In this document: positions 1-64,000 of the stretch, in pieces | Numbering within the stretch: position 1 is the stretch's first letter | Layout of the letters: every line of letters begins with the position of its first letter | Source of the DNA: Rheinheimera riviphila | GTDB taxonomy: Bacteria > Pseudomonadota > Gammaproteobacteria > Enterobacterales > Alteromonadaceae | Assembly: GCF_004005945.1 (NCBI RefSeq) | Contig: NZ_SACS01000003.1 | Span: 204,790 to 268,789, forward strand | Length of the DNA: 64,000 nt | Direction of reading: 5' to 3' | Program-made: the position numbers and the translations under genes | Notes under the pieces: generated by a model | The model's database searches: none | Told to the model about the DNA's origin: nothing | The model's input: the letters and a program-made list of their open reading frames with translations, nothing else

Positions 1-139
1 ATGACATCCTCTGTTGCGTTGGCCAGATACAGCGCATAAATCATCCGATTGTTATAATTCTTTCAGCGCCCGCTGTAAAGGTGCGAAAGCCGCAGCGTTA
101 TTTTCGCAACGGCGGTTTCAGCAAATTTTAACCAAGAAG

Positions 140-3100
140 TTATTTATATTCCTGCACTGCCAACAACACCCGCTTGGACGAAATCGGGTACGGCGTACCT
201 AACTGCTGCGCGAACAACGACACTTTTAATTCTTCCAGCATCCAGCGGATAGCATCCACTTCAACTGGCAGCACCTTGCCGGAAAACTTACCGAGTAACG
301 CCTGATAAGCGTCCGCCGCTTTCTGATACTCGTGCATCATTAACCGATCACGTTGTGGATCCACCGGCAATTTTTCCAACCGTTTTTGCAGCGCCTGTAA
401 ATAGCGTTTCACATCATCCAGTTTCGCAGCGCCGTGTGCGGTGACAAAACCTTTAAACAGCAAAGTATCTAATTGCTGTTTGATATCCGCATTGGCATAA
501 GCCAAAGCTAAATCGAGCCTGCCGCGTAGTTTTTTCGAAATATCATGGCCAATGGTTAGAATTTGCTCCACTTTGAGGGCAATGCTGACCACCCGCTCGC
601 CGATTTCGGCGCGCACTTTATCGCGCAGTTGCAAAAACTCTGTGTCACTTTCCGGCCACTCGGCTTCGCTGACCAGGCTATCAATACCGGCGGCGATGCA
701 ATCGTCAATCAGCTCCAGCACTTTGCCAAAGGGGTTAAAATACAAACCCAGCTTGGCTTTATTTGGCAACGACTCCTGCAGATATTTCACTGGCGATGGA
801 ATATTCAGCAGCAACAAGCGGCGTAGTCCAAGCAAGGACAACGCCCTAGCTTGCTCCGGGTTATCCAGCAATTTAATCGACACACTGTGTTTATCATCAA
901 TCAGCGCCGGGAAGGCTTTGATTTCATAACCACTTTGAATTTTGATGTACTCGCGTGGTAATTCACCAAAACTCCATTCGGTCAGTTTTTGCTGCTCAAT
1001 GCCCTGCTCGGCCACTTGGCTCAACGTCTGTTGCACCTTACCCTGCAATTCTTGTTTCAGTAAATCCAGCGAACGGCCTTGTTTCAGGGTATGGCCCTGG
1101 TCATCCACCACTTTAAAATTAAATTTCAGATGCGCATCTAAAGCTGATAATTCCCAGCTACCATCCGGAATAGTGACACCGCTCATCCGTTTTAAGCGCT
1201 GACTGACCACATCCAATAACGCACCATCGTCCGGCTTAATACTTTGCAGCAACGCATCGGCGTAGTTCGGTGCCGGCACAAAATTACGGCGCAGCACTTT
1301 TGGCAAGGATTTAATCAGCGCCACCAACAAGTCATGGCGAAGGCCAGGAATTAACCAATCAAAGCCCTGATTTTGCAGCTGATTTAAAAGCGTTAACGGA
1401 ATAATTAAACTCACGCCATCATCAGGTGCGCCCGGCGAAAAATGATATTCCAGTGGCAAAGTCAGATTGCCCTGACGCCACAATTCCGGGTAACTGTCGG
1501 CCGTCACCGCATCGGCACCGTGCTTTTTCAGGCTATCCGGGTCAAAGTTGAGAAACTTCGGATTTTTTTTCTGCTGCTCGCGCCACCATTTTGCAAAATC
1601 GACGCGGTTATTTGCAAACTGCGGAATTTTCTCGGCATAAAAACCAGCCAGCGTTTCTTCATCAACCAGAATATCGCGGCGACGGGATTTGTCTTCGAGT
1701 TCAGTGACCGCTTCAATCAAGCGCTGATTGTGCTGTAAAAAGGCTTCATTGCTACCAAGGTCCTGATTCACCAGCGCTTCACGGATAAACAACTGGTGAC
1801 AAAGCGCCGGGTCAATTTTGCTATACAGCACCGCCCGTTTGGCGACAATCACCAAACCATACAACGTCACTTGCTCGTAGGCGATGACCGCGCCGCGTTT
1901 TTTCTCCCAATGCGGCTCACTGAAACTGCGATTGACCAGATGCTGCGCCAACGGCTCAATCCACTCTGGTTCAATTTTGGCGATAGTGCGCGCATACAAG
2001 CGGCTGGTTTCTACCAGCTCAGCGCTCATCACCCATTTTGGTTTGCGCTTAAATAAGCCACTGCCCGGGAACACAAAAAACCGGCTTTGCCGCGGCCCCA
2101 TATAATCGGCTTCAGAATCGCGGGTACCGATTTGGCCCAATAAACCGGTCAAAATACTGCTGTGAATGCTGTGATAATCGCCTGCCTGCTCATTGATCGT
2201 AAATTGCAGTTCCTGCGCCACTTGCGACAACTGGCCGAATAAATCCTGCCACTCACGCACCCGCAGGTAATTCAGCAGTTCAACTTTACACATGCGGCGG
2301 AATTGATTGTTGGTTAAAGCTTCTTGCTGTTGTTGCAGGTAATCCCAAAGTTTCAGCATGGTGATAAAATCTGAATCCGGATCGGTAAAACGACCGTGCA
2401 GTTCATCGGCTTTTTGTTGTTTATCCAGTGGACGCTCGCGTGGGTCCTGAATTGACAACGCCGCCGTCACCACCAGCACTTCGCGCAAACAGTTTTGCCC
2501 GGCAGCGGCGAGGATCATCCGCGCTAATTTGGGATCAACCGGTAAACGACTCAGTTGTTTGCCCAAAGGAGCCAGTTGCAGCCCTTCGCCCCGTTCGGTT
2601 TTCAGTGCGCCCAGCTCTTCGAGTAACTTCACACCATCGTTGATAAAACGGCTATCCGGTTTTTGCAAAAACGGGAACTGCTGAATATCACCCAAACCCA
2701 GCGACAACATCTGCAAAATAACCGAGGCTAAGTTAGTGCGCAGAATTTCCGGATCGGTAAATTCCGGCCGTCCCAGAAAATCCTCTTCGCTATATAAGCG
2801 AATACAAATACCGGCAGCCACCCGGCCACAACGGCCTTTACGTTGATTGGCACTGGCCTGGCTAATGGCTTCAATCGGTAATTGCTGCACTTTCGAGCGA
2901 TAGCTATAGCGTGACAAGCGCGCGGTGCCAGGGTCGATGACATAACGAATGCCCGGCACTGTCAGTGAAGTTTCTGCCACGTTAGTCGCTAGCACGATGC
3001 GCCGTCCAACATGGTTTTGGAAAATGCGGTTTTGCTCAGCCGCGCTTAATCGGGCGTACAACGGCAGGATTTCAGTATGCGGCAGTTTTTGTTTTTCCAG

Positions 3101-4057
3101 CGCATCGGCGGTATCGCGAATTTCACGCTCACCATTAAGGAAAATCAGAATATCGCCCGGCGGCTCCCGATACAGCTCATTCACTGCATCAAAGATTGCC
3201 TGCAGCTGATCGGCATCTTTATCTTCGTTTTCACTGGCTGGCCGGTAGCGAACTTCCACCGGATAAGTACGGCCGGACACTTCAATCACCGGCGCATCGT
3301 TAAAATGTTTCGAAAAGCGCTGTGGATCGATCGTCGCCGAGGTAATAATGATTTTTAAATCAGGGCGTTTCGGCAGCAGCTGCTTAAAATAACCGAGCAA
3401 AAAATCGATGTTCAGACTGCGCTCGTGCGCTTCATCGATGATGATGGTGTCGTATTGCGTTAAGAACCGGTCTTGCTGAATTTCCGCCAGCAAAATACCG
3501 TCGGTCATCAGTTTGATATGAGAAAGTGGCGTGCTGTGATCGCCAAAGCGGATTTTAAAACCCACCTGCTGGCCGAGCTGACACTGCAACTCATCGGCCA
3601 AGCGCTGCGCCACACTGCGCGCTGCCAACCGGCGTGGCTGAGTATGACCAATAAAACCTTTGATGCCACGACCCAGTTCCAGACAAATTTTCGGTAGCTG
3701 GGTCGTTTTTCCGGAACCGGTTTCACCCGCCACAATCACCACCTGATGGGCGGCAATGGCGGCTTTAATGTCTTCGCGTTTACCAACCACTGGTAGCTCA
3801 GGCGGATAAGTAATACGAGGTAAAGTTTGTTGGCGCTGGGCTCTGAGGGTTTTGGATTTTTCGAGGTCGGCCTGAATTTTTTCAAGCGCCGCTTGCTGTT
3901 TGGTAGCGTCTAGTTTATTCACCCCGTGCAGCCGTTTTTTCAGGCTAAACAGGTCTTTATTCATGCAGTTGGACAATTCGCCAAACAATTGCTCGCGCAA
4001 CGTAGCAATGCTATTTGTCACAGATGATCCAGCAGTCATAGATGGTACAGCAGTCAA
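140..4057 (-). CDS. hrpA: ATP-dependent DEAH-box RNA helicase HrpA
   Basis: Cytoplasmic DEAH-box helicase of the HrpA family, linked in enterobacteria to mRNA processing and to rescue of stalled ribosomes. The 1305 residues match the usual length of about 1300. Walker A GETGSGKTT lies at residues 111-119 and the DEAH box at 208-211. TQPRR and SAT motifs, helicase C, HA2/OB-fold and the long HrpA-specific C-terminal half follow in order. Start: a TTG at 4057 has a GAGGG Shine-Dalgarno seven bases upstream, while an ATG at 4039 has none. That Shine-Dalgarno lies in the 3' arm of a hairpin (4061-4086), so the start could be structurally masked or the ATG may be used. It is downstream of the CBS-domain gene on the same strand. 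Confidence 0.95.
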   Translation of the reverse strand: MTAVPSMTAGSSVTNSIATLREQLFGELSNCMNKDLFSLKKRLHGVNKLDATKQQAALEKIQADLEKSKTLRAQRQQTLPRITYPPELPVVGKREDIKAAIAAHQVVIVAGETGSGKTTQLPKICLELGRGIKGFIGHTQPRRLAARSVAQRLADELQCQLGQQVGFKIRFGDHSTPLSHIKLMTDGILLAEIQQDRFLTQYDTIIIDEAHERSLNIDFLLGYFKQLLPKRPDLKIIITSATIDPQRFSKHFNDAPVIEVSGRTYPVEVRYRPASENEDKDADQLQAIFDAVNELYREPPGDILIFLNGEREIRDTADALEKQKLPHTEILPLYARLSAAEQNRIFQNHVGRRIVLATNVAETSLTVPGIRYVIDPGTARLSRYSYRSKVQQLPIEAISQASANQRKGRCGRVAAGICIRLYSEEDFLGRPEFTDPEILRTNLASVILQMLSLGLGDIQQFPFLQKPDSRFINDGVKLLEELGALKTERGEGLQLAPLGKQLSRLPVDPKLARMILAAAGQNCLREVLVVTAALSIQDPRERPLDKQQKADELHGRFTDPDSDFITMLKLWDYLQQQQEALTNNQFRRMCKVELLNYLRVREWQDLFGQLSQVAQELQFTINEQAGDYHSIHSSILTGLLGQIGTRDSEADYMGPRQSRFFVFPGSGLFKRKPKWVMSAELVETSRLYARTIAKIEPEWIEPLAQHLVNRSFSEPHWEKKRGAVIAYEQVTLYGLVIVAKRAVLYSKIDPALCHQLFIREALVNQDLGSNEAFLQHNQRLIEAVTELEDKSRRRDILVDEETLAGFYAEKIPQFANNRVDFAKWWREQQKKNPKFLNFDPDSLKKHGADAVTADSYPELWRQGNLTLPLEYHFSPGAPDDGVSLIIPLTLLNQLQNQGFDWLIPGLRHDLLVALIKSLPKVLRRNFVPAPNYADALLQSIKPDDGALLDVVSQRLKRMSGVTIPDGSWELSALDAHLKFNFKVVDDQGHTLKQGRSLDLLKQELQGKVQQTLSQVAEQGIEQQKLTEWSFGELPREYIKIQSGYEIKAFPALIDDKHSVSIKLLDNPEQARALSLLGLRRLLLLNIPSPVKYLQESLPNKAKLGLYFNPFGKVLELIDDCIAAGIDSLVSEAEWPESDTEFLQLRDKVRAEIGERVVSIALKVEQILTIGHDISKKLRGRLDLALAYANADIKQQLDTLLFKGFVTAHGAAKLDDVKRYLQALQKRLEKLPVDPQRDRLMMHEYQKAADAYQALLGKFSGKVLPVEVDAIRWMLEELKVSLFAQQLGTPYPISSKRVLLAVQEYK

Positions 4058-4060
4058 AAC

Positions 4061-4086
4061 AACGCCCTCATTCTAGCAAGGGCGTT
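4061..4086 (-). terminator. 8-bp hairpin between the CBS gene and hrpA
   Basis: AACGCCCT (4061-4068) and AGGGCGTT (4079-4086) are perfect inverted arms around a 10-nt loop. On the minus strand the arm is followed by GTTTTG, so it could end transcription of the CBS gene. The same 3' arm contains the best ribosome-binding site for hrpA. A terminator or attenuator and a translation-masking hairpin are both possible. Confidence 0.5.
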
Positions 4087-4159
4087 ATGCTACAAGGTTG
4101 GCAGAGCCAGATCCAGCAAAGCCGGACAGAATCCAGCCACAAATCAGCAAAAGCGCCGC

Positions 4160-4579
4160 TTAACTGACGGCGCGATAATGCGAATGCAGTTCCTGATCGA
4201 TGGCTCTGAGCACATCGGTGCGGCTAATCACGCCGACTAACAGGCCATTGTCGTCGACCACCGGATAAATTTTTGGTTTGGCGCCAAGCATTTGCTGGGC
4301 TAAATCAATAATGCTGGTATTGGGTTTTACGGTGAGGACTTCACTGCGCATCACATCGCGGACATGGGCGCTGACCTGATCGTGATAAGACGATAATAAC
4401 ATCCGCGCCAGACAATCTTGTTCTGATAAAAAACCCACCACTTTATGGTTTTTATCAATCACTGGCCCGCCAAGCTGACCAGCATCGGTGAGTTTATCAA
4501 CCGCCGTTTCCAACGTCATCTCGGCATGGAAAGTGACGGGATGATGATTCATCTGGTCTGCCACTTTGAGTAAATTCAT
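4160..4579 (-). CDS. Two-CBS-domain protein
   Basis: A 139-residue cytoplasmic protein made almost entirely of a pair of CBS domains (roughly residues 8-60 and 74-130). The second carries the typical VVDDNGLLVGVISRTDVLRAI end. Tandem CBS pairs bind adenine nucleotides or SAM and usually act as sensors. No effector domain is attached, so its partner cannot be named. The ATG at 4579 has a strong GAGGGG site upstream. It lies between the asparaginase-like gene and hrpA on the minus strand, with hairpins on both sides, so it may be its own transcription unit. Confidence 0.85.
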   Translation of the reverse strand: MNLLKVADQMNHHPVTFHAEMTLETAVDKLTDAGQLGGPVIDKNHKVVGFLSEQDCLARMLLSSYHDQVSAHVRDVMRSEVLTVKPNTSIIDLAQQMLGAKPKIYPVVDDNGLLVGVISRTDVLRAIDQELHSHYRAVS

Positions 4580-4624
4580 GCAATTCCCCTCGGATTTTTG
4601 ATTTTGGGACTAGCTTTGGAACTG

Positions 4625-4650
4625 AAAGTGGCTGAGTTCACAGCCACTTT
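4625..4650 (-). terminator. Stem-loop downstream of the isoaspartyl peptidase gene
   Basis: AAAGTGGCTG (4625-4634) and CAGCCACTTT (4641-4650) form a perfect 10-bp stem with a 6-nt loop. It lies 38 bases past the stop of the minus-strand peptidase gene. Its A/T-rich outer pairs suit an intrinsic terminator, although the downstream U-run is short. Confidence 0.5.
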
Positions 4651-4687
4651 GTAAGCCTAGTGCAAAAATCCGGCTTCGGTAGTCGCA

Positions 4688-5740
4688 TTACTCGCTTTTT
4701 GTAACTTCCTGAAAAATAGCTACTTCTGCAACCTGACCAGCACTGCGTTTGGCGCGGTACATGCCTTCGGTATTAAATGGCCAACTGATGTTGCCTTGTT
4801 TATCCATCACAATCACGCCGCCGGTACCACCGACTTTTTTCAGTTCTTGTTGAATCACCTGATCCGCAGCTTCCGCTGCACTGATGCCGCCATATTTCAC
4901 CCGGGCACAAATATCAGCGGCAACGCGATAGCGGATAAAAAACTCACCATGCCCGGTGGCTGACACCGCACAGCTACTGTTGTCAGCAAAATTGCCGGCA
5001 CCAATAATAGGTGCATCACCAATCCGGCCATATCGCTTGGCAGTCATGCCGCCGGTGGAGGTTGCGGCCGCCAGATTGCCTTGTTTATCCAGCGCCACAG
5101 CGCCGACAGTGCCCATATTCCACTCTGGTTGCCAGTTTGGCGATAACCGGAGTGACGCCTGATGCGGTTGTTTTTTCATTGATTCCAGCGCTTTTTGCAA
5201 TGCTTTCAACCGAAATTCGGTGTCAAAATAGCTATTCGCGACCAATTCCAGCTGCTGCTCTTTAGCAAATTGTTCAGCGCCTTTACCTGCCAGCATCACA
5301 TGCTCTGATTTTTCCATTACCGCCCGCGCCAGCAACACCGGGTTTTTCACATTGGTGACACCAGCAACAGCCCCAGCTTCCAGCGTGTCGCCGCGCATAA
5401 TAGACGCATCCAGTTCATGACCACCATCATAGGTATAGACTGCGCCTTTACCGGCATTGAACAGCGGCGAATCTTCCAGCACCAATACTGCTTTGGTAAT
5501 GGCGTCCAGACTACTGCCACCTTGTTCCAGCACCACATAACCAGCATCAACCGCCGCTTTTAGCGTACGTTCATAATCAGCCTGCTGCGCCGGGGTCATA
5601 CTGGCTTTGTTGATGGTGCCGGCGCCGCCGTGAATAACAATGGCAAAGTCGGTTTTGGCGACAGCTGGCATCGCGAGCCCGGCGACAAGCAGCCCTAATG
5701 TCAGTGGTTTAAAGTGGGAGGCTGAAAATAATCTGCGCAT
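4688..5740 (-). CDS. Periplasmic isoaspartyl peptidase / L-asparaginase (Ntn-hydrolase)
   Basis: A 350-residue plant-type asparaginase/isoaspartyl dipeptidase (IaaA-like). It has a signal peptide (hydrophobic residues 13-28, cleavage after AVA), so it works in the periplasm, removing iso-Asp dipeptides and Asn. Family signs are the HGGAG motif at 37-41, the NAGKGAVYT/DASIM segment at 95-114, and the autocleavage site MGTVGAV, where Thr211 becomes the N-terminal nucleophile. GGMTAKRYGR and GTGGVIVMD follow in the beta subunit. Length fits the family plus a leader. The gene stands alone, with 155 bp between it and the endonuclease gene upstream. Confidence 0.92.
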   Translation of the reverse strand: MRRLFSASHFKPLTLGLLVAGLAMPAVAKTDFAIVIHGGAGTINKASMTPAQQADYERTLKAAVDAGYVVLEQGGSSLDAITKAVLVLEDSPLFNAGKGAVYTYDGGHELDASIMRGDTLEAGAVAGVTNVKNPVLLARAVMEKSEHVMLAGKGAEQFAKEQQLELVANSYFDTEFRLKALQKALESMKKQPHQASLRLSPNWQPEWNMGTVGAVALDKQGNLAAATSTGGMTAKRYGRIGDAPIIGAGNFADNSSCAVSATGHGEFFIRYRVAADICARVKYGGISAAEAADQVIQQELKKVGGTGGVIVMDKQGNISWPFNTEGMYRAKRSAGQVAEVAIFQEVTKSE

Positions 5741-5895
5741 AACTTTCCTCGGTAGTACAAGTCGTACAAGAAGCGATGGATCCGGATTTGACTAGCAATA
5801 TCGCGAAAAGCTATCTCATAGCAATGAAAATTCGTTGGCTTGCGGTTGAAAGCACAAAGTGGGCGTTAAATGTATGGCTAAACCACTGGCGGCAA

Positions 5896-6837
5896 TTAAT
5901 CGCAGTTTTTGGCTTTGTGAAAGCCCGCATCCAGCGCCGCCGCCTCATCGCTAAACCAACGGCGGTTTTTCTCGCCGATCTGACTAAAACCCGGGCAATG
6001 TGCCAGGTGATACAGCTTGCTGTTTTTGTTGCCTAATACCTGGGTTGCACCTGTAACTGCCGGTGTTGATTGCTTAGTCACCTTCGCTGCCGTTGGCGGC
6101 GTCGCACTTCTGCCATAACCCGTTGGCAGATAACCCAAATACCACTCGCGGCTACCGGTGACAAAATAATTCGGCTGTCCCATTTGCTGGGCAATCCGCT
6201 GGTGCAGTTGCAGTTCACGCTCATCAACCGGATCGGCCTGGTGCCATTTTAAAAACAGCTGTTGCTGTGCATCCTCAAGCTGTAGCGCGTATTTATCCGC
6301 CATATAAAAATAGATGCGCGCGATATCACCGCGAATTTCGGCTCTGGGTTCGGCTAGTTTACGTTTAAAATCAATCCGGATTGGACAAGCACCATGCTGA
6401 GCACGCGCACCGGGTAACTCAGCAAAAGCAAAATTGGCGCGGTCGCCATTGACTTCACCAATGGCTGGTTTGAGGTTAAACAAATCAGCTTCCATGCGCC
6501 GAAATTCGTCGTCATTACGGCCACATTGCTCGCGGCCACCTTGTTGCCAGCAGCTTAAATTGCGACCAAATTGATGCGCCGGCACCACATGTTCCCATTC
6601 TATCCGCTGAGCCCGCGGGCCATTTTTGCGCACCTGATAACCACAGGCTTTTAAATCCGGAATACCTTTGCCACCTTGCCAACGCAGTGGACAAGCGCAA
6701 TAAAAGGTTTGGTTTTCATCACTATAAATCCGCTGCGCCAAACGTTTCGCTTCAGAAAAATCATCGGGGGCTGCCAGCAGAGCAAAGCTCATCAGCTGTA
6801 ATAAAACGGCGTAAACAACCGGCCATTGGTACTTCAT
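5896..6837 (-). CDS. endA: Exported endonuclease I (EndA/Vvn type) with C-terminal Cys/His module
   Basis: A non-specific DNase/RNase of the EndA/Vvn/Dns family, exported by a signal peptide (about residues 5-23). The catalytic HNH-like signature WEHVVPAH and the later DLFNLKPAIGEVNGDRAN metal-binding segment are intact. Paired cysteines around them fit the disulfide-stabilised fold. After the nuclease domain and a Thr/Pro linker, the last 40 or so residues form an extra module with YHLAHCPGF and AGFHKAKNC, resembling the small zinc-binding unit of Ada-type proteins. Start: ATG at 6837 has a GAGTG site nine bases upstream and gives 313 residues. An upstream start at 6861 would only lengthen the leader. 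It is divergent from sbcB. Confidence 0.9.
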   Translation of the reverse strand: MKYQWPVVYAVLLQLMSFALLAAPDDFSEAKRLAQRIYSDENQTFYCACPLRWQGGKGIPDLKACGYQVRKNGPRAQRIEWEHVVPAHQFGRNLSCWQQGGREQCGRNDDEFRRMEADLFNLKPAIGEVNGDRANFAFAELPGARAQHGACPIRIDFKRKLAEPRAEIRGDIARIYFYMADKYALQLEDAQQQLFLKWHQADPVDERELQLHQRIAQQMGQPNYFVTGSREWYLGYLPTGYGRSATPPTAAKVTKQSTPAVTGATQVLGNKNSKLYHLAHCPGFSQIGEKNRRWFSDEAAALDAGFHKAKNCD

Positions 6838-7036
6838 TGTTTGATCACTCTTGTTTGGCAACAGACATCAGTGCACTGCGACTTCCGGTCGAATCTAAAT
6901 TAAGGTGGGACGCATTCAGGCGGAACACGCGCATTATTACACAGCATTTCAATTGATTAAATTAGCTGGCACTGATTTGCCAGAATTCGACTTTGCCTTA
7001 TACTGCGGCCAATCATTTCTGCTGGCGGACGTTATT

Positions 7037-8461
7037 TTGGCGGCAACTTTTTACTTTCACGATTATGAAACCTGGGGCGCGGATCCGAAAAAAGATCGGC
7101 CAGCACAATTTGCCGGATTACGTACCGATCTCGCGTTAAACCCGCTTGGCGAAGCGCAGATGTGGTACTGCCAACTGGCTGCGGATTATTTACCGCACCC
7201 GGTCGCAGCGTTAATCACCGGTTTAACGCCCCAGTTATGTAATCAAAAAGGCTTGCCGGAAGTGCAGTTTATGCAGCGGATTTTGCAGGAATTCAGTACC
7301 GCTGAAACCTGTGTGGTCGGTTATAACAATCTGCGATTTGATGACGAAATCACCCGTTATAGTTTGTGGCGCAATTTCCTTGACCCTTATGGTCGTGAAT
7401 GGCAACAAGGCAACAGTCGCTGGGACCTTATCGATGTGGTGCGTGCTTGTTATGCGCTGCGTCCGGAAGGCATTCAATGGCCACAACACGACAATGGCAA
7501 CCCGAGTTTTCGGCTCGAAGATTTAACCAAAGCCAACGGTCTCGAGCACCAGCATGCCCACGATGCACGCTCAGATGTGTACGCCACTATCGGTATCGCC
7601 AAATTAGTGCAACAAGCGCAACCTAAGTTGTTTCAGTACTTATTCGAAAATCGTAAAAAACAACAAGTGCAGGCGCTGATTGACGTGGCCGGCATGACGC
7701 CGCTGGTGCATGTGTCGTCAAAATTCCCGGCAAGCCAGGGTTGTTGTAGCTGGATAGTGCCTTTGGCGTTTCATCCGACCAATAAAAACGCTGTGATCTG
7801 TTTTAATTTGCAGTCGGATCCAAGACTGCTCGCCGATCTAACTATCGAGCAGCTCAATGAACGGCTTTATCGCAAAACTGCCGATCTAGCCGACGATGAA
7901 CCCAGACCTGGCTTAAAACTAGTGCATCTGAATAAATGTCCGGTGCTGGCCAATGCCAAAACGCTGAGCGAAGCGCGCGCGGTGGAACTTGGAATTGACC
8001 GCAAGGCGTGCCTGGCCAATCTGGAATGGCTGAAACAAAACCGGCAGTTGCAGCAAAAAGTGGTCGAGTTGTATCAGCATGCGGCTGAATTTAAAGCCGA
8101 AACCAACCCGGATTATATGCTGTATCAAGGCTTTACTTCGGATAGCGATAAACAACAGATGCAGCGGCTGCACCAATTAGCGCCAGAAGCGCTGCAAGGC
8201 AACGCCATTCAGTTTCAGGATGACCGGTTAAATCAATTGTTGTTCCGGTTTCGCGCCAGAAACTATCCACACACGCTGACCTTTGACGAAATGGAAAAAT
8301 GGCGACGTTATTGTCATGATAAATTGACACTGGGGTTGGATCAGCCGGCATTAACTTTTGAAGATTTTACCCTGGCGCTGGAAAGTGCCGCCGAAAGTCA
8401 GCAAAACGACCCGAAAAAAATGCAAATTTTGCAAGCGTTATATCGATTTGTAAGCGCTTAA
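7037..8461 (+). CDS. sbcB: Exodeoxyribonuclease I
   Basis: A 3'-5' single-strand DNA exonuclease used in mismatch repair and recombination. The N-terminus carries the DEDD motif Exo I in FYFHDYETWG, then Exo II in VVGYNNLRFDDEITRY and Exo III in HDARSDVYATIGIAK. The SH3-like and helical C-terminal region follows. The reading frame is open back to 6905 (GTG), but homologues begin just before FYxHDYET. A TTG at 7037, preceded by GGCGGA, gives 474 residues, against 475 in E. coli, so I take that start. It is divergent from the endonuclease gene. Confidence 0.92.
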   Translation: MAATFYFHDYETWGADPKKDRPAQFAGLRTDLALNPLGEAQMWYCQLAADYLPHPVAALITGLTPQLCNQKGLPEVQFMQRILQEFSTAETCVVGYNNLRFDDEITRYSLWRNFLDPYGREWQQGNSRWDLIDVVRACYALRPEGIQWPQHDNGNPSFRLEDLTKANGLEHQHAHDARSDVYATIGIAKLVQQAQPKLFQYLFENRKKQQVQALIDVAGMTPLVHVSSKFPASQGCCSWIVPLAFHPTNKNAVICFNLQSDPRLLADLTIEQLNERLYRKTADLADDEPRPGLKLVHLNKCPVLANAKTLSEARAVELGIDRKACLANLEWLKQNRQLQQKVVELYQHAAEFKAETNPDYMLYQGFTSDSDKQQMQRLHQLAPEALQGNAIQFQDDRLNQLLFRFRARNYPHTLTFDEMEKWRRYCHDKLTLGLDQPALTFEDFTLALESAAESQQNDPKKMQILQALYRFVSA

Positions 8462-8617
8462 GGCTGAGTTCCGAAGATAGTAAAATATCATTTTTAACAT
8501 CGCAATTTAGTAAATAAGTCGCTAATATATGTGGTATTAACGAGCACGACATTTTGAGTGTCAGAGTGTTTTACACATTGGCGTTAATGCTAACGGATAC
8601 TAGCGTTTAAGTTTGCT

Positions 8618-8647
8618 AAATCAGCAACTTATAATATTGGCTGATTT
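8618..8647. promoter_or_regulatory. Inverted repeat flanking a perfect -10 box upstream of the HPr-rel-A cassette
   Basis: AAATCAGC (8618-8625) and GCTGATTT (8640-8647) are exact inverted arms. Between them lies TATAAT (8630-8635), about 50 bases before the 8687 start codon. No good -35 hexamer is visible 17 bases upstream. It could be a repressor operator over the promoter, or a weak hairpin ending sbcB transcription. Confidence 0.45.
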
Positions 8648-8686
8648 CTTGCTTAACTCAATCGAATTTGATTTCGAGGTAGTAAA

Positions 8687-9484
8687 ATGAACCAACATCA
8701 CGATACACAAACCACAGATGTAACTGCGACCCCTGCAGTTCTGCCACAGGAACAGGCTCCTGGGTTGTCACGTCGTAAGTTTTTAACCCGCGCTGGTGTG
8801 GGTTCTTTACCCGTTATCATGTCGATTAAAAGTGGTAGTGCCTGGGGCTGTGTCGACTTAAAATGTACACCTGGTGAAACCAGCCTGAGTAACTCGGGTT
8901 CTGCGGTTGCATCAGCAACATCGACCAGCGATGGCAAACCAGCAGCTTATAAAAAGCCAAAATGGTCGACTATTAAAATCATCAAAGATGTATTCAGTGT
9001 TGATTTTAATAGCTATCTATTAGAAACCTACCAATACACGCTCTACACCAAATCTGGCAGCAAATACACTGAGATCTCCAAAAGCAACTGTAAAAGCTGG
9101 TGGACGACTGTTAAAGCTTCGACTTGCTATACCAAAAAGAGCAGCTCAAATTATCCAAGATATACCGGCACTAAACGTGAACCTGGTATGTTTGGCACCA
9201 AAGTGTTGATCAACAGCACTAAATTCTCTGAAATTTTTGGTACCGGCACTACGGCAAATTTCCTTACCTGCCTGAGCATGAATGACTCGCTGGAACAGTA
9301 TTTGGTTGCAGCCTTTATCGGGGCGGTTTGGGAACGTCACACTGAATACCGTAACCAATACGGTAGCCGTGAATTGTGTTACCCGGCGCCACAAGATTTG
9401 ATCGATGCTTATCAGGATGCATTAAATCGTGATAACGGCTTGGAAGACTTACGGACTTTATTAAAGTTCTATACCATCGGTTGA
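8687..9484 (+). CDS. Exported protein of unknown function with twin-arginine-like signal (cassette gene 1)
   Basis: I do not recognise a catalytic family. The 265-residue product has a polar 27-residue N-tail, then SRRKFLTRAG (RR at 29-30) and a short hydrophobic stretch ending in SAWG near 54. This looks like a Tat signal, though its hydrophobic core is weak. The mature part starts with a CVDLKC pair and a Ser/Thr/Gly-rich stretch. It then has aromatic- and Cys-containing blocks (for example NCKSWWTTVKASTCY) and a C-terminal segment with ELCYPAPQDLIDAYQDAL. ATG at 8687 has a GAGGT site. It leads the PqqD-like, HPr-kinase-like and nucleotidyltransferase genes, so it may be their exported substrate (inference). 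Confidence 0.75.
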   Translation: MNQHHDTQTTDVTATPAVLPQEQAPGLSRRKFLTRAGVGSLPVIMSIKSGSAWGCVDLKCTPGETSLSNSGSAVASATSTSDGKPAAYKKPKWSTIKIIKDVFSVDFNSYLLETYQYTLYTKSGSKYTEISKSNCKSWWTTVKASTCYTKKSSSNYPRYTGTKREPGMFGTKVLINSTKFSEIFGTGTTANFLTCLSMNDSLEQYLVAAFIGAVWERHTEYRNQYGSRELCYPAPQDLIDAYQDALNRDNGLEDLRTLLKFYTIG

Positions 9485-9491
9485 TGATAGC

Positions 9492-9677
9492 TTGCCCAAA
9501 CCTCAAAATTCTACCCCGGACTATGCCAACAGCATACTCCGGGGTTCTTCTTCTGCGACATTAACACTGGCCACCGACGACAACTCAGGTGTGGTCTGTT
9601 TTGATGTATTTACGCAAGATACATGGATCGAACTGCCCGAAACTGCTAACGTAACCACTTCTTCAGTGGAAAATTGA
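9492..9677 (+). CDS. Short PqqD-like protein of an HPr-rel-A cassette (cassette gene 2)
   Basis: A 61-residue product starting at a TTG seven bases after the stop of gene 1. No other start exists in this frame upstream, and no strong Shine-Dalgarno is seen, so it is probably translated by coupling. The segment GVVCFDVFTQDTWIEL matches the beta-hairpin of PqqD-related proteins of HPr-rel-A clusters (usually 'VVFDxxSGDTHLL'). The helical winged-helix half expected after it is missing: the frame stops after SSVEN. It could be a minimal adaptor or a decayed gene. The identification rests on a short motif and on position next to the HPr-kinase-like gene. Confidence 0.6.
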   Translation: MPKPQNSTPDYANSILRGSSSATLTLATDDNSGVVCFDVFTQDTWIELPETANVTTSSVEN

Positions 9678-9683
9678 TCATCA

Positions 9684-10538
9684 ATGACAACAAGTTTTGT
9701 GCTGGCCTCTGCCCCTTTTAATTTTCAGGTCAATACCAGTGGCTCCGTGTTGTATGATCAATTGCAACAACTCTATCCAGCGTCAGTACTGCAAAACTCT
9801 CCCTCCACTGACATTATTGATTTTCAAATTGATTTCAAAAAAAACTGGTGGTCTTTCAGCCAAAGCTACGCCTTTAAATTGGGTCAGCATCATTTCCGGA
9901 TGACCGCCAAACCCCAGTTACTCAGTGTGTTTGAATGGGGTTTAAACTGGGCAGTTTCTTCTTATCAAAACCGCTACCTGTGCATTCACGCTGCGGTGCT
10001 GGAAAAAAACGGCATCAGTCTGATTTTGCCAGCGCCACCAGGCTCTGGCAAAAGTACGTTATGCGCATTATTGATGTTGTCTGGCTGGCGTTTGTTGTCT
10101 GATGAACATTGCTTGATTGACCCACAAACCGGGATGATTTTGCCTTTTGTGCGGCCAATCAGTTTAAAAAACCGCTCAATTGCCGTGCTCAATCAACGTT
10201 ATGCCAAAAACATCGTTCAATGTGTGGTGCCGGATACCTTTAAAGGCACTATCGGTTATTTGCCGCCAACTGCCGAAAGCTGGCAGTTGATGCACCAGCC
10301 GGTACAACCGGCCTATGTGATTTTCCCCAAATATAACGCTCATGTTGCGGCAACTGAATTCTCCGGTATTGAACAAAGTCAGTTGTTTATGCAACTGGCG
10401 GTGAATTGTTTTAATTACACCGTGTTGGCCGAAGTGGGTTTTGAAACCCTGGGACGTTTAGTAAAACAAGTCGTTGGCATTCGGTTGGAATATGCCAATA
10501 CCGATGAGGCTTTGCAGCTGATTGCGGAGCTTGACTGA
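9684..10538 (+). CDS. HPr kinase-related P-loop protein (HprK-rel-A) (cassette gene 3)
   Basis: A 284-residue protein with the kinase core of HPr serine kinase/phosphorylase but without its N-terminal regulatory domain. The segment CIHAAVLEKNG precedes the P-loop at 117-125 (APPGSGKST). A Walker-B-like LLSDEHCLID stretch follows at about 137-146, and VRPISLKN at about 155. These are the hallmarks of the HprK-rel-A family. No canonical HPr substrate gene lies nearby, and the phosphoryl acceptor is unknown. The start lies six bases after the PqqD-like stop. Its stop codon TGA overlaps the next ATG (ATGA at 10538), implying translational coupling. Confidence 0.85.
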   Translation: MTTSFVLASAPFNFQVNTSGSVLYDQLQQLYPASVLQNSPSTDIIDFQIDFKKNWWSFSQSYAFKLGQHHFRMTAKPQLLSVFEWGLNWAVSSYQNRYLCIHAAVLEKNGISLILPAPPGSGKSTLCALLMLSGWRLLSDEHCLIDPQTGMILPFVRPISLKNRSIAVLNQRYAKNIVQCVVPDTFKGTIGYLPPTAESWQLMHQPVQPAYVIFPKYNAHVAATEFSGIEQSQLFMQLAVNCFNYTVLAEVGFETLGRLVKQVVGIRLEYANTDEALQLIAELD

Positions 10539-11650
10539 TGACGCCGGTCTGCCTGCAACTCCTGCAAAACCCGGCGAAATTTATTGAACACGCCAATGCG
10601 CAAATCTGGACTGATTTGATTCATCAGGCGCGGGAACAAGCGCTGCTCGGCAGTTGTTATTTCCTGCTACAGGATGCCGGTTTATATGATGCGATCCCCG
10701 AAAAAGTCAAAACCCATCTGTATTCCGGTTATATCTACGCCCAGAAGCAAAAAATCAGCTTAATCAAAGAAATGCTAAAGCTGGAACCGTTTTTCAGTGA
10801 CGCGCCTTATCCCTGTGTCTTGCTCAAAGGCTGCGCTTACCGGCTGACTGAATTGGCGATGGCTCGGGGCCGGGTGTTTTCTGATATTGATATTCTGGTG
10901 CCACAACAGCAGTTCCCCGATGCACTGCAACGATTAAACGAAGCCGGTTTTATCGAATTTGGCATGTCCGATTATGACCGGCGTTATTATTTACGCTGGT
11001 CGCATCAGCATCCGCCATTGATCCATTATCTGCGTGGTGTATCCATCGATTTGCACCATCATATTTATCCGGTATCGTCCCAGGAAAATATCTTAATCGA
11101 GCCGATGCTGCGCCAATCGATCCCGCTGGCCGGTTCGTCCTTTGCCGTGCCGACCAAAGCACTGATGTTTGTGCATGCTTGTGTCCATTTGTTTTATCAG
11201 GACGAAACTCACAAGCTGGTCAAAGACTTATGGGATTTATACCAGCTATATCTGGATGCTATTGCTGAAGGTGAAGCGAACATTGTGCAGGCCGCCACCG
11301 ATTTGAACGCGCAAGCTGCGGTTTATTATGCCTTTGATGTGCTTGAGTGGTTGTTTCAAATTAATGTCTCGGCGCTGGCCCTCACCCAGTTAAAACCTTT
11401 TGCCAACCACTCGCAGCGCCGGTCCATGCGCTGGTTATTAACACAATTGTTCAACCCACAAAGTAGCTGGCATCGGCTGGCGCATATTTGGTGGGCCATC
11501 CGCGGCCATTTGCTGAAAATGGGGCCAATGACACTGCTTTATCACAGTGTTGCCAAGTCGGTGGAACAATACCGTGAACGGCGTATTCATACCGCGCAGC
11601 AGCAACAACAAGATGCGCTGACCAAACCTAAAGATGCCGGTTTTCAGTAA
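10538..11650 (+). CDS. Nucleotidyltransferase-fold protein of an HPr-rel-A cassette (cassette gene 4)
   Basis: A 370-residue soluble protein of the NTP_transf_5 type of nucleotidyltransferase-like proteins. It has VLLKGCAY at 94-101, then GRVFSDIDILV, where Asp116-x-Asp118 would bind metal. A conserved DLHHHI block and the FVHACVHLFYQDE and VKDLWDLYQL segments follow and complete the family pattern. These proteins recur beside HprK-rel-A kinases and in exopolysaccharide or peptide-modification clusters; their substrate is not known. It overlaps the kinase gene by one base and is the last gene before the TPP riboswitch, so the cassette ends here. Confidence 0.8.
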   Translation: MTPVCLQLLQNPAKFIEHANAQIWTDLIHQAREQALLGSCYFLLQDAGLYDAIPEKVKTHLYSGYIYAQKQKISLIKEMLKLEPFFSDAPYPCVLLKGCAYRLTELAMARGRVFSDIDILVPQQQFPDALQRLNEAGFIEFGMSDYDRRYYLRWSHQHPPLIHYLRGVSIDLHHHIYPVSSQENILIEPMLRQSIPLAGSSFAVPTKALMFVHACVHLFYQDETHKLVKDLWDLYQLYLDAIAEGEANIVQAATDLNAQAAVYYAFDVLEWLFQINVSALALTQLKPFANHSQRRSMRWLLTQLFNPQSSWHRLAHIWWAIRGHLLKMGPMTLLYHSVAKSVEQYRERRIHTAQQQQQDALTKPKDAGFQ

Positions 11651-11703
11651 ACTTAGCTGCATTTTTACTTGCGTTTAAACTTAATCTTTCCCTATACTCG
11701 GCG

Positions 11704-11792
11704 CTCTTGTCGGAGTGCCCATTTGGGCTGAGACCGCGTTACGCGGGATCCGTTGAACCTGATCAGGTTAGAACCTGCGAAGGGAACAAGGG
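11704..11792 (+). ncRNA. TPP riboswitch (THI element)
   Basis: The conserved THI-box core is present: GGGCTGAGA, then an ACGCGGGATCC-type P3, then GAACCTGATCAGGTTAGAAC and CGAAGGGAACAAG. The closing P1 helix pairs CTTGT (11706-11710) with ACAAG (11786-11790). It lies about 200 bases before thiC and should lower thi expression when thiamin diphosphate is bound. A small GGGT/ACCC hairpin followed by TTTTT (11790-11812) and a GGCCAT/ATGGCC stem (11822-11838) are candidate expression-platform elements. The rest of the 11651-11993 gap shows nothing else I can name. Confidence 0.97.
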
Positions 11793-11969
11793 TAATGTAC
11801 CCGGAGTTTTTCCCATTTTTAGGCCATAATTTATGGCCATTGTTGAGAAAGGCCCACTAGTCAAACCAGATGTTAGTTGCACCTAGCGCGACTAAGTTAT
11901 CTGAACGGCTATCCTAACGGCACACCGCCGTCATTACTCCAACATACTCCAGGCAAGCAACTTTGTTAA

Positions 11970-15422
<3,453 letters not shown>

Positions 15423-15433
<11 letters not shown>

Positions 15434-16247
15434 GCTGACTACCTCAGCGAAATTGATCACCTCAGCCAATCACAGTTCACCAGCAGCACTGCAATCACCA
15501 CTACCCGATCAGCAGTTTTTGTATTACAGCCGGCAATTGTTGTTGCCGGACTGGTCGGAGCAACGCCAGTTACAACTGCAGCAAAAAAAAGTGCTGATTG
15601 TCGGCATGGGTGGGCTCGGCTGCCCGGCGGCGACTTATCTGGCTGGTGCCGGTGTTGGCTGGCTGTTACTGGCTGACGGCGACAAAGTTGAGCTGAGTAA
15701 CTTACCGCGGCAGACTTTGTTCCGGGTAAGCGATATCGGTTTAAACAAAGCCGAAGCCGCTGCCGCCACCTTGCAACAACTGAACCCGTTTATCCGGATT
15801 GATGCCTTATCGCAAATGTTGGATGAAGCCGAATTAGTCAGACGGATCGCCTGGGCTGATTTGGTGCTCGATTGCAGCGACAACCTTGCCACTAAACTCG
15901 CCATCAACCGGATATGCCAGCAGCAACAACGCTGCTGGCTTGGCGCCTCGGCCAGTGGCTATCAGGGTTACAGCTGGTTGATTAATCCGGCCAGTGGCGG
16001 TTGCCTGGAGTGCCTTGGGCATCAGCAACCACTGCTACCAGGCGGCTGTCTGCAACAAGGCGTCTACACGCCGCTCGTCGGCCAGCTTGGCCTGCAACTG
16101 GCCAGTATGGCGCTACAACAGCTGGCAAACGGCCGTCGGCGGCGCAGTTTTGTACAGATTTACCAACATCATCAACAACAATTCAGCCAGTGCCAGTTGC
16201 TGGCCGATCCCCAGTGCAAATGTTGTGGAGTGACCGCAGATGTCTGA
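15423..16247 (+). CDS. thiF: ThiS adenylyltransferase ThiF
   Basis: An E1-like enzyme that adenylates the C-terminal glycine of ThiS so sulfur can be loaded. The nucleotide-binding GMGGLGCPAATYLAGAG segment, ADGDKVELSNLPRQ, and zinc-binding cysteines (GGCLECL and the terminal PQCKCC) are present. The frame is open to 15216, but that part lies inside thiE. The ATG at 15423 gives 274 residues beginning MATKL, with the conserved YYSRQLLLPDW about 40 residues later, as in the family. It overlaps thiD-thiE by 11 bases and thiS by 8. Confidence 0.95.
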
Positions 16248-16449
16248 AAAAATTGATATTTATTTAAACGGTGATCGGCTGCAAGTTGCAGTGGGCATTG
16301 ATTTGCAACAGTTGCAGCAACAATTTGCAGCTGATCAACAGGTTGCGATCGCGCTGAACACCGAAATAATGCCACGCCGCTGTTGGCCTGAACGTGTGCT
16401 ACAGGCGCGGGATCAGGTGTTGATATTTAACCTGGTGGCTGGAGGTTAG
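16240..16449 (+). CDS. thiS: Sulfur carrier protein ThiS
   Basis: A 69-residue ubiquitin-fold sulfur carrier ending in the required Gly-Gly (FNLVAGG), the site adenylated by ThiF and turned into a thiocarboxylate for ThiG. The start overlaps the thiF stop by eight bases. The stop is followed after one base by thiG, and GGAGG within its last codons serves as the thiG ribosome-binding site. Confidence 0.95.
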
Positions 16450-16450
16450 T

Positions 16451-17218
16451 ATGTTCACAATTGCCGAAACTCCGTTACCCCGCCTGCTGCTTGGCAGTGG
16501 TAAATTCGCAAGTCCAGCGCTGATGCTGGATGCAGTCCGTGCCAGTGGTACCGGTTTGGTCACTGTGGCGCTCAAACGAATTAAACCCGGTCAGCCGAGC
16601 CTGGATTTAATTTCACCACTGCGACAAGCCGGGGTGAACATTTTGCCCAACACTTCAGGCGCTGTTGACGCCAAAGAGGCCATTTTTGCCGCTGAGCTGG
16701 CGCGTGAACTATTACAAACCAACTGGGTGAAACTGGAAATTCATCCAGATGCACGTTTTCTGATGCCGGATCCGGAACAAACTTTAATTGCCGCACGGCA
16801 ATTGGTGAAACTGGGTTTTGTGGTGCTGCCTTATTGCAGCGCCGACCCGATCCTCTGTCTGCGCTTACAAGAAGCTGGCTGCGCTGCTGTGATGCCACTC
16901 GGTTCAGCCATTGGCTCGAATCAAGGGCTGCAAAATAAAGCCATGCTGGAAATTATTATTGAGCAAGCCAGGGTACCGGTGATTGTCGACGCCGGTCTTG
17001 GTCAGCCTAGTCATGCGTGCGCCGCGCTGGAAATGGGCGCGGCGGCGGTGCTGGTCAATACCGCGATAGCAACTGCTGCCGATCCGGTGCAGGCAGCGAC
17101 CGGCTTTCGACTGGCGGTAGAGGCCGGTATGGCTGCGCGGGCCGCCCGTTGTGCGCCACCAAGCCTGCATGCCAACGCCAGCAGTCCGATTGAGTCTTTA
17201 CTCACGTTTTTAAGTTAA
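16451..17218 (+). CDS. thiG: Thiazole synthase ThiG
   Basis: Forms the thiazole ring from DXP, ThiS thiocarboxylate and dehydroglycine. The 255-residue TIM barrel has [11 protein letters not shown] near the start, the lysine of [10 protein letters not shown] expected to form the Schiff base, [11 protein letters not shown], and the phosphate-binding [14 protein letters not shown] and [13 protein letters not shown] segments. It sits immediately after thiS. The partner ThiH lies 13 bases downstream. Confidence 0.97.
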
Positions 17219-17231
17219 AGAGGGTTTTAAC

Positions 17232-18350
17232 ATGCGCAGCTTTAGCGATGTCCTAGCCCAAACCGATTGGGTCGCCTTGCAACTGGCCACCTTTGATACC
17301 GCGGCAGTTGAGCGCGCGTTAACGGCGAGTAGACTGAACCTGACTGATTTTCAGGCACTGCTAAGCCCCGCCGCTTTGCCGAGGCTACCGCAACTGCTGG
17401 AAAAAGCCAGCTTGCTAACAACCCAGCAATTTGGCGCGGCCAGGCAATTGTTTGCGCCTTTATATCTATCCAATCTTTGCGCCAACGAATGTACTTATTG
17501 TGGCTTTTCAATGAGTCAGGCAATTAAACGCAAGGTGCTGACCGATACCGAGCTCATCGAAGAAGCCAATGCCGTCAAAGCTTTAGGCCATGATCAGTTG
17601 TTACTGGTGGCCGGCGAGCACGAGCGTAAAGTCGGTATGGCCTATTTCCGCCAGCAAATCCCGCTGCTTAAACCACTGTTCAGCCGCTTGATGCTGGAAG
17701 TGCAGCCGCTGGCGATGGATGACTATTGCGAATTAAAACAACTGGGCATTGATACCGTGCTGGTATATCAGGAAACCTATCAAGCTCAGGCTTACGCCAA
17801 ATACCATCTCAAAGGTAAGAAGATGGATATGATCTGGCGTTTAGATTGCCCGGATCGGATTGGCGAAGCTGGCGTCGACAAAATCGGCCTTGGCATTTTG
17901 CTTGGGCTCGCCGACTGGCGGTTGGACGCGGTGCTACTGGCGACACACCTGCGGTATCTGCAACAACAATTCCCTTATTGCCAATTTAGTATCGCATTGC
18001 CCCGCTTACGGCCTTGCAGTGGCGGTATCGAGAGTTCGTATCCGGTCAGCGACCGCGAACTGGTGCAGCTGTATTGTGCCTTCCGGCTGTTGGCACCGGA
18101 AATTGATTTAACCCTGTCGACTCGAGAAAGCCCACAGCTTCGGGATTTATTGTTGCCGCTGATGATCACCAGTCTCAGCGCCGGTTCGAAAACGCAGCCT
18201 GGTGGCTATCAGGTGGCGCCCCAAAGTTTGCAGCAATTTAGTATTGATGATGATCGCAGTGCCAAACTGATGGCGCAGCGCCTGACCGAGCTAGGTCTGC
18301 AACCGGTGTGGACCAACTGGCATCCGGCGTTTGGCCGGGGTGAACTCTAA
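17232..18350 (+). CDS. thiH: 2-iminoacetate synthase ThiH
   Basis: A radical SAM lyase that cleaves tyrosine to dehydroglycine and p-cresol for thiazole synthesis. The 372 residues contain the CxxxCxxC cluster motif at Cys83, Cys87 and Cys90 (NLCANECTYCGFS). LEVQPL and the GIGILLGL-like barrel segment follow. Having thiH and no thiO here indicates the tyrosine route to dehydroglycine. It is the last gene of the riboswitch-led operon. The 180-bp gap after it contains a GGTAGCC/GGCTACC inverted repeat (18473-18513) ending in TTTT that may terminate the operon. Confidence 0.96.
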   Translation: MRSFSDVLAQTDWVALQLATFDTAAVERALTASRLNLTDFQALLSPAALPRLPQLLEKASLLTTQQFGAARQLFAPLYLSNLCANECTYCGFSMSQAIKRKVLTDTELIEEANAVKALGHDQLLLVAGEHERKVGMAYFRQQIPLLKPLFSRLMLEVQPLAMDDYCELKQLGIDTVLVYQETYQAQAYAKYHLKGKKMDMIWRLDCPDRIGEAGVDKIGLGILLGLADWRLDAVLLATHLRYLQQQFPYCQFSIALPRLRPCSGGIESSYPVSDRELVQLYCAFRLLAPEIDLTLSTRESPQLRDLLLPLMITSLSAGSKTQPGGYQVAPQSLQQFSIDDDRSAKLMAQRLTELGLQPVWTNWHPAFGRGEL

Positions 18351-18532
18351 TCCTGGCGCAACTTGTTTCAGAGCTTGCGACAACCGGGATCTATTGTTGG
18401 ATCCTCAAAAGAGCAACGGTTTAAAACTCTGTCCAAACGTTCACCAGCTCTGGCTGAACAACCGGCGATTATGGTAGCCTTGTCGGCCTGAAATTCATCG
18501 GTCGTCGGCTACCTTTTGCTGGGATTATTCGC

Positions 18533-20074
18533 TTGAAACAATTCATAAATCGCTACCGGACCTGGCTGCTTGGCCTGATGTTGACCTTGTCGTTGTCAGC
18601 CTGCGTGGCGCCGATGCTATTGTTGTCACCACAAGGCCAGCTGATGTGGGCATTGCTGAAGCCCTTGGTTGGTTTAGATCCAAAAACCGCGAATTTATTT
18701 GAACAACCTTTACTGAAAGGCCGGATGCAGGCGCTACTCGGTGACAACTACAGTACCGCTGTTTCCTTGCTGAATACCGCCAATAAAATTCAGCAGGAAG
18801 GCCCGCTATTTTATCTGGTGTCGAACTATACGCCGGTGCCGCAACTGGCGGAAAAAGCCGGTTTTGTCTGGAATGCCGAAACTAACCAAATGGCGGTATT
18901 ACTGGTCAGCGGCGGTGCACCTTTGGTGTTTGCCGAGCAGCTCAACCAACAAGCCGCCAAAGTGATCCCAAGCTGGCCAGCCGAACTGGTCGACTACACC
19001 GATCCGGTGAAACTGAAACAGATGGCACTGACCAAAGCGGCTACCACTGCGGGTAGCAGCCTGGGTTTATCCGAAAATCAAACCGCGCTGGTGACCACAG
19101 CTGCCACCGGCGGTGATGTCAAAGCGCTAGCCGTCACTCAGGCCACGGATGCGGCAACCAACAAAGCATCCAGCACTTTGGGGCTTTCAAAAAATCAAAC
19201 AGCTTTGGTCAAAACAGCTGCCACCGGCGGTGATGTCAAAGCGCTGGCAGTGACTCAGGCGACAGACGCTGCAACCGACAAAGCGTCAAGTACTTTGGGG
19301 CTTTCCGAAAATCAAACGGCTTTGGTCAAAACAGCTGCCACCGGCGGTGATGTCAAAGCGCTGGCGGTGACTCAGGCGACCGATGCTGCGACGGAAAAAG
19401 CCACCGCAGTCGCCACCGAAAAAGCGACCGGCGATCTTGGCCTTACCGCAGAACAAGCGGACGCCGCAGCGCAGCTTGCCAAAGGCGCCAGCGTCACAGA
19501 GTTGTCCGAAAAATATCAGCAACAAAGCGCGGCAGAGCAAATAAAGGAGCAAAAACAACAGTTTGTTACGCAAGCGACCGATCCAATTCTCAATCAGATC
19601 AATACCCAAAATGAGGCTGAAGTAAAACAGGAACTCCAGCACAAAACCGAGCCAACAGCACAGCAAGCGGTAGTTACAGCAACGGCTGAAACAGCGCAAG
19701 GTATGACCACACCACTACCACCGGTTTTGGCAACCGCAAAACAATCAGTTGAAGAATTAACCGCACAATTAACTGCCGCCACCGAGCAAGAAATGGCGGC
19801 GGAAATGGCATTGGAACAAGCCGAAGCGAAAATTGCTGCCGCAGAAGCACAGTTGTCACGGGCAACAACCGGCGCGATGCAAGATGCAGCGAACTCAGCT
19901 TTGGTAAAAGCACAAACCGAGCAACAAGCCGCCAGCGAAGCCTTATTGCAAGCCCAGCAGAAAGTACAACAACTGCAGCAACTCATCAAAGCCAGCGCGC
20001 CACCAGCCGCAAAATCTGCGCCAGAGGCAGCTACAAATGCAGCGCCAAAAGCTGAAGAAAAACCAATGCAATAA
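18533..20074 (+). CDS. Lipoprotein with three 39-residue tandem repeats and coiled-coil tail (unknown function)
   Basis: I do not recognise a named family. The 513-residue product starts at a TTG and has a lipoprotein signal peptide with lipobox LSAC (Cys24). Residues 25-170 look like a globular domain (GPLFYLVSNYTPVPQLAEKAGFVW, VLLVSGGAPLVF). Residues 173-289 are three near-identical 39-residue repeats around GLSENQTALVKTAATGGDVKALA. The remainder is Ala/Gln/Glu-rich and strongly heptad-like (about 400-490), predicted coiled coil, with a low-complexity end. The mix suggests a surface or periplasmic structural protein. A hairpin sits just upstream of the start. Confidence 0.75.
   Translation: MKQFINRYRTWLLGLMLTLSLSACVAPMLLLSPQGQLMWALLKPLVGLDPKTANLFEQPLLKGRMQALLGDNYSTAVSLLNTANKIQQEGPLFYLVSNYTPVPQLAEKAGFVWNAETNQMAVLLVSGGAPLVFAEQLNQQAAKVIPSWPAELVDYTDPVKLKQMALTKAATTAGSSLGLSENQTALVTTAATGGDVKALAVTQATDAATNKASSTLGLSKNQTALVKTAATGGDVKALAVTQATDAATDKASSTLGLSENQTALVKTAATGGDVKALAVTQATDAATEKATAVATEKATGDLGLTAEQADAAAQLAKGASVTELSEKYQQQSAAEQIKEQKQQFVTQATDPILNQINTQNEAEVKQELQHKTEPTAQQAVVTATAETAQGMTTPLPPVLATAKQSVEELTAQLTAATEQEMAAEMALEQAEAKIAAAEAQLSRATTGAMQDAANSALVKAQTEQQAASEALLQAQQKVQQLQQLIKASAPPAAKSAPEAATNAAPKAEEKPMQ
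19049..19399 (+). repeat. Three in-frame 117-bp tandem repeats
   Basis: Copies run 19049-19165, 19166-19282 and 19283-19399, each exactly 117 bp (39 codons). The core CTGCCACCGGCGGTGATGTC recurs at 19101, 19218 and 19335. Copies 2 and 3 are nearly identical and copy 1 is more diverged. They lie within the lipoprotein gene. Confidence 0.95.
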
Positions 20075-20224
20075 GGCTAAATAACGGTGCTAACTCCACC
20101 ATAAACAATATACTGCGCCACCTGCATTGCCTGAGCAAAGGGTGGCTTATTCTTTGACAAGATTTGCCTAAGGGCAAATATGGCTTTCACTTCATCATGA
20201 CCGAGCAACTTTAACCGAGCAACT

Positions 20225-21559
20225 ATGACCAAACAACTACAACAATACTGGCAACAAGGGCTGACATTAATTGCCCAACCGCATTTTTTAATACAGTTAT
20301 CCCTGATTGCAGCATCTCTGGTGCTGGCCTGGCTGTTTAATTCATTTATTCAGACCAAGCTTGCATTGCACAATCCAACTGGCTTTAAGCATGTCGCGCT
20401 GCGAAGTTCACAGCGCATTATGATGCCGCTGAGCCTGGCGTTATTGTTCTGGCTTTGTAGCGCCGTGCTGGAAGCCAATGAAATACCGGCAAAATTACTG
20501 GATTTGCTGTTACCGGTGGCCTTAGCGCTGGGTGTTGTGCGTTTGTTGGTGTATATCCTGCGCAAAGCATTTTCATCTAGCCCATTAATTAAATCAGCCG
20601 AGCCGTTTGTGGTCATTACCATTTGGCTGACGCTGGTACTGCATCTGCTTGGGTGGCTCACGCCGTTACTGAAACTGTTTGACGCGCTGGCGGTGACTTT
20701 TGGCGAAAGCCGGATTTCGCTGTTGATCGTGATTAAGCTCGTCCTGATCATCGTGCTGGCCTTTACCATAGCGTTGTGGCTGGCCGAAGTGATTAACCAG
20801 AAGATGAAAAACTCGAAGGTGATCAGCCCCAGCATGCAGGTTGGCTTTAGTAAATTCGCCAAGTTCTTCCTGATCACCTCGGCGTTTTTGTTTGCGCTCA
20901 ATGCCGTAGGGATTAACTTAAGTTCACTGGCAATTTTTGGTGGTGCGCTGGGTGTTGGCCTCGGTTTTGGTTTACAGCGGATCGCTTCGAACTTTATCAG
21001 CGGTTTTATTCTGGTATTTGACCGTTCGATTAAGCCGGGCGACATCATTACCGTCGGTGATAAGTTTGGCTGGGTCGAGCAGCTGAACGCACGCTATGTG
21101 GTGTTACGCAACCGTCAGGGCGTTGATACGCTTATTCCCAACGAAAACCTGATTATCACTGAAGTGATTAACTGGAGTTACGCCGATCCGAATGTGCGGC
21201 TGGAAGTAAAAATTCCAATCAGCTATCACAACGATCCAGAACAGGCGATGGCGCTGATGTTGCAATGTGCCAACGCTTCGCCGCGGGTGTTAACCACGCC
21301 AGAGCCAACCGTACGGCTGATGGATTTCGCCGAAAGCGGGATGAATCTACAACTCCGGGTGTGGATTGCCGATATGGAAAACGGCACCGCTTCGGTTAAA
21401 TCAGAAATTAATCTGGCGATTTGGCGGGCCTTTAAAGCCAACAATATCACCATGCCGTTCCCACAACGCGACTTGCATCTGAAGTCAGGTTGGCCTGCGC
21501 TAGAAAAGCCAGCGACGCCAGAAATGCCGGAAAAACCAGCACCAACTCAAGACGACTGA
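20225..21559 (+). CDS. MscS-family mechanosensitive channel
   Basis: A 444-residue inner-membrane channel of the small-conductance family. The N-terminal part has about four or five hydrophobic segments (for example residues 22-40, 62-80, 94-112, 127-150, 165-190). The pore-lining helix is rich in Gly and Ala (LAIFGGALGVGLGFGLQRIASNFISGFIL), followed by the MscS beta domain (RSIKPGDIITVGDKFGWVEQLNARYVVLRNRQGVDTLIPNENLI) and the alpha/beta C-terminal cage. Such channels open on hypo-osmotic shock. The gene appears to be on its own, convergent with yebG. Confidence 0.93.
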   Translation: MTKQLQQYWQQGLTLIAQPHFLIQLSLIAASLVLAWLFNSFIQTKLALHNPTGFKHVALRSSQRIMMPLSLALLFWLCSAVLEANEIPAKLLDLLLPVALALGVVRLLVYILRKAFSSSPLIKSAEPFVVITIWLTLVLHLLGWLTPLLKLFDALAVTFGESRISLLIVIKLVLIIVLAFTIALWLAEVINQKMKNSKVISPSMQVGFSKFAKFFLITSAFLFALNAVGINLSSLAIFGGALGVGLGFGLQRIASNFISGFILVFDRSIKPGDIITVGDKFGWVEQLNARYVVLRNRQGVDTLIPNENLIITEVINWSYADPNVRLEVKIPISYHNDPEQAMALMLQCANASPRVLTTPEPTVRLMDFAESGMNLQLRVWIADMENGTASVKSEINLAIWRAFKANNITMPFPQRDLHLKSGWPALEKPATPEMPEKPAPTQDD

Positions 21560-21572
21560 GCTCAAAATCAAA

Positions 21573-21596
21573 GCCTGGCAAAACCTATGACCAGGC
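21573..21596. terminator. Hairpin between mscS-like gene and yebG
   Basis: GCCTGG (21573-21578) and CCAGGC (21591-21596) flank a 12-nt loop. It lies 14 bases past the channel stop codon. On the minus strand the stem is followed by TTTGATTTT, so it may end transcription coming from yebG as well. Confidence 0.45.
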
Positions 21597-21680
21597 CATA
21601 TATCAAATCTCTTGCGACACCGCAAACCGCACAAACAGTTGGTACAATTCATTCAGAATTGCACCAACTGTCACGGCTTA

Positions 21681-22070
21681 TTACGCCGCTGAACGATCTA
21701 ATAACAAATCGTCTTCATCGCGCACAATAATCAGCTCTTTTGCCGCTTGTTTCGCAGCAACCACAGACTCAGTTGCCGGTTCTAAAGTAGCGGTCAGCAG
21801 ATCTGCCGCTGGCTCCACTGCTTTATCCTTTTTTACCGTTTTCGCTTTTGCACCCAGCGCCTGCAGAATTTCGTCTTTATTTTGTGCCAGATAAAGTGCC
21901 AGCGACTCTTGCTGCGACTCATCGGCCAGTAATTGACTTTGGCCCAGCACCACAAACAGCTCATCGGCAATATCGAGCATTTTGTCATAAGCGTCTGCTT
22001 CACTTTTGGCAGCAAAAGTCATTTTCTCAACCCCGTTGCGTTCAATCACATATTTCACGATGACAGCCAT
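21681..22070 (-). CDS. yebG: YebG-family SOS-response protein
   Basis: A small protein matching YebG, a LexA-controlled DNA-damage-inducible protein of unclear activity. The N-terminal MAVIVKYVIERNGVEKMTFAAKSEADAYDKMLD is the family core. A second half, Ala/Lys-rich, ends in RDEDDLLLDRSAA. ATG at 22070 has AAGGTGAG seven bases upstream, giving 129 residues; the frame extends to 22082 but without a better site. A LexA box lies 35 bases upstream of the start, which supports both the identity and the regulation. Confidence 0.9.
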   Translation of the reverse strand: MAVIVKYVIERNGVEKMTFAAKSEADAYDKMLDIADELFVVLGQSQLLADESQQESLALYLAQNKDEILQALGAKAKTVKKDKAVEPAADLLTATLEPATESVVAAKQAAKELIIVRDEDDLLLDRSAA

Positions 22071-22104
22071 AGCTTTTCTCACCTTAGTTGCACATATAAT
22101 CGGA

Positions 22105-22124
22105 TACTGATTATTTATACAGTA
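22105..22124. promoter_or_regulatory. LexA (SOS) box upstream of yebG
   Basis: TACTG at 22105-22109 and CAGTA at 22120-22124 are separated by exactly ten A/T-rich bases, which fits the gammaproteobacterial LexA consensus CTG-N10-CAG. It is placed just upstream of the yebG ribosome-binding site. It could also overlap control of the divergent dGTPase gene, whose start lies 149 bases away. Confidence 0.88.
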
Positions 22125-22272
22125 TAGATCTGAAGTTTGTCCAGCCCTGCTGCGGATAAAATTTTCTCATCGCGCAAATCAGCATGACGCCTCGGGATGT
22201 ATCGCCTGTGCCGGTATTTTCGCGTAGGATTAAAGTTATCGCTTACAAAGCAATCTGCAGCAAGGAGCAACA

Positions 22273-23571
22273 ATGTCGAACCCCGCCATGTCAATCTGGC
22301 AACAACGCCGCCAGCAGGAACAAAGCGAACGGCCGCAGGATCACCGCACGCCATGGCAACGCGATAAAGCCCGTATTTTACATAGCGCCGCCTTTCGCCG
22401 GTTGCAGGCGAAAACCCAGATCATGGGTGTAGGCCAGAATGATTTTTACCGTACCCGCCTCACCCACTCACTGGAAGCGGCGCAAATTGGCACCGCGCTG
22501 GTGGCACAGTTGCAACTGAATGCACCGACCACAGAATTAAAAGAACTCCTTCCGGCAGATAGCTTGATGGAAGCTTTATGCCTGGCGCATGATATTGGCC
22601 ACCCACCCTTCGGCCATGGTGGCGAATATGCACTGCATCATTGTATGCAGCAGGCCGGCGGTTTTGAAGGCAACGGCCAGACACTGCGCATCGTCGGCAA
22701 GCTGGAACCTTATACCGCCGAAGGTGGCATGAATTTAAGTCGCCGCACTTTGCTCGGTTTACTCAAATACCCGGTGTTGCAACCAGTTCTGCCCAAAGAC
22801 TCAGTGGCCTCCACTAATCGCAGTAGCAGTAAACCATGCAAAGCGATTTATCGCGAGGATGCCGACTTACTCGACTGGATTTTAGCGCCGTTATCAACCA
22901 ATGATCGCGAACAGTTTCAGGCGGCAGATACATTAGCTGCTGCACCTTTTCTAAAATCCAGATATAAATCACTGGATGCATCGATTATGGAGCTGGCCGA
23001 TGATATCGCTTATGGCGTGCATGATTTGGAAGATGCGGTGGTCACCGGCACGGTACAGCGCGAATTGTGGCTGGAAGAAATCGCTAAACATACCAGCGAC
23101 TGGCAGCAGAGTACGGTAGAATTTTTAACGCAAGTCGGCGAAAAACTATTTAAATCTCAGCATCATATCCGTAAAGATGCCATCGGCGCTCTGGTCAACC
23201 GGTTGATCACCAGTGTGCAGTGGCAGCAAAGTTTGCCGCTGGCGAGCGAGCCCTTGATCCGGTATAACGCGGTGTTGCCGCCGGAAGAGTTGAAAATATT
23301 GCAGCTGCTGAAATCCTTTGTCTATCGGCATGTCATTTTGCACCCGAGCCTGCAACAACTGGAATTTCGCGGCCAAACCATAGTACAAGCGCTGTTTGAA
23401 GCTTTTGCCCAGGAACCACTGCGGTTATTGCCCTTTAATACCCAGCAGCGCTGGCGTGATCTTTCGGCAGTGCAACTTGGCGACCGCGCTATTTGTGATT
23501 ATATTGCCGGCATGACCGACGAATACGCCGAACGGATGTATCAACGTTTATTCGGCCGTGGTTCTTCATAG
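22273..23571 (+). CDS. dgt: dGTPase-family HD-domain triphosphohydrolase
   Basis: A 432-residue enzyme expected to hydrolyse dNTPs, classically dGTP to deoxyguanosine and triphosphate. HD-domain metal ligands are His65 in YRTRLTHSLEAAQIG and the H106-D107 pair in LCLAHDIGHPPFGHGGE. ASIMELADDIAYGVHDLEDAV supplies the later aspartate. It is shorter than E. coli Dgt (505 residues) and matches the subgroup seen in Shewanella and Vibrio, for which some members have been reported to deplete dNTPs during phage infection. ATG at 22273 has AAGGAG five bases upstream. It faces yebG across the LexA box. Confidence 0.93.
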   Translation: MSNPAMSIWQQRRQQEQSERPQDHRTPWQRDKARILHSAAFRRLQAKTQIMGVGQNDFYRTRLTHSLEAAQIGTALVAQLQLNAPTTELKELLPADSLMEALCLAHDIGHPPFGHGGEYALHHCMQQAGGFEGNGQTLRIVGKLEPYTAEGGMNLSRRTLLGLLKYPVLQPVLPKDSVASTNRSSSKPCKAIYREDADLLDWILAPLSTNDREQFQAADTLAAAPFLKSRYKSLDASIMELADDIAYGVHDLEDAVVTGTVQRELWLEEIAKHTSDWQQSTVEFLTQVGEKLFKSQHHIRKDAIGALVNRLITSVQWQQSLPLASEPLIRYNAVLPPEELKILQLLKSFVYRHVILHPSLQQLEFRGQTIVQALFEAFAQEPLRLLPFNTQQRWRDLSAVQLGDRAICDYIAGMTDEYAERMYQRLFGRGSS

Positions 23572-23572
23572 C

Positions 23573-23699
23573 TATACCCTTCATCCTTGAAGATGCGGGG
23601 TTGTTGCCATCGCTCATTCGCCCCAGTCACATAGACAGCTATGCTCCTGGGGTCTCACTCACTCGGCGCCTACCCGCATCTTCAATGATTTTGGGTATA
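23573..23699. repeat. 127-bp nested palindromic intergenic element
   Basis: Terminal inverted repeats TATACCC (23573-23579) and GGGTATA (23693-23699) enclose a second pair, TTGAAGATGCGGG (23587-23599) and CCCGCATCTTCAA (23673-23685). The centre has CCCCAG...CTGGGG with inner ATAG/CTAT. It starts two bases after the dgt stop. The architecture recalls the YPAL-type intergenic palindromes of enterobacteria (recollection, not searched). No open reading frame lies inside it, so any movement would need help in trans. Confidence 0.85.
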
Positions 23700-23733
23700 A
23701 GTACATTGCTTACAGAAGCGTAAGGAAAAGGAT

Positions 23734-24798
23734 TTGCACGCACCTTTAGTTCTCAAAGCCGGGCCTGTTGCCCTGAAACATATCCAGCAACATGGCCTTC
23801 GAAGCGACGATATAGAAGTCTTAGTCGGCGCCAGCGGCGGCCCGAAATGGTTTTGTTTATTTGGTTTGGATCAGTATCTGGCGGCCGAGTTTTTTCAAGG
23901 CCGGCAAAAACCGCTGCAATTATTGGGTAGCTCAGCCGGCGCCTGGCGCTTTGGCTGTTACGCACAGGCCGATCCGGCTGCCGCCTCGCGCCGTTTTTGC
24001 GACGCCTACCGCACTTTATGTTATGCCAAAGATGCAACTATTGCAGAAATCACCGCCACTTCGGCCACCGTGATGGATGCGGTATTTCCAACCCTTGATC
24101 ATTTACAGCAAGTGATTGATAACCCGGTATTCCGGCTGAATTTTATTGTCGCAAGGTCGCGAAAACTCAATAGTGGCAAGGGCAAAGCAGCGCAAATTGG
24201 TGCTTTGACCTTAACGGCGGCCGCCAATTTGGTCAGCCGTAAAACGCTGGGGCTGTTTTATCAACGTTATTTATTTCAGCATCCGTCATCGAGCAATTCA
24301 GCCTTAACTAATGAAGCTGCTTTTGCCGATGTCAAAGACCTGCCAACCCAAAGAGTCAGCCTGACGGTCGATAACTTAAAACCAGCACTATTAGCCTCAG
24401 GCGCTATTCCACTGGTGATAGCACCGGTGCGGCATATTCCGGGCGCCGGTTTTGGTCATTTTGTTGATGGTGGTATTACCGATTATCATTTTGACTGGCC
24501 GTTTAGCGCTAAAGGCCTGGTGCTGTACCCGCATTTTTACCCACATCTCACGCCGGGCTGGTTTGATAAGTCACTGCGCTGGCGCCGGGCTAAAGCAAAA
24601 AACCTACACAATGTGGTGTTGGTCTGCCCAAGCGAGACTTGGGTCAAATCACTCCCTTTTGGCAAGATCCCCGATCGCACTGATTTTTCGACCATGTCGG
24701 ACGAGGCTCGAATGGCCTATTGGCTGGAAGTCACCGAACGGTCGTTTGAGCTGGCAGCGGCGTTGAAATCCGGTAACTACAGGTTGCTGCCGTGGTAA
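23734..24798 (+). CDS. Patatin-like phospholipase
   Basis: A 354-residue lipid acyl hydrolase of the patatin family. The oxyanion segment VGASGGPKW (31-39), the nucleophile elbow GSSAG (65-69, Ser67) and the catalytic FVDGGITDY (Asp245) make the Ser/Asp dyad. There is no signal peptide, so it is probably cytoplasmic or peripheral to the membrane. It starts at a TTG with AAGGA upstream; no in-frame ATG lies near. The gene is single, bounded by the palindromic element upstream and a strong bidirectional terminator downstream. Confidence 0.88.
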   Translation: MHAPLVLKAGPVALKHIQQHGLRSDDIEVLVGASGGPKWFCLFGLDQYLAAEFFQGRQKPLQLLGSSAGAWRFGCYAQADPAAASRRFCDAYRTLCYAKDATIAEITATSATVMDAVFPTLDHLQQVIDNPVFRLNFIVARSRKLNSGKGKAAQIGALTLTAAANLVSRKTLGLFYQRYLFQHPSSSNSALTNEAAFADVKDLPTQRVSLTVDNLKPALLASGAIPLVIAPVRHIPGAGFGHFVDGGITDYHFDWPFSAKGLVLYPHFYPHLTPGWFDKSLRWRRAKAKNLHNVVLVCPSETWVKSLPFGKIPDRTDFSTMSDEARMAYWLEVTERSFELAAALKSGNYRLLPW

Positions 24799-24855
24799 GG
24801 CTGCTGTCAAATGTCATTGTTGTTTCGAAAAAATGTGCTGTAAAGAAACAAGAAA

Positions 24856-24884
24856 ATGAGATCAGAGTATCCCTCTGATCTCAT
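24856..24884. terminator. Bidirectional intrinsic terminator
   Basis: A perfect 12-bp stem, ATGAGATCAGAG (24856-24867) with CTCTGATCTCAT (24873-24884), and a 5-nt loop. It has an A-tract on its left and TTTTT on its right. It serves both the patatin gene (+) and the TonB-dependent receptor gene (-). Confidence 0.95.
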
Positions 24885-24938
24885 TTTTGGCTTGCCACAA
24901 CTGCACTTTAACCAGGTAGTTGCAACTTTAGTTGTGAT

Positions 24939-27269
24939 TTAAAAACCTAAGCTAACGGTGACGCTCGCGCTGCGTCCGGCACCTAACAAATAGGCACCTT
25001 CACTACCGCCACTAATATGCTCTTCGTCGGTCAGGTTATTCAGTACAAAGTTGATATCCAGTGAGTTGACTAACTGCTGACCGGACAGCACTTTGCTATA
25101 TCCCAGATAAGCATTCCACAAGGTATGACTTTCGATCTTATCTTTGTTCCAAACATCCTGGTTTGCGACATAACTATGTTTGGCTGCACCAAAATAATCG
25201 CCCTGATATTTAGCACCAACACCTGCACGGTAGTCATCCTGTTGATAATTCAGCGATAACGACAACATTTGTTTTGGAATACCGGCGATTTCCTGGCCAG
25301 ATTTGTATTCAATCACTTCGACTTTTTTGCCCGCCGGATTGTTTTTAACACCCAGCACATTGTCCGAATAGGTAGAATCATTCAGGGTCAGTGATGCTGC
25401 CAGATTAAACTGCTCAGTGATACGCCAGTCAAAGCTACCTTCGAAACCTGATGAATCTACGCCACCGATATTGTCATAATCAGAGTCGCCAACAGCATCA
25501 TAATTTGGCGTACCATCCGGATTCGTCTGATAGGTCAATAATGCGATTCGGTCGTCAAATTTTACTTTGTACAAAGTTGCGGATAAATCAAATGTGTCCC
25601 CAGCATAACGTAAACCGATATCGAGATTGTCTGCTGTTTCCGGTTCCAGATCAGCAAGTTGACTGGCTTTTTTCTTCTCCAGCACTTTGTCGGAAATCGC
25701 TTTAAAATTCTGCGAATACCCAGAGAACAGTTCTACCCGCTCAGACAGTTGATAGACCAGACCCAGACTTGGCAGCAACTTGGAATCGCTGTCGATTTTG
25801 TCCTGGCCAAGCGTATTCAGTAAATCTTTGCGCTCAACATCGACAAAATACTGTTGCACACCGACAGTGATCTGTAAGTCATCCAGCGTGATTTTATCCT
25901 GCAAATAAAACTTCATCACATTGTTACTATAATCATCATCTAGCTGTACCCAATATGGTTTTTCATCGTAATAATGATAAACCTTGGAATCAGCCACCGC
26001 ATGCCAGTCACGTAACTGGTTCCGATCTTGTTGTTCCAGCCACAAACCACTGCGGATTTGATGGCTATCCAGCTCCCATTGCAAATCGGCCATGGTGCCG
26101 TAACGGGTTTTGTCATAATGGGTGTGACGATAGGACGAGACGCGTTTAGCACCGGTTAAATCTGCTTTTGGATCCAGAATTGGTCGGCCTTGTTGATCTA
26201 CATATTTATATGCGATTGATTTTAAATTGCCTTTTGTCACTCTATTGCCATTAGCGTCTGCAACGTAGTGCTGATAAGGCGGCAACCAGTCGCCACGACC
26301 ACTTTGCAAATGAATATATGGTGTCACTGTCAGTGACAGATTGTCCTGTAACGTAAATTCAGCTTTGACATAACCTAAGGTGTTTTCACGTAATGTAGAC
26401 CAGGCTTCCGCAAAGTTCTGGTCAATGTCCGGATCACCGGTCCAGACATTGGTCAAGCCGTCCCAACGAGGCGTTTTATCGAAATGTGCCAGCGACACCG
26501 GCTGATAGTTATCTTCATCGGTATCATCATAAGATAAACGCGCGGTGATTTTAGTATGTTCCAGTTCGGTAACAGATTTGGCTTCGAAATGCAGACGGTC
26601 GCTGTAGCCATTGCTACCGGTACCAATCCAACGATTGTTGAAAGTATCGGACATACTGGCATAAGCGGTGGTGTTACCAAAAACCTGACCAGAATCAAAG
26701 CGGATGAAATCACGACGGGCATTAAAACTGCCGCGGGTGAAACCATACTGGACGCCGCGCTCAGCCTCCGGATTGGCGCTGATAAAATTAAGGGTACCGC
26801 CCAGCGCATCAAGGGATGCAGAAGCGATGTCGGCAGCGCCCTGACCTACTTCAACCAGCGCGGTGTTCTCTGTGTCCAGATAACGGTTGGCTTTACTGCC
26901 GCCGGCATAAGCTGAACCACCATTTGGGATCCCGTCAATGGTAATACCAAGTTGTTGGTCGGCACGGTCGATGACAAATCCGCGCATGCTGACGATAGTG
27001 GTGTAATCATCTGCGCCAAAAGCATCACCTTGGCTAACGCTCACGCCAGGCAGATTGTTGATTAAATCCATTACATTACCAACTGGCGACTTGGCCAGTT
27101 TGGCGGTTTCATCTGTGACATTGTTAGCATAAGCCACTTTTTTACCAGTGACCGTCATCACTTCAATGGCGGCTTCGGCGGCAGCAACACTTTCTTCGGC
27201 AACAGCCAATTGCGGTTGCATGGCAAGGACCACGGCGAGCGTGATTGGACTTAAGCGAGTAATGAACAC
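24939..27269 (-). CDS. TonB-dependent outer membrane receptor
   Basis: An outer-membrane active transporter with signal peptide (FITRLSPITLAVVLAMQPQLAVA), a TonB-box-like IEVMTVTG, plug domain (NVMDLINNLPGVSVSQGDAFGADDYTTIVSMRGF, ITIDGIPNGG) and a 22-strand barrel ending in aromatic Phe (SVTVSLGF). The frame is open to 27386, but that extension is a charged, non-signal sequence. A GTG at 27269 with GGGAG eight bases upstream puts the signal peptide at the N-terminus and gives 776 residues. The substrate is not evident. A Fur-like site 24 bases upstream points to iron compounds, but catecholate versus other ligands cannot be told. Confidence 0.92.
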   Translation of the reverse strand: MFITRLSPITLAVVLAMQPQLAVAEESVAAAEAAIEVMTVTGKKVAYANNVTDETAKLAKSPVGNVMDLINNLPGVSVSQGDAFGADDYTTIVSMRGFVIDRADQQLGITIDGIPNGGSAYAGGSKANRYLDTENTALVEVGQGAADIASASLDALGGTLNFISANPEAERGVQYGFTRGSFNARRDFIRFDSGQVFGNTTAYASMSDTFNNRWIGTGSNGYSDRLHFEAKSVTELEHTKITARLSYDDTDEDNYQPVSLAHFDKTPRWDGLTNVWTGDPDIDQNFAEAWSTLRENTLGYVKAEFTLQDNLSLTVTPYIHLQSGRGDWLPPYQHYVADANGNRVTKGNLKSIAYKYVDQQGRPILDPKADLTGAKRVSSYRHTHYDKTRYGTMADLQWELDSHQIRSGLWLEQQDRNQLRDWHAVADSKVYHYYDEKPYWVQLDDDYSNNVMKFYLQDKITLDDLQITVGVQQYFVDVERKDLLNTLGQDKIDSDSKLLPSLGLVYQLSERVELFSGYSQNFKAISDKVLEKKKASQLADLEPETADNLDIGLRYAGDTFDLSATLYKVKFDDRIALLTYQTNPDGTPNYDAVGDSDYDNIGGVDSSGFEGSFDWRITEQFNLAASLTLNDSTYSDNVLGVKNNPAGKKVEVIEYKSGQEIAGIPKQMLSLSLNYQQDDYRAGVGAKYQGDYFGAAKHSYVANQDVWNKDKIESHTLWNAYLGYSKVLSGQQLVNSLDINFVLNNLTDEEHISGGSEGAYLLGAGRSASVTVSLGF

Positions 27270-27292
27270 GAGGAGATCTCCCAAAATTACAG

Positions 27293-27311
27293 CGTTATGA
27301 TGATTTTTATC
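27293..27311. promoter_or_regulatory. Fur-box-like site upstream of the TonB-dependent receptor
   Basis: Matches the 19-bp Fur consensus at about 13 of 19 positions and contains the inverted halves ATGAT and ATCAT. It lies 24 bases before the GTG start. A moderate match, called mostly from its position. Confidence 0.45.
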
Positions 27312-27475
27312 ATGGTCGGAGCAGTTTAATGAGCAGCTCCGACGGCGCCTTATAATCGGGGAAATAGATGACTTTTTTGTGGACAAACCATTACATTTTT
27401 AATAAACCATCAGCAGTTACTTATTTATATTGCAACATTTTTGTCATTATTGCTGGATGAAAAAATGTTAAAAAC

Positions 27476-27505
27476 AACAATGCCAGAGCGAGCTCTGGCA
27501 TTGTT
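27476..27505 (-). terminator. Intrinsic terminator of the RND operon
   Basis: AACAATGCCAGAGC (27476-27489) and GCTCTGGCATTGTT (27492-27505) pair over up to 14 bp. On the minus strand it is followed by GTTTTTAAC, giving a U-rich tail. It lies about 75 bases past the RND stop codon. The rest of the 27270-27580 gap holds the Fur-like site and a REP-like hairpin. Confidence 0.9.
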
Positions 27506-27551
27506 TTATGCATACAACGTTCTGATCATAGCTTTATCGTCACAGCTTCAT

Positions 27552-27584
27552 GGCGGACTAGCCTTCGGCTGAGTCGCGCCCTAC
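27552..27584 (-). repeat. REP-like hairpin with GTAG head at the RND stop codon
   Basis: On the minus strand GTAG (27584-27581) is followed by an imperfect hairpin, GGCGCGACT...AGCC-GAA-GGCT...AGTCCGCC. A GTAG-type tetranucleotide next to an imperfect palindrome is the usual form of REP elements linked to RAYT proteins. The TAG of the head is the stop codon of the pump gene. A single copy is seen in the window. Confidence 0.5.
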
Positions 27585-30500
27585 AGTGTCGTCAACGGTT
27601 TAGTGTGAACTGCCGCACCAAACCGACGGCGCCAGCGGGCTTTGATCCGGCGTTTCATCGATTCCAGACTGTCATAGAAAGTGGGTACCACTAACAAGGT
27701 CAACACGGTCGATGTGATAGTACCGCCAATCACCGCGATGCCCAGTGGCCGGTAGAAACCAGAACCTTCACCAATGCCAACGGCCACTGGCAACATACCG
27801 GCGACCAGTGCAAAAGTGGTCATCAGAATTGGACGTAACCGCTCGCGGCCTGCCGCAATCAACGATTCCTCCAGATTCATGCCTTCTTCTGCTTCTTTTT
27901 TGCGGGCGCAGTCAATCAGCAGAATGGCATTTTTCACCACGATACCCATTAACATCACCACACCAATTAAGCTCATCAGGTTCAGCGTTGAATCAAAAAT
28001 TAACAACGCCAACACCACGCCAATCAACGACAACGGCAGCGACATCATAATCGACACTGGTGCCAGGAAGCTGTGGAACTGTAGTACCAAAATCAAATAC
28101 ATCAGCACCACCGCCAGGCCTAAAGCACCGAAGATACTGCCGAACACTTCGTTTTGGTCACGGCCTTCACCACCCACCACCAAATCGTAACCCGGCGGGA
28201 AGTTAATTTGTTTGGCCAATGTCATCGCATCTTTAAACACTTCGCCAAAACTACGACCTTCGATATTGGCGCTGACCGCCATCATGGTTTCACGATCTAA
28301 ATGTTCAATCAGCGCCGGGCCTTTGCCTAAAGTCACAGTCGCCACTTGCTCCAGCGGTACCATGGCGCCGGTTTTACTGGATAACAGCGGCAGTTGTTCT
28401 AAATCCTGCACTGTGGCACGTTCTTCCGGCCTGATCCGCACAAACACATTGCGTGTCTCACCGGTTGGATCGACCCAGTCGCCAATTTCGGCACCGGCAA
28501 ACGCCAACCGTAAAGCACTCGCGGCATCACTCATCGACAAGCCAAGGCTCGAGGCTAAACCACGGTCAAATTCGACCTGCAATTCTGGTTTTGGATCCTG
28601 CGCTGACAAACCAACATCAACCGCACCCGGTACCTGCTTTAATTTCGCCAGGTAATCCATGACGATGCCTTCCAGCACACGGGTTTCTGGGCCACGGAAC
28701 TGGATTTGCAGTTTTTTACCATCACCACCACCGCCGCCACTTAAATCAGCCGTTACCATAAACTCGGCGCCAATTAAGCTCTTAATTTGCGCCCGCACGT
28801 CAGTTGCAACTTCTTCAGCTGATCGACTACGTTCTTTTTCCGGCACCAACCGCACAAAAATTTGTGCTCTGGTGATGTTGCCGGAGGTGCCGACTGTGGT
28901 TTGGGTGTAACGATGTTCAGGAATTTTTTGTGTTATTTCAGCCACCTGCGCGGCCTTCAACTTGGTATATTCCAGACTGGATTCTGAAGGCGCGCGAATA
29001 TTGACAATAAAACCACCATTGTCGGTTTCCGGCATAAAACCAGAACCACCGTAATTACTTTGCAAGGCGATAGCGCCGAAAAAGCTGCCAAAAGCCAAAA
29101 TCCACATTGATTTACGGTGTTTTAATGCCCAACCAATCAATCGCGAATAACGCTCAGCCTGATGATCAAACCAAATATTAAAACGTTGAAACAACTTGCC
29201 TAAACCACGACGTTGTTTGGTTTTATCATGATCAGGGTCGTGCCAGTACGCCGACATCATCGGGTCAATGGTAAAGGAGATAAACAACGACACCAGTACC
29301 GAGCAGGCGACCGTCAGACCAAAAGGTTTAAACCACTGACCGGTCATACCGTCTAAAAAGGCAATCGGAATAAACACCGCCATAATCGACATCGTCGTTG
29401 CAGTCACCGCCATCCCGATCTCTTTGGTACCATCGCGGGCGGCGGTCATATTGTCTTTACCCATTTCCATATGTCGCACGATGTTTTCACGTACCACAAT
29501 GGCATCATCAATCAACACGCCAATCGCCAATGATAATCCCAGCAACGACATAAAATTCAGCGTAAAACCACAGGCCCAGACCGCAATAAAAGAAGCCAGC
29601 ACTGACGTCGGTAACGCCAATGAGGTGATCAGCGTCGAGCGCCAGGAATTAAGGAAAATAAATACCACGACGATGGTCAGCAAGGCGCCTAAACCCAGCG
29701 CTTCAGTGACGTTACGCATACTGGCCGCGACGTCTTCGCCTTGATCCCGCACCACCACCAGCTCAACGCCTTTTGGCAGATGCGGCGTCAGTTCGTCCAG
29801 TTTGGCTTTAATCTCGTCGGTAACACTGATGGTCGAGGATTCACGCGTTTTGGTGATATCAATACCGAGTGCTTTTTTACCGTTGAAGAACGACAACCGG
29901 CGCTGCTCAGCGCCGCCATCGACGATATCGGCAATCTGTCCCAGACGAATGGCCTGGTCGCCATTTTGCTTCACCACCATTTGTTCAAATTCGCTGACAT
30001 CTTTCAGTCGGCCCTGCAACCGGATACTTTGTTCCTGCAAGCCACTCATCACCCGACCCACAGGTGAAGCAAGGTTTTGCGTGCGCAGCGCACTGGTAAC
30101 ATCGGTTGCCGATACCTTGGCTTCACGCATGGCGTTGCTGTTGAGGAAAATGGTCATTTCCCGCTCTAACTCACCTTCCAGCGTCACTAAAGCAACACCC
30201 GGAATAGCACGCAATTGCCGGCCGATATCAATTTCCGCTAACCGCGATAATTCCAGCGGACTCAGCTCATCTGAAGATAACGCCAGCGACATCACCGGTT
30301 GGGCATTGGGGTCGGCTCTATTGATAAACGGCTCTTTCATTTCCGCCGGCAGTTTGTCACGCACCGTCGAAATACTGTCGCGTAACTCCTGCGCTGCGGC
30401 AGTTAAATCTTTATCAAATTCAAACACCACCACAATAGTGGCGCTGGAGTCACGGGCGTAAGAGCGGATATCCCGAATACCCTGAATGGTCGACATCGAA

Positions 30501-30706
30501 TCTTCAACGCGGTTGAGAATTTCCCGCTCCACCGTTTCTGGTGAAGCACCCGGATAAGGCACATTCACCACCAGCACCGGCGGTTGTACATCCGGGAACT
30601 GGTTGGTTTTTAATTTGGTCAGGGCAAAATAGCCAAATAACATCAGCGCGATGGTGACCACCACCACCACTAACGGGCGTTTAATACTAAAATCGGACAG
30701 GATCAT
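27581..30706 (-). CDS. RND efflux permease (HAE1-like)
   Basis: A 1041-residue inner-membrane proton-driven pump of the AcrB/MexF class. It begins MILSDFSIKRPLVVVVV with TM1, then the long periplasmic porter loop (FPDVQPPVLVVNVPYPGASPETVE). TM2-TM6 carry the GVLIDDAIVVREN motif in TM4, whose aspartates relay protons. A second repeat and LMGIVVKNAILLIDCARKKEAE follow. Substrate cannot be inferred. It is four bases from the adaptor gene. No outer-membrane factor gene is nearby, so it probably uses a TolC-like channel encoded elsewhere. Confidence 0.95.
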   Translation of the reverse strand: MILSDFSIKRPLVVVVVTIALMLFGYFALTKLKTNQFPDVQPPVLVVNVPYPGASPETVEREILNRVEDSMSTIQGIRDIRSYARDSSATIVVVFEFDKDLTAAAQELRDSISTVRDKLPAEMKEPFINRADPNAQPVMSLALSSDELSPLELSRLAEIDIGRQLRAIPGVALVTLEGELEREMTIFLNSNAMREAKVSATDVTSALRTQNLASPVGRVMSGLQEQSIRLQGRLKDVSEFEQMVVKQNGDQAIRLGQIADIVDGGAEQRRLSFFNGKKALGIDITKTRESSTISVTDEIKAKLDELTPHLPKGVELVVVRDQGEDVAASMRNVTEALGLGALLTIVVVFIFLNSWRSTLITSLALPTSVLASFIAVWACGFTLNFMSLLGLSLAIGVLIDDAIVVRENIVRHMEMGKDNMTAARDGTKEIGMAVTATTMSIMAVFIPIAFLDGMTGQWFKPFGLTVACSVLVSLFISFTIDPMMSAYWHDPDHDKTKQRRGLGKLFQRFNIWFDHQAERYSRLIGWALKHRKSMWILAFGSFFGAIALQSNYGGSGFMPETDNGGFIVNIRAPSESSLEYTKLKAAQVAEITQKIPEHRYTQTTVGTSGNITRAQIFVRLVPEKERSRSAEEVATDVRAQIKSLIGAEFMVTADLSGGGGGDGKKLQIQFRGPETRVLEGIVMDYLAKLKQVPGAVDVGLSAQDPKPELQVEFDRGLASSLGLSMSDAASALRLAFAGAEIGDWVDPTGETRNVFVRIRPEERATVQDLEQLPLLSSKTGAMVPLEQVATVTLGKGPALIEHLDRETMMAVSANIEGRSFGEVFKDAMTLAKQINFPPGYDLVVGGEGRDQNEVFGSIFGALGLAVVLMYLILVLQFHSFLAPVSIMMSLPLSLIGVVLALLIFDSTLNLMSLIGVVMLMGIVVKNAILLIDCARKKEAEEGMNLEESLIAAGRERLRPILMTTFALVAGMLPVAVGIGEGSGFYRPLGIAVIGGTITSTVLTLLVVPTFYDSLESMKRRIKARWRRRFGAAVHTKPLTTL

Positions 30707-30709
30707 GGC

Positions 30710-31867
30710 TTAGTTCCCCGCCACAGCAACAGCAGCTGTTTCTTTAACCGGTGATTTTTCAGCAGGTTTATCCGACAGCACCTGATCCAGCGTGACCGCG
30801 GCGCCATCAACCAAGGCGCCATGTGGATGGCGTAAAACCTGATCGCCGATATTGATACCGGATAACAATTCCACTGTGCCCCAACGTGGGTCGCGCCCGC
30901 CGGTGGTCACTTTGACTTTTTTCAGTTTTTTGTCGACCAATTGCCAAACAAAACTATTGTCACCTTCCTGCACCAGCACCGATGGCGGAACCATCAGACT
31001 TTGCTGATTCGCCACCGCAATAAAACCTTCGGCGTATAAACCGGCGACTAAATCTTTTTTGTTATCAATTGCCACAAACAATTGCACCTGACGGGTATTT
31101 TCATTGGCAGCCGGATTAATCCGCTCCACCACACCGTCAAAACGTTGGTCCTGATAACCATTAATTTTGAAATTAACTGCTTGGCCAACTTTGACCTGCC
31201 CAACCTGATCCGCGGCAATAAAACCTTCAAACCGCATACTGGCCGGGTCAATCACCACCATCAAGGCTTTACCAATTTGTGCGGTATCACCGGCTGAGGT
31301 TTTACGGACCGACACCACACCAGCAAAAGGTGCGCGTACTGCCGTTCTGTCAAGCTGCTGACGTGCTTCAACCAGCCGGGCTTTGGCTGAAGCCAACTCC
31401 GATTGCGACTGATTGGCTTTAATTTCGGCCGATTCTAATAATTCGGCGGTGACTAAACCTTGTTTATTCAGCGACTGCATCCGACGCAGCTGCTTTGCCG
31501 CCTGATCGGAAGTTACAGCTGCTGAACGTTCCGCTTCTTGCGCTGACATCAATTTATCGCGGTAGGTGGTTTGATCCAGTTGCACCAACAACTCACCAGC
31601 TTTCACCAGATCGCCGTTGTCTTTCAGCACTTGCGTGACAATGCCGGACACTTCCGCATTGAGTTCGGCTTTAATCACCGGCTGCAATGAACCGGAAATC
31701 ATCGGCCCGCGGGATAAGTCGCCTTGTTGCAGCGAGAGCAGATCCGCAGCGACCAGCGACAAGGTCACTGGTTTTTCGTCTTTGGTTTCGGTTGATGGAG
31801 CAGATTCGCCGCAACCTTGTAGCAGGGCAAAAACCATCAGCGCTATAATTTTTGTTTGGTGTTTCAT
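30710..31867 (-). CDS. RND periplasmic adaptor (membrane fusion) lipoprotein
   Basis: Links the RND pump to an outer-membrane channel. From the ATG at 31867 the product is 385 residues with lipobox LQGC (MKHQTKIIALMVFALLQGC), so it is anchored to the inner membrane. Lipoyl halves (AELNAEVSGIVTQVLKDNGDLVKAGELLVQLD and TAVRAPFAGVVSVRKTSAGDTAQIG), an alpha-helical hairpin of about 60 residues, and beta-barrel and membrane-proximal domains follow in order. A TTG at 31885 is possible but adds residues before the signal peptide. It is the first gene of the two-gene pump operon. AT-rich DNA upstream (31868-32031) probably holds its promoter. Confidence 0.93.
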   Translation of the reverse strand: MKHQTKIIALMVFALLQGCGESAPSTETKDEKPVTLSLVAADLLSLQQGDLSRGPMISGSLQPVIKAELNAEVSGIVTQVLKDNGDLVKAGELLVQLDQTTYRDKLMSAQEAERSAAVTSDQAAKQLRRMQSLNKQGLVTAELLESAEIKANQSQSELASAKARLVEARQQLDRTAVRAPFAGVVSVRKTSAGDTAQIGKALMVVIDPASMRFEGFIAADQVGQVKVGQAVNFKINGYQDQRFDGVVERINPAANENTRQVQLFVAIDNKKDLVAGLYAEGFIAVANQQSLMVPPSVLVQEGDNSFVWQLVDKKLKKVKVTTGGRDPRWGTVELLSGINIGDQVLRHPHGALVDGAAVTLDQVLSDKPAEKSPVKETAAVAVAGN

Positions 31868-32031
31868 TAGAATATCCACTGGCAATGACTTATAGGAGTT
31901 ATATCTTATTCTGCCGAGTCTACGCTAATAATGAAACCAGTGATTCTGAAAAACGTAACAAGTTATGACAATGCTAATTATTCAATATATTCAGCAATTT
32001 AATTATTATCTATTAACATTCCAAGCCATAA

Positions 32032-33231
32032 CTACCGTGCCGTGGCTGAACAAGTTTTCGCCCGAGCCTGCACTGCAACATCGGGGAAATCACTAAACAC
32101 GCCGGAGATCCCCTGGCTGAATAACCACTGTAGATCTTGCGACAACGGAACTAAGGTTCCGTCGGCATTTTTGGTCAGATAATTGTCCTCGATGCGAAAG
32201 GTGTATGGATGGACTAACAATCCGGCCTGGCGGGCGTTGTTTACAACGCTGTGAAGGACCGGATTTTTTTCATCGATACCGCGGTATAAATTGCTGCGCC
32301 AGGGGCCAATACCATCGGCGTAACTGGCAAGTGCCTGCCAGCCTTGTGGCGTGAATAAATCGCCATAATGAAAGCCGGGTTGGCTCAGCGTGGGCAGCAT
32401 TTTAGCGACTTCAGCATGGGCGGGATGTGGCGATTGCTGTCCTCGCCAGTACACCACATCATAAGGCTCAGAAAAATTACCTTTTGGCAGCATGTAAGCC
32501 TGTTCGGTATCGCCGAGCAATTGGATCAACTGTATTTTTGTGTTGCTTGCGACGAGCTCACTGTCTGGCAGCAGCTGATGTTTTAACTGCCACAAATTCA
32601 ACATTTCAAACGACTGAATATAAATTTCGGCTGGCAGCATATCTTTATATTGCTGCAGCTGTGCCACTAACAAGGTGCTGAGATCGGTATGGATTGGCGA
32701 ACCATCCAGTCGGCTGCCAGCATGGGCAAAGTAGGTCGGATGTTTAGTTTCCAGATACAAACCCACTTGTCGACCGGTGGCGATCCGATGGCGCTGTAAC
32801 AACTGCAGGATTTCCGGTAATGTCACAAGATCAAACTGACCATCAAAAGCTGCACTTTGCGGGCGCAGTTGTGGCATCGATTCACGTGCTTTGATCCGTC
32901 GCAGTTCGGCCAGAGTAAAATCTTCACTAAACCAGCCTTCCTGCGCGATACCATCAATAATTTTTTGGGTCTTGCGGCTAGCGAATTCGGGGCGGCTGGC
33001 AATATCGGTACTGGTGCTGAGTTCGTTTTCGTGGCGACTAATCAACACGCCATCTTTGGTCGGGACTAAATCTGCTTCAATGATATCGGCGCCCTGCTCC
33101 AGCGCCCGCTGGTAAGCCGCCAGGCTATGCTCCGGCAAATAACCACTGGCGCCACGATGGGCAATGACTAATGGCCACTGTGGGCAAGCCGCAGCGACAT
33201 TAAAACTTAGCAGTAACAACAACCAACGCAT
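32032..33231 (-). CDS. glpQ: Periplasmic glycerophosphodiester phosphodiesterase GlpQ
   Basis: Hydrolyses glycerophosphodiesters to glycerol-3-phosphate plus alcohol in the periplasm. Signal peptide (MRWLLLLLSFNVAAA) precedes the GDPD barrel. The catalytic HRGASGYLPEHSLAAY, EADLVPTKDGVLISRHE and later LETKHP segments are present. At 399 residues it matches the GlpQ rather than the UgpQ type. ATG at 33231 has a GGAGG site. No glpT is adjacent, so glycerol-3-phosphate uptake is elsewhere. Confidence 0.92.
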   Translation of the reverse strand: MRWLLLLLSFNVAAACPQWPLVIAHRGASGYLPEHSLAAYQRALEQGADIIEADLVPTKDGVLISRHENELSTSTDIASRPEFASRKTQKIIDGIAQEGWFSEDFTLAELRRIKARESMPQLRPQSAAFDGQFDLVTLPEILQLLQRHRIATGRQVGLYLETKHPTYFAHAGSRLDGSPIHTDLSTLLVAQLQQYKDMLPAEIYIQSFEMLNLWQLKHQLLPDSELVASNTKIQLIQLLGDTEQAYMLPKGNFSEPYDVVYWRGQQSPHPAHAEVAKMLPTLSQPGFHYGDLFTPQGWQALASYADGIGPWRSNLYRGIDEKNPVLHSVVNNARQAGLLVHPYTFRIEDNYLTKNADGTLVPLSQDLQWLFSQGISGVFSDFPDVAVQARAKTCSATAR

Positions 33232-33316
33232 TTATACCTCCGGCTTTTAGCAACCAGAGCATAGGGTTGAAACATGACAAGGTTGTGACATTGAAGCCGC
33301 TGGCAGATAAGCGGGT

Positions 33317-33817
33317 CTACAAAGTTTTTTGCAGATATTGCGCTTGCTGACCGGTATAACTGGCTAGCAGTAATTGCTGCTCCGCTGTGGTGGTAGCAAG
33401 GGGCGCGAAGCCTTGTTGTTGCCAGTAAGAAGTTGAGTTTTGCACTGCAACGAGCGCTAAACAACAGAACTGCTTTGACAGCGCGTATTGTTCTGCTTGT
33501 TGCAACAAAGCTCTGGCTACACCCTGACCACGCGCATCACTGCTCACCGCCATATCATGTAAATACAGACAATCTGCAGCCGCAACCGGTTGAAAATCTT
33601 CAGCTAAAGCGCCGATTTTGCCAGCAGTGCTTGGATAGGTAAAAAGGTAACCCCAGAGTTTGTCCTGATACAGCGCGACCCAGCAGGTTTCGGCACAGTT
33701 TTTAAAACGAGTGACCACCACATCGGCAGGTTCAAATAACTCAGCGGCATAACAGCGGTCTTGCAGTTTGATCACCGCTGGTAAATCGGTGCTTTGCATC
33801 AGGCGAATCAACAACAT
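33317..33817 (-). CDS. GNAT-family N-acetyltransferase
   Basis: A 166-residue acyl-CoA transferase of the GNAT superfamily. The acetyl-CoA-binding loop appears as VSSDARGQGVARALLQQAEQYA, followed by the LVAVQNSTSYWQQQGF strand-helix typical of RimI-like members. The acceptor is unknown. The frame is open to a GTG at 33832, but that overlaps a hairpin. ATG at 33817 gives the usual MLLIRLMQ-type beginning. Confidence 0.85.
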   Translation of the reverse strand: MLLIRLMQSTDLPAVIKLQDRCYAAELFEPADVVVTRFKNCAETCWVALYQDKLWGYLFTYPSTAGKIGALAEDFQPVAAADCLYLHDMAVSSDARGQGVARALLQQAEQYALSKQFCCLALVAVQNSTSYWQQQGFAPLATTTAEQQLLLASYTGQQAQYLQKTL

Positions 33818-33826
33818 CAGTGATAA

Positions 33827-33844
33827 GCCCACTAAAAAGTGGGC
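33827..33844. terminator. Short hairpin between the small exported protein and GNAT genes
   Basis: GCCCACT (33827-33833) and AGTGGGC (33838-33844) around an AAAA loop. A run of T's lies on the plus-strand right side (TCCTTTTTT). It could end transcription of the small exported-protein gene on the minus strand only weakly, because TTATC follows. Confidence 0.45.
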
Positions 33845-33858
33845 AGGTCCTTTTTTGC

Positions 33859-34245
33859 TTAATCGAGGTTTTTCAGTAAGGTTTTGTCCAGTCCGTCAGC
33901 GGTTAACAGTTTAACCACGGCCTGGCAGTGATCCACAGTAAAATCACCTTCATTGATTTGCGCATTTAACGCGTTACGACGCTTTTTCACCACGTCGCTA
34001 ATGACACTGGCATCAATGCTGTTTTTGGTTTTGGCATCCAGTTTATCCAGCCATGGATACAAAGATTTTTCTGCATCATAAGCCGCGTGACGCACCGACG
34101 GATGAAAATCCTGGCAGGCATTCAGATTCAGCAAATAAAAGTTCAGATACCCGGCCACAGTCACCAGTTTATAGTCTTGATCAGCTGCCTGAACACTTGA
34201 TCCCATGCTGGCAGCCAGCAAGCCAGCAATAAACAACTTTTTCAT
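33859..34245 (-). CDS. Small exported protein of unknown function
   Basis: About 128 residues with a clear signal peptide (MKKLFIAGLLAASMGSSVQA) and a compact helical mature part with two cysteines (NACQDFHPSV and VDHCQAVV) that could form a disulfide. I recognise no family. The ATG at 34245 has GGGA eight bases upstream; an ATG at 34254 is also in frame. It lies 90 bases downstream of prpF on the same strand, but no functional link to propionate use is evident. Confidence 0.75.
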   Translation of the reverse strand: MKKLFIAGLLAASMGSSVQAADQDYKLVTVAGYLNFYLLNLNACQDFHPSVRHAAYDAEKSLYPWLDKLDAKTKNSIDASVISDVVKKRRNALNAQINEGDFTVDHCQAVVKLLTADGLDKTLLKNLD

Positions 34246-34334
34246 CTTATGCATCCCGCTGTGTTGAAAACTCTTTGTATCAATCTAAACAGAAAAATCT
34301 TAATTTGCAATCGACTGCGTTAAAAACCCCAACT

Positions 34335-35525
34335 TCAGGGTGAGCAAGCTGGCACTCGCACCCAACCTTCCATTAAAACGCGGGCACTTCGGCTCATGAT
34401 GGCCTTTTTCACCTGCCACTGGCCATCGACCATGGCCGCTTCGGCGCCAACCCGCAAGGTGCCTGATGGATGGCCAAACCTTACCGCAGTGCGCTCACCA
34501 CCGCCAGCCGCCAGATTCACCAACGTGCCCGGAATCGCCGCCGCAGTCCCAATCGCCACTGCCGCTGTGCCCATCATCGCATGATGCAGTTTACCCATCG
34601 ATAACGCCCGTACTGATAAATCGGTATCTGTCGCTGCAATCGCCTTACCGCTTGAAGACACATAAGCGGCCGGTGGCGCCACAAAGGCAATTTTAGGCGT
34701 ATGTTGCCGACTTTTTGCTTGCTCCAAATCGGTGATCAAGCCCATTTTTAATGCGCCATAAGCGCGGATGGTTTCAAATCTAGCCAGCGCGTTGACATCA
34801 CCATTGATGGCATCTTGCAGCTCAGTGCCGCTGTAACCGATATCTGCCGCATTAACAAAAATGGTTGGGATACCGGCGTTGATCATCGTTGCGGCAAAAG
34901 TGCCAATGCCCGGCACTTCCAGCTGATCCACGACATTGCCGGTTGGAAACATTGAACCGCCGGCGCCTTCTTCATCAGCGGCTGGGTCTAAAAACTCTAT
35001 CACCACTTCTGCAGCCGGGAACGTCACGCCATCTAATTCAAAATCACCAGTTTCCTGAACTTCACCGTTGGTCACAGGTACATGGGCAATAATGGTTTTT
35101 TGAATGTTGGCTTGCCAAATTCTGACCGTGCAAATACCATTTTGTGGAATACGTGTGGCATCGACTAAACCATTGCTGATGGCAAAAGATCCAACAGCAG
35201 CAGTTAAATTGCCGCAGTTGCCGCTCCAATCAATAAAGGCTTTGTCGATGGCGACCTGGCCAAACAAATAGTCGACATCATGATCGGCTTTACTGCTTTT
35301 GCTTAAAATCACCGTTTTACTGGTGCTTGATGTCGCGCCGCCCATGCCATCGGTATGTTTGCCGTAAGGATCCGGGCTGCCGATCACCCGCAGTAATAAC
35401 TGATCACGCGCTTCACCCGGCAGTTGCGCCGCTTGCGGTAAATCGGTGAGATTAAAAAACACACCTTTACTGGTGCCACCGCGCATATAAGTGGCGGCAA
35501 TTTTGAGTTGTGGGGCAAAAGTCAT
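34335..35525 (-). CDS. prpF: 2-methylaconitate isomerase PrpF
   Basis: A 396-residue diaminopimelate-epimerase-fold protein that works with AcnD, isomerising its 2-methylaconitate product to the form that the next aconitase hydrates. PrpF hallmarks: the opening YMRGGTSKGVFFNLTDLP, SGNCGNLTAAVGSFAI, and the C-terminal GGERTAVRFGHPSGTLRV. It is the last gene of the methylcitrate operon, 57 bases after acnD. The AcnD/PrpF pair replaces PrpD, as in Shewanella. Confidence 0.95.
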   Translation of the reverse strand: MTFAPQLKIAATYMRGGTSKGVFFNLTDLPQAAQLPGEARDQLLLRVIGSPDPYGKHTDGMGGATSSTSKTVILSKSSKADHDVDYLFGQVAIDKAFIDWSGNCGNLTAAVGSFAISNGLVDATRIPQNGICTVRIWQANIQKTIIAHVPVTNGEVQETGDFELDGVTFPAAEVVIEFLDPAADEEGAGGSMFPTGNVVDQLEVPGIGTFAATMINAGIPTIFVNAADIGYSGTELQDAINGDVNALARFETIRAYGALKMGLITDLEQAKSRQHTPKIAFVAPPAAYVSSSGKAIAATDTDLSVRALSMGKLHHAMMGTAAVAIGTAAAIPGTLVNLAAGGGERTAVRFGHPSGTLRVGAEAAMVDGQWQVKKAIMSRSARVLMEGWVRVPACSP

Positions 35526-35582
35526 GATTGTTCCTGATTTAGCTGGTTAAAAGAAGCCGGTGTCATCACCGGCTTCAACCCA

Positions 35583-38183
35583 TCATTCATTGCTCTGACC
35601 AAGGAAGTCTTTGGCAAACCGTTGCAACACACCGCCAGCATCGTAAATCGACACTTCTTCGGCGGTATCTAAGCGGCAAGTCACCGGCACTTGCAGCGTT
35701 TCACCATCGCGGCGATGAATAACCAGAGTCAGATCCGCTCTTGGAATACGCTCGCCGAGCACATCATATGATTCAGTACCATCAAGGCTCAAAGTCTGGC
35801 GATTGACACCGGCTTTAAACTCCAGCGGTAACACGCCCATCCCGACTAAATTCGTGCGGTGAATACGCTCAAAGCCTTCGGCAACAATGGCTTCAACTCC
35901 GGCTAAGCGCACGCCTTTGGCCGCCCAGTCCCGCGATGAACCCTGACCATAATCAGCACCGGCGATGATAATCAGCGGCTGTTTACGCTCCATATATTGC
36001 TCAATCGCTTCCCACATCCGCGTCACCACGCCTTGCGGCTCGACCCGGGTTAACGAGCCTTGTTTGATTTTGCCATCAACCACCGCCATTTCATTGATCA
36101 GTTTCGGATTAGCAAACGTAGCGCGCTGTGCGGTTAAGTGATCGCCACGGTGAGTGGCGTAGGAATTGAAGTCTTCTTCCGGCAAGCCCATTTTGTGCAG
36201 ATATTCACCAGCAGCGCTGTCGAGCATAATGGCGTTCGACGGTGACAAATGGTCGGTAGTGATGTTATCGCCAAGCACCGCCAGCGGCAGCATGCCTTTC
36301 AGTGAACGCGCGCCTGCAAGTGCACCTTCCCAATAAGGTGGCCGGCGAATATAGGTACTTTGACCGCGCCAGTCATATAAAGGGCTGATTTTCTCGCCAA
36401 AATCGACCGATACCGCAAACATCGGCTCATAGACTTTACGATATTGTTCAGGTTTGACGCTGCTCGCCACCACCGCATCAATTTCAGCGTCGGTTGGCCA
36501 AATATCTTTTAAGCGAATTTCGCGACCATCAGCAGCAATACCCAGCACATCTTTTTCGATATCAAAGCGGATAGTTCCGGCAATGGCATAAGCCACCACC
36601 AAGGCAGGAGAAGCTAAAAACGCTTGCTTGGCATAAGGGTGAATACGACCGTCAAAGTTGCGGTTACCGGACAGCACGGCAGTGGCGTATAAATCGCGGT
36701 CGATCACTTCTTGCTGAATAACCGGATCTAAAGCGCCACTCATGCCATTACAAGTAGTACAGGCAAAACCAACGATGCCAAAGCCTAAGGCTTCTAAATC
36801 GGTCAGTAAACTGGCTTCTTTTAAATAGAGTTCCACCGCTTTTGAGCCAGGCGCTAACGAGCTTTTCACCCATGGCTTGCGGTTTAACCCCAGTTTATGT
36901 GCATTGCGTGCCAATAAACCGGCCGCAATGACGTTGCGTGGGTTACTGGTATTGGTACAGCTGGTAATAGCAGCAATAATCACTGCTCCATCCGGCATCA
37001 GACCTGGCTCGTTTTCGACCACACCACTGATGCCTTTGGCGGCAAGTTCAGTGGTGGCGACCCGGGCATGCGGGTTAGACGGCCCGGCGATATTACGCAC
37101 CACACTGGATAAATCAAACCTCAGCACCCGCGGATACTCGGCCGTTGTTAAGCTGTCCGCCCACAGACCTGCAGTTTTAGCGTAGGTTTCAACCAGTTTC
37201 ACCTGCGCCGCTTCCCGACCGGTCAGGGTTAAATAATCCAAAGTTTGCTGGTCGATATAAAACATCGCCGCCGTAGCGCCATATTCCGGCGTCATATTGG
37301 AAATGGTGGCGCGGTCGCCGAGACTTAAACTGTTGGCGCCTTCACCAAAAAACTCTAAGTAGCTCGACACTACTTTTTGCTTGCGTAAAAACTCGGTCAG
37401 CGCCAGCACGAGATCAGTTGCCTGAATGCCAGGCTGCACTTTACCGGTCAGCTCCACACCAATAATATCCGGCAACCGCATCCACGAAGCACGGCCGAGC
37501 ATCACACTCTCCGCTTCCAAACCGCCGACGCCAATGGCAATCACGCCTAAAGCATCCACATGCGGTGTGTGACTGTCAGTGCCAACCAAGGTATCCGGGA
37601 ACGCCACGCCATCGATGGCATGGATCACCGGCGACATCCGTTCCAGGTTGATCTGGTGCATGATGCCGTTGCCTGGCGGGATCACATCCACATTTTTAAA
37701 GGCTTTTTTGGTCCAGTTGATAAAGTGAAACCGGTCGTCATTGCGACGGTCTTCAATAGCGCGGTTTTTCTCAAAAGCGTCTGGCTCGAAACCGCCGTGC
37801 TCCACCGCTAATGAGTGATCGACAATCAGCTGCGTTGGCACGACCGGGTTCACTTTGGCCGGATCACCGCCCATTAAGGCGATGGCATCACGCAGGCCAG
37901 CTAAATCGACCAATGCCGTTTGACCCAGAATGTCATGGCAAACCACGCGGGCCGGAAACCAGGGGAAATCTAATTCTTGTTTACGCTCAATCAGCTGGCC
38001 TAAATAGGCGTTCAACTGCGCCGGATCAGCACGGCGTACCAGGTTTTCGGCGTGGACGCGACTGGTATAAGGCAGCGTTTCCCAGGCGCCTGGCTTGATG
38101 CTATTGACCGCTTCGCGCGCATCAAAATAGTCATAGGAGGTGCCGGCAAGCGGCTTACGGAAATTGGTGTTTAAATTGGTCAT
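35583..38183 (-). CDS. acnD: Fe/S-dependent 2-methylcitrate dehydratase AcnD
   Basis: An aconitase-family enzyme that dehydrates 2-methylcitrate to 2-methylaconitate in the propionate-degrading methylcitrate cycle. The three cluster cysteines are in the AITSCTNTSNP and FACTTCNGMSGAL segments. TDSHTPHVDALG and the swivel-domain GADYGQGSSRDWAAKG are intact. The frame extends to 38225, but the ATG at 38183 begins MTNLNTNFRKPLAGTSYDYFDAR, as in the family, giving 866 residues. It lies between prpC and prpF. Confidence 0.95.
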   Translation of the reverse strand: MTNLNTNFRKPLAGTSYDYFDAREAVNSIKPGAWETLPYTSRVHAENLVRRADPAQLNAYLGQLIERKQELDFPWFPARVVCHDILGQTALVDLAGLRDAIALMGGDPAKVNPVVPTQLIVDHSLAVEHGGFEPDAFEKNRAIEDRRNDDRFHFINWTKKAFKNVDVIPPGNGIMHQINLERMSPVIHAIDGVAFPDTLVGTDSHTPHVDALGVIAIGVGGLEAESVMLGRASWMRLPDIIGVELTGKVQPGIQATDLVLALTEFLRKQKVVSSYLEFFGEGANSLSLGDRATISNMTPEYGATAAMFYIDQQTLDYLTLTGREAAQVKLVETYAKTAGLWADSLTTAEYPRVLRFDLSSVVRNIAGPSNPHARVATTELAAKGISGVVENEPGLMPDGAVIIAAITSCTNTSNPRNVIAAGLLARNAHKLGLNRKPWVKSSLAPGSKAVELYLKEASLLTDLEALGFGIVGFACTTCNGMSGALDPVIQQEVIDRDLYATAVLSGNRNFDGRIHPYAKQAFLASPALVVAYAIAGTIRFDIEKDVLGIAADGREIRLKDIWPTDAEIDAVVASSVKPEQYRKVYEPMFAVSVDFGEKISPLYDWRGQSTYIRRPPYWEGALAGARSLKGMLPLAVLGDNITTDHLSPSNAIMLDSAAGEYLHKMGLPEEDFNSYATHRGDHLTAQRATFANPKLINEMAVVDGKIKQGSLTRVEPQGVVTRMWEAIEQYMERKQPLIIIAGADYGQGSSRDWAAKGVRLAGVEAIVAEGFERIHRTNLVGMGVLPLEFKAGVNRQTLSLDGTESYDVLGERIPRADLTLVIHRRDGETLQVPVTCRLDTAEEVSIYDAGGVLQRFAKDFLGQSNE

Positions 38184-38263
38184 GGGTATGCACTCTGCAA
38201 AAGCATTCAAGGGATGCGGTTGCATCCCTTATTCAAACTATTTTACTCCGACTAAGCCGCGAC

Positions 38264-39394
38264 TTAACCGCGGCTGTCGATTGGTGCGACTTCACGTGGC
38301 TCAACACCGGTGTATTCGGCGCTTGGCCGGATAATCCGATTGTCAGCGCGTTGCTCCATCACGTGGGCGGCCCAACCGGTTAAACGGGAGCAGACAAAAA
38401 TCGGCGTAAACAATTTGGTTGGAATACCCATGTAGTTGTAGGCCGAAGCGTGGAAAAAGTCTGCGTTACAGAACAGTTTTTTCTCGCGCCACATCACCGC
38501 TTCGCAGCGCACAGACACATCGTACAAGCGAGTGTCGCCATTAGCGGCAGCAAGTTGCTCAGACCAGGCTTTGATCACAGCATTACGTGGATCAGATTCA
38601 GCATAAATAGCATGGCCAAAACCCATAATTTTATCTTTACGTGCCAGCATGCCCATTAAAGTTTCTTCGGCATGATCCGGGTTTTGCATGTGTTCAATCA
38701 GTTCCATCGCCGCTTCATTGGCGCCACCGTGCAGTGGACCGCGCAGTGAGCCAATAGCGCCGGTGATACAAGAATGCATATCAGACAAAGTCGAAGCGCA
38801 AACACGGGCAGTAAAGGTTGAAGCGTTAAATTCGTGCTCAGCGTACAAAATCAGCGAGGCTTGCATCACGGTGGTGTGCAGCGCTGATGGTTTTTCACCG
38901 TGTAAAGTCCACAGGAACTGTTCAGCAACTGAATCGGCGTCGGTTTCAACACTGATGCGTTTGCCGTGGTGACTAAAGTTGTACCAGTAGTTAATCAGGC
39001 CTGGGAAAATCGCCAGCATGCGATCAGTGGCATCTTGTTGGTCGTTGAAATTGTGTTCAGTTTCTAAATTCCCCAGCATCGAGCAGCCGGTACGCATCAC
39101 GTCCATCGGATGGGCAGACGCCGGAATACGTTCCAGCACTTCTTTGAGTGCGCTTGGCAGGCTGCGCATGGCTTTGAGTTTAGTTTTATAAGCGGCAAGT
39201 TCGGCGGAGGTTGGTAACTCGCCTTTGAGGATTAAATATGCGACTTCTTCAAATTCGCATTTAGCCGCTAAGTCTTTGACGTCATAACCGCGGTACGTCA
39301 GGCCTGAACCTGTTTTTCCGACAGTTGATAAAGCGGTTTTACCGGCGATCTGGCCGCGTAAACCGGCGCCTGTTAATTGTTTTGCGTTTGCCAT
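38264..39394 (-). CDS. prpC: 2-methylcitrate synthase PrpC
   Basis: Condenses propionyl-CoA with oxaloacetate, the first committed step of the methylcitrate cycle. The 376 residues show the citrate-synthase fold with SLRGPLHGGANEAAME (active-site His), KIMGFGHAIYAESDPR (second His) and the conserved late arginine region. ATG at 39394 has GGAG seven bases upstream and begins MANAKQLTGAGLRGQ. The methylcitrate rather than citrate role is inferred from its place between prpB and acnD. Confidence 0.95.
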   Translation of the reverse strand: MANAKQLTGAGLRGQIAGKTALSTVGKTGSGLTYRGYDVKDLAAKCEFEEVAYLILKGELPTSAELAAYKTKLKAMRSLPSALKEVLERIPASAHPMDVMRTGCSMLGNLETEHNFNDQQDATDRMLAIFPGLINYWYNFSHHGKRISVETDADSVAEQFLWTLHGEKPSALHTTVMQASLILYAEHEFNASTFTARVCASTLSDMHSCITGAIGSLRGPLHGGANEAAMELIEHMQNPDHAEETLMGMLARKDKIMGFGHAIYAESDPRNAVIKAWSEQLAAANGDTRLYDVSVRCEAVMWREKKLFCNADFFHASAYNYMGIPTKLFTPIFVCSRLTGWAAHVMEQRADNRIIRPSAEYTGVEPREVAPIDSRG

Positions 39395-39495
39395 GGTGTT
39401 CTCCAACGAAAATTTAAGATGAAAAATTATTCTCGAAGGCAGGCACAGAGGTAGCTGCGAGTCCTGCGTTCGGTATCAATTGATGCAATGTGCGG

Positions 39496-40383
39496 TTATT
39501 TGTTTTTATTTTCCGCAAACAACGCATCCAGCTTTTGTTCATAGCTGTGATAATTCAGGAAATCATAAAGTTCCATCCGGGTCTGCATGCTGTCGATCAC
39601 CGCTTTTTGGTCACCGTCATCCAGCAAATGCTGATACACGTTTAACGCCGCTTTATTCATCGCCCGGAAGGCACTCAATGGGTACAACACCATCTGCACG
39701 CCAACATCCGCAAGTTCTTTTTTGTTGAATAAAGGCGTCTGACCGAATTCGGTGATATTGGCCAGCACCGGCACTTTGATCACAGCGGTAAATGCCTGGT
39801 ACTGCTCCAGCGTATAGACAGCTTCGGCGAAAATAGCATCGGCACCGGCTTCAACACAGGCTTGTGCCCGTTCAATCGCCGCTTGCAGGCCTTGTTGTTG
39901 CAGCGCATCGGTGCGCGCCATAATGAAAAAATTCTCGTCCGTTCTGGCATCAACCGAAGCTTTCACCCGGTCGACCATTTCCGCTAATGAAACAATTTCT
40001 TTGTTCGGACGGTGACCACAACGTTTTTGCATCACCTGATCTTCGATATGAAAACCGGCCGCACCAGCGCGGGTCATGTCTTTTACCGTGCGGGCAATAT
40101 TAAAAGCGCCACCCCAGCCCGTATCGGCATCCACTAACAAAGGCACTGAAGTCGCGCCGGTGATGCGGCGAATGTCTTCACAAACGTCGTTTAAAGAGGT
40201 CATGCCTAAATCCGGCAAACCAAAAGAGGCATTGGCCACGCCAGCACCTGACAGATACAAGGCCTGATGCCCGACCCGCTCCGCCATCATCGCGGTGTAA
40301 GCGTTAATGGTGCCTACCAGCTGCAATGGGTTGTTTGCTGCAATAGCCTGACGTAATTTCAGACCGGCGCTATGAGTTGCCAT
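39496..40383 (-). CDS. prpB: 2-methylisocitrate lyase PrpB
   Basis: Cleaves 2-methylisocitrate to pyruvate and succinate, closing the cycle. The 295-residue PEP-mutase-family barrel has [13 protein letters not shown], the [18 protein letters not shown] loop bearing the catalytic cysteine, and [13 protein letters not shown] at 40383 has AGGGGAA upstream and starts [13 protein letters not shown]. The open frame upstream to 40467 is only the tandem repeat read in this frame (LILSN x3), not real protein. Confidence 0.95.
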
Positions 40384-40396
40384 GTGAGTTCCCCTG

Positions 40397-41125
40397 TTAC
40401 TTAAAATGAGGTTGCTTAAAATGAGGTTGCTTAAAATGAGTTTCGATATTGCGTCTGGACGCGCCAATGTGCCGGCGCATCAGTAAATCGGCCAATTCAC
40501 CATCACGATTGGCAATGGCATTGATAATAGCTTTATGTTCGTCAAATGCCCGTGATACTCGCGGGCCGTTCATGCCGAGCTGCACCCGGTACATCCGGAC
40601 GATGAAATACAATTCGTCGCATAACAAATTGATCAGATAAGGATTTTTGCTGCCTAAAATGACGCGGTAATGAAAATCGACATCGCCGGCTTCCTGATAA
40701 TAACTTTCGCCTTCACGCACGCGTTGGGTCGACAAATGCTGATCCAGCAATTGTTGCACCTGGGCAATTTCCGCATCCGTCATATGCTCAGCGGCCAAGC
40801 GACAGGCCAGTCCTTCCAACGTTTCACGCAACTGATACAACGACACCAAACCGGCCACCGACAACTTCACCACCCGCGCACCGGCGTTCGGAATACGTTC
40901 AATCAGATGACAACGCTCTAATCTGGCGAGTGCCTCACGCAGTGGCGCCCGGCTTAAATCATAGCGTTTCGCCAGTTCCGGCTCAGAAATTTTGCTGCCT
41001 GGTGCAATTTGCCCTTCGACAATGGCGCGCTGAATTTCCAACAACACCCGGTCGGCAGCAGTGACTGGATCTTTCCAGGTAGGACTTTGCATCTGATTGT
41101 CGACAATTGCATGGTAATGAGGCAT
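40397..41125 (-). CDS. GntR-family (FadR/FCD type) regulator of the methylcitrate operon
   Basis: A 242-residue DNA-binding regulator. The winged helix is at about residues 25-90 ([25 protein letters not shown]), followed by an all-helical FCD ligand domain with metal-binding histidines expected around DVDFHYRVI and LMRRHIG. As first gene of the operon it is expected to control prpBC-acnD-prpF in response to a cycle intermediate (inference). The C-terminal [13 protein letters not shown] comes from three 15-bp repeats. An ATG at 41125 is called, but one at 41092 would leave a 12-bp palindrome (41096-41107) just upstream of the gene instead of inside it. Neither has a good Shine-Dalgarno. Confidence 0.9.
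40400..40444 (-). repeat. Three 15-bp tandem repeats over the gntR 3' end
   Basis: CTTAAAATGAGGTTG repeats at 40400-40414 and 40415-40429, with a third, slightly diverged copy at 40430-40444. The unit is a multiple of three, so the regulator keeps its frame and gains five residues per copy. The array ends 17 bases before the prpB start codon. Confidence 0.95.
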
Positions 41126-41167
41126 TTTTAGACTTTTATTGGTCTAATGTCAATATAATTGTCGACA
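41096..41167. promoter_or_regulatory. Two ATTGTCGACA-type palindromes at the gntR start
   Basis: A perfect 12-bp palindrome ATTGTCGACAAT lies at 41096-41107, and ATTGTCGACAT at 41158-41168 is a close second copy. They are 62 bp apart, about six helical turns, so they face the same side of the DNA. This fits paired operators for the GntR regulator acting on its own promoter. A TAGAC/GTCTA inverted repeat lies between them. Confidence 0.6.
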
Positions 41168-41476
41168 TAGATTGTATTCCAGAGACGACGCGTAAACATT
41201 GATTGGCAAAAGTTGCTGTAACAAATTACTTCCAAATTCCGCAAATATTTCGCATACAAAAATATTTTAAGATTGTTTATGAATAAAAATTAATTGTTAA
41301 CAACGCTTTTGCTATAACGAATTTTTGAACCCAATCGGCTGCAAGGCCGCAGCTGTCAAAGCACAGTGGATTTTTCTCTGGATAAGCTGGGGATAACTAT
41401 TGGATAACTTGGGTACAAGCTGGGGCTAATTATACAAATATTTAACTTTATCAACGAACTGTCGACGTCAGACGAT

Positions 41477-41506
41477 TTGAGCAATTTTTACGCACTTGGC
41501 TACACT
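41477..41506 (+). promoter_or_regulatory. Candidate sigma70 promoter ahead of three hairpins
   Basis: TTGAGC (41477-41482), an 18-base spacer, and TACACT (41501-41506). Each hexamer matches the consensus at four of six positions. Transcription would begin near 41513, just before the first hairpin of the putative small RNA. Confidence 0.45.
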
Positions 41507-41512
41507 GAATTC

Positions 41513-41623
41513 ATGTCGCATTGCTGCTGTCGAGCAATGCCCCACCGGTAGCGCACGGCTCAGTTTCTGAGCCATTCCCCTAAGCCCAGAACAATGCGGA
41601 TTGGTTCTGGGCTACTTTTATCT
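41513..41623 (+). ncRNA. Candidate small RNA in the 41126-41731 gap
   Basis: Three perfect stems follow in series: GCATTGCT/AGCAATGC (41518-41540), GGCTCAG/CTGAGCC with a TTT loop (41557-41573), and AGCCCAGAAC/GTTCTGGGCT with an 11-nt loop (41583-41613). The last is followed by ACTTTTATCT, as in an intrinsic terminator. A promoter-like pair lies directly upstream. There is no open reading frame of note in the gap. The family, if any, is not recognised. Apart from this and the GntR palindromes, the 606-bp gap shows AT-rich DNA with no further feature I can support. Confidence 0.5.
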
Positions 41624-41731
41624 ACTTGATTTTACTTTCCTTTTCAGTAAGCCACCGCTCAATGAAACGCCTTTTCAAATGAACTGCCTGATTCTGGAAA
41701 GGCAACCAACCTTACTGGTTAAGTGTCAGTT

Positions 41732-42511
41732 TCAGGCTCGTTTCGCCAACGGAAATAACCGGTAAAAATTTGCGGTACTGTGCTTGGCAATAGTAGCTAA
41801 ATCTTCAGATCGAACCTGCGCCACGGCGGCAGCCACCGCACTGACATAAGCCGGCTGATTGGTTTTGCCGCGAAATGGTACCGGTGATAAATATGGCGAG
41901 TCGGTTTCAATCAATAACCGGTCAAGAGGCACCTGACGCACTACGTCACGCAGCGCGTCGGCATTACGAAAGGTCATAATGCCGGAGAAAGAAATATAAA
42001 AACCTAAATCTAACGCAGCTTTGGCGGTGTCCCAGTCTTCAGTGAAACAGTGCAATACGCCGCCACAACGATCAGCCTGATACTGGCGCATCAATGCCAG
42101 CGTATCGGCTTTGGCATCACGGGTATGGATGATTAGCGGTTTTTGTAACTGGTTCGCCACTTCAATATGGCTGATAAAGGCTTGTTGTTGCAGGGCTTTG
42201 GTATCAGGGCTGTAAAAGTAATCCAGGCCGGTTTCACCAACCGCCACTACTTTTGGATCGGCAGCCAGCGTTAATAATAAATCAGCATCCAGCACGTCTT
42301 GCTGGTGCAGCGGATGTTCACCGCAGGAGACTGAGACTTGCGGATACGGCGCCACCAAAGCGGCCATCGAAGGATATTCAGCCAGACTGACCGACACACA
42401 AAGCAGATGTTCAATTTGCTCATGTTTGGCGTTTGCCAGCACAGCAGGCAAATCCAGCGCCAATTTATCCAGTTCCAGCCGATCAAGGTGACAATGAGAA
42501 TCTACAAACAC
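41732..42511 (-). CDS. TatD-family metal-dependent hydrolase
   Basis: A 259-residue TIM-barrel hydrolase (TatD/YcfH type), linked in E. coli to 3'-5' DNase activity. Metal ligands appear in FVDSHCHLDRL, GETGLDYFY, LIIHTRDA, GGVLHCFT and LIETDSPYLSP. The frame opens at a TTG (42517), but a GTG at 42511 has GGAG eight bases upstream and gives the family's typical MFVDSHCHLD beginning. It is the last gene of the pabC-mltG-tmk-holB-pilZ run, a common gammaproteobacterial order. Confidence 0.92.
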   Translation of the reverse strand: MFVDSHCHLDRLELDKLALDLPAVLANAKHEQIEHLLCVSVSLAEYPSMAALVAPYPQVSVSCGEHPLHQQDVLDADLLLTLAADPKVVAVGETGLDYFYSPDTKALQQQAFISHIEVANQLQKPLIIHTRDAKADTLALMRQYQADRCGGVLHCFTEDWDTAKAALDLGFYISFSGIMTFRNADALRDVVRQVPLDRLLIETDSPYLSPVPFRGKTNQPAYVSAVAAAVAQVRSEDLATIAKHSTANFYRLFPLAKRA

Positions 42512-42627
42512 AACCAATGCTCCGGTGTTTTATGACAGTTTATTGTGATAACTATGGATGGTCATTCAGACATTGGACTACCAGCGTAGCTCTGGCATGT
42601 CCATCAGTGACTACAAGGTACTCTTTG

Positions 42628-42966
42628 TTACAACGTATAGGTGGCTTCAGGTGAGTTCTGCAAACCGCTAATTAACTTTTCGATTTTATCGCGTAGCTGC
42701 GATTTGTCGTCGATAAAGGCCACACCAATACCGGCCGGGCTATTATTTTGCGCACCATGTGGCGTGATCCAGGCCACTTTGCCAGTCACGGAGACAGTTT
42801 CCAGCGCGTCAGGCAGCGTCACCGATAACGCCAGCGACTGACCAATTTTGTATTGGCGCGCCGTCCGGACAAATAAACCACCTTGTTTTAAAAAAGGCAT
42901 AAAAGCGCGGTTTAACTCTTTAATATCAAGAAAATCCAACGGTATTTCTTCCAACGATGCCTCCAT
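42628..42966 (-). CDS. PilZ-domain protein
   Basis: A 112-residue single PilZ domain of the short PilZ-protein type found beside holB (GGLFVRTARQYKIGQSLALSVTLPD ... GKVAWITPHGAQNNSPAGIGVAFID). The N-terminal RxxxR c-di-GMP motif is not visible, so it may act without binding the nucleotide, as does Pseudomonas PilZ in type IV pilus assembly. Its start overlaps the holB stop by one base. Confidence 0.88.
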   Translation of the reverse strand: MEASLEEIPLDFLDIKELNRAFMPFLKQGGLFVRTARQYKIGQSLALSVTLPDALETVSVTGKVAWITPHGAQNNSPAGIGVAFIDDKSQLRDKIEKLISGLQNSPEATYTL

Positions 42967-43901
42967 CAGCGCAATAAACGCTGTACATCCAATAATAAAG
43001 CAGTGAGCGCTAAAGTTCTATTCTGCCCCAAAATTTGCTGTTCGTCACGGCACCATTGCGCCAGCCGTTGAAACAGCTGCTGACAGTTGCGATTTTCATC
43101 GACTGTTGGCCATAACTGCCGGACAAACCAAAACAGGATAGCGGTGGTTTCGGTTTGTGCTTCCAGCGTTTTCACCATATCGGCCAGCGGGTATTCACCG
43201 GCAATAAAACGTGGCAACAACTGCAGCACCTGATCAATGTGCTCGCTTTGACCTGAGGCGAGTAATTCCAAGGCCCGCAGCGGCGCACCAGCACAATAAG
43301 CCAATAAATATGGGGGCACTGGTTGGTCGCTTTGCTCTGCCAGCCACAGCTGCGCCGCCTGATCATTCACCGGCGCAATCAGCCAGCGCTGACAACGGCT
43401 TAAAATAGTTGGCAGCAGTTGTTGCTCATAAGCAGTTTGCAGCAGCAGAAAACTATCGCTACCCGGCTCTTCCAGCGTTTTGAGCAAGGCATTGGCGGCG
43501 GCTTCGGTCATTTTGTGCGCTTGCGGTAATAACACCACCCGCGCGCCGCCTTGTTGTGGTGTGCCTTGCATAAACTGACTGAGCTCACGCACCGCATCAA
43601 CACCAATACTGCTGTCACTTGCTAACTGCATTAAATCCGGATGATGACCGGCATTGACCAGCAAACAGCTTTTGCAATAACCACAAGCGGCATCCGGGAA
43701 CGGTTGCAAGCACAGTAATTGTTTAGCCAAATGCTGCGCCACCAGCTGTTTACCGACACCATTAGGGCCGGTAAACAATAAAGCGTGATGCAGCTGGCCG
43801 CTTTGCGCCAATTGACCCAAGTGCAATTGCATCGGTGCTAGCCAGGGTAAAGTTGCCGCTTGTGATGTCGCGGGATTAATACTCCCCGTCCCTAAATTCA
43901 C
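42966..43901 (-). CDS. holB: DNA polymerase III subunit delta'
   Basis: A clamp-loader subunit of 311 residues. It has a RarA/DnaX-like N-domain with [18 protein letters not shown], a zinc module ([18 protein letters not shown]) and the SRCQRW segment. The divergent P-loop fits delta', which does not hydrolyse ATP. It overlaps tmk by four bases upstream and pilZ by one base downstream. Confidence 0.94.
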
Positions 43902-44518
43902 AGCCCGGCAGCCTCTAACGCGACAACAATTTGTTGTTGCACTTCAGCTACAGTGCGGCTGGCATCAATAATGGCGATATTAGGTTCACTGTGGGCGATT
44001 TCCAGATAACGGGCTCTGGTACGCTGGAAAAATGCCAGTTGTTCTTGTTCAATCCGATCCAGCTCACCACGCACACGTGCGCGCTCCAGACCAATCACCG
44101 GATCGATATCCAGATACAAGGTAAAGTCTGGTTTGGTCTGACCGAGCACTGCCTGACGAATGCTGTCGATCAAAGTTGCATCAATCATCCGGCCACCGCC
44201 CTGATAAGCCCGTGACGACAGATCATGCCGGTCAGCCAGGACCCAATCCCCCCGCAATAAAGCCGGGCGGATCACCTGGCTCAGCAGCTGCACCCTCGCG
44301 GCATACATCAACAACAATTCAGTTTCTGGCGCCACTTGCTCAGTTTGCACCGATTTAACCAGGGTCCGAATTTGTTCAGCCAACGGTGTACCACCGGGTT
44401 CACGGGTTTGCACCACAGGATGGCCATGGTTTTCTAACCATTGCCGTACCGTGCTGATCGCTGTTGTTTTCCCCGCGCCTTCCAGCCCTTCAATCACAAT
44501 AAAACGCGCTGCTGTCAT
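43898..44518 (-). CDS. tmk: Thymidylate kinase
   Basis: Phosphorylates dTMP to dTDP. The 206 residues begin with the P-loop [14 protein letters not shown] (10-17), then [14 protein letters not shown] and the DR(H/Y) motif in [17 protein letters not shown], and the lid region. Its start overlaps the mltG stop by four bases (ATGA), and its stop overlaps the holB start by four bases. Confidence 0.95.
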
Positions 44519-45525
44519 GGTTTTTTCCCGAATATATACTGTTGCACCGCGCGATTATGCTCTGGCAAGGTTGCTGAAAACTGATGACTGCCATCGCCCT
44601 TCGCCACAAAATACAGTTTATCACTGACCAGCGGTTTGGCTGCAGCTTGCAACGACGTCGCGCTGACCAGCGCAATTGGGCCTGGCGGCAAGCCAAAATG
44701 GACATAGGTATTATATGGATGTGGGTCTTTTAAATGCGCGCGGGTAATGTCGCCCTGATACCGATCACCGAGGCCATAAATCACCGTTGGATCGGTTTGC
44801 AACTTCATCCGCTGCGCCAACCGGTTGATAAACACCGATGCAATCAACGGTTTTTCTGAAATCACGCCGGTTTCCTTTTCGATAATCGATGCCAAGGTTA
44901 ACAACTGATAAGGCGTATTAAAAGGCACCGTGGCATCCCGCTCAGCCCAGGCTTGCTCGAGCTGCTGCATTAACGAGCGGTGCGCCCGACGATAAATATC
45001 TGACGCTTTGCTATGGGCGGTATAAAAATACGTTTCCGGGAAAAACAATGCCTCGAGATTTGGCGGTGGAGCGCCCCATTCGGCTGGCCATTGCACCAGT
45101 TGCTGTAACGCCTGCTCATCTGGCAGATCGTTTAGCAGATAAGGCGCGTTGGCTAAAGCGACCAGGCTTTGTTTTAATGTCTCGCCTTCGCGCAGCATAA
45201 AACTGAACTGCGCGACTTTGCCGCTGCGAAACAAAGCCAGCTGGTTCATTAATAAATCTGGTTGTACCCGATAGACCCCGGCTTTTAACGAACGCAATTC
45301 AGGTTGTAACACACTGAGTAGCTTTAACTGTAAACACTGGGTTTTACTCAATAATTGCTGTTGTTGCCACTGCCCACATAAACCGGATAACGAGCTACCA
45401 GCAGGTAAATCATAATAAGGCCCCGCTAATGCCAATCGGGTCTGCCGGAATTGCTGCAATTGATTCAGTAAACCAAAAGCTACCACTGCGAGCACAAACA
45501 ACAACACAAATAACTTCTTTAACAT
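44515..45525 (-). CDS. mltG: Endolytic murein transglycosylase MltG
   Basis: A single-pass inner-membrane enzyme that cuts nascent peptidoglycan strands. It has an N-terminal TM helix (residues 4-22), a LysM-like part, and the YceG catalytic segment [14 protein letters not shown] with Glu216/Glu218 around the active site. The length of 336 residues matches E. coli YceG (340). It overlaps the pabC stop by seven bases upstream and tmk by four bases downstream. Confidence 0.95.
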
Positions 45526-46322
45526 GAAATCTTTCCTGCCAGAAACGGCACTAATTGCTGGATGGGTCTGACTTCATCCACATTAAACGGACGTTGCTTA
45601 AATTGCTGCACTGGCACCACGCCCATCAGCGCATTGCTGGCGAACATCGCAGTGGCGTCATCGAGCGCCGTCACAGGATAATAACCTTGTTGTACATCCA
45701 TATGTTGCAGTAACCACAGCCGCATCACGCCTGCAACACCGGCCTGATCAAGCTTTGGTGTACACCATTGACCCTTTATTTTAAAAAATAGATTGGCGGC
45801 ACAAAGTTCAGTCACCCGCCCTTGCTGATCGCACACAATCAAATCATCAAAGGCGCTTTGTTCTGCTTCAGCCTTGAGCAGCACCGTTTCCAGCCTGCTG
45901 GTATGTTTGATCCCGGCTAATAACGGCTGGGTGGATAATTGCAGACTGGCGACGCCAAGGCGGATCCCCAGCTGACGCTGCTGTTGATAATCGGGTAACG
46001 GGCTGTTTGTCACATAAACCAGCGGCTCGTGAAAACCTGCCGGACTATAACCCCGTCCGCCTTGCCCGCGACTCACCAACAGTTTAACCACTTGTGATGG
46101 CGTCGTAATGGCTTGTTCCGCTTGCAGTTTCACCGCTTGCTCGTTAAGTGGCGGCATCTGCAACCGTTGTAGCGACTGCGCCAGACGCTGCCAATGCAAA
46201 TCCCACAGCACCAGCTGTGAGTTATCTACCAACATGGTGGTAAAAATCCCATCGCCGTACTGAAAACTGCGGTCAGAAACAGTAGGTTGAAGCACCAGCA
46301 CGCCTTGTTTAGCCCAAAAAAT
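45519..46322 (-). CDS. pabC: Aminodeoxychorismate lyase PabC
   Basis: A PLP enzyme that releases p-aminobenzoate from aminodeoxychorismate for folate synthesis. Family motifs: TVSDRSFQYGDGIFTTM near the start, the PLP lysine in GIKHTSRLETVLLKAEA, and GRVTELCAANLFFKI. The frame is open to 46427, but that part contains the fabF terminator. Alignment with PabC puts the start at an ATT codon at 46322 (FWAKQGVLVLQPTVSDR), with CAGG eight bases upstream, giving 267 residues (E. coli 269). GTG codons at 46301 and 46295 are alternatives that would trim the N-terminus. The exact start is uncertain. Confidence 0.9.
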   Translation of the reverse strand: MFWAKQGVLVLQPTVSDRSFQYGDGIFTTMLVDNSQLVLWDLHWQRLAQSLQRLQMPPLNEQAVKLQAEQAITTPSQVVKLLVSRGQGGRGYSPAGFHEPLVYVTNSPLPDYQQQRQLGIRLGVASLQLSTQPLLAGIKHTSRLETVLLKAEAEQSAFDDLIVCDQQGRVTELCAANLFFKIKGQWCTPKLDQAGVAGVMRLWLLQHMDVQQGYYPVTALDDATAMFASNALMGVVPVQQFKQRPFNVDEVRPIQQLVPFLAGKISC

Positions 46323-46387
46323 GCAGTATGCCTGAAATTTGCCGTACTGAAAATTATCACCGGAAAAATTGCCGAGCCAGAAATGAC

Positions 46388-46415
46388 AACGCCGCCTTGC
46401 AAGCAAAGCGGCGTT
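46388..46415 (-). terminator. Terminator-like hairpin between fabF and pabC
   Basis: AACGCCGC (46388-46395) and GCGGCGTT (46408-46415) with inner TTGC/GCAA pairing. On the minus strand it lies about 25 bases past the fabF stop and is followed by GTCATTTCT, so termination may be partial. It overlaps the 5' end of the long pabC reading frame, arguing that pabC starts later. Confidence 0.7.
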
Positions 46416-46439
46416 TGAGTCAATCACGTTCGCTCGACG

Positions 46440-47678
46440 TTAAACTTTGCGGAACAACACTGAACCGTTGGTGCCACCAAAACCGAAAGAGTTGCAAAGC
46501 GCATACTCCATCGACACCTGGCGCGCTTCATGCGGCACATAGTCCAGATCACAACCTTCATCTGGATTATCCAGGTTGATCGTCGGTGTCACAATCTGAT
46601 CCTGCAACGATAAGATGGTGATAATCGATTCAACCGACCCTGCAGCACCCAACAAATGACCGATCATTGATTTGCTGGAACTGACCATTAACTTATCAGT
46701 AGAACCGGCAAAGACTTTTTTGATCGCTTGCGTTTCAGCAATGTCACCGGCTGGTGTTGAAGTGCCGTGGGCATTGATATAGCTGACTTGATCAGCAGAA
46801 ACACCGGCATCGCGCAGTGCATTCGCCATGGCATTGGCGCCACCACGACCATCTTCCGGCGGCGAGGTCATATGGAAAGCGTCACCGCTCATGCCGAAAC
46901 CAACCAACTCCGCGTAAATTTTCGCACCACGGGCTTTGGCGTGTTCGTATTCTTCCAGCATCACCACACCGGCGCCGTCACCCAGCACAAAACCATCACG
47001 GTCTTTATCCCAAGGGCGACTGGCTTGTTGCGGTGCCTCGTTACGGGTCGATAACGCCCGTGCTGCGCCAAAACCGCCCATCCCTAACGTGGTCGACGCT
47101 TTTTCGGCACCACCTGCTAACATCGCATCGGCGTCACCGTACACGATCATCCGCGCCGCATGGCCAATATTATGCACACCGGTAGTACAAGCGGTGACGA
47201 TGCTGATATTTGGACCTTGCAGACCCAGCATGATCGACAAATGGCCGGCAATCATATTGATAATGGTTGAAGGCACAAAAAATGGGGAGAGTCTGCGTGG
47301 ACCGCTGGCAAGCAGCTTTTCGTGGTTTTCTTCAATTAAACCAAGACCACCAATGCCCGAGCCGATGGCAGCGCCAATCCGGCCGGCGTTTTCTTCTGTC
47401 ACTTCAATGCCAGAATCGCGGAACGCCTGAATACCTGCGGCAACACCATACTGGATAAACAAGTCCATCTTCCGGGCTTCTTTGGCCGGGAAAAATGACT
47501 CGACATCAAAATCCTTAATTAAACCGGCAAACTTGGTACTGTAGGCTTCAGTATTAAAATGAGTGATCAGACCAATACCGCTTTTTGCTTGTTGCAAGCC
47601 CTGCCAGGTCGACGTAACGTCATTCCCTAACGGCGTTAGCATGCCCAATCCAGTTACCACGACTCGACGTTTCGTCAC
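46440..47678 (-). CDS. fabF: 3-oxoacyl-ACP synthase II FabF
   Basis: Elongating condensing enzyme of type II fatty acid synthesis, also needed for thermal adjustment of unsaturated fatty acids in E. coli. The 412 residues carry the active-site cysteine in [15 protein letters not shown], the His of [15 protein letters not shown] and of [11 protein letters not shown]. It lies 124 bases after acpP across an attenuator-like hairpin and is followed by pabC. Confidence 0.97.
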
Positions 47679-47765
47679 ATTGTCCTCCGCAAGGAAAATT
47701 ACTTTCTCTGCTTTACTACTTCAAACCAAGATTAGATCAAAGGTTTGACTATGCCAGAAATGAAA

Positions 47766-47786
47766 ACGGGTAGCTTAGCTACCCGT
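47766..47786 (-). terminator. Hairpin between acpP and fabF
   Basis: ACGGGTAGC and GCTACCCGT form a perfect 9-bp stem with a 3-nt loop, followed on the minus strand by TTTCATTT. It lies just downstream of the acpP stop. A partial terminator here would explain higher acpP than fabF transcript. Confidence 0.85.
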
Positions 47787-47802
47787 CTGCATTGCGCATT
47801 GC

Positions 47803-48039
47803 TTATTCAGCGTGCGCTTTGATGTAATCGATAGCAGATTGCACCGTAGTGATTTTTTCTGCTTCTTCATCAGGAATTTCGGTATCGAATTCTTCTTCCA
47901 GCGCCATGACCAGTTCAACTGTGTCTAAAGAGTCAGCGCCTAAGTCATCAACAAAAGAAGCTTCGTGTTTTACTTCTTCTTCTTTAACGCCTAACTGTTC
48001 AATGATAATTTTCTTAACGCGTTCTTCGATGTTGCTCAT
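47803..48039 (-). CDS. acpP: Acyl carrier protein
   Basis: A 78-residue acidic carrier protein for fatty acid synthesis. The phosphopantetheine site is the serine of [23 protein letters not shown] at 48039 ([12 protein letters not shown]) is right for ACP. The frame runs open to 48135, but that part is not ACP-like. It lies between fabG and fabF, as in E. coli. Confidence 0.98.
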
Positions 48040-48167
48040 CTTTTCTTCCTTTTTCTCATATAAATCGCAACAATTCGTGCAATTTTGTGTGGCGGCTAGT
48101 TTAGTGGCAAGCGCAGTTCGTTGCAAGCAATGCACAAGTCATTTCCTGCTGGTCGAACCTGATTCGC

Positions 48168-48911
48168 TTAAACCATATACATGCCACCGTTAACATGAAT
48201 CGTTTCACCGGTGATGTAAGCCGCCTGGCGGGATGCCAGAAAGGCGACTGTTGCCGCAATTTCTTCAGGTAACCCCAGACGATTCGCCGGTACCTGACTA
48301 AAGATTGCTTGCTTTTGCTCATCTGAAAGATCTTTGGTCATATCAGTATCAATAAAACCAGGAGCAATCGCGTTGACAGTTATACCACGAGACGCCACTT
48401 CTTTCGCAAGAGATTTTGTAAAACCCAGTACACCGGCTTTTGCTGCCGCGTAGTTGGTTTGACCAGCGTTACCCATTGATCCCACTACAGAACCGATGGT
48501 GATGATGCGTCCACAGCGTTTTTTCATCATGCTGCGAAGCACCGCTTTGCTCATCCGGAATACCGACGTTAAGTTGGTTTGCATAATATCAAACCACTCT
48601 TCATCTTTCATCCGCATCAATAAATTGTCGCGAGTAATACCGGCGTTATTGACCAGAATATCAATTTCACCAAAATTAGTTTTGATGGTGTCCAGGCATT
48701 GCTCTATCGATTCGACATTCGCAACGTCCAGCACCAAACCTTGCCCGGCGCCCAGATACTCAGAAATAGCTGCCGCACCTTTTTCAGTGGTGGCAGTACC
48801 GATCACTTTGGCGCCTAATGCCGCCAGTTGCTCAGCAATAGCACGGCCGATGCCACGACTGGCGCCGGTCACTAATGCAACCTGGCCATCCAGAGAAATA
48901 AAAGCTGTCAT
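48168..48911 (-). CDS. fabG: 3-oxoacyl-ACP reductase FabG
   Basis: An NADPH-dependent short-chain dehydrogenase of 247 residues. It has the cofactor motif TGASRGIGRAIA, NNAGITRDNLL and the catalytic S-Y-K set in SVVGSMGNAGQTNYAAAKAG. It is placed between fabD and acpP. Confidence 0.97.
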   Translation of the reverse strand: MTAFISLDGQVALVTGASRGIGRAIAEQLAALGAKVIGTATTEKGAAAISEYLGAGQGLVLDVANVESIEQCLDTIKTNFGEIDILVNNAGITRDNLLMRMKDEEWFDIMQTNLTSVFRMSKAVLRSMMKKRCGRIITIGSVVGSMGNAGQTNYAAAKAGVLGFTKSLAKEVASRGITVNAIAPGFIDTDMTKDLSDEQKQAIFSQVPANRLGLPEEIAATVAFLASRQAAYITGETIHVNGGMYMV

Positions 48912-48930
48912 AAAAACCCTTGCTTAAAAA

Positions 48931-49866
48931 TTATGTGGTTGGATTTAATGCGTTATTCAAAGACGTTACATCATTGACTGAATTGGTATTGAGACTTTTA
49001 TCAATCCGTTTAATCAGGCCAGCCAACACTTTACCGGCACCAATTTCAACTACGTCAGTCACGCCTTGTGCCGCCAGCCATTCGATGGATTCAGTCCAGC
49101 GTACCGGGCTGAATAATTGCCGTACCAGCGCATCTTTCATGTCGTTTTGTTCAGTCGCTATCGCCACGTCGACATTATTCAATACCGGTATGACAGTTGG
49201 ATGAAAATTCAGTCCGGCCAGATCAGCTGCTAACTTCTCGGCTGCTGGTTTCATCAAGGCACAATGCGATGGCACGCTCACCGGTAATGGTAATGCCCGT
49301 TTGGCGCCATAGGCTTTACAAAGTTCACCGGCACGTTCCACTGCGGCTTTATTACCCGCGATCACCACTTGCCCAGGTGAATTGAAATTCACCGGCGACA
49401 CCACTTCACCTTGCGCTGCTTCAACACAGGCTTTGGCAATGAGTTCATCATCCAGACCGATAATCGCCTGCATCGCGCCAGTACCGGCCGGCACTGCAGT
49501 TTGCATATACTGGCCACGTTTTTCGACCAGCTTTACCGCATCACTTAAGCTTAAAGCGCCGCTACAAACCAGCGCTGAATATTCGCCTAATGAATGACCA
49601 GCCATATAAGCTGGCGTCGCACCACCCTGTTGTTGCCACAGGCGCCAAATGGCGACTGAAGCGGTTAACAACGCCGGTTGGGTGCGATGAGTTTCGTTTA
49701 AATCGGCTTCAGGGCCGTTGGCAACTAAGGCCCATAAGTCATAACCCAGCGCTTTGGACGCCTCGTCGAAGGTGTCGCGCACCGTGGCGAATTCGCTGTG
49801 CAATTCGCTTAACATACCAACGGTTTGCGAGCCTTGTCCTGGAAAAACCAATGCAAGTTTTGTCAT
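48931..49866 (-). CDS. fabD: Malonyl-CoA:ACP transacylase FabD
   Basis: Loads malonyl groups onto ACP. It begins MTKLALVFPGQGSQTVGM. The nucleophile serine is in GHSLGEYSALVCSG, and the catalytic His in SVPSHCALM. ATG at 49866 has GGA eight bases upstream and gives 311 residues; a start at 49878 is less likely. The gap to fabH contains a 14-bp repeat array. Confidence 0.96.
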   Translation of the reverse strand: MTKLALVFPGQGSQTVGMLSELHSEFATVRDTFDEASKALGYDLWALVANGPEADLNETHRTQPALLTASVAIWRLWQQQGGATPAYMAGHSLGEYSALVCSGALSLSDAVKLVEKRGQYMQTAVPAGTGAMQAIIGLDDELIAKACVEAAQGEVVSPVNFNSPGQVVIAGNKAAVERAGELCKAYGAKRALPLPVSVPSHCALMKPAAEKLAADLAGLNFHPTVIPVLNNVDVAIATEQNDMKDALVRQLFSPVRWTESIEWLAAQGVTDVVEIGAGKVLAGLIKRIDKSLNTNSVNDVTSLNNALNPTT

Positions 49867-49893
49867 TTTGTTGTCCACTTTGTCATCAATGCT

Positions 49894-49962
49894 TAGTACT
49901 TTATTGATAGTACTTTATTGATAGTACTTTATTGTTAGTTCTTTATTGATAGTACTCTTTGA
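49894..49962. repeat. 14-bp tandem repeat array between fabH and fabD
   Basis: TAGTACTTTATTGA repeats at 49894-49907 and 49908-49921, then 49922-49935 and 49936-49949 with single changes, and a degenerate 13-bp copy at 49950-49962. The phase carries on into the last codons of fabH (AGTACT at 49965-49970). Each copy centres on the palindrome AGTACT. Confidence 0.95.
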
Positions 49963-50922
49963 TCAGTACTTCACCAGGGCTGATGCCCAGGCAAAGCCAC
50001 CGCCAAATGCTTCTAATAATAAGGTTTGACCACGTTTGATCCGGCCATCGCGAATCGCTTCATCCAGCGCTGTTGGCACTGTTGCAGCAGATGTATTGCC
50101 ATAACGGTCGAGGTTAATCACCACCTGTTCCATCGACATATCAAGCTTTCTGGCAACAGCAGAGATAATCCGCAGGTTGGCCTGATGCGGCACCAGCCAG
50201 TCGATTTGCGATTTTTGTAAATTGTTGGCGGCTAAGGTTTGTTCAACCACTTCAGATAATTTAGTGACAGCAACTTTAAATACGTCGTTGCCTTTCATCA
50301 CGCCCCAGCTGTTGTGGATCGATTGTTCATCGCCACGACGCGGGTTGTTGACGTACAACAGCTCTGAATATTTGCCATCAGAATGGATATGGGTCGATAA
50401 AATGCCAGGCTCTTCCGAAGCTTCGATAATCACTGCGCCCGCTGCATCACCGAACAAAATCACCATACTGCGATCTTCCGGGCTAATCAGCTGCGACAAA
50501 CAATCAGCCCCAATCACCAGCACCCGTTTTGCCATACCACCTTTGACATATTGATCGGCAATACTTAAGGCATAGCAAAAACCGGCACAGGCGGCAGAAA
50601 TATCAAATGCAGGAATATTCGGGATATCCAGTTCACGCTGCACTTCGCAGGCAGAACTAGGTAAAGCGCGGGAACCACTGGTGGTGGCCAGCACAATCAT
50701 GTCGATGGTGTTTTTATCAATACCGGCGGCTTCAATTGCCTGAAGCGCTGCTTGAGTGCTCATAGTCGCAACAGTTTCGTGCTCACCGATAATGCGGCGC
50801 TCTCGAATACCAGTGCGTTCAATAATCCATTCGTCGGTGGTTTCGACCATGCTCTCTAAATCGGCATTGGTGCGGACTTGCGCCGGGAAATAACTGCCGG
50901 TGCCTATAATGCGTGAATACAT
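49963..50922 (-). CDS. fabH: 3-oxoacyl-ACP synthase III FabH
   Basis: Starts fatty acid synthesis by condensing acetyl-CoA with malonyl-ACP. The 319 residues carry the active-site cysteine in [17 protein letters not shown], and the His and Asn motifs in [11 protein letters not shown] and [12 protein letters not shown]. Its start lies six bases after plsX. The terminal codons lie at the edge of the 14-bp array. Confidence 0.97.
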
Positions 50923-50928
50923 GGGGAC

Positions 50929-51969
50929 CTACGCTTTATCGATTAATACGTGTTCCAACCGGTCTTTTATTTTTGCGGGCACCTGGCGTTCAACCTCGCG
51001 CACCGCCTGCCGGATGGCACTTAGAAATGCTTCTTTCGTCGCATTTCCGTGGCTTTTCACTACAATTCCGCGCAATCCTATCAGACTCGCACCGTTATAG
51101 TGGTCGGGGTTCACACCAGATCCGATACTTTTTAGTAAAGGTTTGATCATCCAGCCGAATAAATGCGCAGACATACTGTTTTTCAGTGCCTGTTCAAAGC
51201 GTTTCATAATGAGTTTGGCGACACCTTCACAGGTTTTCAGCGCCACATTACCAACAAAACCATCACAAACAATCACGTCGGCTTTACCAGAGAAGATATC
51301 GTTGCCTTCGATGTAACCGATATAGTTGATATCAGCACATTCGGATAACATCAGCGAAGTACGTTTGATTTGATCCGAACCTTTGATTTCCTCTTCGCCC
51401 ATATTAAGCAAAGCAACTTTCGGCCGGTGAATGCCTTCAACCTCCTCCGCCATCACCGCGCCCATCACCGCAAACTGAAACAAGGTATCGGAATCACAGT
51501 TCACAGTGGCGCCAAGATCCAGCATAAACACCGGGCTGCCGACCGTAGTTGGTAACGCACTAATCAGCGCCGGACGTTCAACTCCGCCAAGCATTTTCAG
51601 TACAAAATGCGCCATTGCAATTAAAGCACCGGTATTACCGGCACTGACACAAGCCTGTACTTGCTGTTTATCGACCAAATCCAACGCAACACGCATCGAT
51701 GAATCGCGTTTATTGCGAAGTGCAACGGACGGTCGGTCGGTCATTAAAACTTGTTGGGAGGCGTGTTTAAAACTAATTTGCGGATGGTCAGCAAGACCGG
51801 CATCAGCGAGATAAGGTTGCAGTAAATCGGTATCACCGCACAGGACTAAATCAAGAAGGGGGAATTCTTCCACTGCAGCGAGTGCTGCGGGAATAGTAGA
51901 TAGGGGGCCATGGTCGCCCCCCATCATATCTAAAGCTATTTTAAGCCGTTCTGGTTGCAACGAGTGCAC
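50929..51969 (-). CDS. plsX: Phosphate acyltransferase PlsX
   Basis: Makes acyl-phosphate from acyl-ACP for phospholipid synthesis. The 346 residues include KIALDMMGGDHGP, SAGNTGALIA and VDLGATVNCD-like segments of the family. A GTG at 51969 begins the frame six bases after the rpmF stop. The TTG codon in MHSL is an alternative. The order yceD-rpmF-plsX-fab is conserved in gammaproteobacteria. Confidence 0.95.
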   Translation of the reverse strand: MHSLQPERLKIALDMMGGDHGPLSTIPAALAAVEEFPLLDLVLCGDTDLLQPYLADAGLADHPQISFKHASQQVLMTDRPSVALRNKRDSSMRVALDLVDKQQVQACVSAGNTGALIAMAHFVLKMLGGVERPALISALPTTVGSPVFMLDLGATVNCDSDTLFQFAVMGAVMAEEVEGIHRPKVALLNMGEEEIKGSDQIKRTSLMLSECADINYIGYIEGNDIFSGKADVIVCDGFVGNVALKTCEGVAKLIMKRFEQALKNSMSAHLFGWMIKPLLKSIGSGVNPDHYNGASLIGLRGIVVKSHGNATKEAFLSAIRQAVREVERQVPAKIKDRLEHVLIDKA

Positions 51970-51975
51970 CGCGAC

Positions 51976-52140
51976 TTATTTAACTTTACGACCTTTGTAG
52001 AAACCGTCGGCGGTGATGTGGTGACGACGATGGGTTTCACCGGTAGTAGCGTCGACTGACAGCGTTGGGCCAGTCAGAGCGTCGTGTGAACGACGCATGT
52101 CACGCCGGGCGCGAGATTTTTTGTTCTGTTGTACAGCCAT
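51976..52140 (-). CDS. rpmF: 50S ribosomal protein L32
   Basis: A 54-residue basic protein. It begins [21 protein letters not shown] and ends [15 protein letters not shown], which matches L32 (57 residues in E. coli, with a few residues fewer here). ATG at 52140 has GGAG upstream. It is located between yceD and plsX. Confidence 0.97.
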
Positions 52141-52156
52141 TGCTATTCTCCTAAAG

Positions 52157-52681
52157 TCACTTTTTCTTCAATTCTTGCAATATTGCAAATGGGTTCGGTT
52201 TTTCTGGTTCCGGCTCTATATGCCCGAAGCTCGTCTGCAACTTTGCTGGATCGCATTGATCAACATCATGCATCGGGAACAACGGTAAAGCCAGAATTAA
52301 TTCGTCCTCAACCAATTGCCTCAAGTTAACTTCGCCGTGTTCGTCTTTCTCGATCACGTCGTAGCGTTCCGGAATTTCATCGTGAGCCGAATCATCCCCT
52401 TTAACAGGGGTATATGCAAAACTGCTGTCAATCGTCAGTGACATTTCGTCACCGCACCTTTCGCAGGTCAGACTGACAGTACAGTGAGCTTCGCCAAATA
52501 TAAAGACTAAGCCTTGCTCGTCAGTTCCGCAATCTATGACTGCATCAACATCACCTTCCTTGACCAGCAACGACTCGGTAAACCGCGTCAGCGTGTTCAT
52601 TGGAATGATCCCTTCGAAACTGAGCCTTTTTTGCGCAGTACGGATTGGATCGATAGTGATTGGGATTTTTAGCTTTTGCAT
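52157..52681 (-). CDS. yceD: YceD-family (DUF177) 23S rRNA accumulation protein
   Basis: A 174-residue protein of the YceD/DUF177 family, cotranscribed with rpmF in many bacteria and linked to 23S rRNA accumulation. It carries a [10 protein letters not shown]-type CxxC motif at about residues 73-76, [13 protein letters not shown] and a C-terminal basic LKKK. It is the first gene of the rpmF-plsX-fab run and is divergent from the Maf-family gene. Confidence 0.93.
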
Positions 52682-52830
52682 AAGGCGCGCATCATATAGA
52701 TCAAGGCTTGTACTGTCAAAGGGTTGATCGCCATTTTGTTAATTTTCCGCGCGCGAAGCAACAAAAAAATCAGTATAGTGGCGCCAGATTATTTACGCAT
52801 TACTATATATAGCCCACGCTGGAGTTCTTT

Positions 52831-53421
52831 ATGCCTGCAAATTTGTGGTTGGCCTCAACCTCAGTTTACCGCAAAGCTTTGTTAGAAAAGCTGACGCCTA
52901 ACTTTGAAACTGCAAAACCAGAAGTCGATGAAACTGCCCTGCCCGGCGAATCTGCGCAGCAATTGGTCGAGCGGCTGGCGATTGCTAAAGCGCAGGCTGT
53001 CGCGGCATCTGTAACCGATGGCTTGGTAATAGGCTCGGATCAGGTTGCAATGTTCGAAGGTGATATTCTTGGCAAACCGCATACTGCTGACAATGCCTTT
53101 ATCCAGTTACGACGCTTTAGCGGGCACAAAGTAACATTTCTGACCGGGCTGGCCGTAGTCAACGCCAAATCCGGCGCCGTGGTGCATTGTGTCGATACAT
53201 TTCATGTGCATTTCCGGCAGCTGTCTGATCTTGATATCCAGACTTATATCAGCCGGGAACAACCATTGAATTGTGCCGGTAGTTTTAAAAGCGAAGGGCT
53301 TGGCATCACCTTGTTTGAAAAACTGGAAGGTGACGACCCAAATAGTCTGATCGGTTTGCCATTGATTAAATTGCATCAGCTGTTAAAGCAGCAAGGAAGG
53401 GATCTGCTACTGCAACCTTAA
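52831..53421 (+). CDS. Maf-family nucleoside triphosphate pyrophosphatase (YceF-like)
   Basis: A 196-residue house-cleaning pyrophosphatase. It has the family's LASTSVYRKALLEKL near the start, then EVDETALPGESAQQLVERLAIAKAQAV, the catalytic aspartate in IGSDQVAMFEG, and KPHTADNAFIQLRRFSGHKVTFLTGLAVV. Resemblance to YceF, which removes 7-methyl-GTP, and its position next to yceD-rpmF support that subgroup. It is convergent with the HAD gene. Confidence 0.93.
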   Translation: MPANLWLASTSVYRKALLEKLTPNFETAKPEVDETALPGESAQQLVERLAIAKAQAVAASVTDGLVIGSDQVAMFEGDILGKPHTADNAFIQLRRFSGHKVTFLTGLAVVNAKSGAVVHCVDTFHVHFRQLSDLDIQTYISREQPLNCAGSFKSEGLGITLFEKLEGDDPNSLIGLPLIKLHQLLKQQGRDLLLQP

Positions 53422-53452
53422 GCAAGACTGCAGCCGTTCGAGCCAAACACCA

Positions 53453-53474
53453 TGCCCACTATTAACAGTGGGCA
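53453..53474. terminator. Hairpin spanning the stop of the HAD gene
   Basis: TGCCCACT (53453-53460) and AGTGGGCA (53467-53474) with a 6-nt loop that contains the TAA of the minus-strand HAD gene. It lies between two convergent genes. No U-tract is visible, so termination is only suggested. Confidence 0.35.
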
Positions 53475-54106
53475 GTCAGTTCCGGTAACGAATCAATCAC
53501 CGCTTTTGGCGCGAAGGGCACAAAATCAACCGCTTTATGTACACCATGGGTAATTCCGATCCGTGGCATCTGAATGGCATGCGCCATCGCCAGATCGTGC
53601 ACCGTATCGCCGACCATCAGCGCTTGCTCTGGCTTTAACTTCAGTTCAGTCAGAATTTGTTCCAGCATTTGCGGATGTGGTTTCGATTGCGCTTCATCGG
53701 CACAACGACTGGTGTGAAAAAAATGGCCAGTCTGTGTTTCGTCAAAAATCCGGTTGAGGCCACGACGCATTTTGCCGGTCGCCACTGCTAACAAATAACC
53801 TTGTTGCTGCAAATCGGTAAACAATTCGCGCGCACCGGCAAACAAAGGTGTTGCCGTTTGGTCGTGGTGCAAATAAATCTCTTTATAAGCTTCACACAAC
53901 GCCAGGCGAGTTTTCGCGTCAGCCAATGGAAACAATCTGGCGAAAGCCGGATCCAGGCTTAATCCGATAATCTGTTTCGCTTCATCATAGGTCGGCACGG
54001 AAACCTGAAGCCGAGCCGCCGCTCCTTGCACGCAATTGACAATTTTACCGACCGAATCCATCACGGTACCGTCCCAGTCAAAAATGACCAGTTTTACTGC
54101 TGACAT
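53462..54106 (-). CDS. HAD-superfamily phosphatase (phosphoglycolate-phosphatase-like)
   Basis: A 214-residue HAD hydrolase of the Gph/YqaB type. The nucleophile motif is LVIFDWDGTVMDSVGK, followed by a four-helix cap, a lysine in GKMRRGLNR and the acidic motif ALMVGDTVHDLAMAHA. The substrate is not identifiable. ATG at 54106 is used; an upstream start at 54118 adds four residues. It lies next to rluC, as in several gammaproteobacteria. Confidence 0.88.
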   Translation of the reverse strand: MSAVKLVIFDWDGTVMDSVGKIVNCVQGAAARLQVSVPTYDEAKQIIGLSLDPAFARLFPLADAKTRLALCEAYKEIYLHHDQTATPLFAGARELFTDLQQQGYLLAVATGKMRRGLNRIFDETQTGHFFHTSRCADEAQSKPHPQMLEQILTELKLKPEQALMVGDTVHDLAMAHAIQMPRIGITHGVHKAVDFVPFAPKAVIDSLPELTAHC

Positions 54107-54193
54107 ATTTTTCACCACTGTTTATAGCAACTACTTTTATCAACCACTCGATGGTGCAAAGCTGCCCCATCGATTGCGGGATGATTAGAACTA

Positions 54194-55147
54194 TTACTTT
54201 TTAACCAACCGGGTCAGAATTTTTTCAAGCTCGGTATCCAGCGGCGCTTCGCATTTCATCACCAGTCCGGTATTCGGGTGGGTAAAAGCCAGCGTTTTGG
54301 CATGCAGGTACAAACGTTTCAGGCCAAGACTATTCATCTGTGCAGTGAATTCGTTATCACCATATTTATCATCACAAGCAATTGGATGACCAACACAAGC
54401 GGTATGGACGCGAATTTGGTGGGTGCGGCCAGTCACTGGAAAAGCTTCGACTAAAGTGCCTTCAACATAACGCTGCAGAATTTTAAATCGCGTTTCTGAA
54501 GGTTTACCTTCTTTTTCATCGACCCGCACCACCCGCTCACCCGATTGCAGAGTGTTTTTCTTCAGCGGTTCAGTCACCTTCTTATTGCGGGCATCCCACT
54601 GTCCAGCGACTAAAGCCCAGTATTTTTTCTCGACAGTTTTTAAGCGCAGTTGCTCGTGGATATGGGTCAGCACCGAGCGTTTTTTTGCGATCAGTAAACA
54701 ACCCGAGGTATCACGGTCCAGCCGGTGCACCAGTTCCAGGAACTTGGCCGTTGGCCGGAGCGCGCGCAAAGCTTCAATCACACCAAACTGCAAACCACTA
54801 CCGCCATGCACGGCCATGCCAGTTGGTTTATTGAGAACAATCAAATCGTTATCTTCAAATAAGATATGGCTTTCCAGATTTTTCACTAAAGACAGCTTGG
54901 TGGAGACCTGATCTTTTTCGGCGGCCACGACTAATGGTGGCACCCGCACCTGGTCACCGACCTGCAATTTATATTCAGGTTTGATCCGGCCTTTATTGAC
55001 TCTGACTTCGCCTTTACGGACTACCCGATAAATCACGCTTTTTGGCACGCCTTTTAAGCGCGCCAGTAAAAAATTGTCCAGCCGCTGGCCAGCATATTCT
55101 TCATCCACATCAATATATTGGATGGGAGTTTTAATTTCATCAGTCAT
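54194..55147 (-). CDS. rluC: 23S rRNA pseudouridine synthase RluC
   Basis: Modifies positions 955, 2504 and 2580 of 23S rRNA in E. coli. The 317 residues combine an N-terminal S4 domain (residues 15-80: EYAGQRLDNFLLARLKGVPKSVIYRVVRKGEVRVNKGR) with the RluA catalytic core, HRLDRDTSGCLLIAKK, bearing the catalytic Asp. It is divergent from rne across a 538-bp gap, as in E. coli. Confidence 0.95.
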   Translation of the reverse strand: MTDEIKTPIQYIDVDEEYAGQRLDNFLLARLKGVPKSVIYRVVRKGEVRVNKGRIKPEYKLQVGDQVRVPPLVVAAEKDQVSTKLSLVKNLESHILFEDNDLIVLNKPTGMAVHGGSGLQFGVIEALRALRPTAKFLELVHRLDRDTSGCLLIAKKRSVLTHIHEQLRLKTVEKKYWALVAGQWDARNKKVTEPLKKNTLQSGERVVRVDEKEGKPSETRFKILQRYVEGTLVEAFPVTGRTHQIRVHTACVGHPIACDDKYGDNEFTAQMNSLGLKRLYLHAKTLAFTHPNTGLVMKCEAPLDTELEKILTRLVKK

Positions 55148-55685
55148 GCGTATTTGCTGCTCTGCCGCTTATTGAATTCACGACAATTAAGTTGCTATTG
55201 GTCGCTGATTGGTGTGATAATCAGCCCGCTAATTGCGCCGGTAGTTACTAAAACCTACGGCGATTAGGGCGCTCATCAAGACGTAAGAGAAGCTGTGAGG
55301 CACCGGTCGGGAGACAGATCATACCTAATTCGTGGTGAAAACCAACGACTTTATCTGCCCCGAACGAGAATAACGCCAGATGCTTGAGGTAATGCTGCGT
55401 AATTTGTTACCAACACCAGCACAACACCGCTTCCGGTCCATGAGCAAAAAAATTAAAAGTAGAAAGCTATAACGCAGCGCTCGTAAGCGATGTGGATCAG
55501 AGCAAATTTGTAATACGGCTGGGGTTACAATCCGGCCGGATAAACAATATTGATAATAACAATTTATAGATAATTGATTATTCAAGCATTCCAGTCGGGA
55601 GACTGCACCTGTATATGTTTGACAACATCTGACACGCAAACGAAATGTGCGCTGTCGTTGTGGCTGAATGGACGAGTCAGACACA
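55148..55685 (+). promoter_or_regulatory. rne leader / divergent rluC-rne region
   Basis: A 538-bp gap between rluC and rne. In E. coli the rne 5' UTR is long and folds into hairpins through which RNase E controls its own mRNA. A candidate stem is CGCCGGTAG/CTACGGCG (55236-55262, one bulge). A second pairing, CAGAT with ATCTG, spans 55313-55358. The precise promoter and transcription start could not be placed, and no open reading frame here looks real. Confidence 0.55.
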
Positions 55686-58600
55686 ATGAAAAGAATGCTC
55701 ATAAACGCCACGCAGGAAGAAGAAATCCGCGTAGCACTGGTCGATGGCCAGAAATTGTACGACCTGGATATTGAAAGCCCAGGCCATGAACAAAAAAAGG
55801 CCAACATTTATAAAGGCCGTATTACCCGCGTAGAACCCAGCCTCGAAGCTGCATTTGTTGACTATGGTGCAGAGCGCCACGGTTTTTTACCGCTAAAAGA
55901 AATCTCCCGCGAATATTTCCCCCAAGGTTATTCCTTTGACGGCCGCCCGAATATCAAAGAAGTCGTGCGTGAAGGTCAGGAAGTGATCATTCAGATTGAT
56001 AAAGAAGAGCGTGGCCAAAAAGGCGCTGCGCTGACTACTTTTATCAGTTTAGCTGGCTCATATCTGGTGCTGATGCCGAATAATCCTCGTGCCGGTGGTA
56101 TTTCACGCCGCATTGAAGGTGATGAGCGCCAGGAACTGAAAGACTCGTTAGGTCAGCTGGAAATGCCTGATGGCATGGGTTTGATTGTCCGCACCGCCGG
56201 TGTTGGCAAGTCTTACGAAGAGCTGGATTACGACTTAAAAGCGCTGATGAAACACTGGTCAGCCATTACCACTGAAGCACAAAACCGCCCTGCTCCGTTC
56301 CTGATCCATCAGGAAAGCAACGTGGTATTCCGTGCGATCCGTGATTACCTGCGTCGTGATGTTGGTGAAATCCTCATTGATAATCCACGCATTTTCGAAG
56401 AAGCCAAATTATACATTCAGCAATTCCGTCCTGATTTCGCCCACCGGGTGAAAATGTATCAGGGTGAAGTACCGCTGTTTATGCATTTCCAGATTGAAAC
56501 CCAGATTGAAACCGCCTTCCGCCGTGAAGTGCGTTTACCTTCAGGTGGTTCAATCGTCATCGACTCCACCGAAGCTTTAACCGCCATTGATATCAACTCA
56601 TCAAAAGCGACCAAAGGCGGTGATATCGAAGAAACAGCCTTTAACACCAACTTAGAAGCCGCTGATGAGATTGCCCGTCAACTCCGTCTGCGTGACTTAG
56701 GTGGTTTAATTGTGATCGACTTCATCGATATGACGCCAGTGCGTCACCAGCGTGAAGTTGAAAACCGCTTAAAAGAAGCGGTCAAGCAAGACCGTGCCCG
56801 CGTGCAAATTGGTCGTATTTCGCGTTTTGGTTTGTTGGAAATGTCGCGTCAGCGCCTGCGTCCGTCACTTGGCGAGTCTGCAACACACGTCTGCCCACGT
56901 TGTCATGGCCGCGGGACTATTCGTAGCACCGAGTCGTCAGCATTGTCGATTTTACGTCTGATCGAAGAAGAAGCGATTAAAGACAACACCAGTCAAATCC
57001 ATGCTCAGGTGCCGGTGTCGGTTGCCACTTATCTGATGAATGAAAAACGCGAATCTATCCGCCGTATCGAAAGCCGGTTAGGTATTCGGATTTACATCAT
57101 TCCAAATGAGCATATGGAAACGCCACATTATGAAGTAACCCGTATTCGTATCGATGAAGAAATCGAAGAATCGAGCTACAACATGGTGAAAGTGCCAGCG
57201 GTGCAAAACACCCTGTACCACCCGGTGTCTGATGCGGTGAAAGAAAAACCGGCGATTGCTGCGATTGCGATGCAGGAAACTGCCCCGGTAGCAGCGCCTG
57301 TTGCCGCAAAACCCGTTGCCACAGCACAAGTTGAAACCAGCATTATTGCCAAAGTCAGCAGTTTCTTTAAATCACTGTTTGCCCCGGCGCCAGTTGTCGT
57401 TGAAGAAGTTGCAGAACAACCGCAGCGCCGCGTCAACAACCGTGACAATAAAAACCGTCGCAATGGTCGCAATAACAACCAGCCACGTCGTCACGAAGGT
57501 GATGACAAAGCGCAGGTTCGTGATGAAACCAAACCGGCACGCAATAGTGACCGTCCAGCCCGTGCTGAACGTCCTGAGCGTAATGACCGCAACGAACGTA
57601 CTGAGCGCCCAGCCCGTACTGAACGTCCGGAAAAAGCGGAACGTCAGGAACGTACTGAACGCCCGGAGCGCACTGAACGGTTAGATCGGAACGAGAAAAA
57701 ACCACAAGCAGAAAAACCAGCCAAGGTGCAGGTTGAAGCGGAAGAAGAGTTAGTCAGCTCCAGCAAAGTGGTTGAACGTCGTCAACGTCGTAATATGCGT
57801 AAATCAGTGCGGTTGGAAAAAGCGGTCGCGACGGACGTGAATGCTGACATCGCTGAAGTTGCAGCCATTGCGGTTGCAACAGATATCGATGGCAACGTGA
57901 ATACCGTTGCGCCTGTGGTGTCAGCTGTTGAAGCGACAGCCACTGAACAGCAAGATCTGCAACCTATTGCCGATGCCGGTAAAGCAGCTGATGCCGACAA
58001 AGCTGCTGACGCCGATAAAGAAGAAGGCGAAAACCGCAGTCGTTCACGTCGCTCACCACGTCACTTACGTGCCGCGGGTCAAAAGCGCAAAAAAGAACAA
58101 ACTGCCGGTGACGCTGACGATGCGGTAGAAGCACGTTACCCACAGGAAGAAAACACTGAAGTCACCGAACAACAGCTGGATTTACCGATTGCTGCTGCCG
58201 TCAGTGAAACTAGTGTTGAAACAAGTGTTGCAGCGATTGTAGAAGTGGTCGCCGTACCAACTGATACAGTGCCAGTTGTGGTAGAAGCGGAGCCAGTTGC
58301 TGTTGAAGCGGCGCCAGTGGTAGCCATTGCGGCAGAAACCACGGAAGCCAGTGCTAAACCACGCAGCCGCAGCCGGGCAAAAGCGACAACAACCAAAGCG
58401 CAAAGCCCTGAAGCAACAAGTGTGGACGTTGAGACCGAGCACTCCGCTGTTATTGCTGAAACGCCGACTGTTGTTGCAGCTCCTGTTGAAGTAACTGCAG
58501 AAGCTACCACTCCTGTAGCGACTGATGTTGCTGAAGCTGTAATTCCTGCGCCAGTCGCTGTTGAAGCAGTTGTTGAAGCTGCGGTTCCTGCTCCAGTTGT

Positions 58601-58856
58601 TGAAGCTGTTGTTGCCCAAGCACCTGTAGCCCCGGCCAAAGCAAAACCAGCTGCCCGTGGCAACCGCTACGGCAATATGGTGACGTCAGATATGACCAAG
58701 CCAGTGGCGGCAGCAAGCTCTGACGAAGCCGTTGTAGTGCCGGTCGCGATGGCTGCTGCAGACCGCCCGGTAGTTGTGTCAAGCTCACGCTCTACCAATG
58801 CCAACCGTCAGATCAGCACTGCTCCAATGACCAAACCAAAGTCTGTTGACGAGTAA
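55686..58856 (+). CDS. rne: Ribonuclease E
   Basis: Core endoribonuclease of the RNA degradosome. The N-terminal half (to about 520) is classical: [22 protein letters not shown], an S1 domain from about 35, catalytic-core [26 protein letters not shown] (metal-binding aspartates), and the zinc-link CPRCHGRGT. The C-terminal half is disordered scaffold: Arg-rich RNA-binding blocks, an ERPERTERP-type repeat, a long Ala/Val/Glu-rich stretch, and a terminal [15 protein letters not shown] resembling a PNPase-binding motif. The ATG at 55686 is the homologous start (1056 residues). A strong terminator follows. Confidence 0.97.
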
Positions 58857-58900
58857 GGTCAGTCGTTAAATAGGCTGCAGTTACAACTACAGCCATTAAA

Positions 58901-58925
58901 AAAGCCAGATAATTTATCTGGCTTT
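58901..58925 (+). terminator. Intrinsic terminator of rne
   Basis: AAAGCCAGATAA (58901-58912) and TTATCTGGCTTT (58914-58925) are complementary, followed by TTTT. It is 45 bases past the rne stop and could also serve the opposite strand. Confidence 0.95.
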
Positions 58926-58981
58926 TTTTATGGGGCTATGACATCAAACAACCATGCTCACCCAAAGCTATCGCAAGGGAT

Positions 58982-60070
58982 TTACTTACTGGCTTGAGGC
59001 AATGACAATTGCTGCTGATAGAATTCCAATACTGCCGTCATGGCCGGCAACCGGTATTGATCCGCTTCAATAAAAAATTCATGGCGGGCGCCCGCGAAGT
59101 GCAACACCTTACCACCGGCGCAATTACTGCCAATCGCCTGACAAAATTCATCCTGCGGCGCTGGTGCGACAGCCGAATCATCGCCGGCCTGTAAAATCAG
59201 CACCGGTGTTTGAATGTTCGCAGCGATTTGTGGCATTTCATCGGCAATAGCACAGGCTTGTGATAACCACTGCCAACTTGGTCCACCTAACTGAATTTTC
59301 GGTTGTTGCTGATATTGCTCACGAAAACGACGATAACGAATTTCGGACTGAGTGTAGATATTGCCGACAAAAGGCCCCGGGTTATAAGGTTGTGATACAA
59401 AACCTGCATAACAATCACTACAGCTCCAGCGCACAGCTGCTGCTAGATAACAACCGTCTTGAGCGCCAAAAATCACCTCGGCATTCGGGGCATGCATCGG
59501 TGCAGACATTGCAGCAGCAACAAACTCAGTCGGCGCCTTGGCCAGATAAGCACTGCCAATAGCACCACCCATCGAGTGCGCCATTAAAAGCTTTGGCCCT
59601 GGCATCTGTCCGGAGAACTTCGCCATAAACAGCGCCACATCCTGCACATAATGCTGAAAATCTTCCACGTGACCAAGATGGGGATCTGCATTCAACCGAC
59701 CCGATAAACCCTGGCCACGGTGGTCGTAACTAAACACCGCATAACCCTGGCGTGCCAGTTCAAAATACATTTCCTGATACTTCAACACCGATTCGGTCCG
59801 ACCATTCAGGATCACAATCGTTGCTTTGGCGTTGGCAGGAACGACATAGGCATAATGCAACGGCACTTCGCCAATACCTGCAAAGCTGCCTTGATTGATT
59901 TGTTTTTGCCAAAACAAATCAATTTGCACCTGCTGCGCTTCCAGCTCTGTTTCAGTAAGCACTTTATAGGGATTTACTGCAGTTGCAGCCAGCAGTGGCG
60001 CCGGCAAACCAACCGTCAGCCCTGCTGCCAACATCAAAGCTGGCAGTGTTTTTAAAGAAAAAGCTTTCAC
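58982..60070 (-). CDS. Periplasmic alpha/beta hydrolase (lysophospholipase L2-like)
   Basis: A 362-residue serine hydrolase of the PldB/monoacylglycerol-lipase-like group. It has a signal peptide ending ...PAPLLAA (residues 1-29). The nucleophile elbow AHSMGGAIGSAY and SYDHRGQGLSG oxyanion region are present, with an Asp in LQAGDDSAVAP and His in GARHEFFIEA. Cysteine pairs (WSCSDCYAG, and the later AIGSNCAG) suit an exported enzyme. It is separate from the FMN reductase gene upstream (12 bases between), so the two are probably cotranscribed. Confidence 0.9.
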   Translation of the reverse strand: MKAFSLKTLPALMLAAGLTVGLPAPLLAATAVNPYKVLTETELEAQQVQIDLFWQKQINQGSFAGIGEVPLHYAYVVPANAKATIVILNGRTESVLKYQEMYFELARQGYAVFSYDHRGQGLSGRLNADPHLGHVEDFQHYVQDVALFMAKFSGQMPGPKLLMAHSMGGAIGSAYLAKAPTEFVAAAMSAPMHAPNAEVIFGAQDGCYLAAAVRWSCSDCYAGFVSQPYNPGPFVGNIYTQSEIRYRRFREQYQQQPKIQLGGPSWQWLSQACAIADEMPQIAANIQTPVLILQAGDDSAVAPAPQDEFCQAIGSNCAGGKVLHFAGARHEFFIEADQYRLPAMTAVLEFYQQQLSLPQASK

Positions 60071-60082
60071 CGGAACTCCTGT

Positions 60083-60631
60083 TTAGCCGCGGACTTTGTC
60101 TGATAACTGTTGTAACGCCAGCAACTGCTGCACGATTAATGCCTGTAACTTCTCATCAACCAAATTGCCGTTGGCGTCAAAACTTGGACTAAAGGCATTG
60201 GCAAACACTTCTGGTTTATTGACGAAATGCAGATCTAAAAACACCCCAACCTGACGCAGATGATATTGCGCGCGAGAAGTCCCCATCCCGCCACCGGCAC
60301 CCATAATGGCCGCAGCTTTTCCTGCCAGTAATTTGTTGTCAGGTTCGCGTGATGCCCAGTCGAGCGCATTTTTAAGCGCTGGCGCTAGCGAATAATTGTA
60401 TTCGGGGCAGCCAAATAACAGCGCATCAGCTTTCGAACATTGCGCCAACAGTTGCTGCACGGCTACCGGCTTTTCCGCGATATCGGCGTTGTAAAATGGC
60501 ACTTCGGATAAATCGGCAATCTCAATCTGGATACCTTGCGGCGCATTTGCTTGCGCGTATTTTAGTAACGTCAGATTACGGGATTGCGCACGCAAACTGC
60601 CGCAAATGGCCAGAATATGTAAATCAGACAT
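60083..60631 (-). CDS. NADPH-dependent FMN reductase family protein
   Basis: A 182-residue flavodoxin-fold oxidoreductase of the ChrR/YieF type. FMN-binding ICGSLRAQSRN at the start and FGCPEYNYSLAPALKNALDWASR carry the phosphate- and isoalloxazine-contacting loops. Likely substrates are quinones, chromate or azo compounds; the exact one is unknown. ATG at 60631 has AAGGAG upstream; the frame extends to 60667. Confidence 0.9.
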   Translation of the reverse strand: MSDLHILAICGSLRAQSRNLTLLKYAQANAPQGIQIEIADLSEVPFYNADIAEKPVAVQQLLAQCSKADALLFGCPEYNYSLAPALKNALDWASREPDNKLLAGKAAAIMGAGGGMGTSRAQYHLRQVGVFLDLHFVNKPEVFANAFSPSFDANGNLVDEKLQALIVQQLLALQQLSDKVRG

Positions 60632-60737
60632 AACAACTCCTTGCAGGTTAATCAGTGGCAACACCACAGCTTGTTGCTACGGTATTGAACATTAAGTATT
60701 GGGTTCTGTCATGGCAACTGCATGACAGGACTTCTGG

Positions 60738-61178
60738 TTAGGTATCAGGTGTTACCGGGACCTTAAATCGGCGATGAAGCAGCCAGCCGGTGCCAAAACC
60801 TGTGACAGGGATCAGCACGACCGCGGCAATCATCAACCAGGTTGGATGCGGTAATAAATAGAAATTGGCGATGGTCGATAACAACATTACACCGGTGATC
60901 ACCGGCACAAACAAGCGGCTGACTCTTTTGATCAATACACTGGCAGCGGCAATCCCCAGAGCGGTCCCTGCCAGCCAGGCGAACAACACCATCAGATAAG
61001 CGGCAACCGGCAGGTTTTTCATAAAGGCAGTGGCTACCGAAGGGTCGTGGGAATCGGCAGTGCTGGCGCTGGTTGGAATGAACAAACTATGATTCAGCTG
61101 CTCCAGCAGCGCCACCGTCGACACACAAATGACCAGTCCAATGACTAACGCCAGAATTTTTTTTAGTACTACCGGCAT
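60738..61178 (-). CDS. Small four-helix membrane protein of unknown function
   Basis: A 146-residue inner-membrane protein with four hydrophobic helices (about 7-27, 55-80, 88-106, 112-132) and a periplasmic loop rich in Ser, Thr and Asp. I recognise no family. ATG at 61178 has AGGGA seven bases upstream; the longer frame to 61241 has no signal for use. It is single, between the FMN reductase and the methyltransferase genes. Confidence 0.75.
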   Translation of the reverse strand: MPVVLKKILALVIGLVICVSTVALLEQLNHSLFIPTSASTADSHDPSVATAFMKNLPVAAYLMVLFAWLAGTALGIAAASVLIKRVSRLFVPVITGVMLLSTIANFYLLPHPTWLMIAAVVLIPVTGFGTGWLLHRRFKVPVTPDT

Positions 61179-61280
61179 TGTTGATCCCTTTTGGCAGTTT
61201 TTTGAGCCCTGAGTATGGCCTGACAATGCCTGAAAAGACAACTGCTTGTCGTCGTTTGATAAGGATCAATATGCTAACGA

Positions 61281-61970
61281 TTACAACTCCCCGGCTATGC
61301 TCCCGACGCTATTTCCGGGGGCTTTCTGCAGCAAAATCACATCAGGTCCAATGATTTCCAGCGAGAACCCATCCCGTTGTGCCAGATAGGCAAAGGTCTC
61401 GCTGCTAAAAAAACTGACATGGGTCGGATCATTTTTGTAATGCCAGTTGGCAAAATCGGTCACCTGGTCGGTGAGTTTGGTCATCAGACCCAGCCAACCG
61501 CCCGGCTTTAACAATTGCAGCCATAACTGCCATTCGCGCGACGGTATATAAAAATGCTCAATCACTTCAGTGGCGCAAATAAAATCATAGTGTTGCGTCA
61601 GCACTTGCGGGTCATTTACAAAATACGGATCGTAAATCGCCATCTGCTGCCCGGCTTCGGCCAGCATCAAGGATAAGGTTGGCCCCGGACCACAGCCAAA
61701 ATCCAGCCCCTGCAAGCCGGTTTTAGCTAAACGTTGTTGCAGCGGTGCGGCCAATTTATTTAAAAATGCCCGGTAACGCAGATCTGTTGGATCGTTCTGA
61801 TGTTGCTGATAAATACTGATTTCCGCAGCGCCGTCCAACAAAGCAGACGGATCAGCAAACACCAACTGGCACTCTGGGCAACGCCAATATTGGCGACGTT
61901 TATCGGCACTATAAATAACACAATCCGCGTTGTGGCATAACGGACAACAAGGGGCGGCAGTAAGATGCAT
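61281..61970 (-). CDS. SAM-dependent methyltransferase with zinc-ribbon N-terminus
   Basis: A 229-residue class I methyltransferase. A four-cysteine zinc-ribbon-like start (CCPLCHNADC ... YWRCPECQ) precedes motif I (GLDFGCGPGPTL), then a CATEVIEHF-type motif and PGGWLGLMTKLTD. The substrate cannot be named. ATG at 61970 (AGGA upstream) gives a compact N-terminus; the frame extends to 62006. It is divergent from purC. Confidence 0.85.
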   Translation of the reverse strand: MHLTAAPCCPLCHNADCVIYSADKRRQYWRCPECQLVFADPSALLDGAAEISIYQQHQNDPTDLRYRAFLNKLAAPLQQRLAKTGLQGLDFGCGPGPTLSLMLAEAGQQMAIYDPYFVNDPQVLTQHYDFICATEVIEHFYIPSREWQLWLQLLKPGGWLGLMTKLTDQVTDFANWHYKNDPTHVSFFSSETFAYLAQRDGFSLEIIGPDVILLQKAPGNSVGSIAGEL

Positions 61971-62163
61971 CACAAACAATTTCCTGAACGGCCTGGCAAC
62001 AGGCAAACAAAACGATGAAATAAGGAAAGCGGCATCATAGCAGAGCCACTTTATCTTAACCGCCAGATTTTGTTGCGCCTAGATTTTGTTGCACTCAGAT
62101 TTTGTTGTGCAAAGCTTTCTGGTAGACTGAGCCCCGCCTTTTTCAGCGACAGAAGACCTGATA

Positions 62164-63273
62164 ATGACTCTTGCTACTCAAGTTCTGGCGGTTAATGATG
62201 ATCTGCCGATCCGTACCCATTTACCTGTTCATTCCGGCAAAGTCCGCAGCGTGTATTGGCTGACTGACGCTGACAGCGCCCGTTTAATCCGCGAAAAAAA
62301 TTACCCGGTTGCCACCGACACACCGTTGGCTATTATGGTGATCAGCGACCGTATTTCTGCCTTTGATTGCATCTGGCATGGCGAAAACGGCCTTAATGGC
62401 GTACCAGGCAAAGGCGCTGCACTCAACGCCATTTCTAATCACTGGTTTGCTTTGTTTAAACAACATGGTTTAGCCGACAGTCATATTCTGGATATCCCGC
62501 ACCCGCTGGTGTGGATTGTACAAAAAGCCCGTCCGGTAAAAATTGAAGCTATTGCCCGCCAGTACATCACTGGCTCAATGTGGCGCGCTTACAGCAAAGG
62601 CGAACGTGAATTCTGCGGTATCACACTGCCGGAAGGTCTGCAAAAAGATCAAAAATTGCCGGAAATTCTGATCACCCCTTCGACCAAAGGCATCCTGACC
62701 GGCCTCGCTGGTGTACCTGAAGCGGACGATGTGAACATTTCCCGTAGCGATATCGAACGCCACAGCAAAGCCTTTGGCTTTGAACAGGTTTCAGATATCG
62801 ACCTCTATGAAAAGCTGCTGAAACAAGGCTTCGGCGTGATTAGCGATGCCCTCGCCGCGCTGGATCAGATGTTCGTTGATACCAAATTTGAATTTGGGTA
62901 TGTCAAAGGCTTGGATGGCGTCGACAAACTGATTTATATGGACGAAGTCGGCACCCCGGATAGCTCACGGATTTGGGACGGCGCCGCCTGGCGTGATGGC
63001 AACATTGTCGAACAATCGAAAGAAGGTTTCCGCCAGTGGTTACTCAGCAACTTCCCGGATCCGGATATTCTGCTGAATAAAGACCGCATGCCAGAGCGCG
63101 CAGCGTTAGCACGTGACAATGCCCTGCCAACTGATGTGATGATGGATATTTCCCGCACTTATTTAGGCATTGCCGAAAAAGTGATTGGTGGGAAAATTAC
63201 ACTGTCGGCAAACCCCAAGGCAGAAATTATTGAGGTGCTGCAACAGCACTACGGGTTAATTGATTTAGCCTAA
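62164..63273 (+). CDS. purC: Phosphoribosylaminoimidazole-succinocarboxamide synthase PurC (long form)
   Basis: Purine-pathway ligase (SAICAR synthase). The 369 residues show [12 protein letters not shown] at the nucleotide site, [29 protein letters not shown], and the KFEFGY and EVGTPDSSR substrate-site segments. It is over 100 residues longer than the E. coli enzyme (237) and matches the long class of several marine gammaproteobacteria. An intrinsic terminator follows directly. Confidence 0.95.
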
Positions 63274-63284
63274 AGCGAGTATCG

Positions 63285-63311
63285 GGGGAGCAATGCTCCC
63301 CTTTCTTTTTT
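63285..63311 (+). terminator. Intrinsic terminator of purC
   Basis: GGGGAGC (63285-63291) and GCTCCCC (63295-63301) with an AAT loop, followed by TTTCTTTTTT. Confidence 0.95.
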
Positions 63312-63333
63312 AGACTTTGAGAAAGGATGTCTT

Positions 63334-63975
63334 ATGTTTGGTACCCAGGATTTATGGTTATTTGTCGTTTCAGGTTTATTGCTGAACATTGCGCCAGGGC
63401 CTGATTCGTTGCTGATTATGGCTCGAAGTGCCAGTCAGGGGTTTAAAGCAGGTGCTGCAGCTGTCTTTGGCATTTGTACCGGTACCTGCGTGCATATTCT
63501 GGCCGCGGCGATTGGGCTGTCGGCTGTTCTTGCGACGTCGGCCGAAGCATTTTTACTGATCAAATTACTGGGTGCAGGCTATTTGCTGTATATCGGCATT
63601 CAAATGCTGCGTGCCCGTTCTGCTTCCGATAATAGTGTTGGAAGCAAGGTGCCAGTGACTGAGTCTGTTGGCAAAATCTTCAGGCAGGGTTTGTTGACTA
63701 ACGTGCTCAATCCAAAAGTTGCGTTATTTTTTCTGGCTTTTTTACCGCAGTTCGTGGCGCCGGATGCACCAAGCAAAGCCGAAGCTTTTTTGTTTTTAGG
63801 CGCCATTTTTAATTTTAATGGCATGCTGTGGTGTTTGTTTCTGGCCTGGAGCTCGGCCGTTGCCAGTCAAAAAGTTCAGGCAAGTGCGCGGGTAAAACTG
63901 TGGCTGAACCGACTGATTGGCGGTCTGTTTATCACACTTGGCTTTAAATTGGCATTGAGCCGCGCTGAAATTTAA
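63334..63975 (+). CDS. LysE-family amino-acid/metabolite exporter
   Basis: A 213-residue membrane protein of the LysE/RhtB family. It starts with NIAPGPDSLLIMARSASQGFKAGA, then has LLIKLLGAGYLLYIGIQMLR and GLLTNVLNPKVALFFLAFLPQFV, the family's hallmark segments. About six transmembrane helices are expected. The exported substrate, such as homoserine, threonine or another amino acid, cannot be read. ATG at 63334 has AAAGGA upstream. It is separated from purC by that gene's terminator. Confidence 0.92.
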   Translation: MFGTQDLWLFVVSGLLLNIAPGPDSLLIMARSASQGFKAGAAAVFGICTGTCVHILAAAIGLSAVLATSAEAFLLIKLLGAGYLLYIGIQMLRARSASDNSVGSKVPVTESVGKIFRQGLLTNVLNPKVALFFLAFLPQFVAPDAPSKAEAFLFLGAIFNFNGMLWCLFLAWSSAVASQKVQASARVKLWLNRLIGGLFITLGFKLALSRAEI

Positions 63976-64000
63976 AGCCGCGCTGAAACTTAAATTTGCA

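Follow-up and report, generated by a model that had tools for sequence, protein, structure and literature searches.

A cassette of four genes is found in Rheinheimera riviphila within the 64,000 nucleotides of DNA analysed here (the window). It encodes a twin-arginine (RR) protein, a short open reading frame (ORF) in the PqqD position, an HprK-related kinase and a nucleotidyltransferase. The gene arrangement far exceeds what chance would give, and the kinase has the RR protein as a nearly constant partner. From sequence comparison, the four genes appear to be a co-inherited unit and an apparently widespread bacterial system that has not been described. The cassette is probably a dedicated protein-modification and export pathway acting on a Tat-type RR protein. 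The features of the window are as follows.

8687..9484, + strand: RR protein, 265 aa, with a twin-arginine signal, a serine-rich low-confidence segment and a folded C-terminal part; proposed substrate
8687..8848, + strand: Tat-like signal, residues 1-54, with SRRKFL at 28-33 and the end ...KSGSAWG
8888..8914, + strand: serine triad S68-x3-S72-x3-S76, read by eye; proposed modification site
9492..9677, + strand: short PqqD-position ORF, 61 aa, TTG start assumed; proposed substrate-binding adaptor, shortened form
9684..10538, + strand: HprK-related kinase A, 284 aa (TIGR04352 269.3 bits, cut-off 200)
10041..10058, + strand: Walker A residues GSGKST of the kinase (G120, G122, K123, S124 and T125 in 85/85, S121 in 74/85)
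10538..11650, + strand: NTP_transf_5 nucleotidyltransferase, 370 aa (PF14907 133 bits, cut-off 31.2)
10883..10891, + strand: Asp-x-Asp of the nucleotidyltransferase (D116 in 84/85, D118 in 85/85)

The head-to-tail order of the four genes had been predicted and is confirmed by the + strand frames at 8687-9484, 9492-9677, 9684-10538 and 10538-11650, with one base common to the kinase stop codon and the NTP_transf_5 start codon. The original prediction was also correct in describing an RR-signal protein without a recognised family (S-R-R-K-F-L at residues 28-33, no family match), an HPr-kinase-like P-loop protein (HprK_rel_A) and an Asp-x-Asp nucleotidyltransferase (NTP_transf_5), the latter two at the model scores listed above. 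Among ORFs of at least 80 aa between the ExoI gene and the TPP riboswitch, the + strand holds only the RR, kinase and NTP_transf_5 genes, accompanied by one antisense ORF; no lasso cyclase or B2 protease is found there. Neither a lasso cyclase nor exopolysaccharide genes were recognised by eye in the ORF list directly beside the cassette.

A kinase over the cut-off was recorded together with an RR match in 84 of 196 genomes of the GTDB family, the kinase alone in none, the RR match alone in four and neither in 108. Sub-cut-off kinase matches only were present in 15 further genomes of the family (99 vs 84). Of the four RR-only genomes, two match the signal only; in one the match lies at a contig edge, and in one the cassette is decayed. 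The RR protein was found almost only with the kinase (84/84 kinase genomes have an RR match), not mostly apart from the cassette, and the kinase fell above the TIGR04352 cut-off, not in an unrelated P-loop family, both in agreement with the original prediction.

The RR gene adjoins the kinase at 84/85 family loci, 38/39 class loci (from the rest of the class; 37 by profile) and 76/80 named loci. At L123, the sole exception in the family, the kinase frame is broken and the RR protein is present in pieces. L231 encodes a PqqD-like ORF, the kinase and NTP_transf_5 with no RR gene adjacent, and weak RR profile matches of 16-35 bits were obtained at L167, L178, L180, L186, L189, L191-L193 and a few named loci. 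The NTP_transf_5 gene is present at 85/85 family loci, always directly 3′ of the kinase, at 38/39 class and at 79/80 named loci, six of these genes lying on the opposite strand; an apparent loss in six class loci was ruled out by this inversion. Pairwise distances of the kinase and the RR protein correlate at 0.78, the maximum in 999 permutations being 0.08. The window's genus contains two different cassette lineages. The co-occurrence statistics ignore shared ancestry, and the near-universal adjacency of the four genes means that common descent explains some of the co-occurrence. Co-occurrence also does not tell which cassette protein is the substrate.

The kinase residues H102, K123, T125, D140 and E141, which we take to be active-site or catalytic positions, are kept in 85/85 sequences, as is D171 of the nucleotidyltransferase. 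HprK chains head a weak list of PDB profile matches to the kinase (E 0.0067), with other P-loop proteins following from E 0.014 upward. The two share a P-loop kinase core; however, only a stretch of about 60 residues surrounding the P-loop is similar, and no finding suggests HPr as a partner. Six sub-cut-off HprK-like kinases adjoin short RR-leader peptides or proteins, and Gly-Ser directly follows the signal in 14/14 sequences of this kind. Two PqqD ORFs and two nucleotidyltransferases were tested at these loci; the former match PF05402, the latter PF14907.

The RR protein of the window carries a twin-arginine motif with a hydrophobic stretch and an A/G end, features which are conserved in its relatives and which we presume to mark a Tat signal. 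The first R is kept in 83/84 family proteins (K in one) and the second in 84/84, with A/G at the signal end in 84/84 and K/R near the presumed cleavage site in 67/84. TatC is encoded in the genome. The TAT domain model TIGR01409 scores 12.9 bits on the window protein, below its cut-off of 16.7, and no family model beyond TAT signals is matched. The gene is under purifying selection, its dN/dS relative to L041, the closest relative, being about 0.05. RR and PqqD ORFs and their start codons were picked by script rules with regular expressions; RR positions at class loci were hand-copied from the profile search into a later set, to which L165 was added by eye.

The best conserved mature residues of the RR protein are serines in the low-confidence N-terminal segment, followed by an Asn and a few others. 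The motif S-x3-S-x3-S follows the signal in 73/84 family RR proteins, compared with a mean of 6.8 and a maximum of 15 in 1000 shuffles; the signal end was set by a fallback rule in 16/84 proteins, of which at least L093 was miscut. In a wider region the triad is found in 74/84, so it is not universal, and further along the proteins it is rare. Ser occupies the three columns in 82, 77 and 72 of the 84 proteins. Outside the family the motif, counted over the same wider region, is rarer and still above shuffles, in 22/38 class (shuffled mean 2.4) and 45/76 named proteins (shuffled mean 7.1). An RR subtype with a different mature region has no triad, for example L165, L191 and Sphingomonas L287. 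S68, S72 and S76 of the window were read by eye; MAFFT shifted the conserved columns by two residues at this place. The near-invariant columns of alignment A5 are M1, RR, three Ser and one Asn; these are biased by hand-picking, as A5 covers 47/84 family, 22/38 class and 44/75 named RR proteins and most triad-less ones were left out. The residue and motif counts given above come from the sets without such picking.

The PqqD-like label of the original prediction holds for the relatives and fails, by NCBIfam and Pfam model score, for the window's own 61-aa ORF, which matches no PqqD model of either collection (including PF05402 and TIGR04353). The ORF sits in the PqqD position and retains the strand portion of the pattern, with the C-terminal half of its homologues absent. 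A profile of 73 homologues, excluding the window clade, matches it weakly (E = 4e-5, 9 sequences searched), and the profile-profile probability is only 54%. It evolves faster, at a dN/dS of about 0.57 (few sites) vs 0.03-0.05 for the other three genes. TIGR04353 matches 15/82 positional homologues at E up to 0.01; among the picks, L067 is doubtful, L123 was dropped, and L088 and L118 yielded none. The ORF looks like a shortened PqqD form found in the window's clade.

The cassette resembles the HPr-rel-A system (TIGR04352, TIGR04353) in its kinase, which exceeds the curated cut-off, in the neighbouring NTP_transf_5 and in those positional homologues that match TIGR04353 (PqqD_rel_X). It differs in that NCBIfam names two of the four proteins, leaving the RR protein unnamed, and in the window ORF. 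Both HPr-rel-A product names appear in a Sphingomonas record, and that of the kinase in a Vibrio record; the RR protein is a ‘hypothetical protein’ in both. No function or substrate of the HPr-rel-A proteins was found in print in the open-licence literature. Likeness to the SynChlorMet cassette (ScmC, ScmD) is limited to a weak kinase match of 28 bits vs a cut-off of 125 and a single weak PqqD match among 82.

According to two reviews, lasso-peptide kinases phosphorylate Ser and PsmN is linked to a hexose on the phosphoserine of a lasso peptide (PMC8498205, PMC9266682). Those systems (paeninodin kinase, ThcoK, pseudomycoidin PsmK/PsmN) include an HPr-kinase homologue that acts on Ser, a PqqD-like B1, and a nucleotidyltransferase tied to phosphoserine decoration. 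In contrast, the protein proposed as substrate here is of the Tat type and about 200-270 aa long, its candidate serines are internal and not C-terminal, and the window cassette has no lasso cyclase or B2 protease beside it.

We infer that the RR protein would be the substrate of the kinase and nucleotidyltransferase. The PqqD-like adaptor would bind the RR-protein leader in the cytoplasm, the kinase would phosphorylate one or more triad serines and the nucleotidyltransferase would cap the phosphoserine with a nucleotide or sugar, by analogy with the phosphoglycosylated lasso peptides. The modified, folded protein would then leave via Tat, and a nearby trypsin-like protease, where encoded (not in the window), may trim it after export. 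The original prediction that the exported partner is phosphorylated or nucleotidylated ahead of export draws support from the conserved triad of serines, the co-inheritance of kinase and RR protein, and the related kinases beside short RR-leader peptides, and is still put forward as what we infer. The full proposal is tentative, at slightly under an even chance: the two enzymes would modify serines at S-x3-S-x3-S of a dedicated Tat substrate by phosphorylation, phosphoglycosylation or nucleotidylation, as an undescribed pre-export class occurring across the Gamma- and Betaproteobacteria, with short RR-leader peptides as the substrates of a sister branch.

Several observations count against the pathway reading: the triad is not universal, the PqqD-position ORF of the window is short and fast-evolving, L231 is without an RR gene, the TAT score is below cut-off, and the protease is common without the kinase. 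This serine protease was rejected as an obligate fifth member, being present in 82/84 kinase genomes but also in 66/112 without the kinase. One match per genome is seen in 148/196 family genomes. In the window's genome it is encoded elsewhere, not adjacent to the cassette.

The best-placed alternative, though an unlikely one, is cofactor loading, in which the kinase and nucleotidyltransferase would make or activate a small nucleotide-containing cofactor, to be passed by the PqqD-like protein to the RR protein as an exported holoprotein. Folded, cofactor-bearing proteins are commonly exported by Tat, and in the second model the C-terminal domain of the RR protein folds with high confidence (pLDDT about 95). 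However, conservation is strongest at serines of the low-confidence segment, and no cofactor-binding fold or family was matched, which is weak evidence.

Marginally less probable is that the RR protein is itself an active exported effector or adhesin and the enzymes have a different target, for example a glycan or lipid of the envelope, the linkage reflecting a shared envelope role. The protease association suggests envelope biology and NTP_transf_5 is uncharacterised by name, but a PqqD-type adaptor implies a peptide substrate and relatives of the kinase occur with short peptides that have the same type of leader.

Less probable again, at roughly one chance in ten, is a RiPP precursor cut after export by a trypsin-like or other protease to release the modified N-terminal triad peptide as a signal or antimicrobial. 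The same three enzyme types occur in lasso clusters, short RR peptides occur in related loci, and the fetched stretches (mostly about 12.8 kb for family cassettes) also contain the protease at 56/85 family, 16/39 class and 22/80 named cassettes. Against this, the folded C-terminal part is kept in RR proteins, the window gene is under purifying selection, and neither a lasso cyclase nor an adjacent protease was seen beside the window cassette. An ordinary operon, co-transcribed by history with no joint function, is very improbable: adjacency in nearly all lineages seen and partly shared descent would fit it, but NTP_transf_5 stays at the cassette even when inverted, the window's genus has two cassette lineages, and no genome has an over-cut-off kinase without an RR match.

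Under the preferred reading of a modification and export pathway, identifying the RR protein as an almost constant fourth member in which a serine triad recurs opens an orphan kinase cassette to direct mass spectrometry. If the reading is true, enzymes of small peptide natural products would also decorate whole exported proteins, before their export by Tat.

Four genes on the + strand make up the cassette, bordered by an exonuclease I gene and a riboswitch.

6905-8461: exonuclease I ORF, flank on the RR-gene side; 700 bits to its NCBIfam model
8687-9484, + strand: RR protein (twin-arginine signal), 265 aa; no family matched, TAT-domain score below cut-off
9492-9677, + strand: short ORF in the PqqD position, 61 aa; no PqqD match in NCBIfam or Pfam
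9684-10538, + strand: kinase, 284 aa; TIGR04352 (HprK_rel_A), 269.3 bits against a cut-off of 200
10538-11650, + strand: nucleotidyltransferase, 370 aa; PF14907 (NTP_transf_5), 133 bits against a cut-off of 31.2
11701-11802: TPP riboswitch RF00059, other flank; 81.5 bits

The scores bear out the HPr-kinase-like protein and the nucleotidyltransferase of the original prediction. Its exported RR protein indeed lacks a family and has a TAT-domain score that does not reach the cut-off, and the PqqD-like label given to the 61-aa ORF found no support in either database. Beyond the riboswitch, a run of ORFs (11994-18350) resembles thiamine biosynthesis genes, the names being assigned by eye, and an ORF with long imperfect internal repeats, also seen by eye, occupies 18533-20074.

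The cassette is a gene unit. The kinase scores above the TIGR04352 cut-off in 84 of the 196 genomes of the GTDB family Alteromonadaceae and matches at E <= 0.001 in 99. Across the window cassette and 84 further family loci (n = 85), NTP_transf_5 lies directly 3′ of the kinase without exception, and a Tat-like RR protein lies immediately upstream in 84. The remaining locus, L123, has a broken kinase frame, with RR pieces still beside the kinase in its genome. A small ORF in the PqqD position was picked by script at 83/85 loci; the L123 pick, apparently spurious, was left out, and 15 of the 82 aligned ORFs match TIGR04353 (PqqD_rel_X) at E up to 0.01. Two cassettes, L123 (genome G035) and L284 (G181), look decayed, several members being broken or missing together.

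The RR protein and the kinase are co-inherited. A profile of 84 RR proteins, derived from kinase-located loci so that too-distant free-standing relatives would escape it, matches in 88/196 family genomes: all 84 with a kinase above cut-off and four others. In two of these (G135, G169) the match is limited to the signal, in G156 it lies at a contig edge (L285), and in G181 it belongs to a remnant (L284) that retains a protease and fragments of the RR and NTP_transf_5 genes. An RR protein occurring mostly without the other genes, which the original prediction had named as evidence against it, was thus not seen. The association across the 196 genomes gives a Fisher p of 3e-51, a value that shared ancestry inflates. 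Over 84 loci, the pairwise distances for the two proteins correlate at 0.78 (maximum of 999 permutations, 0.08). In G083, a genome of the window's genus, the cassette kinase is closest to another lineage, and the RR protein also resembles that lineage's.

The class sample comprises 369 genomes, of which 41 hold a kinase above cut-off; setting aside two that were covered before, the window's own genome and G024, leaves 39 loci. The RR profile matches upstream of the kinase in 37 of them, some weakly; L165 has an RR protein that the profile missed, and the sequence of L185 begins about 450 bases ahead of the kinase frame, cutting off the upstream part. NTP_transf_5 shares the kinase's strand in 32/39, lies upstream on the opposite strand in six, and was not found at L187, where the sequence ends close to the kinase. 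A named set, the best 80 of more loci, covers Rheinheimera, Arsukibacterium, Massilia, Methylomonas, Thiobacillus and others, and four of its RR proteins duplicate ones from the family and class sets. Among these best 80, 76 have the RR protein and 79 have NTP_transf_5 (the L233 sequence ends close to the kinase). Little sequence precedes the kinase at L199, L246 and L271; L231 is a true absence, with no RR gene adjoining the cassette. Plasmid-borne cassettes occur in Vibrio alfacsensis (pVa1, L286) and Sphingomonas (L287).

In the family RR proteins the twin-arginine motif is accompanied by a hydrophobic stretch; the signal ends in A/G in 84/84, and K/R lies near the presumed cleavage site in 67/84. 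Within 40 residues past the signal, 73/84 contain a serine triad, S-x3-S-x3-S (1000 shuffles: mean 6.8, maximum 15); the subsequent 40-residue stretches contain it in 4/84, 0/84 and 3/67. Serine fills the three alignment columns in 82, 77 and 72 of 84. In a wider 62-residue region the triad is found in 74/84 family, 22/38 class and 45/76 named proteins (the last from the best 80 of more loci), against means of 10.3, 2.4 and 7.1 and maxima of 21, 7 and 15 in 1000 shuffles each; the next 62 residues have it in 3/84, 1/30 and 5/74, respectively. It is therefore strongly enriched in all three sets, yet not universal, and a subtype without it exists (e.g. L165, L191, L192). Among 113 hand-picked RR proteins, from which most of that subtype was left out, conservation reaches at least 90% at M1, at both arginines, at one Asn and at three serines spaced four residues from each other. 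The triad serines of the window protein are S68, S72 and S76. Comparison with L041, the nearest relative, gives a dN/dS of 0.05 for the RR gene and 0.03 each for the kinase and nucleotidyltransferase genes; the short ORF reaches 0.57, a value from few sites. In the predicted structure, the N-terminal part, which holds the triad, is of low confidence; the C-terminal part is mostly helical and confidently predicted, and the PDB gave no match to it at E <= 0.001.

The enzymes retain their motif residues. Kinase H102, G120, G122, K123, S124, T125, D140 and E141 are conserved in 85/85 family loci, as are nucleotidyltransferase K97, G98, D118 and D171, with D116 in 84/85. HprK chains head a weak list of PDB matches to the kinase profile (E 0.0067). 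A trypsin-like protease with conserved His/Asp/Ser, one match per genome, often lies near the cassette in several orientations (L098:8047-8856, L058:7882-8631 and others; PF13365 in three tested), and may have a part in the pathway.

A class-wide RR search matched 58/369 genomes, and its matches include small ORFs close to kinases that fall short of the TIGR04352 cut-off. Of twelve stretches then retrieved, ten were chosen to examine this sister branch. Six loci (L274, L275, L277-L280) combine an RR-leader peptide, or a short protein of that kind, with a sub-cut-off kinase, at 49 to 85 bits in the four rescored; further RR-leader peptides were noted at L276 and L281-L283. The ten stretches yielded 14 RR sequences, whose open frames measure 63 to 153 aa and whose leader resembles SRRxFLKKxAYVAPAxLTLxAxPxxA. 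By eye, Gly-Ser directly follows it in 14/14, a sample biased by the profile covering this region. These peptides are possibly a new family. PF05402 matches both PqqD ORFs tested (L275, L277), and PF14907 both nucleotidyltransferases tested (L277, L280), whose genes run opposite to the kinase gene. Inspection by eye of the ORFs at the six loci recognised no lasso cyclase. Within the kinase/PqqD/NTP_transf_5 cluster of L280, a gene at 5198-6085 (- strand) looks glycosyltransferase-like by eye; neither Pfam nor NCBIfam matches it at E <= 0.01.

In lasso peptides, according to two reviews, HPr-kinase homologues phosphorylate the precursor's C-terminal serine, and the presence of one or two hexoses on this phosphoserine has been linked to the pseudomycoidin cluster's nucleotidyltransferase (PMC8498205, PMC9266682); the second leaves standing, for pseudomycoidin, the alternative of nucleotidylation followed by a host glycosyltransferase. 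The cassette has the same kinds of enzyme. These enzymes, the putative adaptor in the PqqD position and the serines as the partner's best conserved mature residues favour, as the best reading, serine phosphorylation of the RR protein. Capping, perhaps with a nucleotide or sugar, would follow, and both steps would precede the putative Tat export. A search of the open-licence literature found no description of the HPr-rel-A cassette or its RR partner, and the RR protein is hypothetical in two annotated records, those of the plasmids. The kind of chemistry is already known; the exported-protein partner and its serine triad appear to be new.

Follow-up and report, generated by a model that had tools for sequence, protein, structure and literature searches.

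An HPr-rel-A cassette of Rheinheimera riviphila with a twin-arginine-type partner as its proposed substrate

Four same-strand open reading frames were found head to tail at 8687..11650 (+) of the window, a 64,000-nt stretch of DNA from Rheinheimera riviphila (Table 1). They encoded a protein with a twin-arginine motif (RR protein), a short PqqD-like protein, an HPr-kinase-like protein and a nucleotidyltransferase-like protein. The last frame overlapped the stop of the kinase gene by one base. A four-gene cassette on one strand had been claimed in an earlier note on this DNA, and all four frames were present. The HPr-rel-A cassette in the window is real.

Table 1. Features of the cassette and its borders in the window
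Feature	Position	Strand	Remarks
RR protein	8687..9484	+	265 aa; twin-arginine-type signal; proposed substrate
PqqD-like ORF, short	9492..9677	+	TTG start, 61 aa; without the C-terminal half of its relatives
HprK-related kinase A	9684..10538	+	284 aa; TIGR04352
NTP_transf_5 nucleotidyltransferase-like protein	10538..11650	+	370 aa; PF14907
S68, S72, S76 codons (S-x3-S-x3-S)	8888..8914	+	proposed acceptor serines
Exodeoxyribonuclease I (sbcB)	6905..8461	+	left border of the cassette slot; outside the system
ThiC	11994..13850	+	right neighbour, downstream of TPP riboswitch; outside the system
TPP riboswitch	11701-11802		precedes thiC

The two enzymes were identified by family models. The kinase scored 269.3 bits against TIGR04352 (HprK_rel_A), for which the cut-off is 200. 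It had been called HPr-kinase-like, a description to be given up, as set beforehand, upon a match to an unrelated P-loop family; the ORF matched HprK_rel_A and no such family. HPr kinases carry a P-loop, an upstream His and a downstream acidic pair. Like HPr kinase/phosphorylase, the cassette kinase has a P-loop with the His before it and the acidic pair after it, but its acidic pair was Asp-Glu. The set H102, K123, D140 and E141 (H-K-D-E) was present in 99/99 aligned rows, which were 98 loci (L086 left out) and the window, itself also L091. The kinase profile reached the HprK chains 1jb1/2qmh in the PDB weakly (E 0.012), with other families scoring equal or better. The transferase scored 133 bits against PF14907 (NTP_transf_5; gathering cut-off 31.2). 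Its conserved residues were K97-G98, R112, D116, D118 and D171; D116 was found in 78/79 rows, and D118 and D171 in 79/79 (78 loci and the window). The gene was detected at 68/99 loci by a regular expression and at 78/99 by phmmer. The score and the conserved D116 and D118 bore out the proposed Asp-x-Asp nucleotidyltransferase.

The PqqD-like protein was more difficult to assign. The 61-aa ORF gave no meaningful match in NCBIfam or Pfam, including TIGR04353, the 'HPr-rel-A system PqqD family peptide chaperone' (PqqD_rel_X). In the same slot, 34 of 63 tested ORFs (those of relatives and the window's own) matched TIGR04353 with E 0.01 or better. The ORF aligned to the N-terminal strands of these slot relatives, with the C-terminal part missing. 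Only by position and alignment, then, can the window gene be regarded as a putative shortened relative of TIGR04353 proteins; the earlier wording "short PqqD-like protein" stands to that extent, with no family model detecting the ORF. It was kept in two near relatives at 85 and 62% identity. With dN/dS of 0.57 and 0.29, against 0.03-0.05 for the other cassette genes where computable, it was the fastest-evolving gene of the cassette. Truncation together with this rate is odd for an essential docking protein. In a PDB search, the PqqD profile reached two lasso RREs, TfuB1 (E 0.007) and TbiB1 (E 0.25); these matches were weak, with other families scoring equal or better.

The RR protein had been described as exported and without a recognised family. 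Its family-less status held, since no family was found in Pfam and only sub-threshold TAT models were found in NCBIfam (TIGR01409, 12.9 bits, cut-off 16.7; TIGR02811, 13 bits, cut-off 48.45). SRRKFL was located at residues 28-33, and a hydrophobic stretch was present. The protein was divided into a signal (~28-54), a flexible Ser tail (~55-80) and a folded domain (~90-263); in both models the tail had low confidence and the domain was confident. Judged from the motif and the signal anatomy, the protein is very probably exported by Tat, and the export named earlier is a prediction from these two features. In the alignment the signal was the most conserved part. The signal and tail were conserved and the domain was diversified; conservation was also seen in the C-terminal part of the domain, where window-clade sequences had a mean pairwise identity of 48%. 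The C-terminus was LLKFYTIG; no PEP-CTERM tail was found there, and no PEP-CTERM model was found in the Pfam and NCBIfam scans. One profile search gave at least 916 class I partner relatives among 7991 candidates scored, and a Pfam domain was absent from all 120 class I relatives listed. A sister cassette encoded a tiny Tat-type peptide with ~14 residues past the likely signal.

The linkage of these genes was followed across genomes. Among 147 relatives, 47 kinases were over the TIGR04352 cut-off. The RR gene lay upstream on the same strand in 45/47 carriers, and a PF14907 gene lay downstream in 47/47. An RR match was found in 46 genomes, of which 45 had an adjacent kinase; in the one without a kinase, the match was partial and fell within a frame of 760 codons. 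The co-occurrence check proposed earlier thus showed the RR protein almost only with the other cassette genes. Under a strict Tat-ORF rule, a gene was found upstream of 82/97 kinases compared to 13/1174 control stretches. The 97 kinases were those with at least 1.3 kb upstream among 99 loci over the cut-off, namely the 47 from relatives and 52 of 61 from a phylum sample. The set of relatives already included seven of the 61; G309 and G325 stood outside the counts, as did the loci whose kinases were weaker (L087-L090, L173-L180). No upstream RR gene was found at 7/52 phylum-sample kinases (L137, L138, L139, L145, L153, L160, L172), where L138 had just 1.4 kb upstream available. At named loci, a Tat-type protein was present in 75/80; of the other five, L188, L220, L235 and L248 start <1.5 kb from a contig end, and L219 had none.

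The cassette was also compared within one genus at the same slot. There sbcB was 78% identical, versus 23% for the RR protein, 35% for the kinase and 29% for the transferase. In 10/12 cassette-free congeners, sbcB was directly followed by a lipoprotein-like gene, which follows the cassette in three carriers. In the slot behind sbcB, the cassette genes come, go and are exchanged together. These observations bear on whether the kinase is a metabolic regulator of an HPr or NPr paralogue, unrelated to the RR protein. That reading would draw on the profile match to HprK, which is weak; no HPr-like ORF was found among the four genes, the RR gene was beside the kinase in 45/47 relatives and the kinase was lost and gained with it. 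We regard it as very improbable.

The locus resembled the HPr-rel-A system (TIGR04352 and TIGR04353) in its kinase over the cut-off, its PqqD-like gene in the slot and its downstream PF14907 gene. It differed in that the window's PqqD-like gene was truncated and below TIGR04353 detection. Pfam and NCBIfam contain no model for the RR protein, though it adjoins most such kinases. Under the names of the system, no paper was found among open-licence papers.

Conserved serines were found in the tail of the RR protein. S68, S72 and S76, spaced i, i+4, i+8, were invariant in 49/49 window-clade sequences. In class I partners, the corresponding counts were 38/38 for S63, 38/38 for S67 and 33/38 for S71. 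They were 120/120, 120/120 and 117/120 in further class I relatives, which were found with a motif-carrying profile and therefore enlarge the family sample without testing the motif independently. S-x3-S-x3-S was present in 87/125 partners versus 10.4% in shuffles, which preserve composition only and not relatedness. It was the commonest of 49 spacings in these 125 partners, and the same spacing was commonest in distant partners. The full spacing was missing in 38/125 class-I-type partners, most of which retain S-x3-S by eye. Another 35 partners from other lineages had no triple-serine spacing and instead carried C-[WFY]-x-S-[FLI] at the C-terminus. Since 38/125 miss the full spacing and these 35 carry the C-terminal motif instead, there is no universal single site. 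The counts refer to 160 RR proteins that are not independent, as named and unnamed sets can duplicate species (e.g. L081, L181). Earlier ORF picks were used for L067 and L228. Left out were L145, L175 and L219, as well as L155, L158, L202 and L233, where a partner was present; L087, L089 and L090 (sister type) also stood outside. Alignments were made by MAFFT without hand correction.

We give the serine tail an even chance of being the modification site; the conserved serines could alternatively have a structural or export role. The true acceptor may instead lie elsewhere, for example in the C-terminal C-[WFY]-x-S of other lineages, with the N-terminal serines of the window clade serving folding or export. 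That motif recurred in partner groups of 26 and 9 proteins that otherwise differ from each other, and in only 1/125 of the remaining partners, and lasso kinases are likewise described as using a C-terminal Ser (PMC8498205, PMC9266682). However, no such C-terminal serine motif was seen in the aligned window-clade proteins, whose N-terminal serines are invariant, and we consider an acceptor elsewhere quite unlikely.

Modified lasso clusters (paeninodin PadeK, ThcoK, SyanK; pseudomycoidin PsmK, PsmN; B1 RRE proteins) were compared with the cassette. In these systems, the lasso precursor is described as receiving a phosphate on its C-terminal Ser from an HPr-kinase homologue, and hexose addition to that phosphate is described as requiring a nucleotidyltransferase homologue (PMC8498205, PMC9266682). 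The lasso clusters and the cassette both have an HPr-kinase homologue, a nucleotidyltransferase homologue, a small leader-binding protein and, as actual or proposed acceptor, a serine of a ribosomal precursor (PMC8498205, PMC9266682). In contrast, the proposed substrate here is a folded, Tat-type exported protein of ~200 residues, and its proposed serines are N-terminal rather than C-terminal (PMC8498205, PMC9266682). The lasso kinases have H-K-D-D, whereas the cassette kinase has Glu last (PMC9266682). No B2 protease or C cyclase (macrolactam synthetase) was found among the four genes of the locus, bordered by sbcB and ThiC. PsmN was likened to the PF14907 enzyme by role; according to a review, PsmN may be a nucleotidyltransferase proper, with the sugar added by the host (PMC9266682).

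These comparisons led us to propose a mechanism. The RR protein would be made with its twin-arginine-type signal, short flexible Ser tail and folded domain. The PqqD-like protein would dock the precursor before export, with the conserved signal and tail region as leader, although the signal conservation could alternatively come from a dedicated Tat chaperone. The HprK-type kinase would then phosphorylate at least one tail serine (S68, S72 or S76 in the window). The PF14907 enzyme would next attach a sugar or a nucleotidyl moiety, with the phosphate as the most likely acceptor, as proposed for PsmN on a lasso peptide, and the modified protein would be exported. It is rather probable that the RR protein is the substrate. 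Decoration of the phosphate by the PF14907 enzyme is a more tentative step, to which we give somewhat less than an even chance. That the four genes form one unit for post-translational modification and export of the RR protein seems to us evenly balanced. The earlier note had proposed phosphorylation or nucleotidylation of the exported partner before export; the invariant serines, the cassette-wise exchange and the lasso precedent agree with this, and the modification itself is predicted from them. Alternatively, the Ser tail might be freed after export as a small modified peptide, with the folded domain as carrier only. The conserved signal and tail beside a diversified domain would fit, as would the tiny peptide of the sister cassette. 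No protease gene was found among the four, however, and conservation extends to the folded domain, notably its C-terminal part, so this is a decidedly improbable reading.

Exosortase A was found in 45/47 cassette carriers compared to 9/100 other relatives. In the loci tested, the cassette had PrsK as a neighbour in L043 and L049; in L057 the neighbour was an NDP-sugar dehydrogenase. The exopolysaccharide comparison proposed in the earlier note was thus positive in relatives and not beside the window copy; in the window's genome XrtA was on another contig (C103) than the cassette (C48). The cassette resembled the exosortase A/PEP-CTERM exopolysaccharide system (XrtA TIGR03109, PrsK TIGR02916) in distribution among relatives, but the signal of the RR protein is of the Tat type and no PEP-CTERM tail was seen. 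In relatives with cassette and exosortase A, the RR protein would probably serve at the cell surface or in the exopolysaccharide matrix. The same co-occurrence and neighbours, together with the seven phylum-sample kinases without an RR neighbour, would also suit a kinase and transferase whose target in exopolysaccharide synthesis is a small molecule or a lipid-linked sugar, with the RR protein as a co-regulated exported partner. However, a target of this kind would give no reason for a PqqD-like protein, nor for invariant serines in an exported protein. The RR gene is exchanged together with the enzymes, exosortase A was over the cut-off in 0/26 carriers with C-W-x-S partners, and the window copy lies between sbcB and thiC. 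We consider a small-molecule or sugar target unlikely.

The HPr-rel-A enzymes are already named in public annotation, and what is added here is a fourth gene that regularly accompanies them and whose product carries invariant serines. Modification of the RR protein may belong to a general pathway, which we put forward tentatively, at a little under even odds. RiPP-type enzymes (a leader-binding PqqD, an HprK-type serine kinase and a nucleotidyl/sugar transferase) would attach groups through phosphate to a folded surface protein. This protein would be modified inside the cell at the array C-x3-S-x3-S-x3-S and exported folded by Tat, and in many proteobacteria the pathway would supply the exosortase/exopolysaccharide envelope. 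The RR family, with no detectable relative of known structure, would be its overlooked substrate. With the RR partner, the question of what this kinase acts on narrows to an experiment on two proteins. If the proposal is true, it would link RiPP-type tailoring with protein export and with the biology of exosortase and exopolysaccharide, and would define exported phospho- or phosphoglycoproteins as a widespread family.

The cassette consisted of four open reading frames on one strand, and those of the kinase-like and transferase-like proteins overlapped by 1 base. The HprK-rel-A kinase and the Asp-x-Asp nucleotidyltransferase proposed in the earlier note were both recovered in family searches. 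The kinase matched TIGR04352 HprK_rel_A with 269.3 bits (cut-off 200), and the transferase matched PF14907 NTP_transf_5 with 133 bits (cut-off 31.2). The transferase conserved K97-G98, R112, D171 and the aspartates D116 and D118, a pattern of nucleotidyltransferases. The exported twin-arginine-type (RR) protein had been described as lacking a recognised family, and this held, with sub-threshold TAT models as the only matches in NCBIfam and Pfam. The PqqD-like reading of the short frame stood in part. NCBIfam and Pfam gave no meaningful family match for it. However, of 63 ORFs scanned from this slot in relatives and the window, 34 matched TIGR04353 'HPr-rel-A system PqqD family peptide chaperone', and the short frame aligned with the N-terminal half of such relatives, the remainder being absent.

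Features of the cassette, its borders and an sRNA locus in the window
Feature	Window position	Size	Remark
Cassette	8687-11650		four ORFs
RR-signal protein		265 aa	first ORF
Short ORF		61 aa	second ORF; TTG start
Kinase-like protein		284 aa	third ORF
Transferase-like protein		370 aa	fourth ORF
Exodeoxyribonuclease I (sbcB)			left border
ThiC			right border, behind TPP riboswitch
TPP riboswitch	11701-11802		Rfam, 81.5 bits; before thiC
SdsR/RyeB and SraC/RyeA	41475-41623		overlapping antisense sRNA pair; Rfam matches on both strands, 58.2 and 46 bits

The exported RR protein is part of the cassette. The kinase was above the TIGR04352 cut-off in 47 of 147 relatives' genomes, with PF14907 downstream in all 47. 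A profile of RR partners located the RR gene upstream of the kinase, in the same orientation, in 45 of these 47 genomes. The exceptions were G018, at a contig edge, and L086 in G056, a locus that looked broken, with the kinase falling into two separate matches and no RR gene found; the latter is probably a cassette in decay. The co-occurrence raised in the earlier note was borne out, since 45 of the 46 genomes with an RR match also held the kinase, and the match in the remaining genome was part of a 760-codon frame. In a wider phylum sample, the kinase was above cut-off in 61 of 398 genomes. An RR gene lay upstream of 45 of the 52 kinases fetched, by rule or by eye, and was not found upstream of seven (L137, L138, L139, L145, L153, L160, L172). 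A sugar-pathway-like gene, judged by eye, was upstream of the kinase at L139 and L153. Under a strict Tat-ORF rule, both samples together gave 82/97 upstream of kinases versus 13/1174 control stretches. A Tat-type protein was present in 75 of 80 named loci, from Rheinheimera, Arsukibacterium, Massilia, Methylomonas, Rubrivivax, Thiobacillus and others. Among 79 RR proteins scanned (E 0.01), at most four matched a generic TAT model, and each non-TAT family was matched by a single member only.

The four genes of the cassette are exchanged together. Several species of the window's genus carried it in the same slot after sbcB. Between the window and the cassette locus L050, identity was 78% for sbcB and 23, 25, 35 and 29% for RR, PqqD, kinase and transferase, respectively. 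In 10 of 12 cassette-free congeners a conserved lipoprotein-like gene with an early C[VFI]APA motif lay within 115-249 bases after sbcB, and in one of the 12 it was not found there. The same gene followed the cassette in three carriers, marking the right edge of the slot, empty or filled (L056, L077, L078, L267-L276). The L078 copy had no NCBIfam match.

In the window clade (n=49), mean pairwise identity of the RR protein was highest in the signal (0.78), followed by the serine tail (0.68) and the folded part (0.32 and 0.48). S68, S72 and S76 were serine in all 49 sequences. In class I, the main RR class elsewhere (alignment A6, n=38), C59, S63 and S67 were invariant and S71 was kept in 33, in most cases with another Cys and the motif SPGYW after it. 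The 120 further class I relatives listed, found with a profile carrying the motif, kept S63 in 120, S67 in 120 and S71 in 117. With hhalign the two groups aligned over the n-region and signal only (97.6% probability, 55 columns), and the array was present in both; thus S-x3-S-x3-S just behind the signal is common to them. It occurred in 87 of 125 partners versus 10.4% in shuffled tails, and was the commonest of 49 spacings tried. Predicted structures of both groups had low confidence in signal and tail and mostly high confidence in the domain, with no convincing PDB match.

Another 35 partners without the array, all from genomes outside the window's class, ended in C-W-x-S (26) or C-[FY]-A-S-L (9). 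These partners (L162-L170 and L122-L159) carried C-[WFY]-x-S-[FLI] at the C-terminus, a motif seen in only 1 of the 125 others. It is suggestive, no more, that the same kinases may meet a serine near Cys in either arrangement. A sister cassette (L087, L089, L090 and P0050-P0067) appeared RiPP-like. Its kinase was longer (375-394 aa) with an N-terminus PqqD-like by eye, and it also held a PF14907 gene. Its RR peptide was tiny (57-81 aa, about 14 residues after the likely signal), with SCRGNG.K.C kept in 17 of 18 relatives, and at the three loci its gene ended 6-56 bases upstream of the kinase gene.

Lasso-peptide clusters, whose B1 protein is PqqD-like, provide a parallel that has been tested. 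According to PMC8498205 and PMC9266682, B1 binds the leader, an HPr-kinase homologue phosphorylates a precursor serine, and a nucleotidyltransferase homologue is needed for adding one or two hexoses onto the phosphate. Three like proteins occur in the cassette, beside an exported protein with a leader-like conserved signal and an invariant serine tail. His102, Lys123, Asp140 and Glu141 of the kinase were kept in 99/99 rows, and this set therefore matches the His-Lys-Asp-Asp that lasso kinases need according to a review (PMC9266682), except for Asp to Glu. Profile searches against the PDB agreed with the parallel, giving weak matches of PqqD to TfuB1 and TbiB1 and of the kinase to HprK, where entries of other families scored alike. 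Because of the lasso parallel, the invariant tail and the leader-like signal, we infer the substrate, site, decoration and order of steps as follows. The RR precursor would dock, its serine tail would be phosphorylated and then decorated further, and the modified protein would be exported.

Exosortase A was above cut-off in 45 of 47 carriers versus 9 of 100 other relatives (Fisher p 3e-26, uncorrected for relatedness of the genomes); the carriers lacking it, G009 and G020, were congeners. At the three loci tested, PrsK of the XrtA/PEP-CTERM system (L043, L049) or an NDP-sugar dehydrogenase (L057) adjoined the cassette. In the phylum sample, exosortase A was present in 9/9 genomes with C-[FY]-A-S-L partners and over cut-off in 0/26 with C-W-x-S partners. 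An envelope or matrix role is therefore likely, if unproven, for the window's clade and not general across lineages.

The window's copy is derived, with a short PqqD under the weakest constraint (dN/dS 0.57 and 0.29 versus 0.03-0.05 for other genes where computable) and an RR protein without SPGYW. Since the genes were intact, with RR, kinase and transferase under purifying selection, the cassette probably works, perhaps needing PqqD less. HPr-rel-A is already a named system, of which this cassette is a variant, and the open-licence literature gave no published function for it. New here are its regular fourth component, the serine array of that component, the exchange as a unit and the exosortase link.
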